This document shows, in pieces, positions 1-64,000 of a stretch of 64,000 nt of DNA (position 1 is the stretch's first letter; every line of letters begins with the position of its first letter). The position numbers and the translations under genes were made by a program. Source of the DNA: Rhodanobacter sp. (GTDB lineage: Bacteria; Pseudomonadota; Gammaproteobacteria; Xanthomonadales; Rhodanobacteraceae). A model generated the notes under the pieces. It saw only the letters and a list, made by a program, of their open reading frames with translations, searched no databases and had not been told where the DNA came from. The stretch covers positions 124,001-188,000 of the forward strand of contig JANJTA010000032.1 of assembly GCA_024711345.1 (NCBI GenBank), given 5' to 3'.

Positions 1-1
1 C

Positions 2-3000
2 ATTGGCGGCGCCATGCCGTGGATCGACGCGGCGCGGCTGGGTCCGGCGAGCTGGCACGGCTACGCCTGGGCGTTCGGGGTGATGGTGCTGCCGGACCTG
101 CTGTTCATCGGCGCGCTGCTGTTCCTGCTCGCCACCACCACGCGCTCGCTGCTGGCTAGCTACATCGGCCTGATCGCCTACTTCGTGCTGAATGCCGTGG
201 TCGGCCTGCTGACCCGCGACGTCAACAACCACTTCATCGCCGCGATGCTCGACCCGTTCGGCGGCCGCACCCTGGCCCTGGTCACGCGCTACTGGTCGGC
301 CGACCAGGCCAATCACGAATTGCCCGCGCTGAGCGGCGTGCTGCTGTTCAATCGCGTGCTGTGGAGCGCGGTCGGCGTGGCCATGCTGGGCGTCGCGGCG
401 GCGCTGTTCCGGCCGACCCGCGAAGGCCTGCAGCTGCCGCGGCGCAGGAAGCGCAGCGAGCCGCCGCTGCTGCGCCCGCAGGCGGGCGCCACCGCGCTGG
501 CCCTGCCGAAGGTGCGCGTGGCCGACGACCGGCGCGCCCACCTGCTGCAGCTGCGCAGGCAGTTCGCGTTCGACACCCTGGGGGTGCTGCGCGGGGCGCC
601 GTTCCTGATCATGCTGGCGCTCGGGCTGTTCAACCTGGTCTTCGCGCTGGCGCTGTCCAGCCAGATCTACGGCACCGCCACCTGGCCGGTGACGCACCAG
701 GTGCTGGAGAACGTGCGCGGCAGCTTCCAGTGGCTGCTGTACATCATCGTCACGTTCTACGCCGGCGAGCTGGTGTGGCGCGAGCGCAGCCAGCGCTCGG
801 CCGAGGTCAGCGACGCCTTCCCGGTGCCGGACTGGGTGCCGCTGACCGCCAAGCTGGGCGCCCTGCTGGCGGTGATCGCCACGTTCCTGCTGATCGGCGC
901 GCTGGTCGGCATCCTGTGGCAGCTGGGTCACGGCTACACGCAGCTGGAACCGGGCCTGTACCTGGCCACGCTGGCCTTGAACGCGCTGCCGTTCGTGCTG
1001 CTGGCGGTGCTGGCGCTGTTCCTGCAGGTGCTCGCGAACAACAAGTTCCTCGGCTACCTGCTGACCATCGTGTGGCTGGTGCTGAGCACGATCGGCTTCA
1101 GCCTGCTGCACTGGGAGCAGTACCTGTACAACTACGGCAACGCGCCGGACGTGCCCTACTCGGACATGAACGGCTTCGGCCATTTCCTCGGCGCCGCCTT
1201 GTGGTTCGATTTCTACTGGACCTGCGCCGCGGTGGCGCTGCTGGTGCTGGCCGCACTGTTCTGGGTGCGCGGCACCGAGCCGTCATGGCGCGAACGCCTG
1301 CGCGAAGCACGCGCGCGGCTGCATGCGCCGGCGAAGCTCGTGCTGGCGGCGGCGCTGCTCGCCTTCGCCGGCAGCGGCGCCTGGATCTACTACAACACCA
1401 ACGTGCTGAACCACTTTCAGAGCAGCACGGCGAAGACGATCCGGCGCGCCGACTACGAGAAGAAATACGCGAAGTACAAGGACCTGCCGCAGCCGCGCAT
1501 CACCGCGGTGAAGGCCGACGTCGACATCTTCCCGTACCGGCGCCGGCTCGCCATCCGCGGCCACTACACCCTGGTCAACAAGACTGCTGCCCCGATCAGC
1601 GAGCTGCACGTGAACTTCCACGAAGCGTTCGTCGTGAAGTCGCTGGCGTTCGCGCCGCACGACACGCTCAGCGCGGACCAGGCGCTCGGCTACACCATCT
1701 ACCGGCTGAAGACGCCGCTGATGCCGGGCGCGTCGATGCCATTCGACTTCACGCTGGCATATGCGCCGAAGGGCTTCACCAACAGCCCGGAAGGCGAGTT
1801 CCTCGCGCACAACGGCAGCTTCTTCAACAACAGCGTGATGCCGCAGTTCGGCTACCAGACCCAGACGCAGCTCACCGACCGCAACGACCGCCGCAAGTAC
1901 GGGCTTTCCGCCGAGGTGCCGCGGATGCCGAAGCTGGGCGACGAGCAGGCCCGCGCGAACACCTACCTCAGCAACGATGCCGACTGGATCGACTTTGACA
2001 CCACCGTATCCACCGCGCCCGACCAGATCGCCATCGCGCCGGGCACGCTGCAGAAGGAATGGACCGCGAACGGCCGGCGCTATTTCCACTACACCATGAC
2101 GCAGGACGGCAAGGACCAGCCGATGCTGCCGTTCTTCTCGTACCTGTCGGCGCGCTACGCGGTGAAGCACGAGATGTGGAAGGGCGTGGACATCGCGGTG
2201 TACTACAACCCCGCGCACGCGTGGAACGTGGACCGCATGATCCAGGGCGCGAAGGATGCGCTGGACTACTACGACGCGAACTTCACGCCCTACCAGTTCA
2301 GGCAGCTGCGCATCCTGGAGTTCCCGAACTACGCCAGCTACGCGCAGTCGTTCGCCAACACCATTCCGTACTCCGAGTCGCTCGGCTTCATCGCCGACCT
2401 GCGCGACAAGAGCAAGATCGACTACGTCTACTACGTCACCGCGCACGAAGTGGCGCACCAGTGGTGGGCGCACCGGGTGATCGGCGCCAACATGCAGGGC
2501 TCGACCATGCTCAGCGAGTCGCTGGCGCAGTACTCGGCGCTGATGGTGATGAAGCACAAGTACGGCGCCGACCAGATGCACAAGTTCCTGAAGTACGAAC
2601 TGGACGGCTATCTGGCGGGACGTGCCACCGAGAAGCTGGCCGAGGAGCCGCTGGCGAAGGTAGAGAACCAGCAGTACATCCACTACAGGAAAGGCTCGCT
2701 GGTGTTCTACGCGCTGCAGGACTATGTCGGCGAGCGCACGCTCAACGCGGTGCTGAAGCAGTTTCTGCTCGACAAGGGCTTCCAGCCGCCGCCGTACACC
2801 ACCTCGCGGGAATTCATGGACGCGCTGGGCCAGGCGCTGGGTCCGAAGTGGCAGCCGTTGCTCGACGACTTCTTCTGGAAGATCACCCTGTTCGACAACC
2901 GCCTCGTCGACGCCAGCGCGAAGCTGCTGCCCGGTGGCAAGTACGAAGTGACCCTGAAGCTGCACGCCGGCAAGGTCTACGTGGACGGCACCGGCAGGGA

Positions 3001-3229
3001 AACCGCGGCGAAGCCGGGCATCCCGATCGAGGTCGGCGTGTTCGCCGCGTCAACGGGCGACGGCAGGGGCGGCAAGCCGCTGTACCTGCAAAAGCGCCTG
3101 CTGCCCGACGGCGACAGCACGCTCACCGTGATCGTGGACGGCAAGCCCGCCGTGGCCGGCATCGATCCGTACAACGAGCTGATCGACAAGGTCTCCGGCG
3201 ACAACCGCCGCGCGGTGGCGATCAAATAG
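2..3229 (+). CDS. ABC-transporter permease fused to M1-family aminopeptidase, 5' partial
   Basis: Open frame continues upstream of the first ATG at 14 (residues I-G-G-A precede it), so the true start is probably outside the window. The first ~470 residues (counted from ATG 14) are hydrophobic, with many transmembrane helices like the permease half of gliding/ABC-2 type exporters. The rest is a periplasmic peptidase domain. The zinc motif HEVAHQWW is coded near 2449-2472 and is followed by the second glutamate in MLSES, the M1 (gluzincin) arrangement, with 19 residues between the second His and that Glu instead of the usual 18. Family members of ~1100-1200 residues usually follow an ABC ATPase gene, which would lie upstream. 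Likely role: membrane-tethered aminopeptidase coupled to an exporter; the substrate is unknown. Confidence 0.88.
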   Translation: MGGAMPWIDAARLGPASWHGYAWAFGVMVLPDLLFIGALLFLLATTTRSLLASYIGLIAYFVLNAVVGLLTRDVNNHFIAAMLDPFGGRTLALVTRYWSADQANHELPALSGVLLFNRVLWSAVGVAMLGVAAALFRPTREGLQLPRRRKRSEPPLLRPQAGATALALPKVRVADDRRAHLLQLRRQFAFDTLGVLRGAPFLIMLALGLFNLVFALALSSQIYGTATWPVTHQVLENVRGSFQWLLYIIVTFYAGELVWRERSQRSAEVSDAFPVPDWVPLTAKLGALLAVIATFLLIGALVGILWQLGHGYTQLEPGLYLATLALNALPFVLLAVLALFLQVLANNKFLGYLLTIVWLVLSTIGFSLLHWEQYLYNYGNAPDVPYSDMNGFGHFLGAALWFDFYWTCAAVALLVLAALFWVRGTEPSWRERLREARARLHAPAKLVLAAALLAFAGSGAWIYYNTNVLNHFQSSTAKTIRRADYEKKYAKYKDLPQPRITAVKADVDIFPYRRRLAIRGHYTLVNKTAAPISELHVNFHEAFVVKSLAFAPHDTLSADQALGYTIYRLKTPLMPGASMPFDFTLAYAPKGFTNSPEGEFLAHNGSFFNNSVMPQFGYQTQTQLTDRNDRRKYGLSAEVPRMPKLGDEQARANTYLSNDADWIDFDTTVSTAPDQIAIAPGTLQKEWTANGRRYFHYTMTQDGKDQPMLPFFSYLSARYAVKHEMWKGVDIAVYYNPAHAWNVDRMIQGAKDALDYYDANFTPYQFRQLRILEFPNYASYAQSFANTIPYSESLGFIADLRDKSKIDYVYYVTAHEVAHQWWAHRVIGANMQGSTMLSESLAQYSALMVMKHKYGADQMHKFLKYELDGYLAGRATEKLAEEPLAKVENQQYIHYRKGSLVFYALQDYVGERTLNAVLKQFLLDKGFQPPPYTTSREFMDALGQALGPKWQPLLDDFFWKITLFDNRLVDASAKLLPGGKYEVTLKLHAGKVYVDGTGRETAAKPGIPIEVGVFAASTGDGRGGKPLYLQKRLLPDGDSTLTVIVDGKPAVAGIDPYNELIDKVSGDNRRAVAIK

Positions 3230-3261
3230 GGCCCGCGGGCGAAACGGCCCGCCGCGGCGGG

Positions 3262-4131
3262 TCAACCCTTCGCCGATGCCGGCAGGTCGCCACGGACAAT
3301 GGTCAACTCGCGCTGCGGGAAAGGAATGCTGATGCCCGCGGCGTCGAAATGTTCCTTGATCGCCCGCAGCAGATCGGTCTGGACGGCCCAGAAGTCGCTG
3401 GTGTCCGCCCACGCGCGCACCACCAGATCGACCGAACTCTCGCCAAGTCCGACCGTCCATACCCCGGGTGCGGGGTCCTGGAGGATGCGCCGATCCGCCT
3501 CGAACAGCCGCCGGATCTCCGCCATCGCTTCGCCGATGTCATCCTTGTAGCCGATGCCTATCTTCAATTCGAAGCGCCGCGTGCCCCGGCGGTTGTAGTT
3601 GATGATGGCGTCGCCGCCGACCTTCGCGTTGGGCAGGATCGCCTCGCGGTTGTCCGGCAGCAGCAGCTGGGTGTGCATCAGGTTGATGCTCTGCACGGTG
3701 CCTTCGGTGCCGCCGGCGCTGACATAGTCGCCGACCCGGAACGGCCGGAACAGCACCAGCAGCACGCCCCACGCCAGGTTGCTGAGCGAACCCTGCAGGG
3801 CCAGCCCTACCGCCAGTCCGGCGGTGCCGAGCGCGGCGACCATCGGCGCCGACGGCACGCCCAGCACGCCCAGCGCGGTGACCACCAGCAGCACCACCAG
3901 CACGCCATGGATCAGGTTGCGCAGGAAGCCGCTGAGGGTGGAATCCAGGTTGGCCCGGCCCAGCGCCGCGCGGGCGAAATTCGCCAGCCAGCGCGCCACC
4001 CACATGCCGACCAGCAGCACCAGCAGCGCGCCAAGCAGGCGCAGGCCAAGCTGCACGGCCTGGTCGGTGTAGGCCGATACGTCATGCGTCGCCGCGCCGC
4101 GCGCCGGCGCTGCGGCGAAGATATCGAACAT
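3262..4131 (-). CDS. MscS-family mechanosensitive ion channel
   Basis: A 289-residue protein with three predicted transmembrane helices (about residues 26-48, 70-91 and 95-128). The third is the Gly/Ala-rich pore helix typical of MscS (GLAVGLALQGSLSN) and leads into FRPFRVGDYV. The cytosolic beta domain carries the LPNAKVGGDAIINYNR-type stretch that defines the family. It should sit in the inner membrane and release solutes on hypo-osmotic shock. It converges with the M1 peptidase gene, separated by only 32 bp that include a short GC palindrome (3248-3261). Length is normal for small MscS proteins. Confidence 0.93.
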   Translation of the reverse strand: MFDIFAAAPARGAATHDVSAYTDQAVQLGLRLLGALLVLLVGMWVARWLANFARAALGRANLDSTLSGFLRNLIHGVLVVLLVVTALGVLGVPSAPMVAALGTAGLAVGLALQGSLSNLAWGVLLVLFRPFRVGDYVSAGGTEGTVQSINLMHTQLLLPDNREAILPNAKVGGDAIINYNRRGTRRFELKIGIGYKDDIGEAMAEIRRLFEADRRILQDPAPGVWTVGLGESSVDLVVRAWADTSDFWAVQTDLLRAIKEHFDAAGISIPFPQRELTIVRGDLPASAKG

Positions 4132-4201
4132 CGCTTCGACTCCGGAAAGAACCGCAGCCAGCCTAGCAGGGCGACGACGAAATCACCGCCCAGCTTGCGT
4201 T

Positions 4202-4510
4202 TCAGAGCCGACGATCCTCGATCTCGCTGACCCGGCCGTCGACGATGGTGACCACGGTGACGTGGTCGCCGCGGCGATAGCGCCACTGTTCGCCGCCCTG
4301 GTGCTGGTCGATGACGCGCACGCCGCCGCGGCGGCTGCCGTGGCTGCGCGGCTTGCGCGCATGCGACTTCGAGGTGGGCTTGCCCAGCAGCTCCACTACC
4401 CGCTCGCGGCTGTCGCCGGCGGTGAGCACCTGGCTGCCCACGCGCAGCGTGCTGGACGCCTGCACGGCGGCACTGAATGCGAACAAGGCGACGACGAGAC
4501 GAATGCGCAT
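4202..4510 (-). CDS. DUF2845-family small secreted protein
   Basis: A 102-residue protein with an N-terminal signal peptide (cleavage likely after ~18, ...AVQA-SSTLRVGSQVL). The mature part has the LRVGSQVLTAGDS...VVELLGKP pattern of DUF2845, followed by a basic linker and a C-terminal EQWRYRRGDHVTVVTIVDGRVSEIE strand pattern resembling BamE/SmpA-like folds. Function is unknown; the fold suggests a small periplasmic binding or assembly factor, which is inference. Confidence 0.75.
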   Translation of the reverse strand: MRIRLVVALFAFSAAVQASSTLRVGSQVLTAGDSRERVVELLGKPTSKSHARKPRSHGSRRGGVRVIDQHQGGEQWRYRRGDHVTVVTIVDGRVSEIEDRRL

Positions 4511-4590
4511 GACCTGCTCCCTGGTCCGGTTGGATTGATCTGGCTGAAATGGTTGCCCCGAGTGCCGCCACCCGCGTCTCGGCTCGCGCC

Positions 4591-5166
4591 TCAGAAACCG
4601 GCGCCCGGCTGCGCCAGGTAGTGCAGCTCCTCCGGCGTGCTGGGGCGCCCGAGCGCGGCATTGCGGTGGGGAAAGCGGCCGAAGCGCGCGATCACCTCGA
4701 GGTGGCGCCGAGCATAGTCCAGGTATTCCTCGAACAGTCGGCGTTGTTCCGTCGGCACTTCCGCGCGCAGCGCCTCGAACAGCGCCACCGAACGCCGCTG
4801 CAGCGCGATGTCCTCGGCATGTTCCAGCGGCAGGTAGGCGAACACGCGCTGTACGGCGGGCAGTTGCCGGTCATTACCACGAGCCAGCCCCGACAGCGCC
4901 ATGCGCTGCGCGCCGGCGTCCGTCGCCCAGGCGCGCGGGTCGTGGCGGTACAGGTTGCGCGGGAACTGGTCGAGCACGATCAGCAGCGCCAGCCAGCCCG
5001 CCGGGGTGCGCGCCCAGTCGTCCAGCCGCCCTTCCGCGGCAGCTTGTACGGCGGCGCCGAAGCGTTCGCGGATCTGCGCGTCGAAGGCATCGTCGGCAGC
5101 GAACCAGTGGGCGGCATTCGCCGCGGCGAACCAGAAATCCAGGACGTCCTGCGCGGTCGTCGGCAT
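4591..5166 (-). CDS. DUF924 family protein
   Basis: A 191-residue all-helical protein. It starts with the VLDFWF motif and contains LLIVLDQFPRNLYR, FAYLPLEHAED and RFGRFPHRNAALGR, the conserved blocks of DUF924 (TPR-like fold). No catalytic role has been established for the family. It has no signal peptide and is probably cytoplasmic. It is followed on the same strand, 12 bp upstream, by the DUF2383 gene, so the two may be co-transcribed. Confidence 0.9.
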   Translation of the reverse strand: MPTTAQDVLDFWFAAANAAHWFAADDAFDAQIRERFGAAVQAAAEGRLDDWARTPAGWLALLIVLDQFPRNLYRHDPRAWATDAGAQRMALSGLARGNDRQLPAVQRVFAYLPLEHAEDIALQRRSVALFEALRAEVPTEQRRLFEEYLDYARRHLEVIARFGRFPHRNAALGRPSTPEELHYLAQPGAGF

Positions 5167-5178
5167 CGGCGGCCTCGT

Positions 5179-5619
5179 TCAATAGCGGGCGCTACCGCCC
5201 AGACTGTGCATGTCCAGGTGGATGCCGCGCAAGCGCGGCAACTGCCGGCGCAGCACCAGCGCCGACTCCGCTGGCGCCGTGGCGATGGCCTGCTCGAAGC
5301 GGCGCAGCAGCAGGCTCTCGTCGTGCGCCAGCAGGTGGATCCAGGCATGGTCGCGACGCGCGGCAGTGCGCATCAGCCACCCGGCCAGGTGGCGGTGCAC
5401 CACACCACGCCAGCTGCCGCGCCGGCACGGCCGGGCGCCGCGCTCGGCGAGCGGCGCCTGCAGGTCGGCGACCAGCAGCTCCAGCGTGTGCGCGTTGTCG
5501 TTCAGCACCATGCGCAGGCCCGGCTCGCACGCCGTCGCGGCATGCCGATAGAGCTGGCGCAGGTCGATGCTGCGCCGGATCAGGGCATTGCAGGTGGAGA
5601 CGGGCAACGACGGCGACAT
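5179..5619 (-). CDS. DUF2383-like four-helix-bundle protein
   Basis: I chose the ATG at 5619 (146 residues); an in-frame GTG at 5667 would add 16 residues of no family likeness. The helical pattern STCNALIRRSIDLRQLYRHAA, then RRGSWRGVVHRHLAGWL, then HAWIHLLAHDESLLLRRFEQAI matches the PA2169/DUF2383 layout (ferritin-like bundle, often stress-induced). The family's usual acidic metal-binding residues are only partly evident, so it may not bind metal. Divergent member; assignment is moderate. Confidence 0.6.
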   Translation of the reverse strand: MSPSLPVSTCNALIRRSIDLRQLYRHAATACEPGLRMVLNDNAHTLELLVADLQAPLAERGARPCRRGSWRGVVHRHLAGWLMRTAARRDHAWIHLLAHDESLLLRRFEQAIATAPAESALVLRRQLPRLRGIHLDMHSLGGSARY

Positions 5620-5717
5620 GCGGAAACCGGCAATCCTGGGCGGTGCGCCATCCTCGCCCCGGCCCACTTAGCCGCAGATTAACCCCGCGCGAGCGGGCGG
5701 CCGCCGGTCAGCTTCGT

Positions 5718-6470
5718 TCACGGTTCGACCTGCAGCAGATTCAGCGGCTGCCCGTTGCTGCCGCGCACGCCCTGCTGCAAGGCCGCCAGCCGCTGGATCG
5801 ACGGGCACAGCGCCTCGACCTGCGGGCGCAGCACCTGCAGTCGCGCCTGCAGGCGCGGCCGCAACGCGGTGGCGAGGTCGGCGGCGCGGTCGCGCAGGCT
5901 GGCGGCGACCTGCAGGTCGCCGGCCAGCGCGGCGTTGATCGCCTGCTGGCCGAGGTCGGCCGCCAGCAGCGGCAACAGGTCGCCGGCGATCTGGTTCATC
6001 GCCTGGTTGGCGGCGTCGCCCTGCCAGTCGTGCGTGCTCTGGCTGACCGAGATGCGCCGCTTCAGCTCGGCCGCATGCGCGGCCAGCCGGCGGTCGAACT
6101 CGGCGCGCGTATCGGCGCCCAAACCCATGCCGTCGGCCTCCGCGCGCAGCGCCTGGGCGGCGATGTCCACGCCGTTGCGCGCCACCGTGCGCACCCGCGG
6201 CGCCAGCGCGCGCAGCTCGCGCCCGAACACCGTCAGGCGGTCTTCGTCCTCCGCATTCAAGTTCACCACGGCGCCGTCGGTGCGCAGCGCGCCGTGCTGC
6301 AGTTCGACATGGAACGGCGCCGGCGACGGTCGATCGAACAGCAGGCTGTCGGGCTTCAGGGTGACGTCGTAGCTGCTGCTGGCATGGCAGGTGGTCGACA
6401 GGTCCTGCGCGTGCAGCCATGGCGCGGCGAGCGGCAGGCTGAGCAGGAACAGCAATCGCGGCAGGCGCAT
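5718..6470 (-). CDS. DUF2884 (YggN-like) periplasmic protein
   Basis: A 250-residue protein; the open frame extends further upstream, but the ATG at 6470 gives a clean signal peptide (MRLPRLLFLLSLPLAAPWLHAQ). The mature part contains CHASSSYDVTLKPDSLLFDR and long helical stretches rich in Ala and Arg, as in DUF2884/YggN proteins. E. coli YggN is itself uncharacterised. Probable periplasmic location is inferred from the signal peptide. Confidence 0.78.
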   Translation of the reverse strand: MRLPRLLFLLSLPLAAPWLHAQDLSTTCHASSSYDVTLKPDSLLFDRPSPAPFHVELQHGALRTDGAVVNLNAEDEDRLTVFGRELRALAPRVRTVARNGVDIAAQALRAEADGMGLGADTRAEFDRRLAAHAAELKRRISVSQSTHDWQGDAANQAMNQIAGDLLPLLAADLGQQAINAALAGDLQVAASLRDRAADLATALRPRLQARLQVLRPQVEALCPSIQRLAALQQGVRGSNGQPLNLLQVEP

Positions 6471-6541
6471 GGAGGATTTCCCGAAGATCGACTTGCCCAG
6501 CGATAGCCGACGTTGCCGCAACCGTCGCTGAACTGGCCCGC

Positions 6542-7009
6542 TCAGTGCGGACGCGGGCGGAACTGCGCGCGCACCGCCGGCCGCCCCAGCGTCCAGGCCA
6601 GCCACAGCAGCAGCGGGATCGCGACTGCCTTGAGCGCCAGGCCGACCTGCCAGACGCGCTCGGCCCGCGCGATCATCCACAGCGCCACCTCGCCCAGTTG
6701 CGGCTGCGCCTGCGCGTGCTGCCGCGCGATGTCGAAGTCGCCTGCCTGCTGCAGCATCAGCACGCCCGACAGCAGCGCCCACGCGGCCAGCAGCACGGCC
6801 AGCAGCTGCAGCACCGCCCGCGCCCACGCCTGGCGCAGGATGCAGCCGGCGCAGGCCACGATGACCAGCAGCGAGGCGGCCAGATACGCGTACTCGCCGT
6901 GCCGCAGGTACTGCACGAAGCCCAGCGCGGCAACCAGCAGCAGCATCCACGGGCCAATGGCCCAGGCCGCGAAGCGGCGTGCGGGGTCGTGGTGCACCAC
7001 CGGCGGCAT
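6542..7009 (-). CDS. small integral membrane protein, function unknown
   Basis: A 155-residue protein from the ATG at 7009 (an in-frame start at 7033 adds eight residues). Four hydrophobic segments are visible, around AAWAIGPWMLLLVAALGFV, YLAASLLVIVACAGCIL, AVLQLLAVLLAAWALLSGVL and VGLALKAVAIPLLLWLAW. A short charged loop (DIARQHAQAQPQLGE) separates segments three and four. No family recognised. Nearest genes are other small envelope proteins. Confidence 0.6.
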   Translation of the reverse strand: MPPVVHHDPARRFAAWAIGPWMLLLVAALGFVQYLRHGEYAYLAASLLVIVACAGCILRQAWARAVLQLLAVLLAAWALLSGVLMLQQAGDFDIARQHAQAQPQLGEVALWMIARAERVWQVGLALKAVAIPLLLWLAWTLGRPAVRAQFRPRPH

Positions 7010-7140
7010 CAGGCGGCCGCCTCGTGGCGGCACGCACGGGTGCGCGGCGGAGCCGAAACAGGCGGGCGGGGACGGGGCATCGCGGATTCTCGATTCGGGA
7101 AGGCGTGGTTACGGCCCGCAGTTTATCGCGCCCACGAAGA

Positions 7141-7160
7141 AGGGCGCCGTGCGGCGCCCT
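7141..7160 (-). terminator. hairpin terminator downstream of the 7182-7640 gene
   Basis: Eight-base-pair perfect inverted repeat AGGGCGCC/GGCGCCCT with a GTGC loop, 21 bp past the stop codon of the minus-strand secreted-protein gene. On the minus strand it is followed by a T-rich TTCTTC. It lies in the 170-bp gap before the membrane-protein gene. Confidence 0.5.
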
Positions 7161-7181
7161 GCTTCGTCGCTGCAGCAGGCA

Positions 7182-7640
7182 TCAGGGCCGGCTGATGGTG
7201 AACTTGCCTACCGAGACGCCAAGGTTGACGCCTTCGCCGGTGCCGGACAACGCCAGCGAGGTGGTGCCCTTGGTCAGCAACTGCGCGGTGCCGCTCTTGA
7301 CCACGCCGGCCTCGGCGCCAGCCTGGGCATAGTTGCCGTAGATGTCGGCGATGTCGTGCACCTTGCTGATCTCGCCCTTGCCGTTATCGATGTGGTACTT
7401 GCCGGCGGTCAGGCCGCCGCCGACCACGGCGATCTTCACGTTCGCGCGCTGGCCGTTGCTGCAGGTGACCGTGCCGCTGCCCTCGGCATGCTTGTAGATC
7501 AGCGACCAGCCGGACAGGGTGTACACCAGGTCGCATTTCACCGAGGCTTCGGCGGCCCGTGCGTTGCTGGTCGGCAGCGCGGTCGCGGCGCCCGCGCAGG
7601 CGATTATCAGCGCAGCCATTCCAAACGTATGCTTGATCAT
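7182..7640 (-). CDS. small secreted protein of unknown function
   Basis: A 152-residue protein from the ATG at 7640, chosen because AAAGGAGA lies just upstream and a signal peptide follows (MIKHTFGMAALIIACAGAA..., cleavage near ARAAEA). Two cysteines (in KCDLVY and VTCSNG) could form a disulfide. The rest is Gly/Thr-rich alternating strands (VAVVGGGLTAGKYHID..., GTTSLALSGTGEGVNLGVSVGKFTI), suggesting a small beta-sheet domain. No named domain recognised. Same-strand neighbours are separated by a terminator, so it is probably monocistronic. Confidence 0.65.
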   Translation of the reverse strand: MIKHTFGMAALIIACAGAATALPTSNARAAEASVKCDLVYTLSGWSLIYKHAEGSGTVTCSNGQRANVKIAVVGGGLTAGKYHIDNGKGEISKVHDIADIYGNYAQAGAEAGVVKSGTAQLLTKGTTSLALSGTGEGVNLGVSVGKFTISRP

Positions 7641-7874
7641 CGTCGTCTCCTTTCGCGTTCTGCGGGTGAGTCCGTGCGCCGCGGAGGCGAGGCGGAACGG
7701 CAACCGCGGCGGGATGAGCGCAGAGTGTGCACGGCCGCGTGACAATCACGTGCAGAAGCCCGACCGCCGTTCAGGTTCCCGCCATGCGCCATGGCAGGGA
7801 GGCGCTGGTTGTCGCGCGGCAGACGCCACGCATAGACTCATCCTGCAATGGCGCTCGGCGAGGCGAAGGGCAGC

Positions 7875-8291
7875 ATGGTCAAGTATTCACTGGTCGGTTA
7901 CGACGGTTCGGAGGCCTCCCGCCGCGCGTTCGAGTTCGCGGTCGAGCTGGCCCGCTGCGGCCACGGCCGCGTGCGCGTGGTGTCGGTGCTGCAGGTCACC
8001 GAGGGCGGCGCCGACGCCTGCGCGCTGCTGATGGCCGATAACGGCACCGAGCGCGCGCGTGAACTGCTGGAGGAACTGACCGCGATCGTGCCCGACGCGG
8101 CCGCGCTGATCGACGTGGAACTGACCCTGGGCAGCCCCGGCGACGTGCTGCTCAACCAGGTCGAGCAGCACGGCGTGGACCACATCGTGATCGGCCATAC
8201 CGAACGCGGCGCGCTGGCACGCTGGCTGCTCGGTTCGGTATCCGGCAACGTGCTGGCGCGCGCCCACGTGCCGGTGACGGTGGTGCGTTGA
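7875..8291 (+). CDS. universal stress protein (UspA family)
   Basis: A 138-residue protein starting at the ATG at 7875 (MVKYSLVGYDGSEASRRAFEFA). The N-terminal strand-loop DGS and C-terminal IIGH-like block ending in LGSVSGNVLARAHVPVTVVR are diagnostic. The nucleotide-loop motif is usually G-x2-G-x9-G-S; here it reads GHTERGALARWLLGS, with Glu in place of the second Gly, so ATP binding may be weakened. Cytoplasmic stress-survival protein. Divergent from the secreted-protein gene, across a 234-bp intergenic region that should hold both promoters. Confidence 0.92.
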   Translation: MVKYSLVGYDGSEASRRAFEFAVELARCGHGRVRVVSVLQVTEGGADACALLMADNGTERARELLEELTAIVPDAAALIDVELTLGSPGDVLLNQVEQHGVDHIVIGHTERGALARWLLGSVSGNVLARAHVPVTVVR

Positions 8292-8427
8292 GCGCGAACG
8301 CCAAGTCGGCCGGCGTTAATCCGCTGCCGCGGGCAGCCCGTATGCTGTGTCATCGCGCCGTCACCTCGCGGACCGTCGGCAGGCGCCCTGCCGCTGCCGC
8401 GGCCATCGCCCTACGGGGAAACCTGCC

Positions 8428-9243
8428 TTGAGCCAAGCCACCGACCTGCCCTGGACCCTGGAAAGCATCGACCTCGACCGCATCGAGGTCGCCCGCGTGC
8501 GCCACGACGAGGACCTGTTCTTCCTGCTGTGCAGCTCGTCCTTCGTCGAAAGCGGCTCGGACCTGTACGCGCGCAACCTGGTCGACCATTTCGCCGGCGA
8601 CGAGGAACTGGGCGACTGGCTGCGCCAGCACTGGGAGCAGGAGGAACTGCAGCACGGCCGCGCACTGGCCGCCTACGTCCGGAAGGTCTGGCCGGAGTTC
8701 GACTGGGACAAGGGCTTCGCCGCGTTCTGGCAGGAGTACGGCGCGGTGTGCACCGCCGAGCAGCTGGAGTCGAGCCGCGGGCTGGAGCTGGCCGCGCGCT
8801 GCGTGGTGGAAACCGGCACCGCCAGCCTGTACCGGGCGCTCAACGACATCACCGACGAGCCGGTGCTGAAGCAGCTGACCAACCACATCAAGAGCGACGA
8901 GGTGCGCCACTTCAAGTATTTCTACCAGCACTACCAGCGCTATCGCGGGCGCGAGGGCTTCGGTCGCTACCGGGTGTTCCGCGCGCTGCTGCGCCGGGTC
9001 AACGAGATCAAGAGCGAGGACAGCGACATCGCGCTGCGCCATGTGTTCAACCAGTGCTACCCGCAGGGCAACGAGGCCGAATTCCGCCGCCTCAGCGACC
9101 GCGCGCAAGGCCGCCTGCGCCGCAACATCCCGGCGGCGATGACGGTGAAGATGCTGCTCAAGCCGCTGGACCTGCCGCCGCGCCTGCAGAACGCACTGGA
9201 AAAGCCGCTGGCGAAGATCACCGAGAAGCTGTTCCTGCACTGA
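8428..9243 (+). CDS. ferritin-like diiron-carboxylate protein
   Basis: About 271 residues from a TTG at 8428, preferred because GGGGAA precedes it by a good spacing and the family similarity begins there (LSQATDLPWTLES). The helices carry E-E-L-Q-H, VVETGTAS and D-E-V-R-H-F, i.e. the repeated E...ExxH pattern that binds two irons in ferritin-like oxidases. An open frame with an ATG farther upstream exists but reads through low-complexity Arg/Pro sequence. Possible roles are an acyl desaturase-like oxidase or iron/oxygen protection; the substrate is not evident. It follows the universal stress gene by 136 bp. Confidence 0.78.
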   Translation: MSQATDLPWTLESIDLDRIEVARVRHDEDLFFLLCSSSFVESGSDLYARNLVDHFAGDEELGDWLRQHWEQEELQHGRALAAYVRKVWPEFDWDKGFAAFWQEYGAVCTAEQLESSRGLELAARCVVETGTASLYRALNDITDEPVLKQLTNHIKSDEVRHFKYFYQHYQRYRGREGFGRYRVFRALLRRVNEIKSEDSDIALRHVFNQCYPQGNEAEFRRLSDRAQGRLRRNIPAAMTVKMLLKPLDLPPRLQNALEKPLAKITEKLFLH

Positions 9244-9274
9244 CCGGCATCGGTGCGGTCCGCGGGCGCGAACT

Positions 9275-9727
9275 TCAGTGCGCCGCGGCGGGCGGCTGCC
9301 CTTCGCGCGGCGCGCTCTCGATCTGCCGCTGCTTCTGCTGCGCGAGCTTCAGCAGCTTCACGTCGACCGGGCGAATCCGCGTGATGGTGCAGGGGAAGTT
9401 GCGCCGTCCGGTGAGCACCTTGTCGAAGCCGACCATCACCTGGCCGACGCTGGAGGTGATCCCGATCGCGTTGACGAACATCAGGTCGTGGCAGCCGCCG
9501 AGGTCCAGCAGCCACGCCTCGTTCGGCCGCGTGTAGACGGCCAGCTCGGTGTCGCCGAGCGGCTCCCACGAGTACAGGTTGAAGAAGCGGAAGCTGTTCA
9601 CCGGCGCGCCGGCCGCGGCGGCATAGGCGGCCTGGCGCTCGCCCATGCGCTGGGCGTAAGGCAGGCTGGAACAGGCGCCGAGCAGGCCGAGCAGGCTGGC
9701 GGCAAGCAGCAGGCGTGGCGTTTTCAT
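9275..9727 (-). CDS. DUF6491-like small lipoprotein
   Basis: 150 residues from the ATG at 9727; CGGAG lies nine bases upstream, which favours it over the ATG at 9736. The N-terminus MKTPRLLLAASLLGLLGAC ends in a lipobox (LGAC), so it should be lipidated and anchored in the envelope. The mature part has NSFRFFNLYSWEPLGD, AWLLDLGGCHDL and RRNFPCTITRIRPVDVKLLK, a pattern of DUF6491-type proteins common in Xanthomonadales. Two mature cysteines may pair. Function unknown. Confidence 0.72.
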   Translation of the reverse strand: MKTPRLLLAASLLGLLGACSSLPYAQRMGERQAAYAAAAGAPVNSFRFFNLYSWEPLGDTELAVYTRPNEAWLLDLGGCHDLMFVNAIGITSSVGQVMVGFDKVLTGRRNFPCTITRIRPVDVKLLKLAQQKQRQIESAPREGQPPAAAH

Positions 9728-9789
9728 GGCATCCATCTCCGTCGGGCGGGATACCTGCAAACGCGCGAGGCGGCTCGCCGCTTACCGCG

Positions 9790-10524
9790 CTACTTCTTTT
9801 TCGGCTTGCCCACGGCCACCCACCTGGCCGGGTCGAAACCGCCGACTTCGTAGACCAGGCTCTGCTTCTTCTCGCCGTCGACCAGGGTGACGTCCAGCGT
9901 GATCTTCTTCGCCTTGCGCAGCATCGCGAGGAAGCCGTTGTCGTCGCGGATCATCAGCGCCGGCTCGCCGGTGGACGGCGCGAACGCCTTGATCCGCACC
10001 GGCTTGCCGTCGACCTCGCCGGCGAGGGTGCAGTTGCCGCGGCAGACGAAGCCGGGCTTGCTGCCGTACAGGAACACGCTCTGGCCCCATTCGGTATGCC
10101 GGCGCAGCACCAGCCGCACGCGCTCGCCGCCGGCCGGCTGGCTGTTCTCGATGGTGGCGGTGGACTGCGTGCCGCCGGCCATCGGCGCCACCTGGTACAG
10201 CCACAGGCCGGCCAGCCGGTTCTTCTCGCTGGCCGCGGTGTAGCGCTGCTCGATCGCCGGCAGGGTCTTCTGCACCTCCTTCGCCGCGTCGCTGGCGGGG
10301 AAGCGCTTGACGATGTCCTTGCCCATCGACACCGCCATCCCGTCGTTGCCGATGCGCAGCAGCTGGCGGTAGGTGTCGAGGTTGCGCGCCGCGTCGTTCG
10401 CCTGCGCCTGGGCCTGCTGCTGCTCGGCCGTGGGCGCCGGCGCGCCGCCCTGTGGCGAGCAGCCGGCGAGCAGCCAGGCGGCGCAGAGAGCCAGCGGGGC
10501 ATGACGGAAAAAAGCGCGATTCAT
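9790..10524 (-). CDS. lipoprotein of unknown function
   Basis: 244 residues from the ATG at 10524. The signal MNRAFFRHAPLALCAAWLLAGC ends in a lipobox. A Gln/Ala-rich linker follows, then a short helical part (NLDTYRQLLRIGNDGMAVSMGKDIVKRFP) and a strand-rich C-terminal half with a Cys pair (GFVCRGNCTLAGE) that looks like a disulfide-bonded beta hairpin. The end is strongly basic (GKPKKK). No domain recognised. It shares strand with the LytTR gene 70 bp upstream. Confidence 0.65.
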   Translation of the reverse strand: MNRAFFRHAPLALCAAWLLAGCSPQGGAPAPTAEQQQAQAQANDAARNLDTYRQLLRIGNDGMAVSMGKDIVKRFPASDAAKEVQKTLPAIEQRYTAASEKNRLAGLWLYQVAPMAGGTQSTATIENSQPAGGERVRLVLRRHTEWGQSVFLYGSKPGFVCRGNCTLAGEVDGKPVRIKAFAPSTGEPALMIRDDNGFLAMLRKAKKITLDVTLVDGEKKQSLVYEVGGFDPARWVAVGKPKKK

Positions 10525-10594
10525 CGGCAACCTGCCAGTCGGGAACAGGCCGCTAGCTTGGAACGATCCGCCGCCGCCATGCAACCGCGCTGGC

Positions 10595-11461
10595 TCAGTC
10601 CGCCTGGCCGAAACGCTCGCGCAGCGCGGCGCGGTAGCGCCGGCTGCAGGGGATCTTCGCGCCGTCGCGCATCTGCAGGCGCGCGTCGCCGCTTTCCAGC
10701 GGCTCGATCTCGGCCAGGTAATCGAGGTTGACGAAGTGGCTGCGATGCACCCGCACGAAGCGAGCCGGGTCCAGCCGTTCCTCGATCCCGGCCATGGTGG
10801 CGCGCAGCGGATAGTCGCGCCCGCGCACGTGCAGGTTCACGTAATTGCCCGCGGCCTGCAGCCATTCGATCTCGCTGGCATTGAGCAGGAACTCCTTGCC
10901 CAGCTTGCGCACCAGGAAACGCTCCGGCCGCTCCACCGGCTCCACCGGAGCGCCCTCGTCCGGCGCGGCCAGCAGTTTCGCCTCACCCTGCTGGCGCAGC
11001 CGCCACAGCCGGTACAGCACCAGCGTGCCGACGATCACGAAATAGGTGCGCACGTCCTTGAGGTATTCGTAGCCGAAGTTGACCCACCACGAAGCCCCGA
11101 AAGCGTCGTAAGTCTTGCCCGCGACGAGGTAGCCGAGCCGGCGCAGCAGATGCATCGCGCTGACGTGGACCAGGCTGAACGGCACGCTGAACAACACATG
11201 CAGCGGCAGGTTGCGGCGCCAGTTGTCGAAGCGGATCGGCCAGCGCCGTTCGAGCGCAATCACCCCGGGCAGCAGGGCCAGCAGCACCAGCAGGCTGCTC
11301 CATTCCCACAACCACGGCTCCCATGGCGCCGCGCCGGCATGGTCGAGGCGCGAGTTGATGCTGTTGAAGACCCCGTTCAGCGCGAAGAACGCCAGCCAGG
11401 CGCCGACCTCGAACGGCCGCCGCCAGCGCTGGTAGATGTCGAAGCCGGGAGGGGTGGCCAT
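10595..11461 (-). CDS. membrane-anchored LytTR DNA-binding regulator
   Basis: 288 residues from the ATG at 11461. Four hydrophobic segments occupy residues ~20-150 (AWLAFFALNGVF, SSLLVLLALLPGVIAL, LHVLFSVPFSLVHVSAMHLL, TYFVIVGTLVLYRLW). A linker follows, then a C-terminal LytTR domain (~185-285) with IEWLQAAGNYVNLHV, RFVRVHRSHFVNLDYL and IPCSRRYRAALRERF. No receiver domain or histidine kinase is present, so sensing must be through the membrane part. It is divergent, 145 bp from the acyltransferase, a probable target. Confidence 0.85.
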   Translation of the reverse strand: MATPPGFDIYQRWRRPFEVGAWLAFFALNGVFNSINSRLDHAGAAPWEPWLWEWSSLLVLLALLPGVIALERRWPIRFDNWRRNLPLHVLFSVPFSLVHVSAMHLLRRLGYLVAGKTYDAFGASWWVNFGYEYLKDVRTYFVIVGTLVLYRLWRLRQQGEAKLLAAPDEGAPVEPVERPERFLVRKLGKEFLLNASEIEWLQAAGNYVNLHVRGRDYPLRATMAGIEERLDPARFVRVHRSHFVNLDYLAEIEPLESGDARLQMRDGAKIPCSRRYRAALRERFGQAD

Positions 11462-11606
11462 CGGCCGAAGTTTACCCAACTCGCCCCGCTACTCGTCCCT
11501 GCCGCCCGCGATTCGTCACCCCCGCCCGGCGAACGGTCACTTCGGGCGGGACAGGCCGCGCACGGCAACCCACGCTTGAGCCACTTTCACGCACGGGAAC
11601 GCCGCC

Positions 11607-12809
11607 ATGAACCGCCGCCACGACATCGACGCCCTGCGCGTCTTCGCCTTCGGCCTGCTGATCCTGTACCACGCCGCCATGCTGTACGTGGCGGGCACGG
11701 GCTGGGAGTTCCATCTCAAGAGCAGCCACACCGCCGAATGGCTGCAGTACCCGATGCTGTTCCTCAACCGCTGGCGGATGGAGCTGCTGTTCCTGGTTTC
11801 CGGGCTGGCGGTGAACTTCATGCGCCGCCGTGGCAGCCTCGCCCGGCTGGCCGGCAAGCGCAGCCTGCGCCTGCTGCTGCCGCTGGTTTTCGGCGTGCTG
11901 GTGGTGATCCCGATCCAGCCCTACGTGCAGGGCCTGGCCAATCATCTGGTCGAGCCGGGCTTCGGCCGCTTCCTGCTGCGCTACTGGAGCGGCGGCCCGT
12001 GGCCGGCCGGGGCATTCACCGGCTGGCAGTACGGCTTTACCTGGAACCACCTGTGGTACCTGCCGTATCTGTGGGTCTACACCATGCTGTTGCTGGGCGC
12101 GCTGCCTGCGCTGGAATCGCGGCCCGGCCAGCGCCTGCGCGCCGCCGTGCTGCGACTGCGCGGCCCCGCCCTGCTCGTGCTGCCGGCGCTTCCGCTGTTC
12201 GCCTGGGATCGCCTGCTGGGCAGCCGCTACCCGTTCACCGGCGCGCTCTGGGGCGACTGGTCGGCCCATGCGCTCTACTTCAGCATGTTCCTGTATGGCT
12301 ACCTGCTCGGCACCGACAGCGGCCTGTGGACGGAACTGGCGCGGCAGCGCCGGGTCGCGCTGGGCTCGGCGCTGCTGTGTTTCGCGTTGTACCTGGCCGG
12401 CATCCGCCTGCTGCCCGACGCGGCGCCGGCCGCCGTGTGGTGGGTGGTGCACGCGCTGCGCTATGCCTACCTGTGGACGGCCATCTGCGCCGTGCTGGGC
12501 TGGGGCCACGCCTATCTCGACCGCCCGTTCCGCTGGCTGCCGTATGCGCGCGAGGCGGTGTACCCGTGGTACGTGCTGCACCAGAGCCTGCTGTTGCTGT
12601 TCGCCTGGCGGCTGATGCCGCTGGGGCTGGGGCCGGTCGCCGAACCGGTGGCGATCGTGCTGGCCACGGTGGGCGGCTGCGCGCTGCTGCACGAGTACGT
12701 GATTCGCCGCGTGCGCTGGCTGCGGCCGCTGTTCGGACTCGACGCGGCGCCTGCGCGCCGCCGGCCGCGTGCCGTCGCGATGCCGCAGCCGGCCGACGAT
12801 CTGGCCTGA
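11607..12809 (+). CDS. OpgC/MdoC-like membrane acyltransferase (acyltransferase 3 family)
   Basis: 400 residues with about ten transmembrane helices. The N-terminus RRHDIDALRVFAFGLLILYH contains the conserved D-A-L-R and the catalytic-type His at the end of helix 1. MELLFLVSGLAVNFM and the later RPFRWLPYAREAVYPWYVLHQS are typical of acyltransferase-3 proteins, and the overall pattern is closest to glucan-succinylating OpgC types. It would add acyl groups to an envelope or periplasmic glycan. Regulated, I infer, by the divergent LytTR gene. Confidence 0.85.
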   Translation: MNRRHDIDALRVFAFGLLILYHAAMLYVAGTGWEFHLKSSHTAEWLQYPMLFLNRWRMELLFLVSGLAVNFMRRRGSLARLAGKRSLRLLLPLVFGVLVVIPIQPYVQGLANHLVEPGFGRFLLRYWSGGPWPAGAFTGWQYGFTWNHLWYLPYLWVYTMLLLGALPALESRPGQRLRAAVLRLRGPALLVLPALPLFAWDRLLGSRYPFTGALWGDWSAHALYFSMFLYGYLLGTDSGLWTELARQRRVALGSALLCFALYLAGIRLLPDAAPAAVWWVVHALRYAYLWTAICAVLGWGHAYLDRPFRWLPYAREAVYPWYVLHQSLLLLFAWRLMPLGLGPVAEPVAIVLATVGGCALLHEYVIRRVRWLRPLFGLDAAPARRRPRAVAMPQPADDLA

Positions 12810-12810
12810 C

Positions 12811-13113
12811 TCAGCTTTCGCTGGCCATGCACGAGTCCAGATGTTCGACCCGCGCGATCTGGTCGAGCCAGACGTCCTGGCTCCACGCCGGTACGTCGGG
12901 GCGTTCCAGCCGGACCACGGCGTTGATGCCCTCGTGCTCGTCGGCATCGCGGAACAGCTGCACGTTCGGCCGCGTGACGACTACGCCATCGCAGCTGCTG
13001 CCGTCATTGAGCAGCAGCACCACATGGCCGTTGGCCGGCAATTCCTCGACCAGCGATTCGAGCCGCCGAATGTTGTTCCGGTCGGTGTAGACGCGTTGCG
13101 CTGCTCTGCCCAT
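12811..13113 (-). CDS. DUF3247 family protein
   Basis: 100 residues from the ATG at 13113; GAGGG lies seven bases upstream, so the upstream ATG at 13134 is less likely. VYTDRNNIRRLESLVEELPANGHVVLLLNDGSSCDGVVVTRP matches DUF3247, a small Xanthomonadales protein with an SH3-like/Sm-like beta fold. The gene abuts the acyltransferase stop codon convergently (1 bp between). Function unknown. Confidence 0.82.
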   Translation of the reverse strand: MGRAAQRVYTDRNNIRRLESLVEELPANGHVVLLLNDGSSCDGVVVTRPNVQLFRDADEHEGINAVVRLERPDVPAWSQDVWLDQIARVEHLDSCMASES

Positions 13114-13287
13114 GGCATGACCCTCGCGTGACATGATCGGACTCAGGGTGGTCGGCCAAGCGGTAAGCGCGCGTCAATTCATCCGTCTGCCAGCTGAACG
13201 GCACGCGCGGCGTGGCGGTGGCTGTGGCGGAATCCGCTGACGGCAGCGCGCGTTGCGCGCGCCGCATCCCCGGGCCATGCTCGACGC

Positions 13288-15132
13288 ATGTCCGCGCCGA
13301 TACTCCGCCCGTGCCTGCTGCCGCCGATCGCGCTCGCGACCCTGCTGGGCGCCACCGGCGCGATCGCCGCCACCGGCGGGCGCACCTGGGCCAATCCGCT
13401 GGACATCGACTACCGCTACAACTACGAGCAGATGAACCAGGGCATCTCCTACCGCACCGGCGCCGATCCCGCGTTCGTGCGTTACGACGGTGCGTACTAC
13501 CTGTTCCTGACCCTGGCCGATGGCTACTGGCGCTCGGACGATCTCGTGCACTGGCGATTCGTGCGGCCGGATCGCTGGCCGTTCGACGGCCCGGTGGCGC
13601 CGGCCAGCCTGGTCGCCGACGGCAAGCTGTTCCTGATGCAGGCGGCGATGGAGCCGCGCCCGCTGCTGTTCTCGACCGATCCGGCGCATGGCCACTGGCA
13701 GTTCTGGACGCGCCTGCTGCCGGCGGTGCCGGGCGCGGTCTGGGCCGGCCACGAGAGCGCCATGAAAGCGGGCGACCTGCCGCCGGGACCGTGGGACCCG
13801 GGTCTGTTCCGCGACGAGGACGGCAGGACCTACCTGTACTGGGGCTCGTCCAACGTCTTCCCGCTGTACGGCGCGCAGATCGACCTGGCGCTGGATCACG
13901 CCGACGAAGGCGAAGGCAAGCGGATGGCCTTCACCAGCAAGCCGGTGGCCCTGCTCAAGGCCGATCCGGCCATGCACGGCTGGGAACGCTTCGGCCAGGA
14001 CCACACCGACAGCAGCATCCAGCCGTACGTCGAAGGGGCCTGGATGAACCGCCACGGCGCACGCTACTACCTGCAGTACGCCGCGCCCGGCACCGAGTAC
14101 AACGCGTATGCCACCGGCGTGTACGTCGGCAGCCACCCGCTCGGCCCGTTCACCTACGCGCCGTACAACCCGGTCGGCTACAAGCCTGGCGGCTTCGTCG
14201 TTGGCGCCGGCCACGGCTCCACTTTCCAGGACGCCTACGGCAACTGGTGGAACAGCGGCACCGCATGGATCGGCCTGAACTGGACCTTCGAGCGGCGCGT
14301 CGCGCTGTTTCCCGCCGGCTTCCACGCGGACGGCCAGATGTGGGTCGACACGCGCTTCGGCGATTTCCCGCAGCGCATGCCCGACCATCCGCTGCGCGCG
14401 GGCGAGAGCACCTTCACCGGCTGGATGCTGCTGTCGTACCGCAAGGCCGCGCGGGCTTCGTCGCAGCAGCCGGAGCATCCGCCCTCAGCCGTCACCGACG
14501 AGAATCCACGCACCTTCTGGGCCGCCGCCAGCAACAGCGCCGGGCAGACGCTGACGCTCGATCTCGGCGGCCCGCGCACGGTGCGCGCGGTGCAGGTGAA
14601 TTACGCCGATTACCGTTCCGGCCGCTACGGCGACGCGCCCGACATCGTCACGCGGTTCCGCCTCGACGGCTCGCTCGACGGCAAGCGCTGGACCACCCTG
14701 GCCGACCTCTCGCACGAGACGCGCGACCGGCCGAACGCCTACCTCGAACTCGACCGTCCGGCCCGCATCCGCTACCTGCGCTACGTGCATGGCCACGTCG
14801 GCGCGCACACGCTGGCGATCTCCGACCTGCGCGTGTTCGGCCATGCCGACGGCCCGCCGCCGCCGGCGCCGGTGCTGCTCTCGGCGCGCCGCCTGGCCGA
14901 CAGCCGCGACGCCGAGATCGTGTGGCAGCCGGTGCCCGGCGCGGTGGGCTACAACGTGCGCTGGGGGCTCGCCGCCGATCGCCTGCACGAGACCTATCAA
15001 CGTTTCGCCGACCAGCCGACACGACTGACCCTGCGCGCCTTGACCAAGGGCGTGGCTTACGTCGTGGCGGTGGAGGCGTTCGACGAGCGTGGCGTGTCGG
15101 CGCTGTCGCGGATCGCCCCGCTGAAACCCTGA
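13288..15132 (+). CDS. secreted GH43 glycoside hydrolase with F5/8-type C and fibronectin-III domains
   Basis: 614 residues. Signal peptide ~1-27 (LPPIALATLLGATGAIAA). Residues ~50-350 form a five-bladed propeller of GH43 type: the general base Asp is at ~60 (TGADPAFVRYDGAYYL), the second Asp at ~170 (PWDPGLFRDEDGRTYLYWG) and the acid Glu at ~249 (QPYVEGAWM), all present. Residues ~385-517 are a discoidin-like carbohydrate-binding domain (SAVTDENPRTFWAA...), and ~525-614 a fibronectin-III domain. It likely cleaves arabinan, xylan or a related plant polysaccharide outside the cytoplasm. No other carbohydrate gene lies beside it. Confidence 0.9.
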   Translation: MSAPILRPCLLPPIALATLLGATGAIAATGGRTWANPLDIDYRYNYEQMNQGISYRTGADPAFVRYDGAYYLFLTLADGYWRSDDLVHWRFVRPDRWPFDGPVAPASLVADGKLFLMQAAMEPRPLLFSTDPAHGHWQFWTRLLPAVPGAVWAGHESAMKAGDLPPGPWDPGLFRDEDGRTYLYWGSSNVFPLYGAQIDLALDHADEGEGKRMAFTSKPVALLKADPAMHGWERFGQDHTDSSIQPYVEGAWMNRHGARYYLQYAAPGTEYNAYATGVYVGSHPLGPFTYAPYNPVGYKPGGFVVGAGHGSTFQDAYGNWWNSGTAWIGLNWTFERRVALFPAGFHADGQMWVDTRFGDFPQRMPDHPLRAGESTFTGWMLLSYRKAARASSQQPEHPPSAVTDENPRTFWAAASNSAGQTLTLDLGGPRTVRAVQVNYADYRSGRYGDAPDIVTRFRLDGSLDGKRWTTLADLSHETRDRPNAYLELDRPARIRYLRYVHGHVGAHTLAISDLRVFGHADGPPPPAPVLLSARRLADSRDAEIVWQPVPGAVGYNVRWGLAADRLHETYQRFADQPTRLTLRALTKGVAYVVAVEAFDERGVSALSRIAPLKP

Positions 15133-15216
15133 GGCTGAACCGGGCGCGCCGCTGTTTACGCCTCGCTCACGACGGCACTGGCAGCCTCGAAAGCCCGCCG
15201 ACGAGGAGAACCCTCC

Positions 15217-15543
15217 ATGCGCCACCACGACATCGAGAGCCGGCTGCGCGATGCCGGCGAACGCGCCGGCCAGCAGGCGCAGCGCTACGCCGACGGCGCC
15301 GCCGAGCACGCGCATACGTTGCTGGAACGCGGCCGCGAGCTGGGCTCGCGCTGGAGCCGCCACCGCGATTCGTACGGACGCCAGCTGTCGCACGCCGCCG
15401 AGGATTTCGCCGACGAGGCGAACTACCAGTACCGCCGCCTGCGCCGCCAGGTAAGCCGCCACCCGCTGGCCACCGCGGCGGTGGTCGCCGGCACCGTCGG
15501 CGCCTTCCTGCTGCTGCGCCGCGTGTTCCGCAACGACGACTGA
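15217..15543 (+). CDS. DUF883/ElaB-like small membrane-anchored protein
   Basis: 108 residues with a strong GAGGAGA ribosome site before the ATG. A long amphipathic helix (AGERAGQQAQRYADGAAEH...) is followed by one C-terminal transmembrane segment (HPLATAAVVAGTVGAFLLLRRVF) and a charged tail. This is the build of ElaB/YqjD-type stress proteins that anchor to the inner membrane and, in E. coli, associate with ribosomes. Role here is inferred from architecture only. Confidence 0.65.
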   Translation: MRHHDIESRLRDAGERAGQQAQRYADGAAEHAHTLLERGRELGSRWSRHRDSYGRQLSHAAEDFADEANYQYRRLRRQVSRHPLATAAVVAGTVGAFLLLRRVFRNDD

Positions 15544-15569
15544 GCGCCACCCACCTGTAGCCACGCGCA

Positions 15570-15591
15570 CACGCCGCGGCGGAGCGGCGTG
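15570..15591. repeat. short GC hairpin, possible eroded GTAG repeat
   Basis: Inverted repeat CACGCCGC/GCGGCGTG with a six-base loop, ten bases after a GTAG tetranucleotide (15557-15560), in the gap between the 108-residue gene and the MFS gene. No T-tract. It could be a weak terminator or a degenerate REP; evidence is thin. Confidence 0.25.
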
Positions 15592-15634
15592 CCTGCCGCG
15601 GTATGCTGGCCGCCTGTACCGCAGGGGCCGATGC

Positions 15635-17242
15635 ATGCGTTCGAGGGACCTCACCTTCCACCACCCGGTGGCGTTCTGGCTCGGCTGCGCGATGGTGGTG
15701 GGCGGCGTGCTGGCGCACCTGCCGATGCTGGCGATGGCCGCGCCGATGCACTTCCGCCTCGCCGGCATGCCGATGGACAACCCGATGCTGGTCGGCATGG
15801 CGCTGGTGCCGCTGGGTGTGCTGCTCGCCGGCTACGGCCTGATGCCGCGGCTGCAGCAGATGCGGCGCACGCTGCACCCCGACCGCGAACCGCTGCCGTT
15901 CCATGCCGCCGACCACGTGCCGCTCAACCGCGAGCACTGGAAGCTGGTGGCGGTGCTGACCGTCGCGCTCGCGGTGGACGTGATGAAGCCGGCTACGATC
16001 GGCTTCGTAATGCCGGGGCTGTCGGCCGAGTACGGCATCAGCGGCGCGACCGCCGGCTGGCTGGCGCTATCGGCGCTGACCGGCACCGTGGTCGGCTCGA
16101 TCGTGTGGGGCCGGCTCGGCGACCTGTTCGGTCGTCGCGCCACCATCCTGCTGTCGGCGCTGATGTTCATGGGCACCGCGATCTGCGGCGCAATGCCAAG
16201 CTTCGGCTGGAACCTGGTGATGTGCTTCATGATGGGCGCGGCCGCCGGCGGCATGCTGCCGATCACCTTCACCCTGATGGCCGAGACCATCCCCACCCGT
16301 CACCGCGGCTGGCTGCTGGTGGCGCTGGGCGGCGTGGGCACCTCGGCCGGTTACCTGCTGGCCTCCGGCGCCGCCACGCTGTTCGAGCCGAGCTGGAGCT
16401 GGCGCTCGCTGTGGCTGCTCAACCTGCCCACCGGCGCGCTGATCATCCTGCTCAACCGCTACATCCCCGAGTCGCCGCGCTTCCTCGCCCTGGCCGGGCT
16501 GGAGGAGCAGGCGCGCGCGGTGCTGCAGCGTTTCTCCGGCGCCGTGGCGCCGGTGGCGGACGCGCCTGCCGGTGGCGCTGCCCGTGCGCCGTCCCACGCG
16601 CCGGCACGCACCGGCATGCGCCAGCTGCTGCGCGGGCGCCATGCGGCGATCAGCTGGGGCCTGATGGTATGCGCGGTGGCCTGGGGCTTGGCCAACTTCG
16701 GCTTCCTGCTGTGGTTGCCGGCGAACCTGGTGGCGCTGGGTATCGACGCGCAGGCCAGCGCGGCGCTGCTGGCGCGCTCGGCGATCATCGCCCTGCCCGG
16801 CATCGGCGTGGTGGTGTGGGCCTACCAGCGCTGGAGCAGCATCCGCAGCCTGGTGCTGTTCATCGCGCTGACCGCGCTGTCGCTGCTGTTCTTCTGCGCC
16901 ATCGCGCTGCTCGACCTGCGCTCGACGGCGCTGACCACGGCAGGCACGGTGGCGCTCCTGCTGAGCATCAGCGGAGTGATCGCCACGCTGATCCCGTACG
17001 CGGCGGAGATCTATCCGGTGCACCTGCGCAGCACCGGCGCGGGGCTGATCGCCGGTGGTTCGAAATTCGGCGGCATCCTCGGCGCGCTGGTCGGCGTGGC
17101 CGGCCTGTTCGAGCACTTCATGCTGTCGGCGCTGCTGCTCGCGCTGCCGATGGCGCTGGCCGGCTGGATGCTCGCGCGCAGCGGCATCGAGACGCGCGGG
17201 CACGGGCTGGAGGCGATCCAGCAGGCGTTGTCGGCGGAATAG
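15635..17242 (+). CDS. MFS transporter with two extra N-terminal helices
   Basis: 535 residues. The canonical 12-helix MFS core begins near residue 102 (WKLVAVLTVALAVDVMKPATIGFVMP). It has the loop 2-3 signature GRLGDLFGRRATIL and the RHRGWLLVALGGVG block seen in the metabolite:H+ symporter/SV2-like branch. Unusually, two further hydrophobic segments (FWLGCAMVVGGVLAHLPMLA and MLVGMALVPLGVLLAGYGLM) precede the core. Substrate not evident. It converges with aceE across a bidirectional terminator. Confidence 0.88.
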   Translation: MRSRDLTFHHPVAFWLGCAMVVGGVLAHLPMLAMAAPMHFRLAGMPMDNPMLVGMALVPLGVLLAGYGLMPRLQQMRRTLHPDREPLPFHAADHVPLNREHWKLVAVLTVALAVDVMKPATIGFVMPGLSAEYGISGATAGWLALSALTGTVVGSIVWGRLGDLFGRRATILLSALMFMGTAICGAMPSFGWNLVMCFMMGAAAGGMLPITFTLMAETIPTRHRGWLLVALGGVGTSAGYLLASGAATLFEPSWSWRSLWLLNLPTGALIILLNRYIPESPRFLALAGLEEQARAVLQRFSGAVAPVADAPAGGAARAPSHAPARTGMRQLLRGRHAAISWGLMVCAVAWGLANFGFLLWLPANLVALGIDAQASAALLARSAIIALPGIGVVVWAYQRWSSIRSLVLFIALTALSLLFFCAIALLDLRSTALTTAGTVALLLSISGVIATLIPYAAEIYPVHLRSTGAGLIAGGSKFGGILGALVGVAGLFEHFMLSALLLALPMALAGWMLARSGIETRGHGLEAIQQALSAE

Positions 17243-17251
17243 CGCGCAGCG

Positions 17252-17277
17252 AAAAGCCGCCCCGAGGGGCGGCATTT
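17252..17277. terminator. bidirectional terminator between MFS gene and aceE
   Basis: AAAA, then GCCGCCCC, a two-base centre, GGGGCGGC, then ATTT. The hairpin is flanked by A and T runs, so it can terminate transcripts from both converging genes. Confidence 0.75.
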
Positions 17278-17294
17278 CGGATCGCCCAGGGCGG

Positions 17295-20009
17295 TCAGAC
17301 GGTCAGCGGGTTCGGCTTGTCCGGGTCGAGCTTGTACTCGCGGATCGCGCGCGCCACGTCCTTGGCGTTGACCTTGCCTTCCTTCGCCAGCGCGGCCAGC
17401 GCGGCGTGGGCGATCCAGTAGCGGCTGATCTCGAAGAACTCGCGCAGGTGCTCGCGGGTGTCCGAGCGGCCGTAGCCGTCGGCGCCCAGCGCGGTGAAGG
17501 AGCGGCCCTCGGGCACGAACGCGCGCACCTGGTCGACCACGCCGCGCACGTACTCGCTGGCGGCGATCACCGGGCCGTCGTGCCCGTCCAGGCACTGCGC
17601 GACGTGGGGCACGCGCGGCGTCTTCGCCTCCGGATGCAGGCGGTTCCAGCGTTCGCAGTCGAAGCCGTCGCGCGACAGTTCGCTGAAGCTGGGGCAGGAC
17701 CACACGTCGGCCTTCACGCCGAAGTCGGCATCCAGCAGTTCGGCCGCGGCGATCGCCTCGATCAGCGAACCGCCCGCCGCCATCAGCTGCACGCGCGGCG
17801 CGTTGTTCTTGCCCTTGCCCTTGGCCGTGCCGGCGCCCGAATCGCGGAACAGGTACATGCCCTTGACGATGCCGTCGTAGCAGCCCTCGGGCATGTCCGG
17901 GTGGGTGTAGTTCTCGTTGGTGGTGGTGATGTAGTAGAAGACGTCCTGCTGCTCCTCGTACATCTCCTGCACGCCGCGATGGAGCAGCACCGCCACCTCG
18001 TAGGAGTACGTGGGGTCGTAGGCGCGGCAGTTGGGCACGGTGCCGGCCATCAGCTGCGAGGCGGCGTCGGAGTGCTGCAGGCCCTCGCCGGGGAAGCTGG
18101 CGCCGGCGGTGGCGCCGATCAGGAAGCCGCGCGCGCGCTGGTCGCCGGCCGCCCAGATCAGGTCGCCCACGCGGCGGAAGCCGAAGAACGAGTAGTAGAT
18201 GAAGAACGGCAGCATCGGCTGGTTGGACACCGAGTAGCTGGTGGCCGCGGCGATCCACGCCGACATGCCGCCGGCCTCGGAGATGCCTTCCTGCAGCACC
18301 TGGCCGTCCTGCGCCTCACGGTAGTACAGCAGCTGGTCGGCGTCCTGCGGGCGGTACTTCTGGCCGAACGGCGCGTAGATGCCGATCTGGCGGAACATGC
18401 CCTCCATGCCGAAGGTGCGCGCTTCGTCGGCCACGATCGGCACCACGCGCGGGCCGAGCTGCTTGTCGCGCAGCAACAGGTTCATGCCGCGCACCAGCGC
18501 CATGGTGTTGGAGATCTCGCGCTCGCCGGTGCCGGCGGTGATCTGCGCGAAGGCGGACAGCTCCGGCGCCTTGCACGGCACGTCGGTGCGGCGCCGGCGC
18601 TGCGGCAAGTGGCCGCCCAGCGCGCGGCGGCGCTCCGCCATGTATTCCACCTCGGCCGAGTTCGCGCCGGGGTGGTAGTAGGGCACGCTGTCGAGCTTGT
18701 CGTCGGCAATCGGGATCTGGAAGCGGTCGCGGAAGTGCCGCACCGCGTCGCCGGTCATCTTCTTCTGCTGATGGGTGGGGTTTTCCGCCTCGCCCGAGCC
18801 GATGCCCATGCCGTAGCCCTTCACCGTCTTGGCCAGGATCACCGTGGGCATGCCCTTGGTGTTCACCGCCGCATGGTAGGCGGCGTAGACCTTGTGCGGG
18901 TCGTGGCCGCCGCGGTTGAGGCGCCAGATGTCGTCGTCGCTGAGGTTGGCGACCATCTCGCGGGTCTGCGGGTACTTGCCGAAGAAGTGCTCGCGCGTGT
19001 ACGCGCCGCCGAACGCCTTGCAGGCCTGGTACTCGCCGTCGACGGTTTCCATCATCAGCTTGCGCAGGATGCCGTCGTTGTCGCGCGCCAGCAGCGGATC
19101 CCAGTAGGAGCCCCAGATCACCTTGATCGCGTTCCAGCCGGCGCCGCGGAACACGCCTTCCAGTTCCTGGATGATCTTGCCGTTGCCGCGCACCGGGCCG
19201 TCCAGGCGCTGCAGGTTGCAGTTGATCACGAAGATCAGGTTGTCCAGTCCCTCGCGGCCGGCCAGCGCGATGGCGCCGAGCGATTCGGGCTCGTCCACCT
19301 CGCCGTCGCCCAGGAAGCACCACACCTTGCGGTCGGACTTGGGCACCAGGCCGCGGTTCTCCAGGTAGCGGAAGAACTGCGCCTGGTAGATCGCCTGGAT
19401 CGGGCCCAGCCCCATCGACACCGTGGGCATCTGCCAGTAGTCGGGCATCAGCCACGGGTGCGGGTAGGAGGTGAGCGAGCGGTGGCCGCCGATCACGTCG
19501 GCGCGGAACAGATCCATCTGCTCCTCGCTGATGCGGCCTTCGAGGAAAGAGCGCGCGTAGATGCCGGGGCTGATGTGGCCCTGGTAGCCGATCAGGTCGC
19601 CGGGATGCTCGGCGCTGGGCGCGCGCCAGAAATGGTTGAAGCCCACGTCGTACAGCGTGGCCGAGGAGGCGAAGCTGGCGATGTGGCCGCCCAGCATGCC
19701 GGGCTTGCGGTTGGTGCGCACCACCATCGCCATCGCGTTCCAGCGGATCAGCGAGCGGATGCGCCATTCCATCGCCGCGTCGCCGGGGCTCTTGGCCTCG
19801 TTCGCCGGCGCGATGGTGTTGACGTAGGCGGTGGTCGGGTCGAACGGCAGGTGACCACCCGAGCGGCGGGTGGTATCGACCATTTTCTCGAGCAGGAAAT
19901 GCGCGCGCTCGGTGCCGTCGTGGTGGATCACCGCATCGAGCGAGTCGATCCACTCCCGGGTTTCGGTGGGGTCGATGTCCTGGTTGAGGATGTCGTCGAG
20001 CTGATCCAT
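17295..20009 (-). CDS. aceE: pyruvate dehydrogenase E1 component, homodimeric type
   Basis: 904 residues from the ATG at 20009, preceded by GGAGAAT (E. coli AceE is 887). It decarboxylates pyruvate with thiamine diphosphate and passes the acetyl group to the E2 lipoyl domain. The TPP/Mg site GDGEVDEPES...N-C-N is at ~235-265, and SGGHLPFD, YVNTIAPANEAK and WRIRSLIRWNAMAMV are typical of the homodimeric class. E2 and E3 genes are not adjacent, as in Xanthomonas, where aceE stands alone. The 198-bp region upstream should hold its promoter. Confidence 0.98.
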   Translation of the reverse strand: MDQLDDILNQDIDPTETREWIDSLDAVIHHDGTERAHFLLEKMVDTTRRSGGHLPFDPTTAYVNTIAPANEAKSPGDAAMEWRIRSLIRWNAMAMVVRTNRKPGMLGGHIASFASSATLYDVGFNHFWRAPSAEHPGDLIGYQGHISPGIYARSFLEGRISEEQMDLFRADVIGGHRSLTSYPHPWLMPDYWQMPTVSMGLGPIQAIYQAQFFRYLENRGLVPKSDRKVWCFLGDGEVDEPESLGAIALAGREGLDNLIFVINCNLQRLDGPVRGNGKIIQELEGVFRGAGWNAIKVIWGSYWDPLLARDNDGILRKLMMETVDGEYQACKAFGGAYTREHFFGKYPQTREMVANLSDDDIWRLNRGGHDPHKVYAAYHAAVNTKGMPTVILAKTVKGYGMGIGSGEAENPTHQQKKMTGDAVRHFRDRFQIPIADDKLDSVPYYHPGANSAEVEYMAERRRALGGHLPQRRRRTDVPCKAPELSAFAQITAGTGEREISNTMALVRGMNLLLRDKQLGPRVVPIVADEARTFGMEGMFRQIGIYAPFGQKYRPQDADQLLYYREAQDGQVLQEGISEAGGMSAWIAAATSYSVSNQPMLPFFIYYSFFGFRRVGDLIWAAGDQRARGFLIGATAGASFPGEGLQHSDAASQLMAGTVPNCRAYDPTYSYEVAVLLHRGVQEMYEEQQDVFYYITTTNENYTHPDMPEGCYDGIVKGMYLFRDSGAGTAKGKGKNNAPRVQLMAAGGSLIEAIAAAELLDADFGVKADVWSCPSFSELSRDGFDCERWNRLHPEAKTPRVPHVAQCLDGHDGPVIAASEYVRGVVDQVRAFVPEGRSFTALGADGYGRSDTREHLREFFEISRYWIAHAALAALAKEGKVNAKDVARAIREYKLDPDKPNPLTV

Positions 20010-20207
20010 GAAGATTCTCCGCGGCGCCGTTGCAGCGCCCATGCTTGAGGGGACATCCCGCCGCCGGGGATCGCGGCGGGATCGGCGTCCAAGTCTAGCC
20101 GCTGGGCCCGGGGGTCGCCATCCGCCGGTGCCCCATGCGCCGGCGCACGGCGACCGCGGCGGCGTGCGCGACGGCGTGCCGCGCGCCGCCGACGGGCGGC
20201 GGCCGGC

Positions 20208-22499
<2,292 letters not shown>

Positions 22500-22610
22500 G
22501 GGTACGCTTGGTCGATGAAGGGAAGTCATCCGCCGCAGCGGACGATTCCCGCTGATGTTAACACCGGGGCACCCTGCACCGGCCCGTTGCAGCGGCGCCA
22601 CGCCGCGCCG

Positions 22611-23900
22611 CTAGACGCTCTGCAGCAGCTCGTCACCCTGCACCCGGTTCAACTGGATGCCGTTGATGAAGACCGAGAACGCCAGCTTGCCGGCCAGCCC
22701 GTGCACGTGCTGCATCCACGGCGGCAGCCAGCGCGGCGGCAGGATCGTGCCGGAGTCGAAGTGCGGCTGCAGCGCCACCACGTCGTGCAGGGTCAGCTTG
22801 CCGGCGAACAGGTGGCGCAGCAAGTCCATCCGCCGCTGCCGCAGCGCCCAGCGGAAAAACGTGTGCACGGTGAGCAGGCCGGACAGGTAGACATTATCCT
22901 TGGCGAACGCCGCGCCGCCGCCCAGCGGCACGCCGCGGAACACCCGCTGGGTCGAATGGAAGCTGTCCGCCACGCTCTGGCCGCAGGCGCTGAAATACTT
23001 GTAGACCTCGACGAAGTCGGCGCCACCCAGCGCCATGTCGATCGCCAGGATGCGCAGGCTGATGCGCTTGAGCCGCGCGATGTCGATCGCGCCGGACATC
23101 AGCTCGGCGAACACCGCCAGCCCTTCCTGGGTCGCGGTGACCCGCGGCGAGGTACGCGCCAGCGAGGCCAGCAGCGGCTGCCGGCGGCCGTTCAGCGCGG
23201 TCAGCGAATGCACGAACGCCTCGTGCGCCAGCAACTGGTGGCGGTCGTATTCACTGAAGCTGGCGCCGCCGCGCAGGCGGATGCGGGTGGCGCCGGCGGC
23301 GGCCTTGGCGGTCAGCTCGGGGTCGACCTCGACGCTGATGGTGCCGGCGCCGAAGAACTCGTCCAGGGTGGCGGCCAGGTCGCCGCGCAGCACGTCGGCC
23401 GGTATGTTCACGCAGCTGTCGTCGGCCAGCAGGTCCGCGCCCAGTTCGTCGGACAGCTCGACGAAGTAGCGCGCCGCGTCGAGGTTGCTGCGCTGGCTGC
23501 CGGGGATGAGGTCGTCCGGTCGCCCGTACAGCGCGATCGACGGCGCGGTGACACCGGCGCTGCCGACCGACTCCAGCATGCCGGCGGCGATGCGCCAGGA
23601 TTCGGCGGTGCGGCGCAGGTAGTCGCCCAGCGGGTCGATGTCGGCCGGATCGCTGCCACCCGCGGCCGCCTCGATCGCCGCCAGCTCGGCGCGCGCCGCG
23701 GACAGGTCCGGCCGCGCGTAGCTCACCTGCGGCAGGGCGAAGCGGCCGCCGGCGTAGTCCGCGATCATGCGGTCCTCCAGCGAGGCCGGCCAGGCCACCG
23801 TGGGCAGGATGCGGATGCCGCGCACCGCCGCCAGCAGGCGCTGGTCGAGCACGGCGTAGCGCTGCAGCTGCGGCGCCACGGCACCAGCCGATGTGCTCAT
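22611..23900 (-). CDS. QEGLA-motif putative peptidase (DUF1704, flavohemoglobin-expression-modulating family)
   Basis: 429 residues. It holds the eponymous T-Q-E-G-L-A-V-F block and an upstream LLAHEAFVHSLTALNGR segment; together HE...H and the QEG glutamate make a plausible zinc site, as in tyrosine-carboxypeptidase-like DUF1704 enzymes. No signal peptide, so cytoplasmic. The family name refers to an effect on flavohemoglobin expression, but the biochemical role in bacteria is not settled. It precedes maeB on the same strand, 111 bp away. Confidence 0.88.
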   Translation of the reverse strand: MSTSAGAVAPQLQRYAVLDQRLLAAVRGIRILPTVAWPASLEDRMIADYAGGRFALPQVSYARPDLSAARAELAAIEAAAGGSDPADIDPLGDYLRRTAESWRIAAGMLESVGSAGVTAPSIALYGRPDDLIPGSQRSNLDAARYFVELSDELGADLLADDSCVNIPADVLRGDLAATLDEFFGAGTISVEVDPELTAKAAAGATRIRLRGGASFSEYDRHQLLAHEAFVHSLTALNGRRQPLLASLARTSPRVTATQEGLAVFAELMSGAIDIARLKRISLRILAIDMALGGADFVEVYKYFSACGQSVADSFHSTQRVFRGVPLGGGAAFAKDNVYLSGLLTVHTFFRWALRQRRMDLLRHLFAGKLTLHDVVALQPHFDSGTILPPRWLPPWMQHVHGLAGKLAFSVFINGIQLNRVQGDELLQSV

Positions 23901-24046
23901 CGCGCGGCCCCATGTGACGCGCCGGAGCGATGGCGCGACCCGGGACCTGACGACGACGACCGGCGCATGCCTGCCCTCCGCTGCAACGATGCCGCGATAC
24001 TAGATGCTTTGGCGCGCCTCGTCCGCATGGCCGCGCGTGCCGGCCT

Positions 24047-25102
24047 TCAGTCCCGCTCGCGCTGCCCGCGATGGCCGTGCGGGCGCTCGATCGGCCGGCC
24101 GCCGCGCTGGCGGCGCAGGCGTGCTTCCAGCGTCGCCGCCTGCTCCTCGCGCTCGTCGTGCAGCTTGAGGAAGCTGCGCCAGCGCCCGGGCGCCAGCTCG
24201 CCGCTGCCCAGTGCCGCCTGCACCGCGCAGCCCGGCTCGCTGCCGTGGCCGCAATCGGCGAAACGGCATTGCTCGGCCAGCGCCTCGATGTCGGCGAACA
24301 GGTCGAGGTTTTCCTCGCCGGTCAGCTTCAGCTCGCGCATGCCGGGGGTGTCGATCAGGCAGCCGCCCGACGGCAACTGCAGCAGCGCGCGGTGAGTGGT
24401 GGTGTGGCGGCCGCGGCTGTCGTGGCTGCGCACTTCGGCAGTGGCCATGCGCGCGGTGCCGAGCAGCGTATTGGTCAGGGTCGACTTGCCGGCGCCGGAG
24501 GAACCGACCAGCACCGCGCTGTCGCCCGGCTGCAGGTAGGCGGCCAGCAGCGCCACGCTGGCTGGGTCCTTGCCGTTCAGCGCGTGGATCGGCGTGCCCG
24601 CGGGCAGCCGCGCGCGCAACGCGTCGATCCGCGCGGTGGCGTCCTCGTGCACATCCAGCTTGCTCAGCAGCACCACCGGCTGCGCGCCGGACCCCTCGGT
24701 CAGCGACAGGTAGCGCTCGATCCGCGCCGGGTTGAAGTCGCCGTCCAGCCCGGTCAGCACCAGCACGTAGTCGATGTTGGTGGCGATCAGCTGGCGCTCG
24801 TAGCGCTCGCCGGCCGCCGCGCGCGACAGCACCGTGCGCCGCGCCAGCACGTTCACGATGTGCGGCGGCCGGCCCGCCGCGACCTCCACGAAGTCGCCGA
24901 CCACCGGCCGTTCGGCCGGGTCGAGGCCGCGCTTGAGGAAACGCCCGTCCGGCTGCGCGCCGAACAGGTTCTCGCCGTCGTACAGCTCGTAGCCGGAACG
25001 ATGCTGGGCCACCACCCGCGCCAGGCGCAGCCCGCCGCCGGGCAGCGCAGCGCCGCGCCAGCCGATGCGGCGCAGGCGTTCGATCGTTTCGGCATCACTC
25101 AT
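24047..25102 (-). CDS. rsgA: ribosome small-subunit-dependent GTPase A
   Basis: 351 residues from the ATG at 25102. Late 30S-assembly GTPase. An N-terminal OB domain (to ~95) is followed by a circularly permuted GTPase: SKLD (G4, ~147-150) comes before GSSGAGKST (G1, ~200-208) and DTPG (G3, ~251-254). A zinc knuckle C-x4-C-x-H-x5-C lies at ~279-292. All diagnostic elements are intact. Divergent from alaA. Confidence 0.96.
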   Translation of the reverse strand: MSDAETIERLRRIGWRGAALPGGGLRLARVVAQHRSGYELYDGENLFGAQPDGRFLKRGLDPAERPVVGDFVEVAAGRPPHIVNVLARRTVLSRAAAGERYERQLIATNIDYVLVLTGLDGDFNPARIERYLSLTEGSGAQPVVLLSKLDVHEDATARIDALRARLPAGTPIHALNGKDPASVALLAAYLQPGDSAVLVGSSGAGKSTLTNTLLGTARMATAEVRSHDSRGRHTTTHRALLQLPSGGCLIDTPGMRELKLTGEENLDLFADIEALAEQCRFADCGHGSEPGCAVQAALGSGELAPGRWRSFLKLHDEREEQAATLEARLRRQRGGRPIERPHGHRGQRERD

Positions 25103-25260
25103 GGGGAGATCGGTCGGCACGGTTCGGCTGATTATGCCCTGCCTGGAGATTGCCCGACGATGAACCGCAAACCGGCCCCAAACCCGCTCGCGCTGCACTG
25201 CACCACGCTGCTAGCATCGGAGCCGTCGAACCCATCCCGGACATGCAGAGGACAGCGGCG

Positions 25261-26508
25261 TTGACCCCGATCACCCCCAGTGCGCACCTGGCGGACGTGC
25301 GCTACGAAATCCGCGGCGCGCTGACCCGGCGCGCGCGCGAGCTGGAGGCCGCCGGCCTCGACATCATCAAGCTCAACATCGGCAACCCCGGCCGCTACGG
25401 CTTCGAGGCGCCGGCGCAGCTGCGCGAGGCGATCGCCGGCCACCTGCGCGACAGCGAAGCGTACGGCCACGAGCAGGGGCTGGAAGCAGCCCGCGAGGCG
25501 ATCGCCGCGCAGCAGCACGCACGCGGCGCACGCGGCGTCGAGCCCGAGCGCATCTTCATCGGCAACGGCGTCAGCGAACTGATCGACCTCGGCCTGCGCG
25601 CGCTGCTGCAGCCCGGCGACGAGGTGCTGCTGCCCAGCCCCGACTACCCGCTGTGGAGCGCCGCCACCATCCTCAACGGCGGCCAGCCGCGCTACTACCG
25701 CTGCCTCGCGCGTGACGGCCACCTGCCCGATCCGGACGAGATCGAGGCGCTGGTCACCCCGCGTACCCGCGCGCTGGTGCTGATCAACCCGAACAATCCC
25801 ACCGGCGCGGTGTATCCGCGCGCACTGCTGCAGCGGCTGGTGGAGGTCGCCGCGCGGCACCGGCTGCTGCTGCTGTCCGACGAGATCTACGACGAGATCC
25901 TGTACGACGGCGCCGCGTTCCAGCCGCTGGCCGAAGTGGCCGGCAAGGTGCCCTGCCTGAGCTTCGGCGGCCTGTCCAAGGTGCACCGCGCCTGCGGCTA
26001 CCGGGTGGGCTGGATGAGCCTGTCCGGCGACCACGCGCGCAGCGCGGCGTACCGCGATGCGCTGCAGCTGCTGGCGGCGCTGCGCCTGTGCGCGAACGTC
26101 ACCGCGCAGTGGGCCGTGCTGCCGGCGCTGCAAGGCGCGCCCACCATCGGCGCGCTGACCGCGCCCGGCGGGCGGCTGCATGAGGCACGGCGGATCGTGC
26201 TCGAAGGCGTGGCCGCCAGCGACCACCTGGAACTGGTCGCCCCGGACGGCGCGCTGTACGCGTTCCCGCAGGTGCGCGCCGAGCGCATCCCCCGCTTCGA
26301 CGACGAGGCCTTTGCGCTGCGCCTGCTGGAAGAGGAATCGGTGCTGGTGGTGCCCGGCAGCAGTTTCAACGTGCCGGGCAGCCGCCACTTCCGGCTGACC
26401 CTGCTGCCGCCACCGGCGCAGCTGCGCGAGGTGTTCGTGCGGATCGAGCGGGTGCTCGTGCGGATGGCGCACGAGCAGTCGCCCCAGCCCGCCGTCGCGG
26501 TGGCTTGA
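25261..26508 (+). CDS. alaA: alanine aminotransferase AlaA-like PLP enzyme
   Basis: 415 residues from a TTG at 25261. AGAGGACA lies eight bases upstream, and the N-terminus TPITPSAHLADVRYEIRG aligns with E. coli AlaA only from this codon; an ATG at 25243 has no ribosome site. Class-I fold: LNIGNPGRYGF, YIGNGVSEL-like IFIGNGVSELIDLGL, NPNNPTGAVY, the SDEIYDEILYDG block, and the PLP lysine in FGGLSKVHRACGYRVGWM. It transfers amino groups between alanine/pyruvate and glutamate/2-oxoglutarate. It precedes the SGNH hydrolase by 4 bp, a likely operon. Confidence 0.9.
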   Translation: MTPITPSAHLADVRYEIRGALTRRARELEAAGLDIIKLNIGNPGRYGFEAPAQLREAIAGHLRDSEAYGHEQGLEAAREAIAAQQHARGARGVEPERIFIGNGVSELIDLGLRALLQPGDEVLLPSPDYPLWSAATILNGGQPRYYRCLARDGHLPDPDEIEALVTPRTRALVLINPNNPTGAVYPRALLQRLVEVAARHRLLLLSDEIYDEILYDGAAFQPLAEVAGKVPCLSFGGLSKVHRACGYRVGWMSLSGDHARSAAYRDALQLLAALRLCANVTAQWAVLPALQGAPTIGALTAPGGRLHEARRIVLEGVAASDHLELVAPDGALYAFPQVRAERIPRFDDEAFALRLLEEESVLVVPGSSFNVPGSRHFRLTLLPPPAQLREVFVRIERVLVRMAHEQSPQPAVAVA

Positions 26509-26512
26509 TCGC

Positions 26513-27112
26513 ATGTCGGCCTGGCTCGCTCTCGGCGACTCCTACACCATCGGCGAAGCGGTGGCCGCGCACGAGCGCTGGCCAGCCGTGCTGGCGCAGC
26601 GCCTGCGCCAGGCCGGCACGCCGCTCGGCGAACCGCAGATCGTCGCCGTCACCGGCTGGACCACCGACGAACTGGCGCAAGGCATGGACGCCGCCACGCT
26701 GGCGCCGCCCTACGAGCTGGTGACGCTGCAGATCGGCGTGAACAACCAGTACCGCGGCCGCCCGGCCGACGATTACCGCAACGAGTTCGCCGGCCTGCTG
26801 GCCCGTGCGGTCGTGCTGGCCGGCGGGCGCGCCGCGCGCGTGGTGGTGGCCTCGATTCCGGACTGGGGCGTCACCCGTTTCGCCGTCGAGCAGGGCCGCG
26901 ATTCGGCGCGCATCGCCGCAGAACTCGACGCCTACAACGCGATCGCCGGCGATGCCTGCCGCCGCGTCGGCGTGCGCTTCGTCGACGTCACCGGCATCTC
27001 GCGCCGGCACCCCGAGCTGCTCGCCGACGACGGCCTGCACCCTTCCGCCGCGCAGTACGCGCTGTGGGCGGAAGCGATCGAGCCGGCGGTGCGCGCGGCG
27101 CTGGCCGCATAG
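26513..27112 (+). CDS. SGNH/GDSL-type esterase
   Basis: 199 residues. Block I GDSYT (Ser ~10), the GVNNQYRG block (Asn ~77) and the C-terminal DGLHPS (Asp ~173, His ~176) supply the complete SGNH catalytic set. No signal peptide, so it is probably a cytoplasmic esterase or deacetylase. It starts 4 bp after alaA and is probably translated from the same transcript. Substrate unknown. Confidence 0.9.
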   Translation: MSAWLALGDSYTIGEAVAAHERWPAVLAQRLRQAGTPLGEPQIVAVTGWTTDELAQGMDAATLAPPYELVTLQIGVNNQYRGRPADDYRNEFAGLLARAVVLAGGRAARVVVASIPDWGVTRFAVEQGRDSARIAAELDAYNAIAGDACRRVGVRFVDVTGISRRHPELLADDGLHPSAAQYALWAEAIEPAVRAALAA

Positions 27113-27201
27113 CCGCGCAACCGGGCTGCAACCTTCCCGCCATCGCACGGTGACGTGCCGATCGCACACTGGCGCCCCGGGCCACCAGCGGGGAACGCGC
27201 C

Positions 27202-28059
27202 ATGACCAGCCTGCACTGCCGCAGCGCCTTCATCTCCGACGTGCACCTGGGCACGCCGGACTGCAAGGCCGCCTACCTGCTCGACTTCCTGCGCCGGCTG
27301 CGCTGCGAGCAGATCTACCTGGTCGGCGACATCGTCGATCTGGAAGCCCTGTCCCGCCGCCACGGCTGGCGCGCCGAACACAGCGCGGTGATCGCCGAGC
27401 TGCTGGCGCTGGCGCGCCGCGGCGTCGAGGTGGTCTACATTCCCGGCAACCACGACGCGCCGCTGCGCGGCCTGCACGGACAATGCATCGGCGGCGTGCG
27501 GATCGCGCTGGACGCCGTGCACGTCGGCGCCGACGGTCGTCGCTACCGGGTCAGCCACGGCGACGAATTCGATCCCGAGCGACTCGGCCGCCGCTGGATG
27601 CTGCACTTCGGCGAGGCAATGCACCGCCTGGTGTGCTGGAGCAACCGCCAGCTGCACGCACTGCGGCAACGACTGGCGCTGCCGTACCTGCCGTTGTCGA
27701 TCATCCTCAAGTCGCATCTCGCCCGGGCGCTGGCGTACATCCGCGCCTACGAACAGCGCGTGGCCACCGATGCGCGTGAGCGCGGCTTCGACGGCCATAT
27801 CTGCGGCCACATCCACTTCGGCCACGTGCGCGAAATGGATGGCGTGCTCTACCTCAACGACGGCGACTGGGTCGAGCATTGCACCGCGCTGGTCGAGGAC
27901 CACACCGGCGCGATGGAGCTGATCCACTGGAGCGAGCAGCCCACCGCGCTGGGCCGGGCCAGCCGCGAGCTGGTGTGGCCTTCGCCGGCCGCGGTGCGGG
28001 CGCTGGCGCCGCTGGCGGCACGCCGGCACGACCTGAACGAATTGCACCGGGCCGCCTGA
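27202..28059 (+). CDS. LpxH-like UDP-2,3-diacylglucosamine diphosphatase family metallophosphoesterase
   Basis: 285 residues with an intact calcineurin-like metal site: D-V-H (~13-15), GDIVD (~42-46), GNHD (~82-85), SHGDEFD and GHIHFGH. The family includes LpxH (hydrolysis of UDP-2,3-diacylglucosamine in lipid A synthesis). This protein is of the longer LpxH-like type with RALAYIRAYEQRV between motifs, so the true substrate is uncertain; a separate canonical LpxH may exist elsewhere. GGGGAA precedes the ATG. Confidence 0.82.
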   Translation: MTSLHCRSAFISDVHLGTPDCKAAYLLDFLRRLRCEQIYLVGDIVDLEALSRRHGWRAEHSAVIAELLALARRGVEVVYIPGNHDAPLRGLHGQCIGGVRIALDAVHVGADGRRYRVSHGDEFDPERLGRRWMLHFGEAMHRLVCWSNRQLHALRQRLALPYLPLSIILKSHLARALAYIRAYEQRVATDARERGFDGHICGHIHFGHVREMDGVLYLNDGDWVEHCTALVEDHTGAMELIHWSEQPTALGRASRELVWPSPAAVRALAPLAARRHDLNELHRAA

Positions 28060-28136
28060 CGCGGGCGGGCTTGAAGGGCAACCGGCCTCCCGCATATCGG
28101 ACGGCGTATCATTGGCCTTCTTCCCCGGAGTTTCCC

Positions 28137-29060
28137 ATGTCCCTCGACGCCACCACCCGCGAACGTATCGAAACCCTGCTCAAGGACCACCGCGTGGTGC
28201 TGTTCATGAAGGGCAATCGCCAGCAGCCGATGTGCGGCTTCTCCGCCGCCGCCACCAACACGCTGAACGAGCTGCTGGCGGAGTACCACACGGTCAACGT
28301 GCTGGACGACCCGGAAATCCGCGAGGGCATCAAGGCCTACGGCGACTGGCCGACCATCCCGCAGCTGTACGTGGAAGGCGAGCTGGTCGGCGGCGCCGAC
28401 ATCATCCGCCAGATGTACGGCAGCGGCGAGCTGCATGCGCTGTTCGGCATCGCCGCGCCGGATCGCACCCCACCGGAAATCACCATCACCGACGCCGCCG
28501 CCGAGGCGATCCGCCAGGGCACCGCCGGCGCGCAGGGCATGGCGCTGCACCTGGAGATCGGCCCCGACCACAGCGCCGGCTTCCAGCTGGCGCCGGCCGG
28601 CGAGCACGACATCGTGGCCAGCGCGAACGGACTGGAGATCCACTTCGACCCGGCGAGTGCGCAGCGTGCGAAGGGCATCGTGATCGACTGGGTCTCCACC
28701 GTGCAGGGCGAAGGCCTCAGCCTGAAGTTCCCCGGCGCCGTCGAGATCAAGTCGCTCAGCGTGCAGCAGCTCCAGCAGCGGCTGGCCGCCAACGACATCA
28801 CCCTGATCGACGTGCGCCCCGCCGCCGGCCGCGCCATGGCCGCGCCGCTGGCGCAGGCCCGGGTGCTGGAGGAGGAAGGCTACGAGAGCCTGGCCAGCCT
28901 GCCGAAAGACACCGCGCTGGCCTTCATCTGCCACCACGGCATGTCCAGCCGCGCCATGGCCGAACGCTTCGCCGCGCACGGCTTCAGCAACCTGCACAAC
29001 GTCGAAGGCGGGATGGACGCGTGGGCCAGCGAGATCGACTCCGGCGTGCCGCGCTACTGA
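28137..29060 (+). CDS. Grx4-family monothiol glutaredoxin fused to A-type-like and rhodanese domains
   Basis: 307 residues; CCGGAG precedes the ATG at 28137. Domain 1 (~1-105) is a monothiol glutaredoxin with CGFS at ~33-36 and WPTIPQLYVEGELVGG. Domain 2 (~112-202) resembles the HesB/IscA A-type Fe-S carriers (ITDAAAEAIRQ..., GLEIHFDPASAQRAKGIVIDW) but has none of their three cysteines. Domain 3 (~205-307) is a rhodanese with active Cys ~265 in CHHGMSSR. Likely an Fe-S trafficking or sulfur-transfer protein. Single-domain Grx4 (GrxD) is ~110 residues. Confidence 0.92.
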   Translation: MSLDATTRERIETLLKDHRVVLFMKGNRQQPMCGFSAAATNTLNELLAEYHTVNVLDDPEIREGIKAYGDWPTIPQLYVEGELVGGADIIRQMYGSGELHALFGIAAPDRTPPEITITDAAAEAIRQGTAGAQGMALHLEIGPDHSAGFQLAPAGEHDIVASANGLEIHFDPASAQRAKGIVIDWVSTVQGEGLSLKFPGAVEIKSLSVQQLQQRLAANDITLIDVRPAAGRAMAAPLAQARVLEEEGYESLASLPKDTALAFICHHGMSSRAMAERFAAHGFSNLHNVEGGMDAWASEIDSGVPRY

Positions 29061-29083
29061 GCGCCCATCAGCGCTGGCACAGG

Positions 29084-29109
29084 AAAACGGCGCCCTCGGG
29101 CGCCGTTTT
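29084..29109. terminator. bidirectional terminator between glutaredoxin and beta-hydroxylase genes
   Basis: Perfect 12-bp stem, AAAACGGCGCCC pairing with GGGCGCCGTTTT around a two-base centre. A-run on the left and T-run on the right make it active for both converging genes. Confidence 0.85.
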
Positions 29110-29132
29110 CGCTGGACCCGAGGCGGCGCCGA

Positions 29133-30458
29133 TCAGGCCGCGTCGGCAGGCAGTTCGCACGACGCGTTGAAGTCACCGATGGCCTCGACCAGGTCGGTGA
29201 CCGCGGCCTGCTCCGCCTCGCTCAGGTCGGGGTTCCAGCTGTCCAGGATCAGCACCACGCGAGTGAACGGGCTGCGGTTCCAGGCCTCGTGCTCGAAGGT
29301 GTCGTCGAACGTGACGCAACTCCCCTCGCGCCAGGAGTGGATCTGCCCGCCCACTTGCAGCGCACAGTCGGACGGCACGATCAGCGGCAGATGGGTGACC
29401 AGGCGGGTATTGGTCACGCCGCGGTGCGGCAGGATATGGGTGCCCGGGCGCAATACCGAGAACAGCGCCTCCGGCGCATGGTCGCGGATGCGCACCAGCG
29501 GCACCGCGTCCAGCACGGCGCTGGTGCGCGGACAGGCGGCGCAGTGATCGTCGTAGCGGTCGCCGTGGCGATGGAAGAAGTAGGCATCCCACGCGGCGGC
29601 ATAGCCATCGGACCCGCGCAGCATCGACTGCGCCAGGGCGGGATCGTCCACGCCGAGGAAGGATTCCAGCACCTGCTCGCCGGCCAGCACGGCCAGCAGC
29701 TCTTCGCGTATCGCCGCGGTGGCCGCTTCCAGCGTCTCGTGCCAGGGGAAGCGCTCGCGCGGGTAGAACGGCTGGCTGGGGACGTCGGGGAAGTAGAGGA
29801 ACAGCGGACGCTGGCGCGGATCGATCGAGGGCATCGGCTCCAGCCCGAGATGAATCGCCAGCGCCCGATCCACGCGGTGCAGTTCCGACCGACCGTAGCG
29901 CTCGCGCAGCGGCTCCAGCGCGGCGTCGAACAACCGCCGGCGTCCGGCGTTGGCATAGTTCATCGCATACTTCACCAGCTCGCGCAGGCCCGGCGCGGTG
30001 GTGGCGTCGTTGAGCCAGCGGCCCTGCTCCTGCGCGCTGCGCACGGCCATGAAGTAGGCGGTCAGCGCCTGCTCCGCCCGCCCCAGCTGTTCCAGCGCGA
30101 TGCCCAGCCGCAAGCGCGCCAGGAACATGCGCGGCGCCGCCGCCAGGGCGCGCTGCAGGTGGCTGGCGGCGGCCTCGAAGTCGCCGCTGGCAAGATGCAC
30201 GCTGCCCAGCTGGTGAGCCACGCCGGGATGATCGGGATGCGCCCGCTCGGCCCGGTTCAACAGCAGTATCGCCTGCGGCACGTTGCGCCGCGCCAGCTCG
30301 CGGTCGGCCAGAAAGACCAGCGCGTCGGCGTCATCGGGCTCGTGCTCGAGCAATTGCCGACAGGAGGATTCCGCCGCCGCCATCTGCCCGCCCTGCAACT
30401 GCGCGCGAACGGCCTCCCGCAATGACGACACGGGGTCGGGCGTAGGGGAAACGCTCAT
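29133..30458 (-). CDS. TPR-containing aspartyl/asparaginyl beta-hydroxylase
   Basis: 441 residues from the ATG at 30458 (GGAG nine bases upstream). The first ~150 residues are TPR helices (ESSCRQLLEHEPDDADALVFLADRELARR... and two more units). The C-terminal ~200 are an AspH-type Fe(II)/2-oxoglutarate domain: iron ligand His ~345 in ILPHRGVTN, then LVTHLPLIVP, WREGSCVTFDD, and second His ~390 in FEHEAWN. No membrane anchor or signal peptide, unlike lipid-A hydroxylase LpxO, so a protein or peptide substrate bound through the TPRs is more likely (inference). Divergent from the first sulfotransferase, 117 bp away. Confidence 0.88.
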   Translation of the reverse strand: MSVSPTPDPVSSLREAVRAQLQGGQMAAAESSCRQLLEHEPDDADALVFLADRELARRNVPQAILLLNRAERAHPDHPGVAHQLGSVHLASGDFEAAASHLQRALAAAPRMFLARLRLGIALEQLGRAEQALTAYFMAVRSAQEQGRWLNDATTAPGLRELVKYAMNYANAGRRRLFDAALEPLRERYGRSELHRVDRALAIHLGLEPMPSIDPRQRPLFLYFPDVPSQPFYPRERFPWHETLEAATAAIREELLAVLAGEQVLESFLGVDDPALAQSMLRGSDGYAAAWDAYFFHRHGDRYDDHCAACPRTSAVLDAVPLVRIRDHAPEALFSVLRPGTHILPHRGVTNTRLVTHLPLIVPSDCALQVGGQIHSWREGSCVTFDDTFEHEAWNRSPFTRVVLILDSWNPDLSEAEQAAVTDLVEAIGDFNASCELPADAA

Positions 30459-30524
30459 CAATGGTGCTCCGCGGGTTGTGCCATGCCACTGCCACGCGCG
30501 TGAAGCGGGCTGCGGTCGAGCAGG

Positions 30525-30530
30525 CATAAT
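30525..30530 (+). promoter_or_regulatory. possible -10 element for the sulfotransferase pair
   Basis: CATAAT, one of the few AT-rich hexamers in the 117-bp divergent region, about 45 bases before the ATG at 30576. The -35 region is poorly matched. Tentative. Confidence 0.3.
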
Positions 30531-30575
30531 AGCCGTTCGCGGCGCTGCCGCGCCCATCACCCTGACGGAGCCCGG

Positions 30576-32153
30576 ATGTCGGCACGACTGCATGGCCTCA
30601 CCCCCGACCTGACGCGCGCCGTGTCCGCCGTCGCGCGGGCACTCGACGACGGCCGCCTCGATGTCGCGACCGCACGCATGGCGCCGCTGCTCGCCGGCCA
30701 GCCCGACCACCCCGAAGTGCAGCGCCTGCACGCCGGCATCCTGGGCATACAGGGGCGCCACCAGGAGGCCATCGCGCTGATGCGGACAGCGCTCGCCAAT
30801 CACCCGGACGACCCGGTCTACCTCAACACGCTGGCCACCCTGCTCGGCCAGGCCGGCGAGTTCGACGGCGCCATCGATGTCCTGCGCACCGCCTGCCGGC
30901 TGCAGCCGGACATGGCGCTGGCCTGGTACAACCTCGGCGTCATGCTGACCCGCAGCGTGCGCAACGACGAAGCCGAGGCCGCCCTGCGCAGAGCGGTGGA
31001 ACTCGACCCGCAGGCTACCGACGCACGCGCGCTGCGGGCCGACATGCTGCGCATGCGCGGACAACCGGCCGAGGCCGCCGCCGAGTACCGGCGCGTGCTG
31101 GCCGAACGGGCATGGGCCGGCATGGCGTGGTGGGGGCTGGCCGACCTCAAGACCCTGCGCATGAGCGAGGCCGACGTCGCCGCCATGCAGGCCGCGCTGC
31201 GCGAACCGCGCGCCACCGACGACGACCGCATCGCGATCGGCTTCGCGCTCGCACGCGCGCTGGACGATCAGGGGCGCTATGCCGAATCGCTGCAGGCGAT
31301 CGCCGCGGCGAACACCATCGCGCGGCGGCGCCAGCAGTGGAACGCCGCGGGCTATTCGACGGCGATCGACGCGCTGGCGGCGGCCTTCGATCCACCACCG
31401 GCAGGCGCGGACGAGCCCGACCTCGGCCACGAGGTGATCTTCATCGTCGGCCTGCCGCGCTCCGGTTCCACCCTCGCCGAGCAGATCCTCGCCTCGCATC
31501 CGCAGGTGGAAGGCACCGGCGAGCTGCCGGATCTGCCGCAGGTGCTGGCCGAGGAATCGCGCCGGCGCGGGCAGCCGTTCCCGCGCTGGGTGCCGCACAT
31601 GCAGCCGGCCGACTGGTCGCGACTGGGTCGTCGCTACCTCGAACGCACGGCGCACTGGCGCGAACGCCGCCCGCGCTTCACCGACAAGCTGCCGAGCAAC
31701 TGGATCTACGCCGAAGCGATTCGCGCCATGCTGCCGGGGGCGCGCATCGTCGGTTGCCGCCGCGACGCGCTGGAGACGTGTTTTTCCTGCTATCGCCAGC
31801 GCCTGGACAACAACGAGTACAGCCGCGACTTCGGCGACCTGGCCAGTTTCTGGCGCGACTGCGACCGCAGCCTGCAGCGGCTCGCCGCACGCCATCCACA
31901 GGCGGTGCTGCTGCACGACTACGAGGCGCTGCTGGCCGAGCCGGAAGCGCGCATCCGCGCCTTGCTGGATTTCTGCGCTCTGCCGTTCGACCCGGCCTGC
32001 CTGCGGTTCCATGAGAACCCCCGCGAGGTGCGCTCGCCCAGCGCCGGCCAGGTGCGTCAGCCGCTGCGCGGCGACACCGCGCACAGCACGCGCTACGGCG
32101 CCCTGCTCGACCCGCTGCGCACGGCGCTCGGCCTGCCGCCCTGGCAGGCCTGA
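30576..32153 (+). CDS. TPR-repeat sulfotransferase (first of three)
   Basis: 525 residues. Residues ~20-270 are TPR units (DHPEVQRLHAGILGIQGRHQEAI, DPVYLNTLATLLGQAGEFDGAI, MALAWYNLGVMLTRSVRNDEAE...). The sulfotransferase domain starts ~286 with the PAPS 5'-phosphosulfate loop VGLPRSGSTL (291-300); the 3'-phosphate site is IVGCRRDALETCFS (Arg ~395-396, Ser ~404). No signal peptide, so it acts in the cytoplasm where PAPS is made. TPR-sulfotransferases include tyrosylprotein-type enzymes; the substrate here is not known. 19 bp before the next sulfotransferase: an operon. Confidence 0.9.
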   Translation: MSARLHGLTPDLTRAVSAVARALDDGRLDVATARMAPLLAGQPDHPEVQRLHAGILGIQGRHQEAIALMRTALANHPDDPVYLNTLATLLGQAGEFDGAIDVLRTACRLQPDMALAWYNLGVMLTRSVRNDEAEAALRRAVELDPQATDARALRADMLRMRGQPAEAAAEYRRVLAERAWAGMAWWGLADLKTLRMSEADVAAMQAALREPRATDDDRIAIGFALARALDDQGRYAESLQAIAAANTIARRRQQWNAAGYSTAIDALAAAFDPPPAGADEPDLGHEVIFIVGLPRSGSTLAEQILASHPQVEGTGELPDLPQVLAEESRRRGQPFPRWVPHMQPADWSRLGRRYLERTAHWRERRPRFTDKLPSNWIYAEAIRAMLPGARIVGCRRDALETCFSCYRQRLDNNEYSRDFGDLASFWRDCDRSLQRLAARHPQAVLLHDYEALLAEPEARIRALLDFCALPFDPACLRFHENPREVRSPSAGQVRQPLRGDTAHSTRYGALLDPLRTALGLPPWQA

Positions 32154-32172
32154 GCACATCGCACGCCAGCCC

Positions 32173-33720
32173 ATGACACCGACCATGCCTGCACCTGCGG
32201 ATGAGCAGCTGGCGCTGCAAGCCGCGCAGGCACAGGTACTGCGCGGCGAGGTGGCGGCGGCGGCGAGCACGCTGGAGGCGGCCGTCGCCGCGCATCCCGA
32301 TTCCGACGAGCTGGCGCTGGCGCTTGCCGGCCTCGCGATCCAGCGCGGCGATCGGGCTGGCGCCGAACGACGCCTGCGCGGCATCCTGCAGCGCACGCCG
32401 GGCCATCTGCCCACTGCCTTCGTGCTGGCGCGTCTGCTGCGCGAGCAGGGCCGGATGATGGCCGCCGGCGAGGTCCTGACCGGCGCCTGCACGGCCGGGA
32501 CCGTCAGCATGGAGCAGCGGATCGCCGCGGTGGAGTTGCTCGACGACTGCGGGCGCCAGGCGCAGGCGCTCCAGCTGTGCACGGACGCCTTCGCCCACGG
32601 CTTCGACGACCCCCGCCTGCGCGCACACGCCGGCGCGCTGGCCTCGCAACTGGGGCGTTTCGACGAGGCCCGCCTGCATCAGCAGGCGGCGCTGGCCGGC
32701 AGCCCGCTGGCGCTGGAATGGCATGTCCCGCTGGGCCTGGCTGGCCTGCAGCGATACCGCGACCGCCAGCATCCGGATCTCGCGCTGTTCGAACAGTACC
32801 TGGCGCGCAACGACCTGAGTCCGCACGCGCGCAGCGGCCTGCTGTTCGCGCTGGGCAAGGCCTGCGACGATCTCGGCGAACATGCCCGTGCCGCCGCGGC
32901 CTGGGCCGGGGCCAACCGCCTCGTGCGCGAGCGGCAGCCCTGGAACCGCAAGGCATGGCGGCGCAGCGTGGAAATGCGCCTGGCGCGACCGGCGCCGGCT
33001 GCCCTGCCAGCAGGAGGCCATGCCTGGACGCCGGTCTTCATCGTGGGCATGCCGCGATCCGGCAGCACGTTGCTGGCCGAACAGCTGGCCCGGCACCCGG
33101 AGGTACGGCATCGCGGCGAGCTGCCCTGGCTACCGACGCTGGCAGCGCGTCTGGACGCCATCGCTTCGGAGCGCGAACGTGCCGCGCAGATGCCGCTGGC
33201 CGCCGCGGCCTACGCCGCCCAGCTGGTGCAGGACGATGCCCCCGCGCGCTGGTACATCGACAAGCAGCCGCACAACGACATGCACGTGGACCTGATCCTC
33301 GCGCTGTTCCCGCAGGCGCGGGTGATCCACTGCCGCCGCAACACCCGCGACAACGCGCTCTCGCTGTGGATGCAGTCGTTCCATCCCGGTACGCAGGACT
33401 TTGCCTTCGATTTCGCCGACATCGCGGCGGTCATCCACGGCAAGCGGCGGCTGATGACGCACTGGCTACGGCGTTACCCGAACGCCGTGCGCGAAGTGCG
33501 TTATGAAGACCTGGTCGCCGACCCCGCGGCCTGCATCGGTGCCCTGGCCGAGTGGCTCGGCTTGCCCGCTTCCACGCCGCCCGCGGTGCCCGGCCAGGAA
33601 CGCGCCATCAGCACGGCGAGCCTGTGGCAGGCACGCCAGCCGGTGCACTCCCGCTCGGTGCAGCGCTGGCGCGCCTACGCGACGCTGCTGCCGGAGCTTG
33701 CCCGGATGACGGACGACTGA
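32173..33720 (+). CDS. TPR-repeat sulfotransferase (second of three)
   Basis: 515 residues from the ATG at 32173. Same architecture as the preceding gene: TPR-like helices (~10-250), PAPS loop VGMPRSGSTL at 291-300, then IDKQPHN and the 3'-phosphate motif VIHCRRNTRDNALSLW at ~384-399. The loops sit at the same residue numbers as in its neighbour, suggesting tandem duplication, but the TPR halves have diverged strongly, so substrates may differ. The stop codon is 3 bp from the end of the convergent third sulfotransferase gene. Confidence 0.9.
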   Translation: MTPTMPAPADEQLALQAAQAQVLRGEVAAAASTLEAAVAAHPDSDELALALAGLAIQRGDRAGAERRLRGILQRTPGHLPTAFVLARLLREQGRMMAAGEVLTGACTAGTVSMEQRIAAVELLDDCGRQAQALQLCTDAFAHGFDDPRLRAHAGALASQLGRFDEARLHQQAALAGSPLALEWHVPLGLAGLQRYRDRQHPDLALFEQYLARNDLSPHARSGLLFALGKACDDLGEHARAAAAWAGANRLVRERQPWNRKAWRRSVEMRLARPAPAALPAGGHAWTPVFIVGMPRSGSTLLAEQLARHPEVRHRGELPWLPTLAARLDAIASERERAAQMPLAAAAYAAQLVQDDAPARWYIDKQPHNDMHVDLILALFPQARVIHCRRNTRDNALSLWMQSFHPGTQDFAFDFADIAAVIHGKRRLMTHWLRRYPNAVREVRYEDLVADPAACIGALAEWLGLPASTPPAVPGQERAISTASLWQARQPVHSRSVQRWRAYATLLPELARMTDD

Positions 33721-33723
33721 GGA

Positions 33724-35553
33724 TCAGCCGTCCGCGGACTCGTCGGCGTCGGCGACCGAATAGCCCCAGTGCCGCAGCATCGGATCGAGAATCGGCAGCG
33801 CCGGCGCCAGCGCCTCGCGGTAACGCTTCCAGCGATCGAGCCCCTTGCGGTTGACCGGCTGGGTGACCTGCGTATAGCTGGGCGTGGCGATGAAGCCCTT
33901 GTCGCGTGCATGGCGATCGAAATGCAGCAGCGGCGTGGCGTCCTCCAGGCCGAGGAAATCGGCGATGCGCCGCGTCTGTGCGGCCGGGTCGGCCACCAGA
34001 TCCTCGTAGCGGGAAACGAACACGTTCGGCTGGAACAGCGCCACGTCGTGCAGCCAGCATTCCATCGCGGTCACGTAGGCGGTTGCCAGCTTCTCCATCG
34101 AGGCGCACGCCACCGCCAGCACGGCGGCGCGGAAGTTCTGCATGTAGTTGCTGACCAGCACGTCGCACGGGTGGCGCAGGGCGAGGATGAATTTCGCCTC
34201 GGGAAACAGGCGATAGATCAGCGGCAGCCACAGCATGTTCAGCGGATTCTTGTCGACCAGCTGCGCGCTCCAGCGCCGCCGGATCTTCGAGCAGACCAGG
34301 CTCACGTAGCCCTTGCGCAATTCGTCGCATGCATGCTGGTCGAGCTTGTACAGATCCTGCGGCACCACGATGCCGTGGTCGGCCAGCTGGTCGGAAAGGA
34401 TCGTGAAGAACGGCCGCTCGTCCATCGACTGCAGCGCCGGGTGGGCGTCGAGCATCAGTTCCAGCAGCGTCGTGCCCGAGCGCGGGTAGCCCACGATGAA
34501 CACCGGCGAGCTCGCGCTGTCCGGACTCTGCAGTACGGGCCAGCGCCGGAACTCCTCCGCCTCGATGCGTTCCACCGCGGCCGGAAGCACCGGCAACGCG
34601 GGATCGAAGCGACGCGGCACGTTGTGCTTCAGCTCCTCGATCTGGCGCGCATGCGCCTCGTGCAGCGCGGCGATCGCACCGGGGTAATCGCGCAGCTTGT
34701 CGCAGGCGTCGGCCAGGGAGAAGAAATGCGCATAGTCGTCGGGTGTGCGCGGCCCCACCTGCTCGAGCAGCCGCCGTGCCTGTTCGGTTTGCCCGCGCCG
34801 CAACGCCAGCTTCGCGCGCTGGTGGGCGATCTCCAGCTGCGCCTCGGCATCCAGCGCCGGATGATCGTGCTCCACCTGGTCGAGCAGCGCCGCGCTGCCG
34901 TCGAGGTCGTTGACGCGTTCATAGACCGCGGCCAGCAACAGACGCGCCGGCAGATGGCCGGGCGTGCGTGCCAGCAGTTCCTCCAGCAGTACGCGGGCGA
35001 TGTTCGCCTCGCCGAGTGTCAGCTGCAGGTCGGCCAGTTCCAGCTGCAGCGGATCGTCCAGCGCGGTCCAGTCGCGCCAGGGGCGCAGCAGCTCCTCCGC
35101 GCGCGAATCGCGGCAGGCCGAACAGGCGCGCGCGGCATGAATGCGTATGGCCGGCGATGCCGGGTCCAGCGCGTGGGCGCGCAGCAAGGTATCGCGGGCG
35201 ACCTGGTAGTCCTTACGTTCGAGCTGCAACAGGCCCAGGTTGGTCAGCTGCTCCCCGTTGTCTGGCGCCAGTTCGATCGAACGTCGGTAAGCGTCCTCGG
35301 CTTCCTGTACGCGCCCCGCCTCGCGCAACGCGGTGGCGTAATTGCCCCAGTGCAGCGAGTCGTCGGGATGGTTTTGCGCCAGCGCAGCATAAATCTCCAG
35401 CGCTTCGGCCAGGCGGCCCTGCTGCTGCAGGCCGATCGCCAGAAACAAGGTGAGGTCGGGATCGTCGGGGCGCTCCGCCAGGGCAACTCGGGAAAGGCGC
35501 TCCACCTCGGCCGGTCGGCCGCCCTGCAGGGCGCTGAGAATGTCGTTGATCAC
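33724..35553 (-). CDS. TPR-repeat sulfotransferase (third of three)
   Basis: 609 residues from a GTG at 35553. An in-frame TTG at 35571 exists, but it lies inside the U-tract of the upstream terminator and has no ribosome site. At least seven TPR-like units fill ~10-300 (LTLFLAIGLQQQGRLAEALEIY, LHWGNYATALREAGRVQEAED...). The PAPS loop VGYPRSGTTL lies at ~354-363, with LVDKNPLN and ALRHPCDVLVSNY behind it. It follows the TonB receptor gene on the same strand, 84 bp away, so it may be expressed by read-through. Confidence 0.9.
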   Translation of the reverse strand: MINDILSALQGGRPAEVERLSRVALAERPDDPDLTLFLAIGLQQQGRLAEALEIYAALAQNHPDDSLHWGNYATALREAGRVQEAEDAYRRSIELAPDNGEQLTNLGLLQLERKDYQVARDTLLRAHALDPASPAIRIHAARACSACRDSRAEELLRPWRDWTALDDPLQLELADLQLTLGEANIARVLLEELLARTPGHLPARLLLAAVYERVNDLDGSAALLDQVEHDHPALDAEAQLEIAHQRAKLALRRGQTEQARRLLEQVGPRTPDDYAHFFSLADACDKLRDYPGAIAALHEAHARQIEELKHNVPRRFDPALPVLPAAVERIEAEEFRRWPVLQSPDSASSPVFIVGYPRSGTTLLELMLDAHPALQSMDERPFFTILSDQLADHGIVVPQDLYKLDQHACDELRKGYVSLVCSKIRRRWSAQLVDKNPLNMLWLPLIYRLFPEAKFILALRHPCDVLVSNYMQNFRAAVLAVACASMEKLATAYVTAMECWLHDVALFQPNVFVSRYEDLVADPAAQTRRIADFLGLEDATPLLHFDRHARDKGFIATPSYTQVTQPVNRKGLDRWKRYREALAPALPILDPMLRHWGYSVADADESADG

Positions 35554-35569
35554 GTGAGAGGTACTATCC

Positions 35570-35604
35570 AAAAAAAAGAGCCGCGCGGGTTGCCCGCGCG
35601 GCTC
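35570..35604 (-). terminator. strong intrinsic terminator after the TonB receptor gene
   Basis: Perfect 12-bp stem (GAGCCGCGCGGG with its complement, three-base loop) followed on the minus strand by eight uridines. It sits 33 bp after the receptor's stop codon and its U-tract ends 16 bp before the sulfotransferase GTG, so most receptor transcripts should end here and a fraction read on. Confidence 0.9.
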
Positions 35605-35637
35605 GTCAGCTTCAGCTACTCAGTGCTGTCCAGTCAA

Positions 35638-38577
35638 TCAGAACGACACCGTCACGCGAGCCCAGTAGTAGCGGCCCTGCAGATCGAAGTCGCTCGGATC
35701 GGTGTTGGCGTTGAGCGTGTTGTTGGCGTAGAGCATCGGCGGCTGCTTGTCGAACAGGTTGTTCACGCCCAGATCGATACGGGTGTTGAGCGGCTCGAAG
35801 TTGTAGCCGATCGACACGTCGTTGTAGATCGTCGAACCGTACTTGAACTCCACGCCCGGCAGGCCCTGCACCGGGTTCGTGTCCTGCGACGGGCTCTTCG
35901 AGCCGTTGCGGAACGCACCGATGTAGCGCATGCGCCAGGAAGCGCTCCAGTCGCCCAGGTTCCAGTTCACGAAGCCGTTGCCGCGCCAGCGCGGGAACAG
36001 GCACACGCCGCCGCCGCTGGGGCAGGTCGACGCCTGGCTGGAGCCGAACGGCATGAAGTGGCCGGCATCGTGGAACACCGTATTGGCATCGGTACCCGGC
36101 GCGGTCTGCTGGTCATAGCGCGACATGTAGGTCGCATCCAGACCGACCACGAACTTGCCGAACGAGAACTCCGGCAGGCTGTAGCGACCGGAGAAGTCGA
36201 CACCCGCCACGTCCGTGCGGCCCAGGTTGCCGGTCGGCTCGATGATCTGCGCGATCTGGCCGGGGTTGGCGCTGCCGGTCGGGAAGCGGGTGATCAGCGG
36301 GCAATACTGGCTGACGCCGGCGTAGCACAGGTCGAGCACGGTCTGCGCGCCGATCGAGGAGATCGTGTCGTTCAGGTACAGGTGCCACACGTCGGCACTG
36401 AGCGACAGCCCCGGCACGTAGCTCGGCGAGTAGACGAAGCCGACGTCGAACGACTTGCCCTTCTCCGGCCCGAGCGGGAACCCGGCGTACTGCGAGCCGG
36501 AGGAAATGCCCTTGATCTGCTGGCCGAGCGCCACGTCCTGGTTGACGAAGCTGCCGTCGGTCGGCACGCCCACGCAGGCCGGGTTGGCGGCGGTGAGGCC
36601 GTCGCAGGGGTCGCTGCTGAGCTTCGGTGCGTCGCTGATCGGCGCGCCGAACACGTTGCCGATGGTCGGCGCACGGAACACCTCGGACACCGTGCCGCGC
36701 AGCAGCAGGTCGGTGATCGGGCGGTATTCCACCGCGAACTTGGTGTTGTTGGTGCTGCCGAAGGTGCTGTACTTCGAGTAGCGGTCACCGATGGTGATGT
36801 TCAACGCCTGCGCGAACGGCATGTCGGACAGGATCGGCACGAACACCTCGGCGTAGGCCTCCTTCACGTTGTAGCCGCCGCGCAGCGGCGACGAGCACTG
36901 GCTGCCCAGGGTGCAGTTGCCGGTGGCCGGGTCGATCAGCAGCAGCGGATCGATTTCCGAACGGGTGTATTCCTTGCGGTAGGAAGCGCCCGCGGCCAGC
37001 TGCACCGTGCCGGCCGGCAGGTCGAACAGGCCACCGTTGACGTCGGCCGAATAGACGCGCTGGATCGCGAAGTTGTTGCTGATCGCCGGTACCGCCGCCG
37101 CCTGCAGCGCCGCCACCGAGTTGGGGTCGAACAGGTTGAACGGGTTGAACGGCATGCAGCCGGCTGCGCCGGAATCACACACCACCTTGCCCGTGGCCGG
37201 ATCCAGATGCGACGGACCCAGGTCCGCGTTGATCTTGTCCTGGTTGGGCAGGCCGCGGGTGATGGTCTGCTGCGAGAAGTGGCCATAGCTCATGCCCACG
37301 TCCCAGTTCCAGTCGTGGTTCAGCAGGTTGAAGTCACCCTTGAACCCGGTGTGGATCTGGTCGCTGGTGGTGCCGAAGTTGGCCGAGCGGTTGCCGGCGG
37401 AGACCAGGCGCGCGCGGTAGTCCAGACCGTTCCCCGAATACTCCTGGCCGAACGGGTTGTAGTAGCTGTCGGCCGAGATCACTGCGCCGTAGATCGAACC
37501 CAGCAGGGCCGGGGCCAGCTGGAAGCCGGAGCTGGTCTTGTTGTGGTACGCGTCCATGTAGGCCTGGACGTGGTCACCGAGGTTGTAGGTGCCCTTCAGC
37601 CAGAGGCTGGTGCGTTCCTGCGGGGTCTGGATCAGGTTGACCGTCGCGTAGTTGTACTTGTCGGCGTTGGTGAAGCAGTGGTAATCGGTGGCGATGTTCT
37701 GGCCGCTGGCGCCCGGATTCAGTGCCACGTTCTTGCAGTCGTACTGTCCCGGGCCGGTACCCTGATACTGGCTCGGCAACTGGATGCGGCCGTAGGCCGG
37801 GAAGCTGGAACCGCCAACGTAGGTGTAGATCGGGGTCTGGCTGCTGCCGTAGATCGAGATCGCGTTCTTGGAGAAGTCGCGGTTCTTGGCCAGCACGGCT
37901 TCGGTCTTGTTGTAGTCGACGCCGCCCATGATGCTGCCCTTGTCGGACGTCTGGCCGAACGTGAAGGTGTAACCCTTCGAGCGGCCGTCAGCATGGGAGG
38001 ACTGGCCGTAGTTCACCGTGAACTGGGCGCCCTGGTAGTCCTTCTTCAGGATGAAGTTGACCACGCCGCCGATCGCGTCGGAGCCGTACACCGAGGAGGC
38101 GCCGTCGGTCAGCACTTCGATGCGCTCGATCATGTCGGCCGGGATCGAGTTCGGATCGCCGTTGATGATGCGCTTGCCGTCGATCAGGATCAGGGTGCGC
38201 TGGGCGCCGAGGCCACGCAGGCCGATCGAGGAGCCGCCGGTGCCGCCGCTGTTGTTGACCTGCGGGTTGATGTTGCCGCCGGTCACCGCCGGCAGCTGCT
38301 GCACGATGTCGCCCAGCGTGAGCTTGCCGGTGGCCTTGATCTGCGCGGCGTCGATGGTCACGACCGGGTTGGACGTTTCCAGGTCCACGCGGCGGATGTG
38401 CGAGCCGGTGACCACGACGGTCTGCAGTGTCTGCGCCTTTTCCTGGCTGGGCTTGCTGGTGTCCTGGCTGCCCGTGTCCTGAGCGAACACCGTGCCCGAG
38501 GCACCCACCGCGATGACCGCACCCAGCGAGAGCGCGAGGCGGACTGCTGAAGAAAGTTTTGAGACCCCAAGTTTCAT
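35638..38577 (-). CDS. TonB-dependent outer-membrane receptor
   Basis: 979 residues from the ATG at 38577, with GGAGGG ten bases upstream. Signal peptide ~1-33 (...GASGTVFAQ). A TonB-box-like TLQTVVVTGSHIRR (~49-62) leads to the plug domain (QLPAVTGGNINPQ, RTLILIDGKRI, IERIEVLTDGASSVYGSDAIGGVVNFILKK). The remaining ~750 residues form the 22-strand barrel, ending in ARVTVSF with the terminal Phe needed for BAM assembly. It belongs to the large Xanthomonadales/Caulobacter receptor class that imports sugars, peptides or siderophores; the ligand is not readable. It leads the minus-strand unit with the third sulfotransferase. Confidence 0.93.
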   Translation of the reverse strand: MKLGVSKLSSAVRLALSLGAVIAVGASGTVFAQDTGSQDTSKPSQEKAQTLQTVVVTGSHIRRVDLETSNPVVTIDAAQIKATGKLTLGDIVQQLPAVTGGNINPQVNNSGGTGGSSIGLRGLGAQRTLILIDGKRIINGDPNSIPADMIERIEVLTDGASSVYGSDAIGGVVNFILKKDYQGAQFTVNYGQSSHADGRSKGYTFTFGQTSDKGSIMGGVDYNKTEAVLAKNRDFSKNAISIYGSSQTPIYTYVGGSSFPAYGRIQLPSQYQGTGPGQYDCKNVALNPGASGQNIATDYHCFTNADKYNYATVNLIQTPQERTSLWLKGTYNLGDHVQAYMDAYHNKTSSGFQLAPALLGSIYGAVISADSYYNPFGQEYSGNGLDYRARLVSAGNRSANFGTTSDQIHTGFKGDFNLLNHDWNWDVGMSYGHFSQQTITRGLPNQDKINADLGPSHLDPATGKVVCDSGAAGCMPFNPFNLFDPNSVAALQAAAVPAISNNFAIQRVYSADVNGGLFDLPAGTVQLAAGASYRKEYTRSEIDPLLLIDPATGNCTLGSQCSSPLRGGYNVKEAYAEVFVPILSDMPFAQALNITIGDRYSKYSTFGSTNNTKFAVEYRPITDLLLRGTVSEVFRAPTIGNVFGAPISDAPKLSSDPCDGLTAANPACVGVPTDGSFVNQDVALGQQIKGISSGSQYAGFPLGPEKGKSFDVGFVYSPSYVPGLSLSADVWHLYLNDTISSIGAQTVLDLCYAGVSQYCPLITRFPTGSANPGQIAQIIEPTGNLGRTDVAGVDFSGRYSLPEFSFGKFVVGLDATYMSRYDQQTAPGTDANTVFHDAGHFMPFGSSQASTCPSGGGVCLFPRWRGNGFVNWNLGDWSASWRMRYIGAFRNGSKSPSQDTNPVQGLPGVEFKYGSTIYNDVSIGYNFEPLNTRIDLGVNNLFDKQPPMLYANNTLNANTDPSDFDLQGRYYWARVTVSF

Positions 38578-38957
38578 GAAAACACCCTCCGATTAATTAT
38601 TGTCGTGAGCCAGAACCCGCATGAATCCTGCCTCGAAACACCAGTCGCCCTGGTTGCCGAACCCGAGACCCCCAGCTTCCAGGGGAGCCAGAACGGGCCG
38701 ATACTAACAGGCAAATAACACTATGTGCGAACCCGTACCAAAAGGCAGACCCTGCCCAGGCGGCCTGATGGTCGTCCATGCGTCTCGCGGTTTGGGCGAT
38801 CATTCGCCACGCAGCCCGCCTTCCGGCGGCTACTGTATTACGTCGTGTTTACATGCTGTCAACTATTTTAAAACACGAAATTTCTTGCGTTTAGCGTCCG
38901 TTCGCCGCCGACCGCGGCGATCGCGGGATCACGCGAGCCGGGCTGCGTCCGGCAGGT
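38578..38957 (-). promoter_or_regulatory. promoter region and ~250-nt leader of the TonB receptor gene
   Basis: 380 bp with no supported gene. On the minus strand there is a near-consensus sigma-70 promoter: TTGACA at 38862-38857, 16-bp spacer, TAATAC at 38840-38835. Transcription should begin near 38828, giving a ~250-nt untranslated leader before the ATG at 38577. The inverted repeat CGTGTTT (38844-38850) / AAACACG (38871-38877) brackets the -35 box, a possible operator. The promoter part is much richer in A+T than its surroundings. Confidence 0.75.
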
Positions 38958-39755
38958 TTAGTCCGTCTCCGACTCCGTCTCGGCCTCGAAGCGCAGGTGC
39001 TTCACGCTGCGTCCGTTGCGGCGCACCAATTTGAGGGCCTCGATGCCGATGCGGATGTGCGCCTCGACGAACTCCGAGGTGATTCGCCGGTCGCTGAGCT
39101 CGGTCTTCACGCCTTCCGGGATCATCGGCTGATCGGACACCAGCAGCAGCGCGCCGCAGGGGATGCGGTTGGCAAAGCCGGCCGCAAAAATGGTCGCGGT
39201 CTCCATGTCCACCGCCATGCAGCGGGTGCGCCGCAGGTAGTCCTTGAACGCCTCATCGTGTTCCCACACGCGCCGGTTGGTGGTGTACACCGTGCCGGTC
39301 CAGTAGTCGTGGCCGAGGTCGCGGATCATGGTGGAGACCGCGCGCTGCAGCTGGAACGCCGGCAACGCCGGCACCTCCGGCGGCAGGTAGTCGTTGCTGG
39401 TGCCCTCGCCGCGGATCGCGGCAATCGGCAGCACCAGGTCGCCGAGCTGGTTCTTCTTCTTGACCCCGCCGCACTTGCCCAGGAACAGAGCCGCCTTCGG
39501 TCCGATCGCGCCGAGCAGATCCATCATGGTGGCGGCATTGGGGCTGCCCATGCCGAAGTTGATCAGGGTGATGCCGTCGGCGGTGGCACTCGGCATCGGC
39601 CGGTCGCGTCCCTGCACCTCCACGCCGTGCCATTGCGCAAACAGCTCCACGTAGTGGCCGAAGTTGGTCAGCAGGATGTGCTCGCCGAACTGTTCGAGCG
39701 GCACGCCGGTGTAGCGCGGCAGCCAATTGGAAACGATTTCCTGTTTGCTTTTCAT
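38958..39755 (-). CDS. amn: AMP nucleosidase, short form
   Basis: 265 residues from the ATG at 39755. It would split AMP to adenine and ribose-5-phosphate. Nucleoside-phosphorylase-fold motifs are clear: LTNFGHYVELFAQWHGV, INFGMGSPNAATMMDLL, FLGKCGGVKKKNQLGDLVLPIAAIRGEGTS (split blocks), and the purine-site MAVDMETATIFAAGFAN. It lacks the N-terminal domain of the 484-residue E. coli enzyme, as is usual in Xanthomonadales. Divergent from the DegV gene (232-bp gap). Confidence 0.9.
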   Translation of the reverse strand: MKSKQEIVSNWLPRYTGVPLEQFGEHILLTNFGHYVELFAQWHGVEVQGRDRPMPSATADGITLINFGMGSPNAATMMDLLGAIGPKAALFLGKCGGVKKKNQLGDLVLPIAAIRGEGTSNDYLPPEVPALPAFQLQRAVSTMIRDLGHDYWTGTVYTTNRRVWEHDEAFKDYLRRTRCMAVDMETATIFAAGFANRIPCGALLLVSDQPMIPEGVKTELSDRRITSEFVEAHIRIGIEALKLVRRNGRSVKHLRFEAETESETD

Positions 39756-39987
39756 GGGTGAGGCGATGCCCGATGGGGTTGCCGGCGACGCCACGCCGGC
39801 GGGATGCCAGATCAGTCGCCCCATCTTAAGGCCTGCTCGCCCGCGCCCGGCGACGCCCGCTGCGCCGGCGTGCCATCGCGCGCGGGGGCCGGCACCGGCG
39901 GCCACCGCGCACGACCATCGGGCAAATGCCGCTGCCGCAGCCACCATGCTATGTTTTCCCTGCCATTGATGATCGGGGGGTCACGCG

Positions 39988-40932
39988 ATGAGGATGGGCC
40001 TGGCAATCGATGCATCTTGCGACCTGCCGCAGGAGTTCCTGCAGAAGCACCGTATCGCGATCATGCCGATCACCGTGCGGCTGGACAGCGAGGTCTTCAT
40101 GGACGCGCGCGACCCGGCCGAGATCCAGCGCTTCATCGACCGCCGCCTGGGCAACCGCAGCCATTCGGCGGAGACCGAACCCTGCCCGGTGGAAGAGGTG
40201 CAGAAGCTGTTCCTGGAGAAGCTGGTGCTGGAGCAGGACTGCGTGTTCTGCCTGACCATTACCGCCACCCGCAGCCCGATCAACGAGAACGTCAACAAGG
40301 CCAGCTTCGCGATCCTGAAGAACTACCGCCAGGTGCGCGAGAAAGCCGGCGTACCCGGCCCGTTCATGATGCGCGTGGTGGACACCGGCAACGTCTTCAC
40401 CGGCGCGGCGCCGGCGGTCTACGAGGCGGCCCGGCTGATCGCGGCCGACGAGCCGCCGTCGACGATCCGCGAACGCCTGGTGCACATCGCCAACCACAGC
40501 TACGGCTACATGCTGCCGCGCGACCTGATCCACCTGCGCAACCGCATCAAGAAGCGCGGCGACCGCAGCGTCAGCCTGCTCAGCGCGATGGTGGGCACCG
40601 CACTGGACATCAAGCCCATCCTGCGCTGCTTCCGCGGCGACACCAGCCCGGTCGGCAAGGTGCGTGGCTTCGAGCAGGGCGCGGAGGCGCTGTTCGGCTA
40701 CGTGGCGCGGCGGGTGCGCGCCGGCTTGCTGGTGCCGGTGGTCTGCGTCAGCTACGGCGGCGACCTGGAGGTACTGCCCCACTTGCCGGGCTACATCGAG
40801 CTGCGCCAGGCCTGTGAGGAGTGCGGCGTCGAACTGATGGAGGCGCCGATGAGCATCACCGGCATGGTCAACGTGGGCGAAGGCGCGGTGACCGTCGGCT
40901 TTGCCGCCGAGGAGCACGAGGCGGAGTTCTGA
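39988..40932 (+). CDS. DegV family fatty-acid-binding protein
   Basis: 314 residues; GGGGGG precedes the ATG. DegV proteins bind a fatty acid and, in Firmicutes, present it to a fatty-acid kinase. Visible blocks: MGLAIDASCDLPQEFLQKHRI, MPITVRLDSEVF, ITATRSPINENV, VVDTGNVFTGAAPAVYEA and KPILRCFRGDTSPVGKVRG. A partner kinase gene is not present in the window. Cytoplasmic. Confidence 0.9.
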   Translation: MRMGLAIDASCDLPQEFLQKHRIAIMPITVRLDSEVFMDARDPAEIQRFIDRRLGNRSHSAETEPCPVEEVQKLFLEKLVLEQDCVFCLTITATRSPINENVNKASFAILKNYRQVREKAGVPGPFMMRVVDTGNVFTGAAPAVYEAARLIAADEPPSTIRERLVHIANHSYGYMLPRDLIHLRNRIKKRGDRSVSLLSAMVGTALDIKPILRCFRGDTSPVGKVRGFEQGAEALFGYVARRVRAGLLVPVVCVSYGGDLEVLPHLPGYIELRQACEECGVELMEAPMSITGMVNVGEGAVTVGFAAEEHEAEF

Positions 40933-40941
40933 GCCAACCGC

Positions 40942-41724
40942 TCAGAAGCCGTAGTTGAGGAAGCCGCCGTCCACCGCCAGCACCTGGCCGGTGACGTAGC
41001 TGGCCGCCGGCAGGCACAGGAAGGCGATCGCCGCGGCCACCTCCTCCGGCTCGCCGATGCGCTTCAGCGGCGTACGTTCGAGCACCTCGTCCAGGTAGTC
41101 GGCGTCGGCCAGCGCCGGATCGGTGCGCTGGGTGCGGATGTACCACGGCGCAACCGCGTTGACGCGGATGCCGTCCACCGCCCACTCGGCGGCGAGGTTG
41201 CGGGTGAGCTGATGCAATGCGGCCTTGCTCATGCCATACGGCGCGCCGGTGCGCACATGGGTAATGCCGGACACCGAGCCCACGTTGACGATCGCCGCGT
41301 TGGCGTGCTGCACCAGCTGCGGGTGCGCCAGCCGGCACATCTCGAAGGCGGAGAACAGGTTCTGCTCGAAGATCGCGCGGTACTCGTCGGCGCGGTAGTC
41401 CAGCGTGGCGGCACTCTGGTTGCCGCCGGCGTTGTTGACCAGCAGCGACACCGGCGCGCCGAGGTCGGCGATCCAGTCGAACACCGCCAGGCGATCCTCG
41501 GCATCGGCCAGGTCGGCGCCGAACGCCAGCACCTCGATGCCGGCGAACTCGTCGGCCAGCTCCACCCGCACCTGCTCGAGATAGTCCTCGTCGCGCGCCA
41601 CCAGCAACAGGTCGGCGCCCAGCCCGGCCAGCTCGCGCGCGGTGGCGTAGCCGATGCCCTTGCTGGCGCCAGTGATCAGGGCGGTGTGGCCGTGCAGTTG
41701 CCAGGCGTCGAGGCGGCTGTTCAT
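40942..41724 (-). CDS. SDR-family oxidoreductase (tropinone-reductase-like)
   Basis: 260 residues, classical short-chain dehydrogenase: cofactor loop TGASKGIG (~19-26), NNAGG (~93-97), catalytic Ser in NVGSVSG, YxxxK as YGMSK, and VAPWYIRTQ. It contains Arg residues after the first strand (VARDEDYLEQV), consistent with NADP(H). Substrate unknown. Convergent with the DegV gene (9-bp gap). Confidence 0.92.
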   Translation of the reverse strand: MNSRLDAWQLHGHTALITGASKGIGYATARELAGLGADLLLVARDEDYLEQVRVELADEFAGIEVLAFGADLADAEDRLAVFDWIADLGAPVSLLVNNAGGNQSAATLDYRADEYRAIFEQNLFSAFEMCRLAHPQLVQHANAAIVNVGSVSGITHVRTGAPYGMSKAALHQLTRNLAAEWAVDGIRVNAVAPWYIRTQRTDPALADADYLDEVLERTPLKRIGEPEEVAAAIAFLCLPAASYVTGQVLAVDGGFLNYGF

Positions 41725-41814
41725 GGGCGCAGCTTAAAGCGCGGGGACGGCGCCTTGCCAGCCGGCGGGCCGCGGCGGGACACTCGGCGGCGACGATGCC
41801 TCACGAGAACCGCC

Positions 41815-42021
41815 ATGAAGCCACTGCCGCCCCTGCTTTGCGTCCTCGCCCTCGCCGCCTGCTCCGGCAAGCCACCGGAGCCGCAGGCCAAGCCCGCGCA
41901 ACAGGTCGCCACGCCGTTCGACCAGATGAAGCAGGCCGAGCAGCGCGCCAAGGACGTGCAGAAGACGGTCGACCAGCAGGCCGAGGAACAGCGCAAGCAG
42001 ATCGAGGCGCAAAGCCAGTAG
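41815..42021 (+). CDS. small coiled-coil lipoprotein
   Basis: 68 residues starting at the ATG at 41815. MKPLPPLLCVLALAAC is a lipoprotein signal with lipobox LAAC. The mature part is a Pro/Gln linker and a charged Gln/Lys/Glu-rich amphipathic helix (FDQMKQAEQRAKDVQKTVDQ...) to the end. Function unknown; similar short lipoproteins are found beside sppA in relatives (from memory, not checked). A start within a longer open frame, chosen on the signal peptide. Confidence 0.68.
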   Translation: MKPLPPLLCVLALAACSGKPPEPQAKPAQQVATPFDQMKQAEQRAKDVQKTVDQQAEEQRKQIEAQSQ

Positions 42022-42043
42022 GCGGATCAGCCCGCCTCGCCGA

Positions 42044-43924
42044 TCAGCGCGGACGGCACAAGCAGTCCGCGTAGATGTTCGGCGCGCCCGCCTTCGCCTG
42101 GCGCAGCAGTTCGAGTTCCGGCGCCAGCGCCGGCAGCTGGGTGAACCAGTCCGGCAGGCGCACGCCCCACGACTGCAGCACGTGCAGGGCGGCATTCTGG
42201 TTGAGCCCGAGCAGGAAGCGCTCGAAGCCACCCAGCGGCGCCTCCACGTAGCGCACCGGATAGCCCTTGCCCAGCCTGGCCAGGCCGGCCGCATCGGCAA
42301 CGGCGTCCCGCAGCCCACCGAGCTGGTCGACCAGGCCGCGCTCGAGCGCCTGCCGGCCGGTCCATACCCGCCCCTGCGCGATCGCGTCGACCGCTTCGTA
42401 GCTCTTGCCGCGCGCCTTGGCCACGTTGCCGACGAAGTCGCGGTAACCCTTGTCGATGATCGCCTGGATCACCGCGCCGACCTTCGGGTCGAGCGGGCGG
42501 CTGATGTCGAACGCGCCGGCCATCGGTCCGGTGGCCACGCCGTCGCTCCTGACGCCGAGCTTGGCCAGCGTGTTCGGCACCGTGTAGTACATGCCGAAGA
42601 TGCCGATCGAGCCGGTGATGGTGTTCGGCTCGGCGTAGATGCGGTTCGCGTTCATCGCGATCCAGTAGCCGCCGCTGGCCGCCACGTCGCCCATCGACAC
42701 CACCACCGGGATGCCCGCGCTGCGGGTCAGCTCGATCTCGCGGCGGATCTGCTCGGCCGCGTACACCTCGCCGCCGGGCGAGTTGACCCGCAGCACCAGC
42801 GCGCGGGTCTTGCGGTCCTCGCGCGCCTCGCGGATCAGCGCCGCGGTGGATTCGCCGCCGACCGAACCGGCCGCGCGCTTGCCGCCGGCGATCTCGCCCT
42901 CGGCCACCACGATCGCCACGCCCGGCGCGAACGCGTCGCCGTCGTGCGGCAGGCCTGCGGCGTAGCGGCCGAAATCGACCTGGCGGAAGCTGTGGCCCTT
43001 GCGGTCGGCCGGCACGCCTTCCTTGCGCATCATCGCGATCAGCTCGGCACGGGTGGCCAGGCCGTCGACCAGGTGCTGGTCCAGCGCCAGCTGGGCCAGG
43101 TTGCCCTGGATGCCGGCGATGTGCTGCGGCAGGTTGTCGATGTCGTCGCGCAGCGCGGCCGGGTCGAGCTTGCGCATGGCCGCCACTTCGTCCAGCCAGC
43201 CGTCCCACAGGCCGCCCATCCAGTAGCTGTCGGCCTGCTTCGCCTCGGCCGAGGCGTGGTCGAGGATGTACGGCTCGGCCGCGCTCTTGAACTCGCCCAC
43301 GCGGAACAGGTGCACGTCGACGCCGAGCTTGTCCAGCAAGTCCTTGTAGAACAGCCGGTAGTTGGCCAGGCCGGTGATCATCACGCCGCCCTGCGGGTCG
43401 ACCAGCAGGCGGTCGGCGTGTGCGGCCAGGTAGTACTGGCCCTGGTCCAGGTTCACCGCCCAGGCCACCACCGGCTTGCCGGCGGCGCGGAAGCGATCCA
43501 GCGCCGCGCCGACCTCGCGCAGCGCGGCAAAGCCGCCGCCCTGCAGTTCGTCCGGCAGCAGCAGGATGCGGCTGATGCGCCGGTCCTTCGCCGCCGCGTC
43601 GATCGCGCCGACCAGGTCGCGCAGCTGCACCTGCTTGGGCTGTTCGCCGGACAGGCCGGCCAGCGCGCGCTGCAGCGGGTCGATGCTGTACTGCTCGACC
43701 AGCTGGCCCTGCGGCCGAAGCACCAGCACGCTGGCGTCCTGCACCATGCGCGCGCCCCGGCTGCCCAGCACGCCCGCGGCCAGCAGCAACAGCAGCACGC
43801 CCAGTACGCCGAAGAACACCAGGTTGAGGATCACCAGCCGCAGCAGGTTGATGCCGCGCCCGAGCGTGCGCAGGAAGGCCCAGAAGCCGTGGCGGCGGGG
43901 CGGTGGCGGCGGGGGGAGCGTCAT
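42044..43924 (-). CDS. sppA: signal peptide peptidase SppA, 67-kDa type
   Basis: 626 residues. One transmembrane helix (~26-54) anchors two tandem SppA domains in the periplasm, where it degrades cleaved signal peptides. The Lys general base is ~213 (RVGEFKSAAEPY) and the nucleophile Ser ~416 (MGDVAASGGYW), matching E. coli K209/S409. The length agrees with the long Gram-negative form (E. coli 618). Confidence 0.95.
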   Translation of the reverse strand: MTLPPPPPPRRHGFWAFLRTLGRGINLLRLVILNLVFFGVLGVLLLLLAAGVLGSRGARMVQDASVLVLRPQGQLVEQYSIDPLQRALAGLSGEQPKQVQLRDLVGAIDAAAKDRRISRILLLPDELQGGGFAALREVGAALDRFRAAGKPVVAWAVNLDQGQYYLAAHADRLLVDPQGGVMITGLANYRLFYKDLLDKLGVDVHLFRVGEFKSAAEPYILDHASAEAKQADSYWMGGLWDGWLDEVAAMRKLDPAALRDDIDNLPQHIAGIQGNLAQLALDQHLVDGLATRAELIAMMRKEGVPADRKGHSFRQVDFGRYAAGLPHDGDAFAPGVAIVVAEGEIAGGKRAAGSVGGESTAALIREAREDRKTRALVLRVNSPGGEVYAAEQIRREIELTRSAGIPVVVSMGDVAASGGYWIAMNANRIYAEPNTITGSIGIFGMYYTVPNTLAKLGVRSDGVATGPMAGAFDISRPLDPKVGAVIQAIIDKGYRDFVGNVAKARGKSYEAVDAIAQGRVWTGRQALERGLVDQLGGLRDAVADAAGLARLGKGYPVRYVEAPLGGFERFLLGLNQNAALHVLQSWGVRLPDWFTQLPALAPELELLRQAKAGAPNIYADCLCRPR

Positions 43925-43963
43925 GTAGGCGGTATCCGGAATCGTCGGGGCAAGCGTAGCCGC

Positions 43964-45349
43964 TCAGGCTGGCGCGGTCATCGGCAGGGGGCGGCGCCAG
44001 CGCTGTCGCCAGGCGCTGCGCCAGAAGCGGGTGAACAGCATCACCGCCGCCGCCGACAGGCCGGCGATCAGGCCGATCCACATGCCGCGCGCGCCCATGC
44101 CGTGATGGAACGCCAGCCACCAGCCCACCGGCATGCCGACCATCCAGTAAGCGAACAGGGTGATCGCCATCGGCACGCGGGTGTCCTTGAGGCCGCGCAG
44201 CGCGCCGTTGGCGGCGACCTGGATGCCGTCGGAGAACTGGAACAGCCCGGCCAGCATGATCAGCTGCGCGGCCAGCGCGATCACCTTCGGCTCATGCGTG
44301 TACAGCGAGGCGATGAAGTGTGGCAGACCCAGCATCAGGGCGGCCGAGAACAGCTGGGTGAGCAGGGTCAGGCCGATCCCGCAGAAGCCGGCGTAGCGCA
44401 CGCCGCGCTCGTCGCCGCGGCCCACCGCGTTGCCCACGCGCACGGTGATCGCCATCGCCAGGCCCAGCGGGATCATGAAGAACAGCGAGGCGATGTTGAT
44501 CGCCACCTGGTGGCTGGCAATCACGTCCTCGCCCAGCGTGGCGATGATCAGCGCGGTGGCCACGAACAAGCCGGCCTCAGCCAGCAGGGTCACCGCCATC
44601 GGCGCGCCGATGTGCACCAGCGCGCCGATCCGGCGCCGGTCGGGCCACTGGAAACGGTCGAACAGGCCCAGTCCGCGATAGTTGCGCCGGAACATCACGT
44701 AGACGCCGAACGACAGCATCTCCAGCCACAGCACGATCGCGGTGGCCACGCCACAGCCGTGTGCGCCCTGCGGCGGGATGCCCAGCTTGCCGAACATCAA
44801 CACGTAGCCCAGCGGCACCAGCAACACCAGCCCGCCCAGGCTGAAGTACATCGACGGCCGGGTCAGCGACAGCCCTTCGGACAGGCCGCGCAGCGCGAAG
44901 TAGCAGGTCAGCGCCGGCGCGCCCCAGCTGATCGCCAGCAGGAAGCGCTGCACGTCGTGGCGCAGGCTCGGCGTCACCCCGATCAGTTCGATCAGCGGCC
45001 CGGCGTGGCGCACCGCGAACCACAGCAGCGCGCCCATGCCCAGCGCCAGCCACAGCGCCTGCTGGAACACCGCACCGACCTCACCGCGGCGGCCGGCGCC
45101 GTCCAGTTGGGCCACCGACGGCGGCACCGCCATCATCATGCCGATGCCGCACACGATCGCCAGCGACCAGATGCTGGCGCCCACCGCCACCGCACCGAGC
45201 ACGTGCGCGCTGACGTGGCCGGCCAGCACGGCGTCGATCACGTTGCTGCCGACCGCGGCCAGCTGCGCCGCGATCAGCGGCAGCGCGAGGCGCACGGTAG
45301 CGCGCACCTCGTGCAGCAGATGGGCGCGTTCGGGACGGAAGGCGTTCAT
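43964..45349 (-). CDS. MATE-family multidrug/Na+ antiporter
   Basis: 461 residues from the ATG at 45349, with twelve hydrophobic helices in two pseudo-repeats. LPLIAAQLAAVGSNVIDAVLAGHVSAHVLGAVAVGASIW (read in parts) and the matching VRVGNAVGRGDERGVRYAG of the second half are NorM-type signatures. It exports cationic drugs or metabolites across the inner membrane. Length is standard. Divergent from the DUF3667 gene. Confidence 0.93.
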   Translation of the reverse strand: MNAFRPERAHLLHEVRATVRLALPLIAAQLAAVGSNVIDAVLAGHVSAHVLGAVAVGASIWSLAIVCGIGMMMAVPPSVAQLDGAGRRGEVGAVFQQALWLALGMGALLWFAVRHAGPLIELIGVTPSLRHDVQRFLLAISWGAPALTCYFALRGLSEGLSLTRPSMYFSLGGLVLLVPLGYVLMFGKLGIPPQGAHGCGVATAIVLWLEMLSFGVYVMFRRNYRGLGLFDRFQWPDRRRIGALVHIGAPMAVTLLAEAGLFVATALIIATLGEDVIASHQVAINIASLFFMIPLGLAMAITVRVGNAVGRGDERGVRYAGFCGIGLTLLTQLFSAALMLGLPHFIASLYTHEPKVIALAAQLIMLAGLFQFSDGIQVAANGALRGLKDTRVPMAITLFAYWMVGMPVGWWLAFHHGMGARGMWIGLIAGLSAAAVMLFTRFWRSAWRQRWRRPLPMTAPA

Positions 45350-45456
45350 GGGCACAGCACACTCCAGGGCCGGTCATTCTACCTGAGCCATTGGTCACGG
45401 CCGGGCCGCCGCCGGCGTGTGCGAAGATCGGCCGCTGCACCGGCAAGGGAACCGCG

Positions 45457-46605
45457 ATGAGGCAACTGACCCGCTACGAAGGCCTGCACTGCGCCAACTG
45501 CGGCGCCCTCATGCAGGGCGAGTTCTGCCACGAGTGCGGACAGGCGATCCACAGCGTGCTCAAGCCGATGCGCCACATGGCCGAGGAGGCGGTGGAAACC
45601 CTGCTGCACATCGACAGCCGCATCCTGCGCACGCTGCCGGCGCTGTTCCTGAAGCCGGGCCTGCTCACCCTGGAGTACTTCGCCGGCCGCCGCATGCGCT
45701 ACATCGCGCCGTTCCGGCTGATGTTCGTGCTGTGCCTGCTGAGCTTCTTCGTGCTGCATCTGGCCACCTCGGCGGCGATCAGCCACAGCGTCGAGCAGCG
45801 CCAGCAGCAGGCGCTGCTCGACCGCGGCGACGACTTCGCGCAGGCCGCCAGCGCGGAGGAAGTGCGCAGGCTGCTGGAGCGCAAGACGAACGCGCTCGAC
45901 GCCGTGCGGACCTTCGGCAGCGACGCGATGGCCGCGCAGGCGCTCGACGTGCAGCAACGGCTGCGCTCGGCGGCAAACCGGCGGCTGGCCGAGCTGCACG
46001 CTCCGCCGCTGCCGCCGGCGGCGGCCGCCCCGATCGAGCGGAGGGCGGCCGGCACGCGGGTGCAGCCGCTGCATGTCGCGTGGCTGCCCGCTTTCGCCAA
46101 CCAGCGCTTGACCGCCGCGTTCCAGCATATCGGCGACAACCTGCATGCTTACCGGCACGGTGACGCGGCAAGCCGCGAAGCGGCCAAGGAGCGCATGGTC
46201 AACGGCGTCTTCAGCAAGCTGCCGGGCGCCATGCTGGTGCTGGTGCCGATCTACGCGCTGCTGCTGAAGCTGTTCTACGTGTTCAAGCGGCGGATCTACA
46301 TGGAACACCTGATCGTGGTGCTGCACAGCCACGCCTTCCTGTTCCTGTGGCTGCTGCTGTGCACGCTGCTGAGCCTGCTGGCCGGCTGGCTGGAACCGCA
46401 TGCGCCGTGGACCACCACCCCGTTGAACTGGCTGGAACGGCTGCTGGTGCTGTGGGCGCCGCTGTACCTGCTGCTGATGCAGAAGCGGGTCTACCGGCAG
46501 GGCTGGCCGATGACCCTACTGAAATTCTGGTTCATCGGCTGGTGCTACTTCTGGCTGCTGGTGCTCGTGCTGATGGTCGCGGCCGCGCTTGGCATGGCTG
46601 GCTGA
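45457..46605 (+). CDS. DUF3667 membrane protein with zinc ribbon
   Basis: 382 residues from the ATG at 45457; AAGGGA lies upstream. The N-terminus has CANCG...CHECG (Cys ~12, 15, 24, 27), a four-Cys zinc ribbon. Then DSRILRTLPALFLKPGLLTLEYFAGRR leads into the first transmembrane helix, a periplasmic loop of ~150 residues, and four C-terminal helices. This matches DUF3667, widespread and uncharacterised. Confidence 0.88.
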   Translation: MRQLTRYEGLHCANCGALMQGEFCHECGQAIHSVLKPMRHMAEEAVETLLHIDSRILRTLPALFLKPGLLTLEYFAGRRMRYIAPFRLMFVLCLLSFFVLHLATSAAISHSVEQRQQQALLDRGDDFAQAASAEEVRRLLERKTNALDAVRTFGSDAMAAQALDVQQRLRSAANRRLAELHAPPLPPAAAAPIERRAAGTRVQPLHVAWLPAFANQRLTAAFQHIGDNLHAYRHGDAASREAAKERMVNGVFSKLPGAMLVLVPIYALLLKLFYVFKRRIYMEHLIVVLHSHAFLFLWLLLCTLLSLLAGWLEPHAPWTTTPLNWLERLLVLWAPLYLLLMQKRVYRQGWPMTLLKFWFIGWCYFWLLVLVLMVAAALGMAG

Positions 46606-46990
46606 GGCCACGACGCGGCGGTTTTGCACAGCGTCACCGGCCTGTCAAGGCAAGCGCCGACGTCTTGTCAATTGTGTGAACTGCAACTTACCGACATTTG
46701 CAGGCCATTGAACGCAAAGACCTTTTTTTCGTGACCAAAACCTCGTCAGAGTGTCGCCGAAGGCGTCACGGTGCGCTTTGAGGCGCCCCCTACCCCCAAC
46801 ATCCACAGACTTATCCACAACGTTTGTGGATAAGCGCAAAAATCTCCGGACGTTAGCCACTTACCCACGACTCCTCGACACCCGAGCAGCAAGTCCGCGC
46901 AAGTCGACCGTGGCGGTTCACCTGCCCCGGCAGCCATCGAACGCGGGCGCTCGCAGGCGGCGGTTACACTGGCCCGCCACGAGGTCGCCC
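46606..46990 (+). promoter_or_regulatory. 385-bp intergenic region upstream of priA with DnaA boxes
   Basis: No supported gene. It contains a perfect inverted pair of DnaA boxes (separate entry), poorer matches at 46799-46807 and 46861-46869, an A+T-enriched stretch around 46665-46740 with a T7 run, and a possible -10 (TTACACT) near 46963. Other boundaries are unclear. Confidence 0.55.
46811..46833. promoter_or_regulatory. inverted pair of consensus DnaA boxes
   Basis: TTATCCACA at 46811-46819 and TGTGGATAA at 46825-46833, both exact matches to the DnaA-ATP high-affinity box, facing each other across five bases. They lie ~160 bp before the priA start, suggesting DnaA control of priA or a DnaA-titration site. 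Confidence 0.7.
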
Positions 46991-49165
46991 ATGCCCGCCG
47001 TTCTTCGCGTCGCCCTGCCGGTTCCCCTGCCCAGCCTGTTCGACTACCTGCCGCCAGCCAGCGGCGAAGCCAGCGTGGGCAGCCGGGTGCTGGTGCCGTT
47101 CGGTCGCCACCGGCTGGTCGGGGTGGTGGTGGCGATCGACGCCGAGGCCGCGGTGGACGACAGCCGGCTGAAACAGGCGCTGCGCCCGCTCGACGACGAA
47201 GCGCTGCTCGACGCCGAGCTGATGCAGACGCTGGCCTGGGCCGCCGACTACTGGCTGGGCGCCCCGGGCGAGGCCTACGCCAACGCCTTGCCGCTGGCCC
47301 TGCGCGAGCCGAGGCCGCTGCCGCCGATCGGCGACGAATACTGGTCGCTCACCGACGCCGGCCACCGCGCCCACGCCGCCGGCAACCGCCGCGGCGGCAG
47401 CAAGGCCTTGCTGGCCTTGCTGACTGCCGGCGCGCTGAGTGCACAGGAACTGGGCGAACGCCACCGCGGCTGGCGCGAGGTCGCGCGCCGGCTGGCCGCT
47501 GCGGGCCTGCTCGAGCGCAGCGAACGGCCGCCGCTCGAGCGCCCGCCGCCAGCTTCGCCGGCGCCGCCGCTCAATGACGAGCAGCAGCAGGCGGTGGCCG
47601 CCGTCGGCGCCAGCCTCGGCCGCTACCAGCCGTTTCTGCTCGACGGCGTCACCGGCAGCGGCAAGACCGAGGTCTACCTGGCATTGATCGAGCAGGTGCT
47701 GGCCCAGGACAAGCAGGCGCTGCTGCTGGTGCCGGAGATCGGCCTCGCCCCGCAGACCGTGCGGCGCCTGCGCGAGCGGCTGGGGGTGGGCGTCGAGGTG
47801 CTGCATTCGAACCTGTCCGAGGGCGATCGCGCGCGCGCCTGGCTGCGCGCCCGCGCCGGCAGCGCGCGGGTGATCCTGGGCACCCGCTCGGCGGTGTTCA
47901 CCCCGCTGCCGCGGGCCGGCCTGATCATCGTCGACGAGGAACACGACGCCGCCTACAAGCAGCAGGAGGGCTTCCGCTACCACGCCCGCGACCTCGCCCT
48001 GGTGCGCGCCCGCGCGCTGGGCGTGCCGGTGCTGCTGGGCTCGGGCACGCCGTCGCTGGAATCGCTGGCCAACGTCGAAGCGGGCCGCTACCGCAGCCTG
48101 CACCTGCGCGCCCGGCCCGGCGCGGTGCAGCCACCCACGGTGCAGATCGTGGACATGCGCGCGCAGCATCTGGAACACGGCCTGTCGCCGGCGCTGCTGG
48201 CGGCGGTAGCCGAGACGGTGGCGCGCGGCGAGCAGGCGCTGGTGTTCCGCAACCGCCGCGGCTACGCACCGGTGCTGCTGTGCCACGCCTGCGGCTGGCA
48301 CGCCGCCTGCCCGCGCTGCGAGCGCCCGCTGACTTTGCACGCCGGCCGGCGCCAGCTGGTCTGCCACCACTGCGACTACCGCCAGCGCGTGCCGTCGGCC
48401 TGCCCGAGCTGCGGCGCCGGCGAGCTGAAGGCGCAGGGCCAGGGCACCGAGCGGCTGGAGGAAGCGCTGCTGGCGCGGTTCCCGCAGGTGCCGGTGCTGC
48501 GCGTGGACCGCGAGACCACCCGCCGCCGCGACGCCTTTGAGGAGTTGCTGGCCACACTGCGCGACGACCAGCCGGCAATCCTGGTCGGCACCCAGATGCT
48601 GGCCAAGGGCCACGACCTGCCCAACCTCACCCTGGTCGCCATCGTCGGCGTGGACGAGGGCCTGCACAGCATCGACTTCCGCGCCGGCGAGCGGCTGGCG
48701 CAGCTGGTGGTGCAGGTGGCCGGCCGCGCCGGCCGCGCGCGCAAGCCCGGTCGCGTGCTGCTGCAGACACACCAGCCCGAACACCCGCTGCTGCGCGGCC
48801 TGCTGGCCCAGGGCTATGCCGCAGCCGCACGCGAGCTGCTGGCCGAGCGCCGGTTGATCCAGCTGCCGCCGTACAGCCATCAGGTGCTGCTGCGCGCCGA
48901 GGCGGCCCAGCGCGAGCAGGTCGAAACCTTCCTCGCCGCCGCACATGCCGCACTTCCGACCGGCGCACCGATCGAGGTCGCCGGACCGATGCCCGCGCCG
49001 ATGCCGCTGCGCGCGGGCCGCCAGCGCGGCCAGCTGTTGCTGGAATCGACCAGCCGGCAGGCGCTGCACGCGATGCTGCGGCCATGGCAGCTGGCGCTGG
49101 CCGCGCTGCCTTCGGCACGCAAGCTGCGCTGGTCGCTGGACGTCGACCCGATCGACTTGTACTGA
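46991..49165 (+). CDS. priA: primosomal protein N', replication-restart helicase
   Basis: 724 residues from the ATG at 46991 (E. coli 732). It reloads the replisome at stalled forks. Residues 1-110 form the 3'-DNA-binding domain (VALPVPLPSLFDYLPP). Walker A GVTGSGKT is at ~219-226, DEEH at ~315-318 and GSGTPSLES at ~350. Eight cysteines at ~431-475 (CHACG...CPRC...CHHC...CPSC) bind two zincs. The helicase C motifs GTQMLAKGHDLPN and QVAGRAGRA follow. All intact. Confidence 0.97.
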   Translation: MPAVLRVALPVPLPSLFDYLPPASGEASVGSRVLVPFGRHRLVGVVVAIDAEAAVDDSRLKQALRPLDDEALLDAELMQTLAWAADYWLGAPGEAYANALPLALREPRPLPPIGDEYWSLTDAGHRAHAAGNRRGGSKALLALLTAGALSAQELGERHRGWREVARRLAAAGLLERSERPPLERPPPASPAPPLNDEQQQAVAAVGASLGRYQPFLLDGVTGSGKTEVYLALIEQVLAQDKQALLLVPEIGLAPQTVRRLRERLGVGVEVLHSNLSEGDRARAWLRARAGSARVILGTRSAVFTPLPRAGLIIVDEEHDAAYKQQEGFRYHARDLALVRARALGVPVLLGSGTPSLESLANVEAGRYRSLHLRARPGAVQPPTVQIVDMRAQHLEHGLSPALLAAVAETVARGEQALVFRNRRGYAPVLLCHACGWHAACPRCERPLTLHAGRRQLVCHHCDYRQRVPSACPSCGAGELKAQGQGTERLEEALLARFPQVPVLRVDRETTRRRDAFEELLATLRDDQPAILVGTQMLAKGHDLPNLTLVAIVGVDEGLHSIDFRAGERLAQLVVQVAGRAGRARKPGRVLLQTHQPEHPLLRGLLAQGYAAAARELLAERRLIQLPPYSHQVLLRAEAAQREQVETFLAAAHAALPTGAPIEVAGPMPAPMPLRAGRQRGQLLLESTSRQALHAMLRPWQLALAALPSARKLRWSLDVDPIDLY

Positions 49166-49172
49166 GAGGCTC

Positions 49173-49931
49173 TCAGCCGGCGCCGGGTTTCAACGCGCCC
49201 GGCTTCACCAGCCAGCGCACCGCCAGCATGCCCAGCTCGTAGAGCAGGCACATCGGCACCGCCAGCATGATCATCGAGGTGATGTCCGGCGGGGTAATGA
49301 AGGCGGCGATCGCGAACGCGCCGACGATGGCGTAGCGGCGGCTGGCGCGCAGCTTGTCCAGGTCGACGATGCCCACCGCGGCGAGGATCACCACCGCCAC
49401 CGGCACCTCGAAGCACAGCCCGAACGCGAAAAACATCAGCATCACGAAGTCGAGGTAGTGGGTGATGTCGGTCATCATCTCCACCCCCTGCGGCGTGATC
49501 GCGGTGAGGAAGCGGAACGCCGCCGGCAGCACCAGGAAATAGGCGAACGCGCAGCCCATGTAGAACAGCACCAGCGCCGCGCCGAGCAGCGGCCGCGCCA
49601 GGCGCTTCTCGTGCTTGTACAGGCCCGGGCTGACGAACGCCCACAGCTGGTACAGGATCATCGGCATGCTGATGAACAGCGCCGCGTAGAACGCCAGCTT
49701 CAGCGGCGTGATGAACGGGCTGGCCACTTCGGTGGCGATCAGGTGCGCGCCTTGGGGCAGGCGCGCCACCAGCGGCGCGGCCAACTCGGTATACAGGCGG
49801 TTGGCGAACGGCACCAGCGCCAGCAGCACCACCAGCACGGTGGCGCTGGCCTTGAGCAGACGCGAACGCAGTTCCAGCAGATGCGAGAACAGGCCCTGCT
49901 GCAGGTCGACCTCGGGCTCAGGCGTGGCCAT
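49173..49931 (-). CDS. tatC: twin-arginine translocase subunit TatC
   Basis: 252 residues from the ATG at 49931; six transmembrane helices. LFSHLLELRSRLLKA is the conserved N-terminal motif that contacts the Tat signal peptide, and LFYMGCAFAYFLVLPAAFRFL is helix 3. It overlaps the end of tatB by 14 bp, so the two are translationally coupled. Confidence 0.97.
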   Translation of the reverse strand: MATPEPEVDLQQGLFSHLLELRSRLLKASATVLVVLLALVPFANRLYTELAAPLVARLPQGAHLIATEVASPFITPLKLAFYAALFISMPMILYQLWAFVSPGLYKHEKRLARPLLGAALVLFYMGCAFAYFLVLPAAFRFLTAITPQGVEMMTDITHYLDFVMLMFFAFGLCFEVPVAVVILAAVGIVDLDKLRASRRYAIVGAFAIAAFITPPDITSMIMLAVPMCLLYELGMLAVRWLVKPGALKPGAG

Positions 49932-50361
49932 GCGGCGACTCCGGGGTGGGCGGCGCCGGCGCAGCGGCGGCGAACAGGTCGCCGGTGGCGCCATCCGGTT
50001 CCCCTTCCGCTACCGCCGACGGCTCGGCCGCGGTACCGACGGCCGCGGCGGGCGGCCCCGCCGCCGCGTTGGCGTCGCCAGCCGCCGGCGCGGCGTGCTG
50101 CATCTCGCGCACCTGCGCCAGCGTGGCGTCCAGTTCGCCCTGCGCCGCTTCCGCCTTGGCCGCCGCCTCGCGCGCGGCGCGCTTGATCTCCTCGATCTGC
50201 AGCTCGCGCTCCACCTCGGCGCGCACGTCGTCCCAGCCGCTGCGCATGCGTCGCAGCAGGGCGCCGGCGGTACGCGCGGCACCCGGCAGTTTCTCCGGGC
50301 CGAGCACGATCAGCGCAATCAGCGCGAGCAGCACCAGCTTGCCGAAGCTGATCTCGATCAT
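49918..50361 (-). CDS. tatB: twin-arginine translocase subunit TatB
   Basis: 147 residues. One N-terminal helix with the Glu (IEISFGKLVLLALIALIVLGPEKLP), an amphipathic helix, and a long Ala/Pro-rich acidic tail. It binds Tat substrates together with TatC. The gene order tatA-tatB-tatC, all minus, is the standard operon. Confidence 0.94.
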   Translation of the reverse strand: MIEISFGKLVLLALIALIVLGPEKLPGAARTAGALLRRMRSGWDDVRAEVERELQIEEIKRAAREAAAKAEAAQGELDATLAQVREMQHAAPAAGDANAAAGPPAAAVGTAAEPSAVAEGEPDGATGDLFAAAAPAPPTPESPHGHA

Positions 50362-50388
50362 CGCCGCAACCCGCCCGCCGCCCGCGGC

Positions 50389-50628
50389 TTACTTCGGGTC
50401 GCTGGAGTCGCGCTGGGCCTGCGTCGCCTTGTCAGCGGGGCTGGCCGGCGGATCGGCGCGCAGGCGCTCGGCCTCGTCCTTGCGCTTGGCCTCGTCCTCG
50501 TCGCCGTTGAGGCCTTTCTTGAAATCCCGCATGGCGTTGCCGAGGTCCGAGCCGATGTGGCGCAGCTTGCCGGTGCCGAAGATCACCACCACCACGACCA
50601 GCAGGATTATCAGATGCCAGATACTCAT
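50389..50628 (-). CDS. tatA: twin-arginine translocase subunit TatA
   Basis: 79 residues from the ATG at 50628. [30 protein letters not shown] is the TatA transmembrane helix, hinge FGTGKL and amphipathic helix; a charged tail follows. It polymerises to form the export pore. First gene of the tat operon, 27 bp before tatB. Confidence 0.95.
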
Positions 50629-50691
50629 GAATGACCTCGAAAACGGAGTGAACCGGAAACCCATCGCGCGATGCGCGCCGGCCTTTCCGCA

Positions 50692-51381
50692 TCAGCGTGA
50701 AGTGTACTCTTCGAGCCGGTCGCGGAAGTCGACCACGGGCGCCGGCACGTTGCTGACGCCGCCCTCGAAGATGCGCCGCGGGGTGATCCCGGCGCCGTAC
50801 ACCGCAGCGTTCGCATCATAGTCGATGCGCAGCGCCGAACCGTCCAGCGCCACGCCGGCGAACAGGCCGCGGCTGCGCGAGTAGGAGTAGATCTCCGCCT
50901 TCATCTGCGCGTCGGTGGAGGCGCTGGCGGTGCGCCCGACCGGGCCGGCCGCGGCGGAGGCATCGGCGCCGAGGGTGAACTTGCCGTTGACGATCGAGTC
51001 CACCCCGCGCTGGGTGCGGAACACCAGGATCACGTCGGTCGAGGATACGCCGGCCTGGAAGCCCACGCTGCCGCCGGTCATGGTGATGAAGCTGGGGTTG
51101 GACCAGGTGCCGTTCGGGCTTTTCACCGAAATCAGGCCCTCGCCGCGGCGGCCGCCGAAGATGAAGCCGGCCTTGATCATGTCCGGGATCACCGCGATCG
51201 CCCGGGCGTTTTGCAGCAGGTCCTTCGGGATCGCCTTGTCCGGCGCCTGCATGATGTCATTGAGCACGCGCACGGCGTTGCCGGCGCGCACCAAGGGCGG
51301 ATCCTCGGCGTGCACGGCCAAGGCCGGCAGCAACAGGGCCAGGGCGGCCAGCAGCAGGCGTTGCAGCGGTGTCTTCAACAT
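50692..51381 (-). CDS. SYLF/Ysc84 lipid-binding domain protein
   Basis: 229 residues from the ATG at 51381 with a signal peptide (LLLAALALLLPALAVHAE). The mature part is an Ysc84/SYLF domain: ARAIAVIPDMIKAGFIFGGRRGEGLISVK, GGSVGFQAGVSSTDVILVFRT, GKFTLGADASAAAGPVGR and YSYSRSRGLFAGVALDGSAL. The domain binds phosphoinositide-like lipids in eukaryotes; bacterial members are periplasmic and of unknown role. It precedes tatA by 63 bp on the same strand. Confidence 0.9.
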   Translation of the reverse strand: MLKTPLQRLLLAALALLLPALAVHAEDPPLVRAGNAVRVLNDIMQAPDKAIPKDLLQNARAIAVIPDMIKAGFIFGGRRGEGLISVKSPNGTWSNPSFITMTGGSVGFQAGVSSTDVILVFRTQRGVDSIVNGKFTLGADASAAAGPVGRTASASTDAQMKAEIYSYSRSRGLFAGVALDGSALRIDYDANAAVYGAGITPRRIFEGGVSNVPAPVVDFRDRLEEYTSR

Positions 51382-51478
51382 GGGGGCAGCTCCACTCGGG
51401 TTCGGGGGAAGGCCTGGCGCCACGTGGTGCGCCGGGCTTGTGGCAGACTGCACGGTTCCAGCAGCCACGACTGTCACG

Positions 51479-52534
51479 ATGCCACGCAGCAACCACTATA
51501 CCGGCGTTGCCGACGATTCCGACGCGCCGGCCGCGCCGGCCGTTCAGGCAGCCGTGCTGCTGGTCAACCTGGGCACGCCGACCGCGCCGACCGCCAGCGC
51601 GGTGCGGCCCTATCTGGCCGAATTCCTCGGCGATCCGCGGGTGATCGACTACCCGCGCTGGCTGTGGTGGCTGATCCTGCACGGGGTGATCCTGCGCGTG
51701 CGGCCGAAGCGTTCGGCACACGCCTACGCGCGGATCTGGGATGAACGCGGCTCGCCGCTGCGCTACGGCAGCGAGGCCTTGGCGGCCAAGCTGCATGCCG
51801 AACTGGACCGGCAGCAGCCCGGCACGCTGCGGGTGGCGCTGGCGATGCGCTACGGCGAACCGTCGGTGGCATCGACGATCGAACGGCTGCAGCGCGAGGG
51901 CGTGCGCCGGTTGCTGGTGCTGCCGCTGTACCCGCAGTACTCGGCCACCTCCACCGGCTCGGTGATCGACGCGGTGGCCGACGCCTGCAAGCAGCTGCGC
52001 TGGCCGCCGGAGCTGCGGATCATCAACGACTACCACGCCGACCCCGGCCACATCGCGGCGCTGGCGAACAACCTCGAGCGCTGGTGGGCGGCGCACGGTC
52101 GCGGCGAGAAGCTGCTGCTGTCGTTCCACGGCATTCCCGAACGCTACGCGCGGCTCGGCGACCCCTACGCGGAACAATGCCGGCGCACCGCGCAACTGCT
52201 GCGCGAGCGGCTGCGGCTGGGCGAGGACGAGCTGATCGTCAGCTTCCAGTCGCGGGTGGGCCGCGAGCGCTGGCTGCAGCCGTACACCGACGCCACCGTG
52301 CGCCAGCTGGCCGCCGACGGCGTGCGCCAGCTCGACGTGGCCTGCCCCGGCTTCGCGGTGGATTGCCTGGAGACGCTGGAAGAGATCGCGATGCAGAACC
52401 GCGACTTCTTCGTCGCCGCCGGCGGCGAGTCGCTGCGCTACATCCCCGCACTGAACGACAGCGCCGAACAGGTGGACAGCCTCGCCGCGCTGGTGCGCCG
52501 GCACCTGGGCGGCTGGCCGGAAGCGGCCGCGTGA
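51479..52534 (+). CDS. hemH: ferrochelatase
   Basis: 351 residues from the ATG at 51479. It inserts Fe(II) into protoporphyrin IX, the last step of haem synthesis. VLLVNLGTPTAPTASAVRPYLAEFLGD (in parts) opens the fold, PLYPQYSATSTG is conserved, catalytic His ~217 is in LLSFHGIPERY, and Glu ~298 in DCLETLEEI. The stop overlaps the hydrolase start by 4 bp (GTGA). Divergent from the SYLF gene. Confidence 0.95.
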   Translation: MPRSNHYTGVADDSDAPAAPAVQAAVLLVNLGTPTAPTASAVRPYLAEFLGDPRVIDYPRWLWWLILHGVILRVRPKRSAHAYARIWDERGSPLRYGSEALAAKLHAELDRQQPGTLRVALAMRYGEPSVASTIERLQREGVRRLLVLPLYPQYSATSTGSVIDAVADACKQLRWPPELRIINDYHADPGHIAALANNLERWWAAHGRGEKLLLSFHGIPERYARLGDPYAEQCRRTAQLLRERLRLGEDELIVSFQSRVGRERWLQPYTDATVRQLAADGVRQLDVACPGFAVDCLETLEEIAMQNRDFFVAAGGESLRYIPALNDSAEQVDSLAALVRRHLGGWPEAAA

Positions 52535-53385
52535 GCGATCCGCACGAGCGCCGCATCGCGCTGCCGCACCTGGAACTGGCCGCGCAGGTCTGGGGCGGCG
52601 ACGGCCGGCCGCCGCTGCTGGCGCTGCACGGCTGGCTCGACAACGCCGGCAGCTTCGCGCAGCTGGCGCCGCGGCTGGCCGCGCGCTGGCAGGTGATCGC
52701 GCTGGACCTGCCCGGCCACGGCCACTCCGGCCATCTCGCCGCCGGCGCCAGCTACCACTACCTCGACCACGTGCGGGCGGTGCTGGCTGCCGTCGACGCG
52801 CTCGGGCTGGAGCGCTATACCCTGCTCGGCCACTCGCTGGGCGCCGGCATCGCCAGCCTGGTCGCTGCGGCACAACCGGAGCGGATCGCACGCCTGCTGC
52901 TGATCGAAGGCCTCGGCCCGCTCGGCGACGACGGCACGCACACCCTGCAGCGCTTCCGCGACGCGCTGGTGCCGCCGCACGGCGCCAAGCGCAAACCGCT
53001 GCGGGTGTTCCGCGACGTCGCGCAGGCGACCAGCGCGCGCAGCATCGCCAGCAGCCTGCCCGCCGCCCAGGCGCAGCCGATCGTCGAACGCGGCCTGGTC
53101 GAAACCGACGGCGGCTGGCGCTGGCGCAGCGACCCGCGGCTGACCCGCCCCAGCGCGGTGCGCCTGGCCGAAACGCAGGTGCATGCGCTGCTGCGCGGCA
53201 TCGCCGCGCCCACCGCCGTGCTGCTGGCGCAACCGGCCACGTCCTACCTGCCCGCCGCGATGATGCAGGCGCGCGCCGCCTGCGTGACGGACATCGCCGT
53301 CACCCACATGGACGGCGGCCACCACCTGCAGCTCGAACATCCGCAAGCGGTGGCCGACTGGATCGCGGCGAAGCCATCATCGTAG
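52531..53385 (+). CDS. alpha/beta hydrolase
   Basis: 284 residues from a GTG at 52531 that overlaps the hemH stop as GTGA, so translation is coupled. HGWLDNAGSF is the oxyanion region, nucleophile Ser ~102 is in LLGHSLGAG, and the late His is in DGGHHLQLEHP. Likely an esterase; substrate unknown. Its TAG stop is formed inside the following REP element. Confidence 0.9.
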   Translation: MSDPHERRIALPHLELAAQVWGGDGRPPLLALHGWLDNAGSFAQLAPRLAARWQVIALDLPGHGHSGHLAAGASYHYLDHVRAVLAAVDALGLERYTLLGHSLGAGIASLVAAAQPERIARLLLIEGLGPLGDDGTHTLQRFRDALVPPHGAKRKPLRVFRDVAQATSARSIASSLPAAQAQPIVERGLVETDGGWRWRSDPRLTRPSAVRLAETQVHALLRGIAAPTAVLLAQPATSYLPAAMMQARAACVTDIAVTHMDGGHHLQLEHPQAVADWIAAKPSS

Positions 53386-53457
53386 GCGCCCGCTGGCGGG
53401 CGATGCTTCTGCTGCGGACGTCCAAAGCAAGAGCATCGCCCGCCAGCGGGCTCCTAC
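53382..53457. repeat. inverted pair of GTAG-type REP elements
   Basis: Two 26-bp arms, 53382-53407 and 53432-53457, are reverse complements with one mismatch, separated by 24 bp. Each begins GTAG and contains the imperfect palindrome GCCCGCTGGCGGGC. This is the form of REP/SMAG elements mobilised by RAYT transposases in Stenotrophomonas and relatives. It sits between two converging genes and probably also ends their transcripts. No RAYT gene in the window. Confidence 0.85.
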
Positions 53458-53472
53458 AAGATGGCGGGCGAC

Positions 53473-55182
53473 TCAGGGCCGCTTGAGGCCGAGCACGTCC
53501 AGGCCTTGCTCGAAGCGGATGTCGACCGGGATATGCGCCTGGTCGAGCCGCTTCAGGTCGCCGGCCAGCTCGGCGTCGACCGCGCCCATCTGGTCGGTGA
53601 GCCGCTTGGCCGCCTCGTAGTCGCCGTCGCCCTGGATGGTCAGCAGCTTGGCCGACAGCGCGTTCATCGCCGCGGTCATCTTGTCGAAGTCGACGCGGTA
53701 ACGCCCGGTTTTTTCATCGCGGCTGAACGCGCCCTGCTGCTTGAAGAAGTTGAAGCGCACCATGTTCGCCTTCGCGTGCGCATCGGACGCGCCGAAACGC
53801 ACCGAGCGCAGGATGCCGGCGAGGAAGGTGACGTAGTTGTCCATCAGCTTCGCCTTGTCCAGCTCGCCCTTGTCGGCCAGCTTGGCCACCATGTACAGGC
53901 CGAGGATGTCCGCCTTGCCTTCCTCGAAGCTGGAGGCCTGGTCCTTCAGAGCCTTGCGCACGGTGCCTTTGCCGTCCAGGGTGTTCTTGATGCCCAGGCC
54001 GTGCGCCACCTCGTGGAACATGGTGTTCTGGAAGAACGCATCGAAGCTGAGATTGTGCTGCTGGTCGTCGGCGATCAGCTCTTTGGCGATCGGCAGCATG
54101 ATCCGGTCGAACTTCGCCTGCATCACGTTTTCCAGCTGCAGCCGGCGCGTGCCCTTCTTCAGCTGCACCTGCTCGTCGTTGGGCAGGTTGATCGCGATGG
54201 TCTTGGCGCCGACGTTGGCGTCACCGCCGTAGTACACCGCGAAGTAGGCGTTGAGGTCGGCGTCGGAGCCGGGCTGTTCCGCCTTGTACCTGTCGGCCAC
54301 CGGCAGTTCGCGCTGCAGTTCGGGCAGGTATTTGGCGAAGCGCGCCAGCTTCTTGCTCCACGCCTGGTCCTTGATCAGCACGTACGATTCGTAGCTGGCC
54401 TTGTAGCCGTACAGCTGGTCCTCGTAGGTCTCGATCGGGCCGATCACGATGTCGACCGGGTTCTTCTTCATGTCCATCCAGGCGAAGTCGCTGGCCTGGT
54501 AGTCGTCGCTGAGCAGCGCGTCGGCGCGCAGCAGGAGGTATTTCCTGAAAGCGGCATCCTTCGCCAGCTTCGCGGCCCGGCGCAGCAGGCCGGCAGTCTG
54601 CTCCAGCTCGGCCTCGTAGGCCACGTGATAGGGCACGGTGATCAGGTCATCCTCCATGCTCCTCACCAGTAGGGTATATAGCGAAGTCTTGTCCGGCGCC
54701 GGCGACTTTTCGAACTCGGCCTTGCTCATGTCCGCCGGGTAGAACTGCGCGCCGGGCGGCCGCGCGCCGATGCCGTCGACGAACGGCTTGTCGTTGTCCA
54801 GCCGGTCCCACGGGCCGTAGTTGATCTCGGCGAATTCGCGCGTGGCCGGGTCGGCGATCTTCGCCAGCAGCGCGCCCTTGTCGCCCCAGGCCTGCTGCCA
54901 GTACAGCGCGTTCATGCTGTCGGCCGCCTCGACCAGCAGCGCGATCATCTGCTTCTGCCGCGCGTCGAACTTCGACAGGTCGGCGGTGAGCTTCACCGTG
55001 GCGTAGTCGGCCAGGTGCTGCTGCACGGCGGCGCTGGGGCCGGCCGGCACCACGGGGGCGCTGGCGGCCGGGGCCGGCGCCAGTTCCTCCTTCGACACCG
55101 GCGCCGTGGCGGTGGCGCCCTGGTTGGAGGAACAGGCAGCCAGTGCCAGCAGCAGGCATGCGGGAAGCAGACGTCGAAGCAT
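53473..55182 (-). CDS. M49 (dipeptidyl-peptidase III)-like zinc lipoprotein
   Basis: 569 residues from the ATG at 55182 (AAGGA upstream). MLRRLLPACLLLALAAC ends in a lipobox, so it is an envelope lipoprotein. Zinc site HEVAHG at ~390-395 and EEGKAD at ~420-425 correspond to HExxGH...EECRAD of M49 peptidases, but with the spacing of an ordinary HExxH. GIGARPPGAQFYPADMSKAEFE and GPIETYEDQLYGYKASYE support the DPP III-like superfamily. Probable exported metallopeptidase. Confidence 0.85.
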   Translation of the reverse strand: MLRRLLPACLLLALAACSSNQGATATAPVSKEELAPAPAASAPVVPAGPSAAVQQHLADYATVKLTADLSKFDARQKQMIALLVEAADSMNALYWQQAWGDKGALLAKIADPATREFAEINYGPWDRLDNDKPFVDGIGARPPGAQFYPADMSKAEFEKSPAPDKTSLYTLLVRSMEDDLITVPYHVAYEAELEQTAGLLRRAAKLAKDAAFRKYLLLRADALLSDDYQASDFAWMDMKKNPVDIVIGPIETYEDQLYGYKASYESYVLIKDQAWSKKLARFAKYLPELQRELPVADRYKAEQPGSDADLNAYFAVYYGGDANVGAKTIAINLPNDEQVQLKKGTRRLQLENVMQAKFDRIMLPIAKELIADDQQHNLSFDAFFQNTMFHEVAHGLGIKNTLDGKGTVRKALKDQASSFEEGKADILGLYMVAKLADKGELDKAKLMDNYVTFLAGILRSVRFGASDAHAKANMVRFNFFKQQGAFSRDEKTGRYRVDFDKMTAAMNALSAKLLTIQGDGDYEAAKRLTDQMGAVDAELAGDLKRLDQAHIPVDIRFEQGLDVLGLKRP

Positions 55183-55307
55183 GGCGATTCCTTGGCGAAG
55201 GGTTTGCCCATGGTATCGCGCCCCATCGGTGCGATGCCCGACGTGGTACACATGCCGCGCCGCGGCCGTTCGGCTATCGTGCCCCTCCCCTTCGCCGCGC
55301 CCTGCCC

Positions 55308-56663
55308 ATGGATCCGTCGTCGCCGACTCCCGCCGCCTCACGCCACCGGGCCGCGCTGGCGTTCATCTACGTCACCGTGCTGCTGGACATGCTGGCGTTC
55401 GGCATCATCATCCCGGTGCTGCCGCACCTGATCGAGCAACTGGCCGGCGGCGGCATCGCGAAGGCGGCGTGGTGGGTGGGCATCTTCAGCACGGTGTTCG
55501 CCATCGTGCAATTCGTGTTTGCGCCGGTACAGGGCGCGCTGTCGGACCGTTACGGCCGGCGCCCGGTGATCCTGATCTCCAACCTGGGCCTGGCGGTGGA
55601 TTTCGTGGTGCTGGCGCTGGCGCCCACGCTGTGGCTGCTGTTCCTGGCGCGCATCCTGCTCGGCATGACCGCGGCCAGCTTCAGCACCGCCAACGCGTAC
55701 ATCGCCGACATCACGCCGAAGGAGAAGCGCGCTGCCGCGTTCGGCATCCTGGGCAGCGCGTTCGGGCTGGGCTTCATCATCGGCCCCGGCATCGGCGGCT
55801 TTCTCGGCGGCATCGCGCTGCGGCTGCCGTTCTGGGTCGCCGCGGCGCTGGCGCTGGGCAATTTCCTGTACGGCTGCTTCATCCTGCCCGAGTCGCTGCC
55901 GAAGGAGCGCCGCACGGCCCGGCTCGAACTGCACAGCGCGCATCCGTTCGGCTCGCTGCAACTGCTGCGCCGCTACCCGCAGGTACTCGGCCTGGCGGTG
56001 GTGCTGTTCCTGGTCTACCTGGCGCATTACGTGCTGCAGACGGTATTCGTGCTGTACGCGGACTACCGCTACCACTGGGGCCCGCAGGCGGTCGGCTACG
56101 TGCTGATGCTGGTCGGCGCCTGCGACGGCGCGGTGCAGGCGCTGCTCACCGGCCGGCTGGCGCCGCGCTTCGGCGAACGCCGCGTGCTGCTGGCCGGCAT
56201 GCTGTTCGGGGTGGGGGCGTTCCTGGTGATGGGCGTGGCCGACACCGGCGCCGTGTTCCTGCTCGGCGTGCCGCTGCTGGCGCTGTGGGGACTGGCGATG
56301 CCGCCGATCCAGTCGATCATGACCCAGCAGGTCGACCCTTCCGAGCAGGGCCGGCTGCAGGGCGCGATCAGCAGCCTCGGCAGTTTCGCCGGCATCTTCG
56401 GGCCGTACCTGTTCGCCCAGGTCTTCGCGTTGTCGATCGCGCCGTCGTCGCCGGTCCATCTGCCGGGTGTAGCCTTCGTGCTTTCGGCCGCGCTGATGCT
56501 GGCCGGCCTGGCGATCGCCGCCCGGGTCACCCGGCGCCTGCCGGCGGCCGCGGCGCCGACGCCCGCTGAAACCGCCCCGGTCGTGCTTCACGGCGAGCTG
56601 CCCGTACCGACGGCCGCTACCCCACCCGAACCCTCCCGCAAACCACAGGAAGATCACCCATGA
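55308..56663 (+). CDS. TetA-like MFS drug exporter
   Basis: 451 residues from the ATG at 55308. Twelve helices; ALAFIYVTVLLDMLAFGIIIPVLP and the loop motif GALSDRYGRRPVIL are typical of the TetA/DHA1 group, as is GILGSAFGLGFIIGPGIGG (motif C of antiporters). A drug or metabolite exporter driven by proton exchange; tetracycline specificity is not shown. It overlaps the DUF1993 gene by 4 bp. Confidence 0.9.
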   Translation: MDPSSPTPAASRHRAALAFIYVTVLLDMLAFGIIIPVLPHLIEQLAGGGIAKAAWWVGIFSTVFAIVQFVFAPVQGALSDRYGRRPVILISNLGLAVDFVVLALAPTLWLLFLARILLGMTAASFSTANAYIADITPKEKRAAAFGILGSAFGLGFIIGPGIGGFLGGIALRLPFWVAAALALGNFLYGCFILPESLPKERRTARLELHSAHPFGSLQLLRRYPQVLGLAVVLFLVYLAHYVLQTVFVLYADYRYHWGPQAVGYVLMLVGACDGAVQALLTGRLAPRFGERRVLLAGMLFGVGAFLVMGVADTGAVFLLGVPLLALWGLAMPPIQSIMTQQVDPSEQGRLQGAISSLGSFAGIFGPYLFAQVFALSIAPSSPVHLPGVAFVLSAALMLAGLAIAARVTRRLPAAAAPTPAETAPVVLHGELPVPTAATPPEPSRKPQEDHP

Positions 56664-57166
56664 CAATTTCCATGTACCAGGTCGCCGTTCCCGTCTTCGT
56701 CCGCGCGCTGGGCAACCTCGCCCACGTGCTGAAGAAGGGCGAGCAGCACGCGAAGTCGAAGAACGTCAGCGACGACGTGCTGCTGCAGACCCGGCTGATC
56801 CCGGACATGCTGCCGCTGATCAAGCAGATCCAGATCGCCTGCGACATGGCCACGCGCGGTGCCGCCCGCCTGGCCGGCGTGGAACCGCAGAGCTTCGAGG
56901 ACAACGAGACCACGCTGGCGCAGGCCTACGACCGCATCGAGCGCTCGGTCGCCTACGTCAAGAGCTTCACGCCGGCGCAGTTCGACGGCAGCGAGACCCG
57001 TGCGATCCATCTGAAGATGCGCAACGGCGAGCTGAACTTCGAAGGCCAGGCCTACCTGCTGCACTTCGTCATCCCGAACCTGTTCTTCCACTGCACCACC
57101 GCCTACGACATCCTGCGCCAGGCCGGCACCGACATCGGCAAGACCGACTTCATCGGCAACGCCTGA
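56660..57166 (+). CDS. DUF1993 family protein
   Basis: 168 residues; ATGA overlap with the transporter stop indicates translational coupling. SMYQVAVPVFVRALGNLAHVLKKGEQHA, LLQTRLIPDMLPLIKQIQIACDMAT and HFVIPNLFFHCTTAYDILR are the DUF1993 blocks; the family adopts a DinB-like four-helix bundle, with conserved His that could bind metal. Function unknown. Confidence 0.92.
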   Translation: MTISMYQVAVPVFVRALGNLAHVLKKGEQHAKSKNVSDDVLLQTRLIPDMLPLIKQIQIACDMATRGAARLAGVEPQSFEDNETTLAQAYDRIERSVAYVKSFTPAQFDGSETRAIHLKMRNGELNFEGQAYLLHFVIPNLFFHCTTAYDILRQAGTDIGKTDFIGNA

Positions 57167-57180
57167 AAAATGGCATGGCG

Positions 57181-57203
57181 CGGCGCCCCGGAAGGGGGCG
57201 CCG
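57181..57203. terminator. hairpin after the DUF1993 gene
   Basis: CGGCGCCCC pairs with GGGGCGCCG around a five-base loop, 14 bp after the stop codon. No T-tract follows, so termination would be weak. Confidence 0.4.
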
Positions 57204-57253
57204 CCCGCCAGAGTGCCAAAGTGTGATGCACCACGCATTTTGCCGCCCGCCAG

Positions 57254-57269
57254 TGGCCCGCCTCCTGCA
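57254..57269 (+). promoter_or_regulatory. possible sigma-54 promoter
   Basis: TGGCCCGCCTCCTGCA keeps the invariant GG and GC at -24/-12 with the required ten-base spacing and differs from TGGCAC-N5-TTGCA at two positions. It lies ~48 bp before the 73-residue gene. Could be chance in GC-rich DNA. Confidence 0.3.
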
Positions 57270-57316
57270 GGATGGGGAAGCAACTCCCCCACATCCCCCT
57301 TCCCGGAGCGAGCATC

Positions 57317-57538
57317 ATGGAACAGATCAAATGCATCATCGTTGGCGGCCCGCAGCATGGCCTGGTACTGCGCCAGCTCTGGGACCGGCGCCGCCCGACC
57401 CGGTTGTGCGTGACCGCCGCCGACGGCGAGCCATGCGTCGTCGCCGCCCGCCGGCACGACCGCAATCGGCGCCCGCAGTACCTGCTGCTGCACCCGCGTG
57501 CCACCGGCGAACAGATCCTGACCATGCTGGCGGCATGA
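57317..57538 (+). CDS. 73-residue protein of unknown function
   Basis: Starts at the ATG at 57317 with CCGGAG nine bases upstream. Sequence opens MEQIKCIIVGGPQHGLVLRQ, then a very Arg-rich centre with two cysteines (RLCVTAADGEPCVVAARRHDR) and a hydrophobic end. No signal peptide or membrane segment; predicted basic, cytoplasmic. No family recognised. Has its own possible sigma-54 promoter and no partner gene, so perhaps a small regulatory protein. Confidence 0.5.
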   Translation: MEQIKCIIVGGPQHGLVLRQLWDRRRPTRLCVTAADGEPCVVAARRHDRNRRPQYLLLHPRATGEQILTMLAA

Positions 57539-57705
57539 ACTGACGCATCGTGTCACTCCGGGGCCGCCCCGCGTGGATGGTGGCGCCCGCCGGAAACCGG
57601 ACACGATGTCGCAGGCGGGGCACGCTTGTCGGGTTCGCGCCATCGCATCGACAATAGTCGGCCGGGCCCACGCCCACTCCAGCCGACCGACCGCTCCGGG
57701 CTCCC

Positions 57706-59367
57706 ATGCTGCGACTGACCGACCTCAAGCTGCCGCTCGACCACGGCGAGGCCGCGCTCACCGCCGCCATCCTGCGCCGGCTGGACATCGACGCCGCCGC
57801 ACTCACCGGCTACACCATCGCCCGGCGCGGCTACGACGCGCGCAAGCGCGGCGCGATCGTGCTGATCTACGCGCTGGACATCGACACCCCGCGCGAGGCC
57901 GAGCTGCTCGAGCGGTTTGCCGACGACGCGCACGTGCAGCCCACGCCGGATACCAGCTACCACTTCGTGGCCAAGGCGCCGCCACGGCTCGAGCACCGCC
58001 CGCTGGTGATCGGCTTCGGCCCGTGCGGGCTGTTCGCCGGCCTGCTCCTGGCGCAGATGGGCTTGCGCCCGATCATCCTCGACCGCGGCAAGCAAGTGCG
58101 CGAGCGCACCCGGGATACCTGGGACCTGTGGCGCAAGCGCCAGCTGCACCCGGAATCCAACGTGCAGTTCGGCGAGGGCGGCGCCGGCACGTTTTCCGAT
58201 GGCAAGCTGCACAGCCAGATCCGCGACCCGCAGCATCACGGCCGCAAGGTGCTCGCCGAGTTCGTCAAGGCCGGCGCGCCGGAGGAAATCCTCTACGTCA
58301 GCAAGCCGCACATCGGCACGTTCCGGCTGGTCTCGATGGTGGAAAACATGCGCGGAACGATCGAAGCGCTGGGCGGCGAGATCCGCTTCAGCCAGCGCGT
58401 CGACGACCTGCTGATCGACACCGATGCCGGCGGGCGCCGCGTGCGTGGCGTCACGCTGGCCAGCGGCGAGCAGATCCGCGCCGATCACGTGGTGCTGGCG
58501 CTCGGCCACAGCGCGCGCGATACCTTCGCCATGCTGCACGCGCGCGGCGTGCATCTGGAGGCGAAACCCTTTTCGATCGGCTTCCGCATCGAGCATCCGC
58601 AGTCGCTGATCGACCGCGCCCGCTTCGGCCCGCAGGCCGGCCATCCGATCCTCGGCGCGGCCGATTACCACCTGGTGCATCACGGCAAAGGAAGTCAGGG
58701 CGGACGCGGGCGCTCGGTGTACAGCTTCTGCATGTGCCCCGGCGGCACCGTGGTGGCCGCCACCAGCGAACCCGGCCGCGTGGTCACCAACGGCATGAGC
58801 CAGTACTCGCGCAACGAGCGCAACGCGAACGCGGCGATCGTGGTCGGCATCGAGCCGGCCGACTTCGCGCCGTTCGATGCCAGCGGCAGTCCGCTGGCCG
58901 GCATCGCGCTGCAGCGCGCGCTGGAAAGCCGCGCCTATGTGCTGGGCGGCGAAAACTACAACGCGCCCGCGCAGCTGGTCGGCGACTTCCTCGCCGGCCG
59001 CGCCTCGCGCGACTTCGGCGACGTGCTGCCGTCCTACCAGCCGGGCGTGACCCTGGGCAGCCTCGACAGCGCGCTGCCCGACTACGCGATCGCCGCGATC
59101 CGCGAGGCGTTGCCCGCGTTCGAGCGGCAGATCCGCGGCTACGCGATGCATGACGCCATCCTCACCGGCGTGGAGACGCGCACCTCCTCGCCCGTGCGCA
59201 TCACACGCGACGACAGCCTGCAAAGCCTCAACACGCGCGGCCTGTATCCCGCCGGCGAGGGCGCCGGCTACGCCGGTGGCATCCTCTCGGCCGCGGTCGA
59301 CGGCATCAAGGTGGCCGAAGCGGTGGCGCGGAGCCTCGCGGGCAGCCAGGTTCCGGCCGCCGGTTGA
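57706..59367 (+). CDS. FAD-dependent dehydrogenase, COG2509 family
   Basis: 553 residues. An N-terminal ~90-residue domain (LRLTDLKLPLDHGEAALTAAILRRLDID) precedes the dinucleotide fold VIGFGPCGLFAGLLLAQMGLRPIILDRG. FGEGGAGTFSDGKLHSQIRD, SFCMCPGGTVVAATSEPGRVVTNGMS and the C-terminal GLYPAGEGAGYAGGILSAAVDGIK complete the COG2509 pattern. An NAD(P)/FAD oxidoreductase of unknown substrate, probably cytoplasmic. Confidence 0.9.
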   Translation: MLRLTDLKLPLDHGEAALTAAILRRLDIDAAALTGYTIARRGYDARKRGAIVLIYALDIDTPREAELLERFADDAHVQPTPDTSYHFVAKAPPRLEHRPLVIGFGPCGLFAGLLLAQMGLRPIILDRGKQVRERTRDTWDLWRKRQLHPESNVQFGEGGAGTFSDGKLHSQIRDPQHHGRKVLAEFVKAGAPEEILYVSKPHIGTFRLVSMVENMRGTIEALGGEIRFSQRVDDLLIDTDAGGRRVRGVTLASGEQIRADHVVLALGHSARDTFAMLHARGVHLEAKPFSIGFRIEHPQSLIDRARFGPQAGHPILGAADYHLVHHGKGSQGGRGRSVYSFCMCPGGTVVAATSEPGRVVTNGMSQYSRNERNANAAIVVGIEPADFAPFDASGSPLAGIALQRALESRAYVLGGENYNAPAQLVGDFLAGRASRDFGDVLPSYQPGVTLGSLDSALPDYAIAAIREALPAFERQIRGYAMHDAILTGVETRTSSPVRITRDDSLQSLNTRGLYPAGEGAGYAGGILSAAVDGIKVAEAVARSLAGSQVPAAG

Positions 59368-59446
59368 TTGCGCCGCATCGCGGCCGCATCTCGATCGGAT
59401 CGGCAGCATCCGCACTGCCTGCCCCATCATGAAGGAAGGTATCCCC

Positions 59447-60100
59447 ATGTCCACGGCCGTCCCGCTTCGCATCGACTTCGTTTCCGACGTGTCCTGCCCG
59501 TGGTGCGCGATCGGGCTGGCTTCGCTGCAGCAGGCGCTGGCCAGGCTGGGCGGCGAGGTCAGCGCCGAGATCCATTTCCAGCCGTTCGAGCTGAACCCGC
59601 AGATGGCGGCGGAGGGCGAGGACGCGGTCGAGCATCTGGTGCACAAGTACGGCAGCTCGGCCGCGCAGATCGAGGCGAACCAGGAGATGATCCGCGAGCG
59701 CGGCGCGGCGTTGGGCTTTACCTTCGACATGGCGCGACGCAAGCGCGTCTACAACACCTTCGACGCGCACCGACTGCTGCACTGGGCCGGGCTGGAGGGG
59801 CGCCAGCTGGCGCTGAAGCAGATCCTGCTGCGCGCGTACTTCACCGACGGCGAGGACGTGGGCGCGCACGACACGCTGCTGCGGCTGGCGCTCGAGGCGG
59901 GGCTGGATGGCGAACGCGCGCGGCAGATCCTAGCCGGCGACGAATTTGCCGACGAGGTGCGTGCGCAGGAGCAGTTCTTCACCTCGCGCGGCATCCGTTC
60001 GGTGCCGGCGACCATCGTCAATGGCCAGCACCTGATTTCCGGCGGGCAGCCGCCGGAGGCGTTCGAGCAGGCGCTGCGGCAGATCGCCGCCGGCGCCTAG
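59447..60100 (+). CDS. DsbA-family (FrnE-like) oxidoreductase
   Basis: 217 residues from the ATG at 59447; AAGGAAGG lies upstream. Thioredoxin fold with active site CPWC (Cys ~17 and 20) in FVSDVSCPWCAIGLASLQQAL. Then FQPFELNPQM and a C-terminal RGIRSVPATIVNGQHLISGGQPPEAF (cis-Pro region SVPA). FrnE-type proteins are cytoplasmic disulfide isomerases or polyketide-related oxidoreductases; no signal peptide here. Converges with the c-di-GMP gene. Confidence 0.92.
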   Translation: MSTAVPLRIDFVSDVSCPWCAIGLASLQQALARLGGEVSAEIHFQPFELNPQMAAEGEDAVEHLVHKYGSSAAQIEANQEMIRERGAALGFTFDMARRKRVYNTFDAHRLLHWAGLEGRQLALKQILLRAYFTDGEDVGAHDTLLRLALEAGLDGERARQILAGDEFADEVRAQEQFFTSRGIRSVPATIVNGQHLISGGQPPEAFEQALRQIAAGA

Positions 60101-60106
60101 CGCCGC

Positions 60107-63067
60107 TCACGCGTCGGTACGGCGCGGCTCCCGCCACCGTGCGATCGGCGCCGGGCGGCCGAGCAGGTAGCCCTGGCCCATCTCGCAGCCCATCGCCCTC
60201 AGCGCATCGCGCTGGGTCGGCGTCTCGATGCCTTCGGCGATGACCTGGATGCTGAGCGCGCGTGCCAGCGCCAGGATCGCCGCCACCACCGTGGTGCTGG
60301 AGCTGTTGGCGTCCTTGTCCAGCTCCTGCACGAAGGCACGGTCGATCTTCAGGATGCGCAGCGGCAGCGAGTGCAGGTAGCTGAGCGAGGAGTAGCCGGT
60401 GCCGAAATCGTCCAGCGCCGCGCCGATGCCGATCGCGCGCAGGCGCTCCAGCGTGGCGCGCACATGCTCGGGGTTGTCCAGCAGCGCGCCCTCGGTGACT
60501 TCCAGCACCAACCGCTGCGGCGGCAGGCCGGTACGTTCCAGCAGCTGGACCAGGCGCCGGTCGAAATGCGCATGGCGCAGGTGCAGCGCCGACACGTTCA
60601 CCGTCATGAAGCTGTCGCCGCGTCCGTGCTGCAGCAGCAGCCGGCAACTCAGCTCGAACAGGTGCCAGTCGATCGCCTCGATCAGCCCGCTGTCCTCGGC
60701 GATCTTGAGGAAATCGCCCGGCCGCAGCACGCCGCGCTGCGGATGGTTCCAACGGAGCAGCGCCTCGTAACCCAGCGTGCGCCCGCTGCCGTCGAGCGCG
60801 CAGATCGGCTGGAAGTACGGCTCGAACTGGCCGTGTGCCAGCGCCTGACGCAGTTCGCCTTCCAGCGCGAGCACGTCGACCACGTTCTGCGCCAGCCGCT
60901 CGTCGAACAGCTCGTAGCGCTTGCGGCCCAGCTGCTTGGCCCGGTACAGCGCGATGTCGGCGTCGCGCAGCAGCTCGTCGGCGGCGGCGTAGCGCGCGTC
61001 GCCGATGGCGATGCCCACGCTGGCGGTCACCGGCAGCTCCTTGCCGGCCACCGGCATCGGCGCGTCCAGCGATTCCAGCACGCGCTGCGCCACCGCGGTG
61101 GCCGCCCACGGCAGCTCGTCGTGTTCCAGCAGGATGGCGAACTCGTCGCCGGACAGCCGCGCCACCAGATCCGGGTGGCGCACGCAGCCGGCCAGGCGCC
61201 GCGCCACCTCCTTCAGCACCTCGTCGCCGGCCAGGTGGCCCAGGCTGTCGTTGATGATCTTGAAGCGGTCCACGTCCAGGTACAGCAGCGCGCAGGGCTG
61301 CGACGGCTCGCGCCGCATCGCGTCCAGCGCGCGGTCGATGCGCTCGCGCAGGTAGCCGCGGTTCGGCAGCCCGGTGAGCGCGTCGTGCATGACCTGGTGG
61401 CGCAGCTGGTCCTGCACGCGCTCGCGTTCGCCGATTTCCTTGCGCAGGGCCAGCGTGCGCTCTTCCACCCGCTGTTCCAGTTGTTCGTAGGCGCGCCGCA
61501 GCGACTCGGCCGAACGGCGCCGGGTAAGGCTGTTGGCGACCTGCGAGGCGACGAAGCTGAGCAGTTCCTGGTCAGCCGCGCCGTACACCACGTCGGCGCG
61601 ATAGCTCTGCACGGCGACCAGTCCGATCACCTCGTCGGCCACGATCAGCGGCACGCCGAGCCAGTACATCGCCGGGGAATTCATCCGCCCCGGCGCGATC
61701 TCGCCGCGCCGCTCGAGCTCCTCGATGTCCGCGTTGTCCACCCGCAGCGCGCGGCCCAGGCGCAGCACGTATTCGCTGAGGCCGCGCGCCAGCACGCGTT
61801 CGGCCGGCGGTGCCAGCACCGCGTCCACCGAGTAGGGAAAGGTCAGCTTGAGCCGGTCGTCGGAGAGCAGCCCGATGAAGAAATTTTCCGCGTTCAGCAG
61901 TTCGCCCACCACCGCATGCACGCGCCGGTAGAAGGTGCCCTGATCGATGTCCGCGGTGGCCAGCTCGGCGATCTGGAACAGCGCGGCCTGCAGGTGCTCG
62001 GCGCGCTGGCGCTCGACGATCTCCTGCTGCAGCCCGCGGTTCGCCTCGGCCAGCTGCAGCGTGCGCCGCTGCACGCGTTGCTCCAGTTCATCCTTGCCCT
62101 GCTTGCGCTCCAGCGCGGTGAGGATGTGGCTGCCGACGAACTCCAGCAGGGCCAGGTCCTCGTCGGTGAAACCGATGTCGCGGCGATAGCTCTGCACCAC
62201 CAGCGCGCCGCGCGGCTGGCCGTCGCGCAGCATCGGCACGCCGAGCCAGTCGTGGCTGTCCGGACCGATCAGGGTCACCGGCCCGACCACCTGGCTGCGC
62301 AGTTCCTCGGCATTGCCCATGCGCGCCTTGCCGTCGCGCATCACGTACCAGGTCAGCGTGTGCTCGATTGCGCTCAGCGGCATGTCCTGGCCGCCGCCGG
62401 GCGGGATCGGTTCCTGCGCGTCGACGAAGTACAGGAAGCGGATCGTGTCCGGCACCGCGTCATGCAGCACGATGAAGAAATTTTCCGCGTACATCAGCGT
62501 GCTGACGATCGCGTGGATGCCGCGCAGCATGTCCGGCATGTCGCGCTCGGAGCCGGCCAGGTCGGAGATCGCGAACAGCGCGCGCTGCAGGTTCTCCGAG
62601 CGTTCGAGCTGCTCGTGCGAATCCTTCAGCTCGGCCCACTCCAGCGCCCAGCGCAGCTGCTGGCCGGCCAGTCGCAACGGCGTTTCCAGCGCCGCGAGGA
62701 AGCGGTCGTCGGCCTCGCCCGGCTGCAACTGCAGCAACAGCAGCGCCACTTCGGGCTGCGTGCACAGGCGAACCGCCACACGGCGTCCGTCGGGGTGCCG
62801 CAGCGGCCCGGCCGTGCGGGCGACCGCCGCCAGCCACGACGCATCGGCTGGCGCGAGCGACATCGGCGGGCGACCTTGCGCAGCAACGGCCTCGCCCTGC
62901 CCCCAGTGCACGCTGGCTGCCACGCAACCCGGGCGCGCCTGCACCAGATCGGCAATGGCCGTGGCCACCTCTTCCGGCGCATGCGTGCCGATCAGCCGGG
63001 CCAGCCAGCTCAGCTGCAGCGGCCCGCCTTGCGGCGTCCCCGATCCCATGGCATCGGCATGCTTCAT
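60107..63067 (-). CDS. GAF-GAF-GGDEF-EAL cyclic-di-GMP enzyme
   Basis: 986 residues from the ATG at 63067 (GGGGA upstream). Two GAF domains (~165-325 and ~360-515), joined and followed by coiled coils (DELEQRVQRRTLQLAEANRG; LEQRVEERTLALRKEIGERE), precede a GGDEF domain (~555-720) and an EAL domain (~735-980). The cyclase signature is SGDEF (~639-643) with an intact RxxD inhibitory site (RHPD, ~630). The phosphodiesterase set is complete: EALLRW, N in VNVSA, EVTE, DDFGTGYSS, KIDRAFV, AEGIET, GQGYLLGRP. Probably bifunctional, more confidently a phosphodiesterase. No membrane segment. Confidence 0.95.
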   Translation of the reverse strand: MKHADAMGSGTPQGGPLQLSWLARLIGTHAPEEVATAIADLVQARPGCVAASVHWGQGEAVAAQGRPPMSLAPADASWLAAVARTAGPLRHPDGRRVAVRLCTQPEVALLLLQLQPGEADDRFLAALETPLRLAGQQLRWALEWAELKDSHEQLERSENLQRALFAISDLAGSERDMPDMLRGIHAIVSTLMYAENFFIVLHDAVPDTIRFLYFVDAQEPIPPGGGQDMPLSAIEHTLTWYVMRDGKARMGNAEELRSQVVGPVTLIGPDSHDWLGVPMLRDGQPRGALVVQSYRRDIGFTDEDLALLEFVGSHILTALERKQGKDELEQRVQRRTLQLAEANRGLQQEIVERQRAEHLQAALFQIAELATADIDQGTFYRRVHAVVGELLNAENFFIGLLSDDRLKLTFPYSVDAVLAPPAERVLARGLSEYVLRLGRALRVDNADIEELERRGEIAPGRMNSPAMYWLGVPLIVADEVIGLVAVQSYRADVVYGAADQELLSFVASQVANSLTRRRSAESLRRAYEQLEQRVEERTLALRKEIGERERVQDQLRHQVMHDALTGLPNRGYLRERIDRALDAMRREPSQPCALLYLDVDRFKIINDSLGHLAGDEVLKEVARRLAGCVRHPDLVARLSGDEFAILLEHDELPWAATAVAQRVLESLDAPMPVAGKELPVTASVGIAIGDARYAAADELLRDADIALYRAKQLGRKRYELFDERLAQNVVDVLALEGELRQALAHGQFEPYFQPICALDGSGRTLGYEALLRWNHPQRGVLRPGDFLKIAEDSGLIEAIDWHLFELSCRLLLQHGRGDSFMTVNVSALHLRHAHFDRRLVQLLERTGLPPQRLVLEVTEGALLDNPEHVRATLERLRAIGIGAALDDFGTGYSSLSYLHSLPLRILKIDRAFVQELDKDANSSSTTVVAAILALARALSIQVIAEGIETPTQRDALRAMGCEMGQGYLLGRPAPIARWREPRRTDA

Positions 63068-63277
63068 CGAATCCCCAAGCCCGCGCCCGCCGCCGGCGGA
63101 CGGCCCGCCCGGTCGAAACCCGGCGGCCACGCCGGCATCGGACATGGCGAGCCTGCCCGCATGCGGGCCAACGCGCAATACCGATAAACTGCCCCTCTCG
63201 CGTCCGGCAGGCCACGCCATGAGCCGGCGCCGCCGTGTTTCGGCGTCATCCGCAGTGCAGGTCCCCGCTTCCATCCC

Positions 63278-64000
63278 ATGCTCACCGACACCACCAAGGA
63301 CGCCATCCGCGCCGCCTACGCGCGACTGAAGGAAGGCCTGGCCGGCTTCCGCGCGCGCGCCTCGCAGGGGCGCATGATCGCCGAGACGGCCAAGGCGTTC
63401 GCCCGCGTCGGCGGCGTGGCGGCGATCGAGGCGCCCACCGGCACCGGCAAGTCGATGGCCTACCTGATCGCCGGCGTCGAGCTGGCGCGCTTCCAGAAGA
63501 AGCGGCTGCTGATCGCCACCGCCACCGTGGCGCTGCAGGAACAGCTGGTGCAGCGCGACATCCCGCTGTACCTCAAGCTCAACGGCATCGCGGCGAAGGT
63601 GGCGCTGGCCAAGGGCCGCGGCCGCTACCTGTGCCCGCGCAACCTGCTGATGGCGGCCAACAGCGTGCATGACGCGCAGCTGGGCCTGGCCGGTTTCGAA
63701 GCCGACCTGCTGCTGTGGAACAAGCCGCCGCAGCCGCGCGACAAGCAGGCGCTGGCGAAACTGCGCGACGCGTTCGACCGCCGCGAGTGGGACGGCGACA
63801 TGGACAACGCGCCGGCGCCGGTCAGCGAGCTGCTGCGGCCGATGATCACCACCAGCGCCGGCGGCTGCACCAACCGCAAGTGCGGCCAGTTCATGGTCTG
63901 CCCGTTCTTCGTCGCGCGCCGCGCGGTGGACGACGCCGAGATCGTCGTGGCGAACCAGGACCTGGTGCTGGCCGACCTCACCATGCCGGGCGAGGACGAG
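63278..64000 (+). CDS. dinG: ATP-dependent DNA helicase DinG, 3' partial
   Basis: The first 241 residues; the frame is open to the window end. XPD-like 5'-3' helicase. Walker A EAPTGTGKS at ~51-59 in GGVAAIEAPTGTGKSMAYL, and a four-Cys iron-sulfur cluster at ~119 (RYLCPRN), 197, 202 and 208 (GGCTNRKCGQFMVCPFF). VANQDLVLADL is the VANHxLL-type motif. It removes R-loops and unwinds D-loops. Divergent from the c-di-GMP gene; the 210-bp gap between them should hold both promoters. Confidence 0.93.
   Translation, partial: MLTDTTKDAIRAAYARLKEGLAGFRARASQGRMIAETAKAFARVGGVAAIEAPTGTGKSMAYLIAGVELARFQKKRLLIATATVALQEQLVQRDIPLYLKLNGIAAKVALAKGRGRYLCPRNLLMAANSVHDAQLGLAGFEADLLLWNKPPQPRDKQALAKLRDAFDRREWDGDMDNAPAPVSELLRPMITTSAGGCTNRKCGQFMVCPFFVARRAVDDAEIVVANQDLVLADLTMPGEDE

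What the first reader, a model, noticed from the sequence alone, without database searches (positions are those of the whole stretch)
29133..38577. Five-gene island: TPR-beta-hydroxylase, three TPR-sulfotransferases and a TonB receptor
Seen: four consecutive soluble enzymes each join a TPR array to a modifying domain (one Fe/2-oxoglutarate hydroxylase, three PAPS-type sulfotransferases), with a 979-residue TonB-dependent receptor at the end. Flanking genes (glutaredoxin fusion, amn) are housekeeping-like and set off by terminators. Known: TPRs bind proteins or peptides; the AspH fold hydroxylates Asp/Asn; RaxST in Xanthomonas sulfates a tyrosine of a secreted peptide. Inference: the island is a cytoplasmic protein- or peptide-modifying set whose substrate is either the receptor before export, or a small exported peptide, or the receptor's own ligand. 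I know of no description of this combination as a system.
Basis: partly seen in the sequence, partly recalled or inferred. Interest (0 to 1): 0.72.

Follow-up and report, generated by a model that had tools for sequence, protein, structure and literature searches.

The report
Receptor-linked protein sulfation and hydroxylation island
Next to an outer-membrane uptake receptor this bacterium carries enzymes that resemble animal enzymes which attach sulfate or hydroxyl groups to proteins; the pairing recurs in many related bacteria, so the receptor may itself be chemically decorated, but what the enzymes act on is not yet known.

The parts
29133..30458 (-). TPR-AspH: N-terminal TPRs plus aspartyl/asparaginyl beta-hydroxylase domain (441 aa)
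   Evidence: Pfam PF05118 E 3.8e-44 and TPR_19/TPR_16; best non-TPR solved relatives are AspH entries, E about 3e-27; His345, His390 and Arg400 kept in 54, 55 and 54 of 56 aligned sequences
30576..32153 (+). ST1: TPR plus Sulfotransfer_3 domain (525 aa)
   Evidence: Pfam PF13469 E 8.7e-36
32173..33720 (+). ST2: one TPR match plus Sulfotransfer_3 domain (515 aa)
   Evidence: Pfam PF13469 E 3.6e-39, TPR_19 E 2e-9
33724..35571 (-). ST3: TPR superhelix plus tyrosylprotein-sulfotransferase-like domain (up to 615 aa; start TTG 35571 or GTG 35553)
35578..35604 (-). intrinsic terminator between TBDR and ST3 (12-bp stem, then eight T)
   Evidence: terminator at the same place in 27 of 27 type A TBDR-ST3 pairs, 1 of 21 type B
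35638..38577 (-). TonB-dependent receptor (979 aa; signal-peptide-like N terminus by eye, plug, barrel)
   Evidence: Plug E 7.1e-23; AF2 pLDDT 84.3; closest solved folds are TonB-dependent transporters PfeA, PirA, Cir, FepA, BtuB
29083..29115 (-). hairpin region separating the glutaredoxin gene from AspH
   Evidence: -22.3 kcal/mol, z -4.57

Best explanation
The island is a receptor-linked protein-modification system that works in the cytoplasm. Shown: four enzymes join TPR arrays to modifying domains, of which ST3 and AspH were tested and have protein-modifying enzymes as nearest solved relatives; and they are linked to a TonB-dependent receptor clade across genera. Inferred: the TPR superhelix grips an unfolded polypeptide, as in O-GlcNAc transferase, and feeds it to the C-terminal domain. 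ST1-ST3 then move sulfate from PAPS to hydroxyl side chains (tyrosine most likely) and TPR-AspH beta-hydroxylates Asp/Asn. Inferred: the client is the receptor precursor before Sec export, so that the receptor reaches the outer membrane already sulfated and hydroxylated, which would change ligand binding or mask it from phages or bacteriocins. The terminator after the receptor gene would keep the catalyst scarce relative to its abundant client.
For: Gene set and order: 11 of 17 named loci hold all five genes in the window's arrangement, down to 46% ST3 identity; flanks differ in some. Of 54 ST3-family hits in the genus 50 have a clade TBDR within 12 kb, 48 within 1 kb; of all 64 used, 52; in reverse 51 of 63 clade TBDRs. 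All 40 AspH hits with E <= 3e-159 have an ST3-family or TBDR hit within 12 kb, in different arrangements. Presence/absence of ST3 (E <= 1e-80) and TBDR (E <= 1e-170) agrees in 36 of 36 genus genomes. A second AspH>TBDR>ST3 trio lies in the same genome. Outgroup TBDRs: 1 of 20. Phylum sample: 9 of 40. Pairing involves several TBDR families, incl. Oar-type. Catalytic domain = TPST by sequence and structure; catalytic Glu, Arg and Ser kept. TBDR and ST3 distances correlate over 49 pairs (r 0.88; 23 of 31 well-supported TBDR splits recur). Conserved terminator. APS kinase present.
Against: No direct evidence of any modification. No tyrosine is specific to sulfotransferase-linked receptors: 8 receptors of the clade without a neighbouring sulfotransferase keep the same residues. 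Tyrosines with two or more acidic residues within 3 positions: median 3 in ST-adjacent TBDRs (n 70) against 6 in non-adjacent ones (n 33; p 0.02, phylogeny not corrected); the 11 adjacent ones of other families have median 8, so the test is mixed and driven by this clade; the window receptor has one such tyrosine. 12 of 63 clade TBDRs have no ST3-family gene within 12 kb, some possibly because of contig ends. 31 of 40 phylum loci and 2 of 6 own-genome loci show no TBDR beside the sulfotransferase. AspH is missing from 3 of 30 genomes that keep ST3 and TBDR, and distant TPR-AspH genes often stand alone. Correlation of adjacent genes is partly trivial.
Confidence: 0.43

Rival explanations
1. The enzymes modify a small peptide encoded elsewhere (RaxX-like or RiPP-like) that the receptor recognises or re-imports as a signal or cargo.
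For: RaxST of Xanthomonas is a tyrosylprotein sulfotransferase acting on a 60-residue secreted peptide (PMC6637879, passages); the receptor's fold neighbours include Cir bound to microcin V.
Against: No exporter among the five genes; gaps between them are 3-117 nt, except 380 nt upstream of TBDR, where the ORFs lying wholly inside are under 70 aa and DNA similarity beyond the closest relatives is mostly two short stretches; compact relatives leave only about 100-200 nt there.
Confidence: 0.22
2. The enzymes modify another cell-envelope or cytoplasmic protein (for example a receptor partner), and the receptor is only co-regulated.
For: TPST/AspH domains point to protein clients; 31 of 40 phylum sulfotransferase loci have no TBDR found beside them, so the family has other clients; another secreted-looking protein recurs nearby (L019, L020, L076).
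Against: In a clustering of ORFs from 25 diverse loci the three most widespread groups were AspH, ST and TBDR; the next ones appear to be frames antisense to them; the receptor is the usual partner of ST3.
Confidence: 0.2
3. The enzymes tailor a small-molecule ligand (siderophore, glycan or lipid) taken up by the receptor.
Confidence: 0.1
4. No system: the genes are neighbours by history and are inherited together without a shared function.
For: Flanking genes are conserved in many loci, so part of the synteny is background.
Against: Order and strand of AspH change while the set stays; flanks change (L019, L020, L013); a second trio exists elsewhere in the genome; different TBDR families pair with TPR-sulfotransferases; joint absence in 6 genomes.
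Confidence: 0.05

Closest known systems
Tyrosylprotein sulfotransferase (TPST1/TPST2, animal Golgi)
   Different: Has a TPR superhelix and no signal peptide by eye, so presumably cytoplasmic; two substrate-side arginines of TPST (positions recalled) are not kept in the alignment
RaxST / raxX-raxSTAB of Xanthomonas (PMC6637879, passages seen)
   Same: Bacterial tyrosylprotein sulfotransferase, modelled on TPST2 in that paper
   Different: Rax has a RaxX precursor and a type I exporter; here a TonB receptor and TPR-fused enzymes, no precursor or exporter found
Aspartyl/asparaginyl beta-hydroxylase AspH (human)
   Same: PF05118 domain, two His and one Arg kept (their roles recalled), TPR-oxygenase fusion (recalled for human AspH)
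   Different: In a bacterium without a secretory signal by eye; where I recall AspH Arg688 the residue here is Val354; no EGF-like client seen
O-GlcNAc transferase and SPINDLY (TPR-guided protein glycosyltransferases)
   Same: Architecture: TPR superhelix followed by a transferase domain; among the top Foldseek rows, at low TM-score
   Different: Catalytic domain is a sulfotransferase, not a glycosyltransferase
TBDR - tryptophan halogenase neighbours (recalled theme)
   Same: A TonB receptor next to a modifying enzyme; one such pair is in this genome
   Different: Halogenase instead of TPR-sulfotransferase; at another locus

Membership tests
Tyrosylprotein sulfotransferase | sulfotransferase fold most similar to TPST among solved structures | tested here: met
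   ST3 only: TPSTs are the top sulfotransferase matches by phmmer and ranks 1-7 by Z; ST1 and ST2 were not modelled
Tyrosylprotein sulfotransferase | PAPS-binding Arg and Ser and catalytic Glu | tested here: met
   R364 168/169, S474 162/169, E385 169/169 aligned sulfotransferases; the three essential residue kinds are named in a PMC6637879 passage, their positions here come from the alignment and recall
Tyrosylprotein sulfotransferase | transfers sulfate to protein tyrosine | not testable with these tools
   needs assay or MS
AspH (PF05118, protein hydroxylase branch) | PF05118 domain with two His and a 2OG-binding Arg | tested here: met
   the roles of the residues are recalled
AspH (PF05118, protein hydroxylase branch) | hydroxylates Asp/Asn in a protein | not testable with these tools
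   needs assay
LpxO / OlsC lipid hydroxylases (same superfamily) | score above the curated NCBIfam cut-off | tested here: not met
   LpxO 75.9 of 500, OlsC 109.1 of 450 bits
Rax sulfopeptide system | small precursor gene beside the sulfotransferase | tested here: not met
   no conserved ORF of that kind found in the island; a precursor elsewhere is not excluded
Rax sulfopeptide system | type I secretion genes beside the sulfotransferase | tested here: not met
   none among the five genes; flanking genes were named by eye only
TonB-dependent receptor | plug domain and transmembrane beta barrel | tested here: met
   Plug E 7.1e-23; model matches PfeA, FepA, BtuB

The most novel reading that the evidence does not exclude
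Proteobacteria decorate specific outer-membrane TonB receptors with sulfotyrosine and beta-hydroxy-Asp/Asn before export, using OGT-like TPR-guided cytoplasmic enzymes that co-diversify with each receptor: a bacterial receptor-sulfation code parallel to chemokine-receptor sulfation in animals.
Probability: 0.33. Interest if true: 0.9.

Novelty: new variant of a known kind. Interest (0 to 1): 0.72.

Why it matters
Protein tyrosine sulfation in bacteria is known to me essentially from RaxST. If outer-membrane receptors are sulfated and hydroxylated in the cytoplasm, it would add a post-translational layer to nutrient uptake and to phage and bacteriocin recognition, and would give a role to a large family of TPR-sulfotransferases of unknown function. 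Members of that family sit at 9 of 40 sampled loci beside a TonB receptor. The prediction can be tested by ordinary mass spectrometry of outer-membrane proteins.

Tried and rejected
A search for receptor tyrosines specific to sulfotransferase-linked TBDRs (52 island receptors plus the window's, 8 unlinked of the same clade, 20 outgroup) found none; clade-specific residues (Cys301, 555, 561; Tyr310, Tyr925) are shared by the unlinked ones. A count of acid-flanked tyrosines gave no support for the receptor as client in this clade and a mixed result overall. A hidden peptide gene upstream of the receptor: not supported. LpxO/OlsC membership: rejected on score. A link to tryptophan halogenases: by eye on the listed places, no halogenase lies inside the islands described here; the nearest I saw are about 9 kb from the G049:C18 receptor and a few kb from the G007:C24 sulfotransferases, and the own genome has a separate TBDR-halogenase pair.

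Limits. The 20 outgroup TBDRs were picked by hand from the 39 rows weaker than E 1e-165 (38 without a clade fragment); two rows that I did not pick, G004:C23:25563 and G043:C12, lie near sulfotransferase hits, so 1 of 20 is not a random rate. Some flanks were short. The 40 phylum loci are the best match of each of the 40 highest-ranking genomes of 85 with a match, own genome left out; three contigs are under 5 kb, and my TBDR profiles may miss divergent receptors. In one of the 9 (L171) a second sulfotransferase lies between. The Fisher and Mantel values do not correct for shared descent. Several weaker sulfotransferase-like ORFs (HMM score about 120-130: L069, L071, L115, L117) may be degenerate; for L069 Pfam listed no sulfotransferase domain. 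One of the 49 pairs (L128) joins an Oar-type receptor to ST3.

Papers. Searches for the combination. One search (sulfotransferase + tetratricopeptide + TonB-dependent) gave 1 paper, PMC10017367, seen in the listing only and unrelated by its title; two searches gave none; one search gave 1 and one search gave 15, off the subject by their titles; (146 papers; 972; 237) only the top 20, 20 and 12 rows were shown. So 'not described' means only: not found in those searches of open PubMed Central papers. PMC1790865 (start of abstract, term search) does not hold sulfotransferase, halogenase or hydroxylase. A term search in PMC5562738 returned nothing; TPST and AspH residue numbers and roles are therefore recalled.

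Full report
1. What is there. The window lies in a Rhodanobacter-like genome: the best named relative of ST3 is R. thiooxydans LCS2, 95%. Five intact genes occupy 29133-38577. TPR-AspH is on the minus strand; ST1 and ST2 are on the plus strand; TBDR and then ST3 are on the minus strand. ST2 and ST3 converge 3 nt apart. Between the receptor stop and the ST3 start sits a perfect 12-bp hairpin followed by eight T, -27.8 kcal/mol. The ST3 start codon follows the T run directly, so ST3 has little room for its own promoter and probably depends on read-through (inference). A second strong hairpin separates the glutaredoxin gene from AspH. On the amn side I found none.

2. Conservation. Of the 17 named loci found with ST3, 11 hold all five genes in the window's arrangement (Rhodanobacter, Dyella, Frateuria and MAGs, with ST3 identity down to 46%). 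The other six keep TBDR>ST3: L015 is cut before AspH, L016 shows no ST1 or ST2, L019 has an extra ST and no AspH, L020 lacks ST2 and AspH, and L022 and L024 lack AspH at that place. In a panel of 60 related genomes I took the 64 best ST3 hits listed, all 68 AspH rows and the TBDR rows. With the 63 TBDR rows at E <= 2.2e-172 as the clade, 52 of the 64 ST3 hits have a clade TBDR within 12 kb, and 50 of the 54 in the genus, 48 of them within 1 kb; in reverse 51 of 63 clade TBDRs have an ST3-family hit within 12 kb and 12 do not. Of the 40 AspH hits with E <= 3e-159, all 40 have an ST3-family or TBDR hit within 12 kb; of the weaker ones few do. In the 36 genus genomes ST3 (E <= 1e-80) and TBDR (E <= 1e-170) are both present in 30 and both absent in 6; AspH is present in 27. 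This table is not corrected for descent.

3. Internal replicate and controls. The same genome has a second trio, AspH (62% identical), TBDR (39-43%) and ST3 (41%), at G000:C17 about 239.2-245.5 kb, without ST1 or ST2 beside it. Call such trios type B and the window's kind type A. The own genome's 8 Sulfotransfer_3 genes lie at 6 loci; 4 of the 6 are beside a TBDR, including one Oar-type and one of another family. As outgroup I hand-picked 20 TBDRs 34-41% identical to the window's: 1 of 20 has sulfotransferases in the fetched flanks, 0 of 20 has AspH. Two rows that I did not pick are near sulfotransferase hits.

4. Wider reach. In 369 genomes of the class, 10 including the own have a TPR-AspH at E <= 1e-50. 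I read 18 loci fetched for AspH beyond the main clade (minus L080 and L082, which were fetched for ST3): 6 have both a sulfotransferase and a TBDR, 2 a sulfotransferase only (one of them, L069, weak and not called by Pfam), 4 a TBDR only, 6 neither. Extra modifying enzymes recur in these neighbourhoods: small 2OG-Fe(II) oxygenases (PF13640), TPR plus 2OG-FeII_Oxy_5 fusions (PF13759), and a methyltransferase. In 150 Pseudomonadota genomes 85 have Sulfotransfer_3 at E <= 1e-20. I fetched the best locus of the 40 highest-ranking of these genomes, own genome left out: 9 of 40 have a TBDR beside the sulfotransferase (in L171 with a second sulfotransferase between), and in the other 31 no TBDR ORF was found in the fetched stretch. 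Some stretches are short and my profiles may miss receptors.

6. Regulation. Among 49 TBDR>ST3 pairs read, a terminator-like hairpin lies in the first 150 nt after TBDR in 27 of 27 type A pairs, in the one pair with an Oar-type receptor (L128), and in 1 of 21 type B pairs. The stem sequence varies between loci while pairing is kept. This suggests that the receptor transcript is much more abundant than the ST3 transcript (inference).

7. What is the client? Shown: the receptor is the usual partner. TBDR and ST3 distances correlate (49 pairs, r 0.88, 0 of 2000 permutations as high), and 23 of 31 well-supported TBDR splits recur in the ST3 tree, partly because neighbours are inherited together. 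PAPS and 2-oxoglutarate chemistry place the enzymes in the cytoplasm (established knowledge), where the receptor is an unfolded precursor. Against: no tyrosine marks sulfotransferase-linked receptors. Acid-flanked tyrosines, the usual TPST context (recalled), are fewer in adjacent TBDRs (median 3, n 70) than in non-adjacent ones (6, n 33), while the 11 adjacent ones of other families have median 8, so the test does not help the claim for this clade. I hold the receptor as client at about 0.43, a peptide at 0.22 and another protein at 0.2.

8. Verdict. It is a new variant of a known kind: TPST- and AspH-type enzymes in OGT-like TPR fusions, tied to TonB receptors. No paper on the combination was found in the searches named under Tried and rejected.

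Noticed in passing
L056:3208-9544 (G000:C17, about 239.2-245.5 kb): Second AspH>TBDR>ST3 trio in the same genome, with no ST1 or ST2 and no terminator found between TBDR and ST3.
   Followed up: yes
L115:2237-17302 and L117:2675-17689: Expanded islands with six sulfotransferase-like ORFs (one of the six weak in each) between one receptor and AspH, suggesting that the number of modifying enzymes varies per receptor.
   Followed up: no
L108:3621-10276 (G035:C4): AspH signal both downstream of ST3 (one open frame) and upstream of the TBDR (spread over two frames), which looks like an intermediate between the two trio orders.
   Followed up: no
L120-L127: Receptors of the same clade (38-59% identical) with no sulfotransferase or AspH in the fetched stretch, in genomes that carry islands elsewhere; possibly served in trans.
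   Followed up: partly
L078, L079, L080, L088; L019, L071, L073; L084:7306-9306, L112:5361-7217: Further 2OG-Fe(II) oxygenases, some TPR-fused, beside sulfotransferase/AspH/TBDR genes (those of L019, L073, L079, L084, L088 and L112 confirmed by Pfam, the rest by similarity).
   Followed up: partly
L128:7617-12763: An Oar-type receptor, not of this clade, is followed by a terminator and an ST3 59% identical to the window's: the enzyme family can pair with another receptor family.
   Followed up: partly
L019:3399-4622, L020:5501-6619, L076:11172-12074: A secreted-looking protein of about 300-400 aa, without a Pfam match in the two members scanned, recurs near islands.
   Followed up: no
G000:C4:66546-70716: A TonB receptor plug followed closely by a tryptophan-halogenase gene, another receptor plus modifying-enzyme pair.
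   Followed up: no
window 33724-35571, ST3 start: The ST3 start codon follows the T run of the receptor's terminator directly, without an obvious ribosome-binding site.
   Followed up: partly
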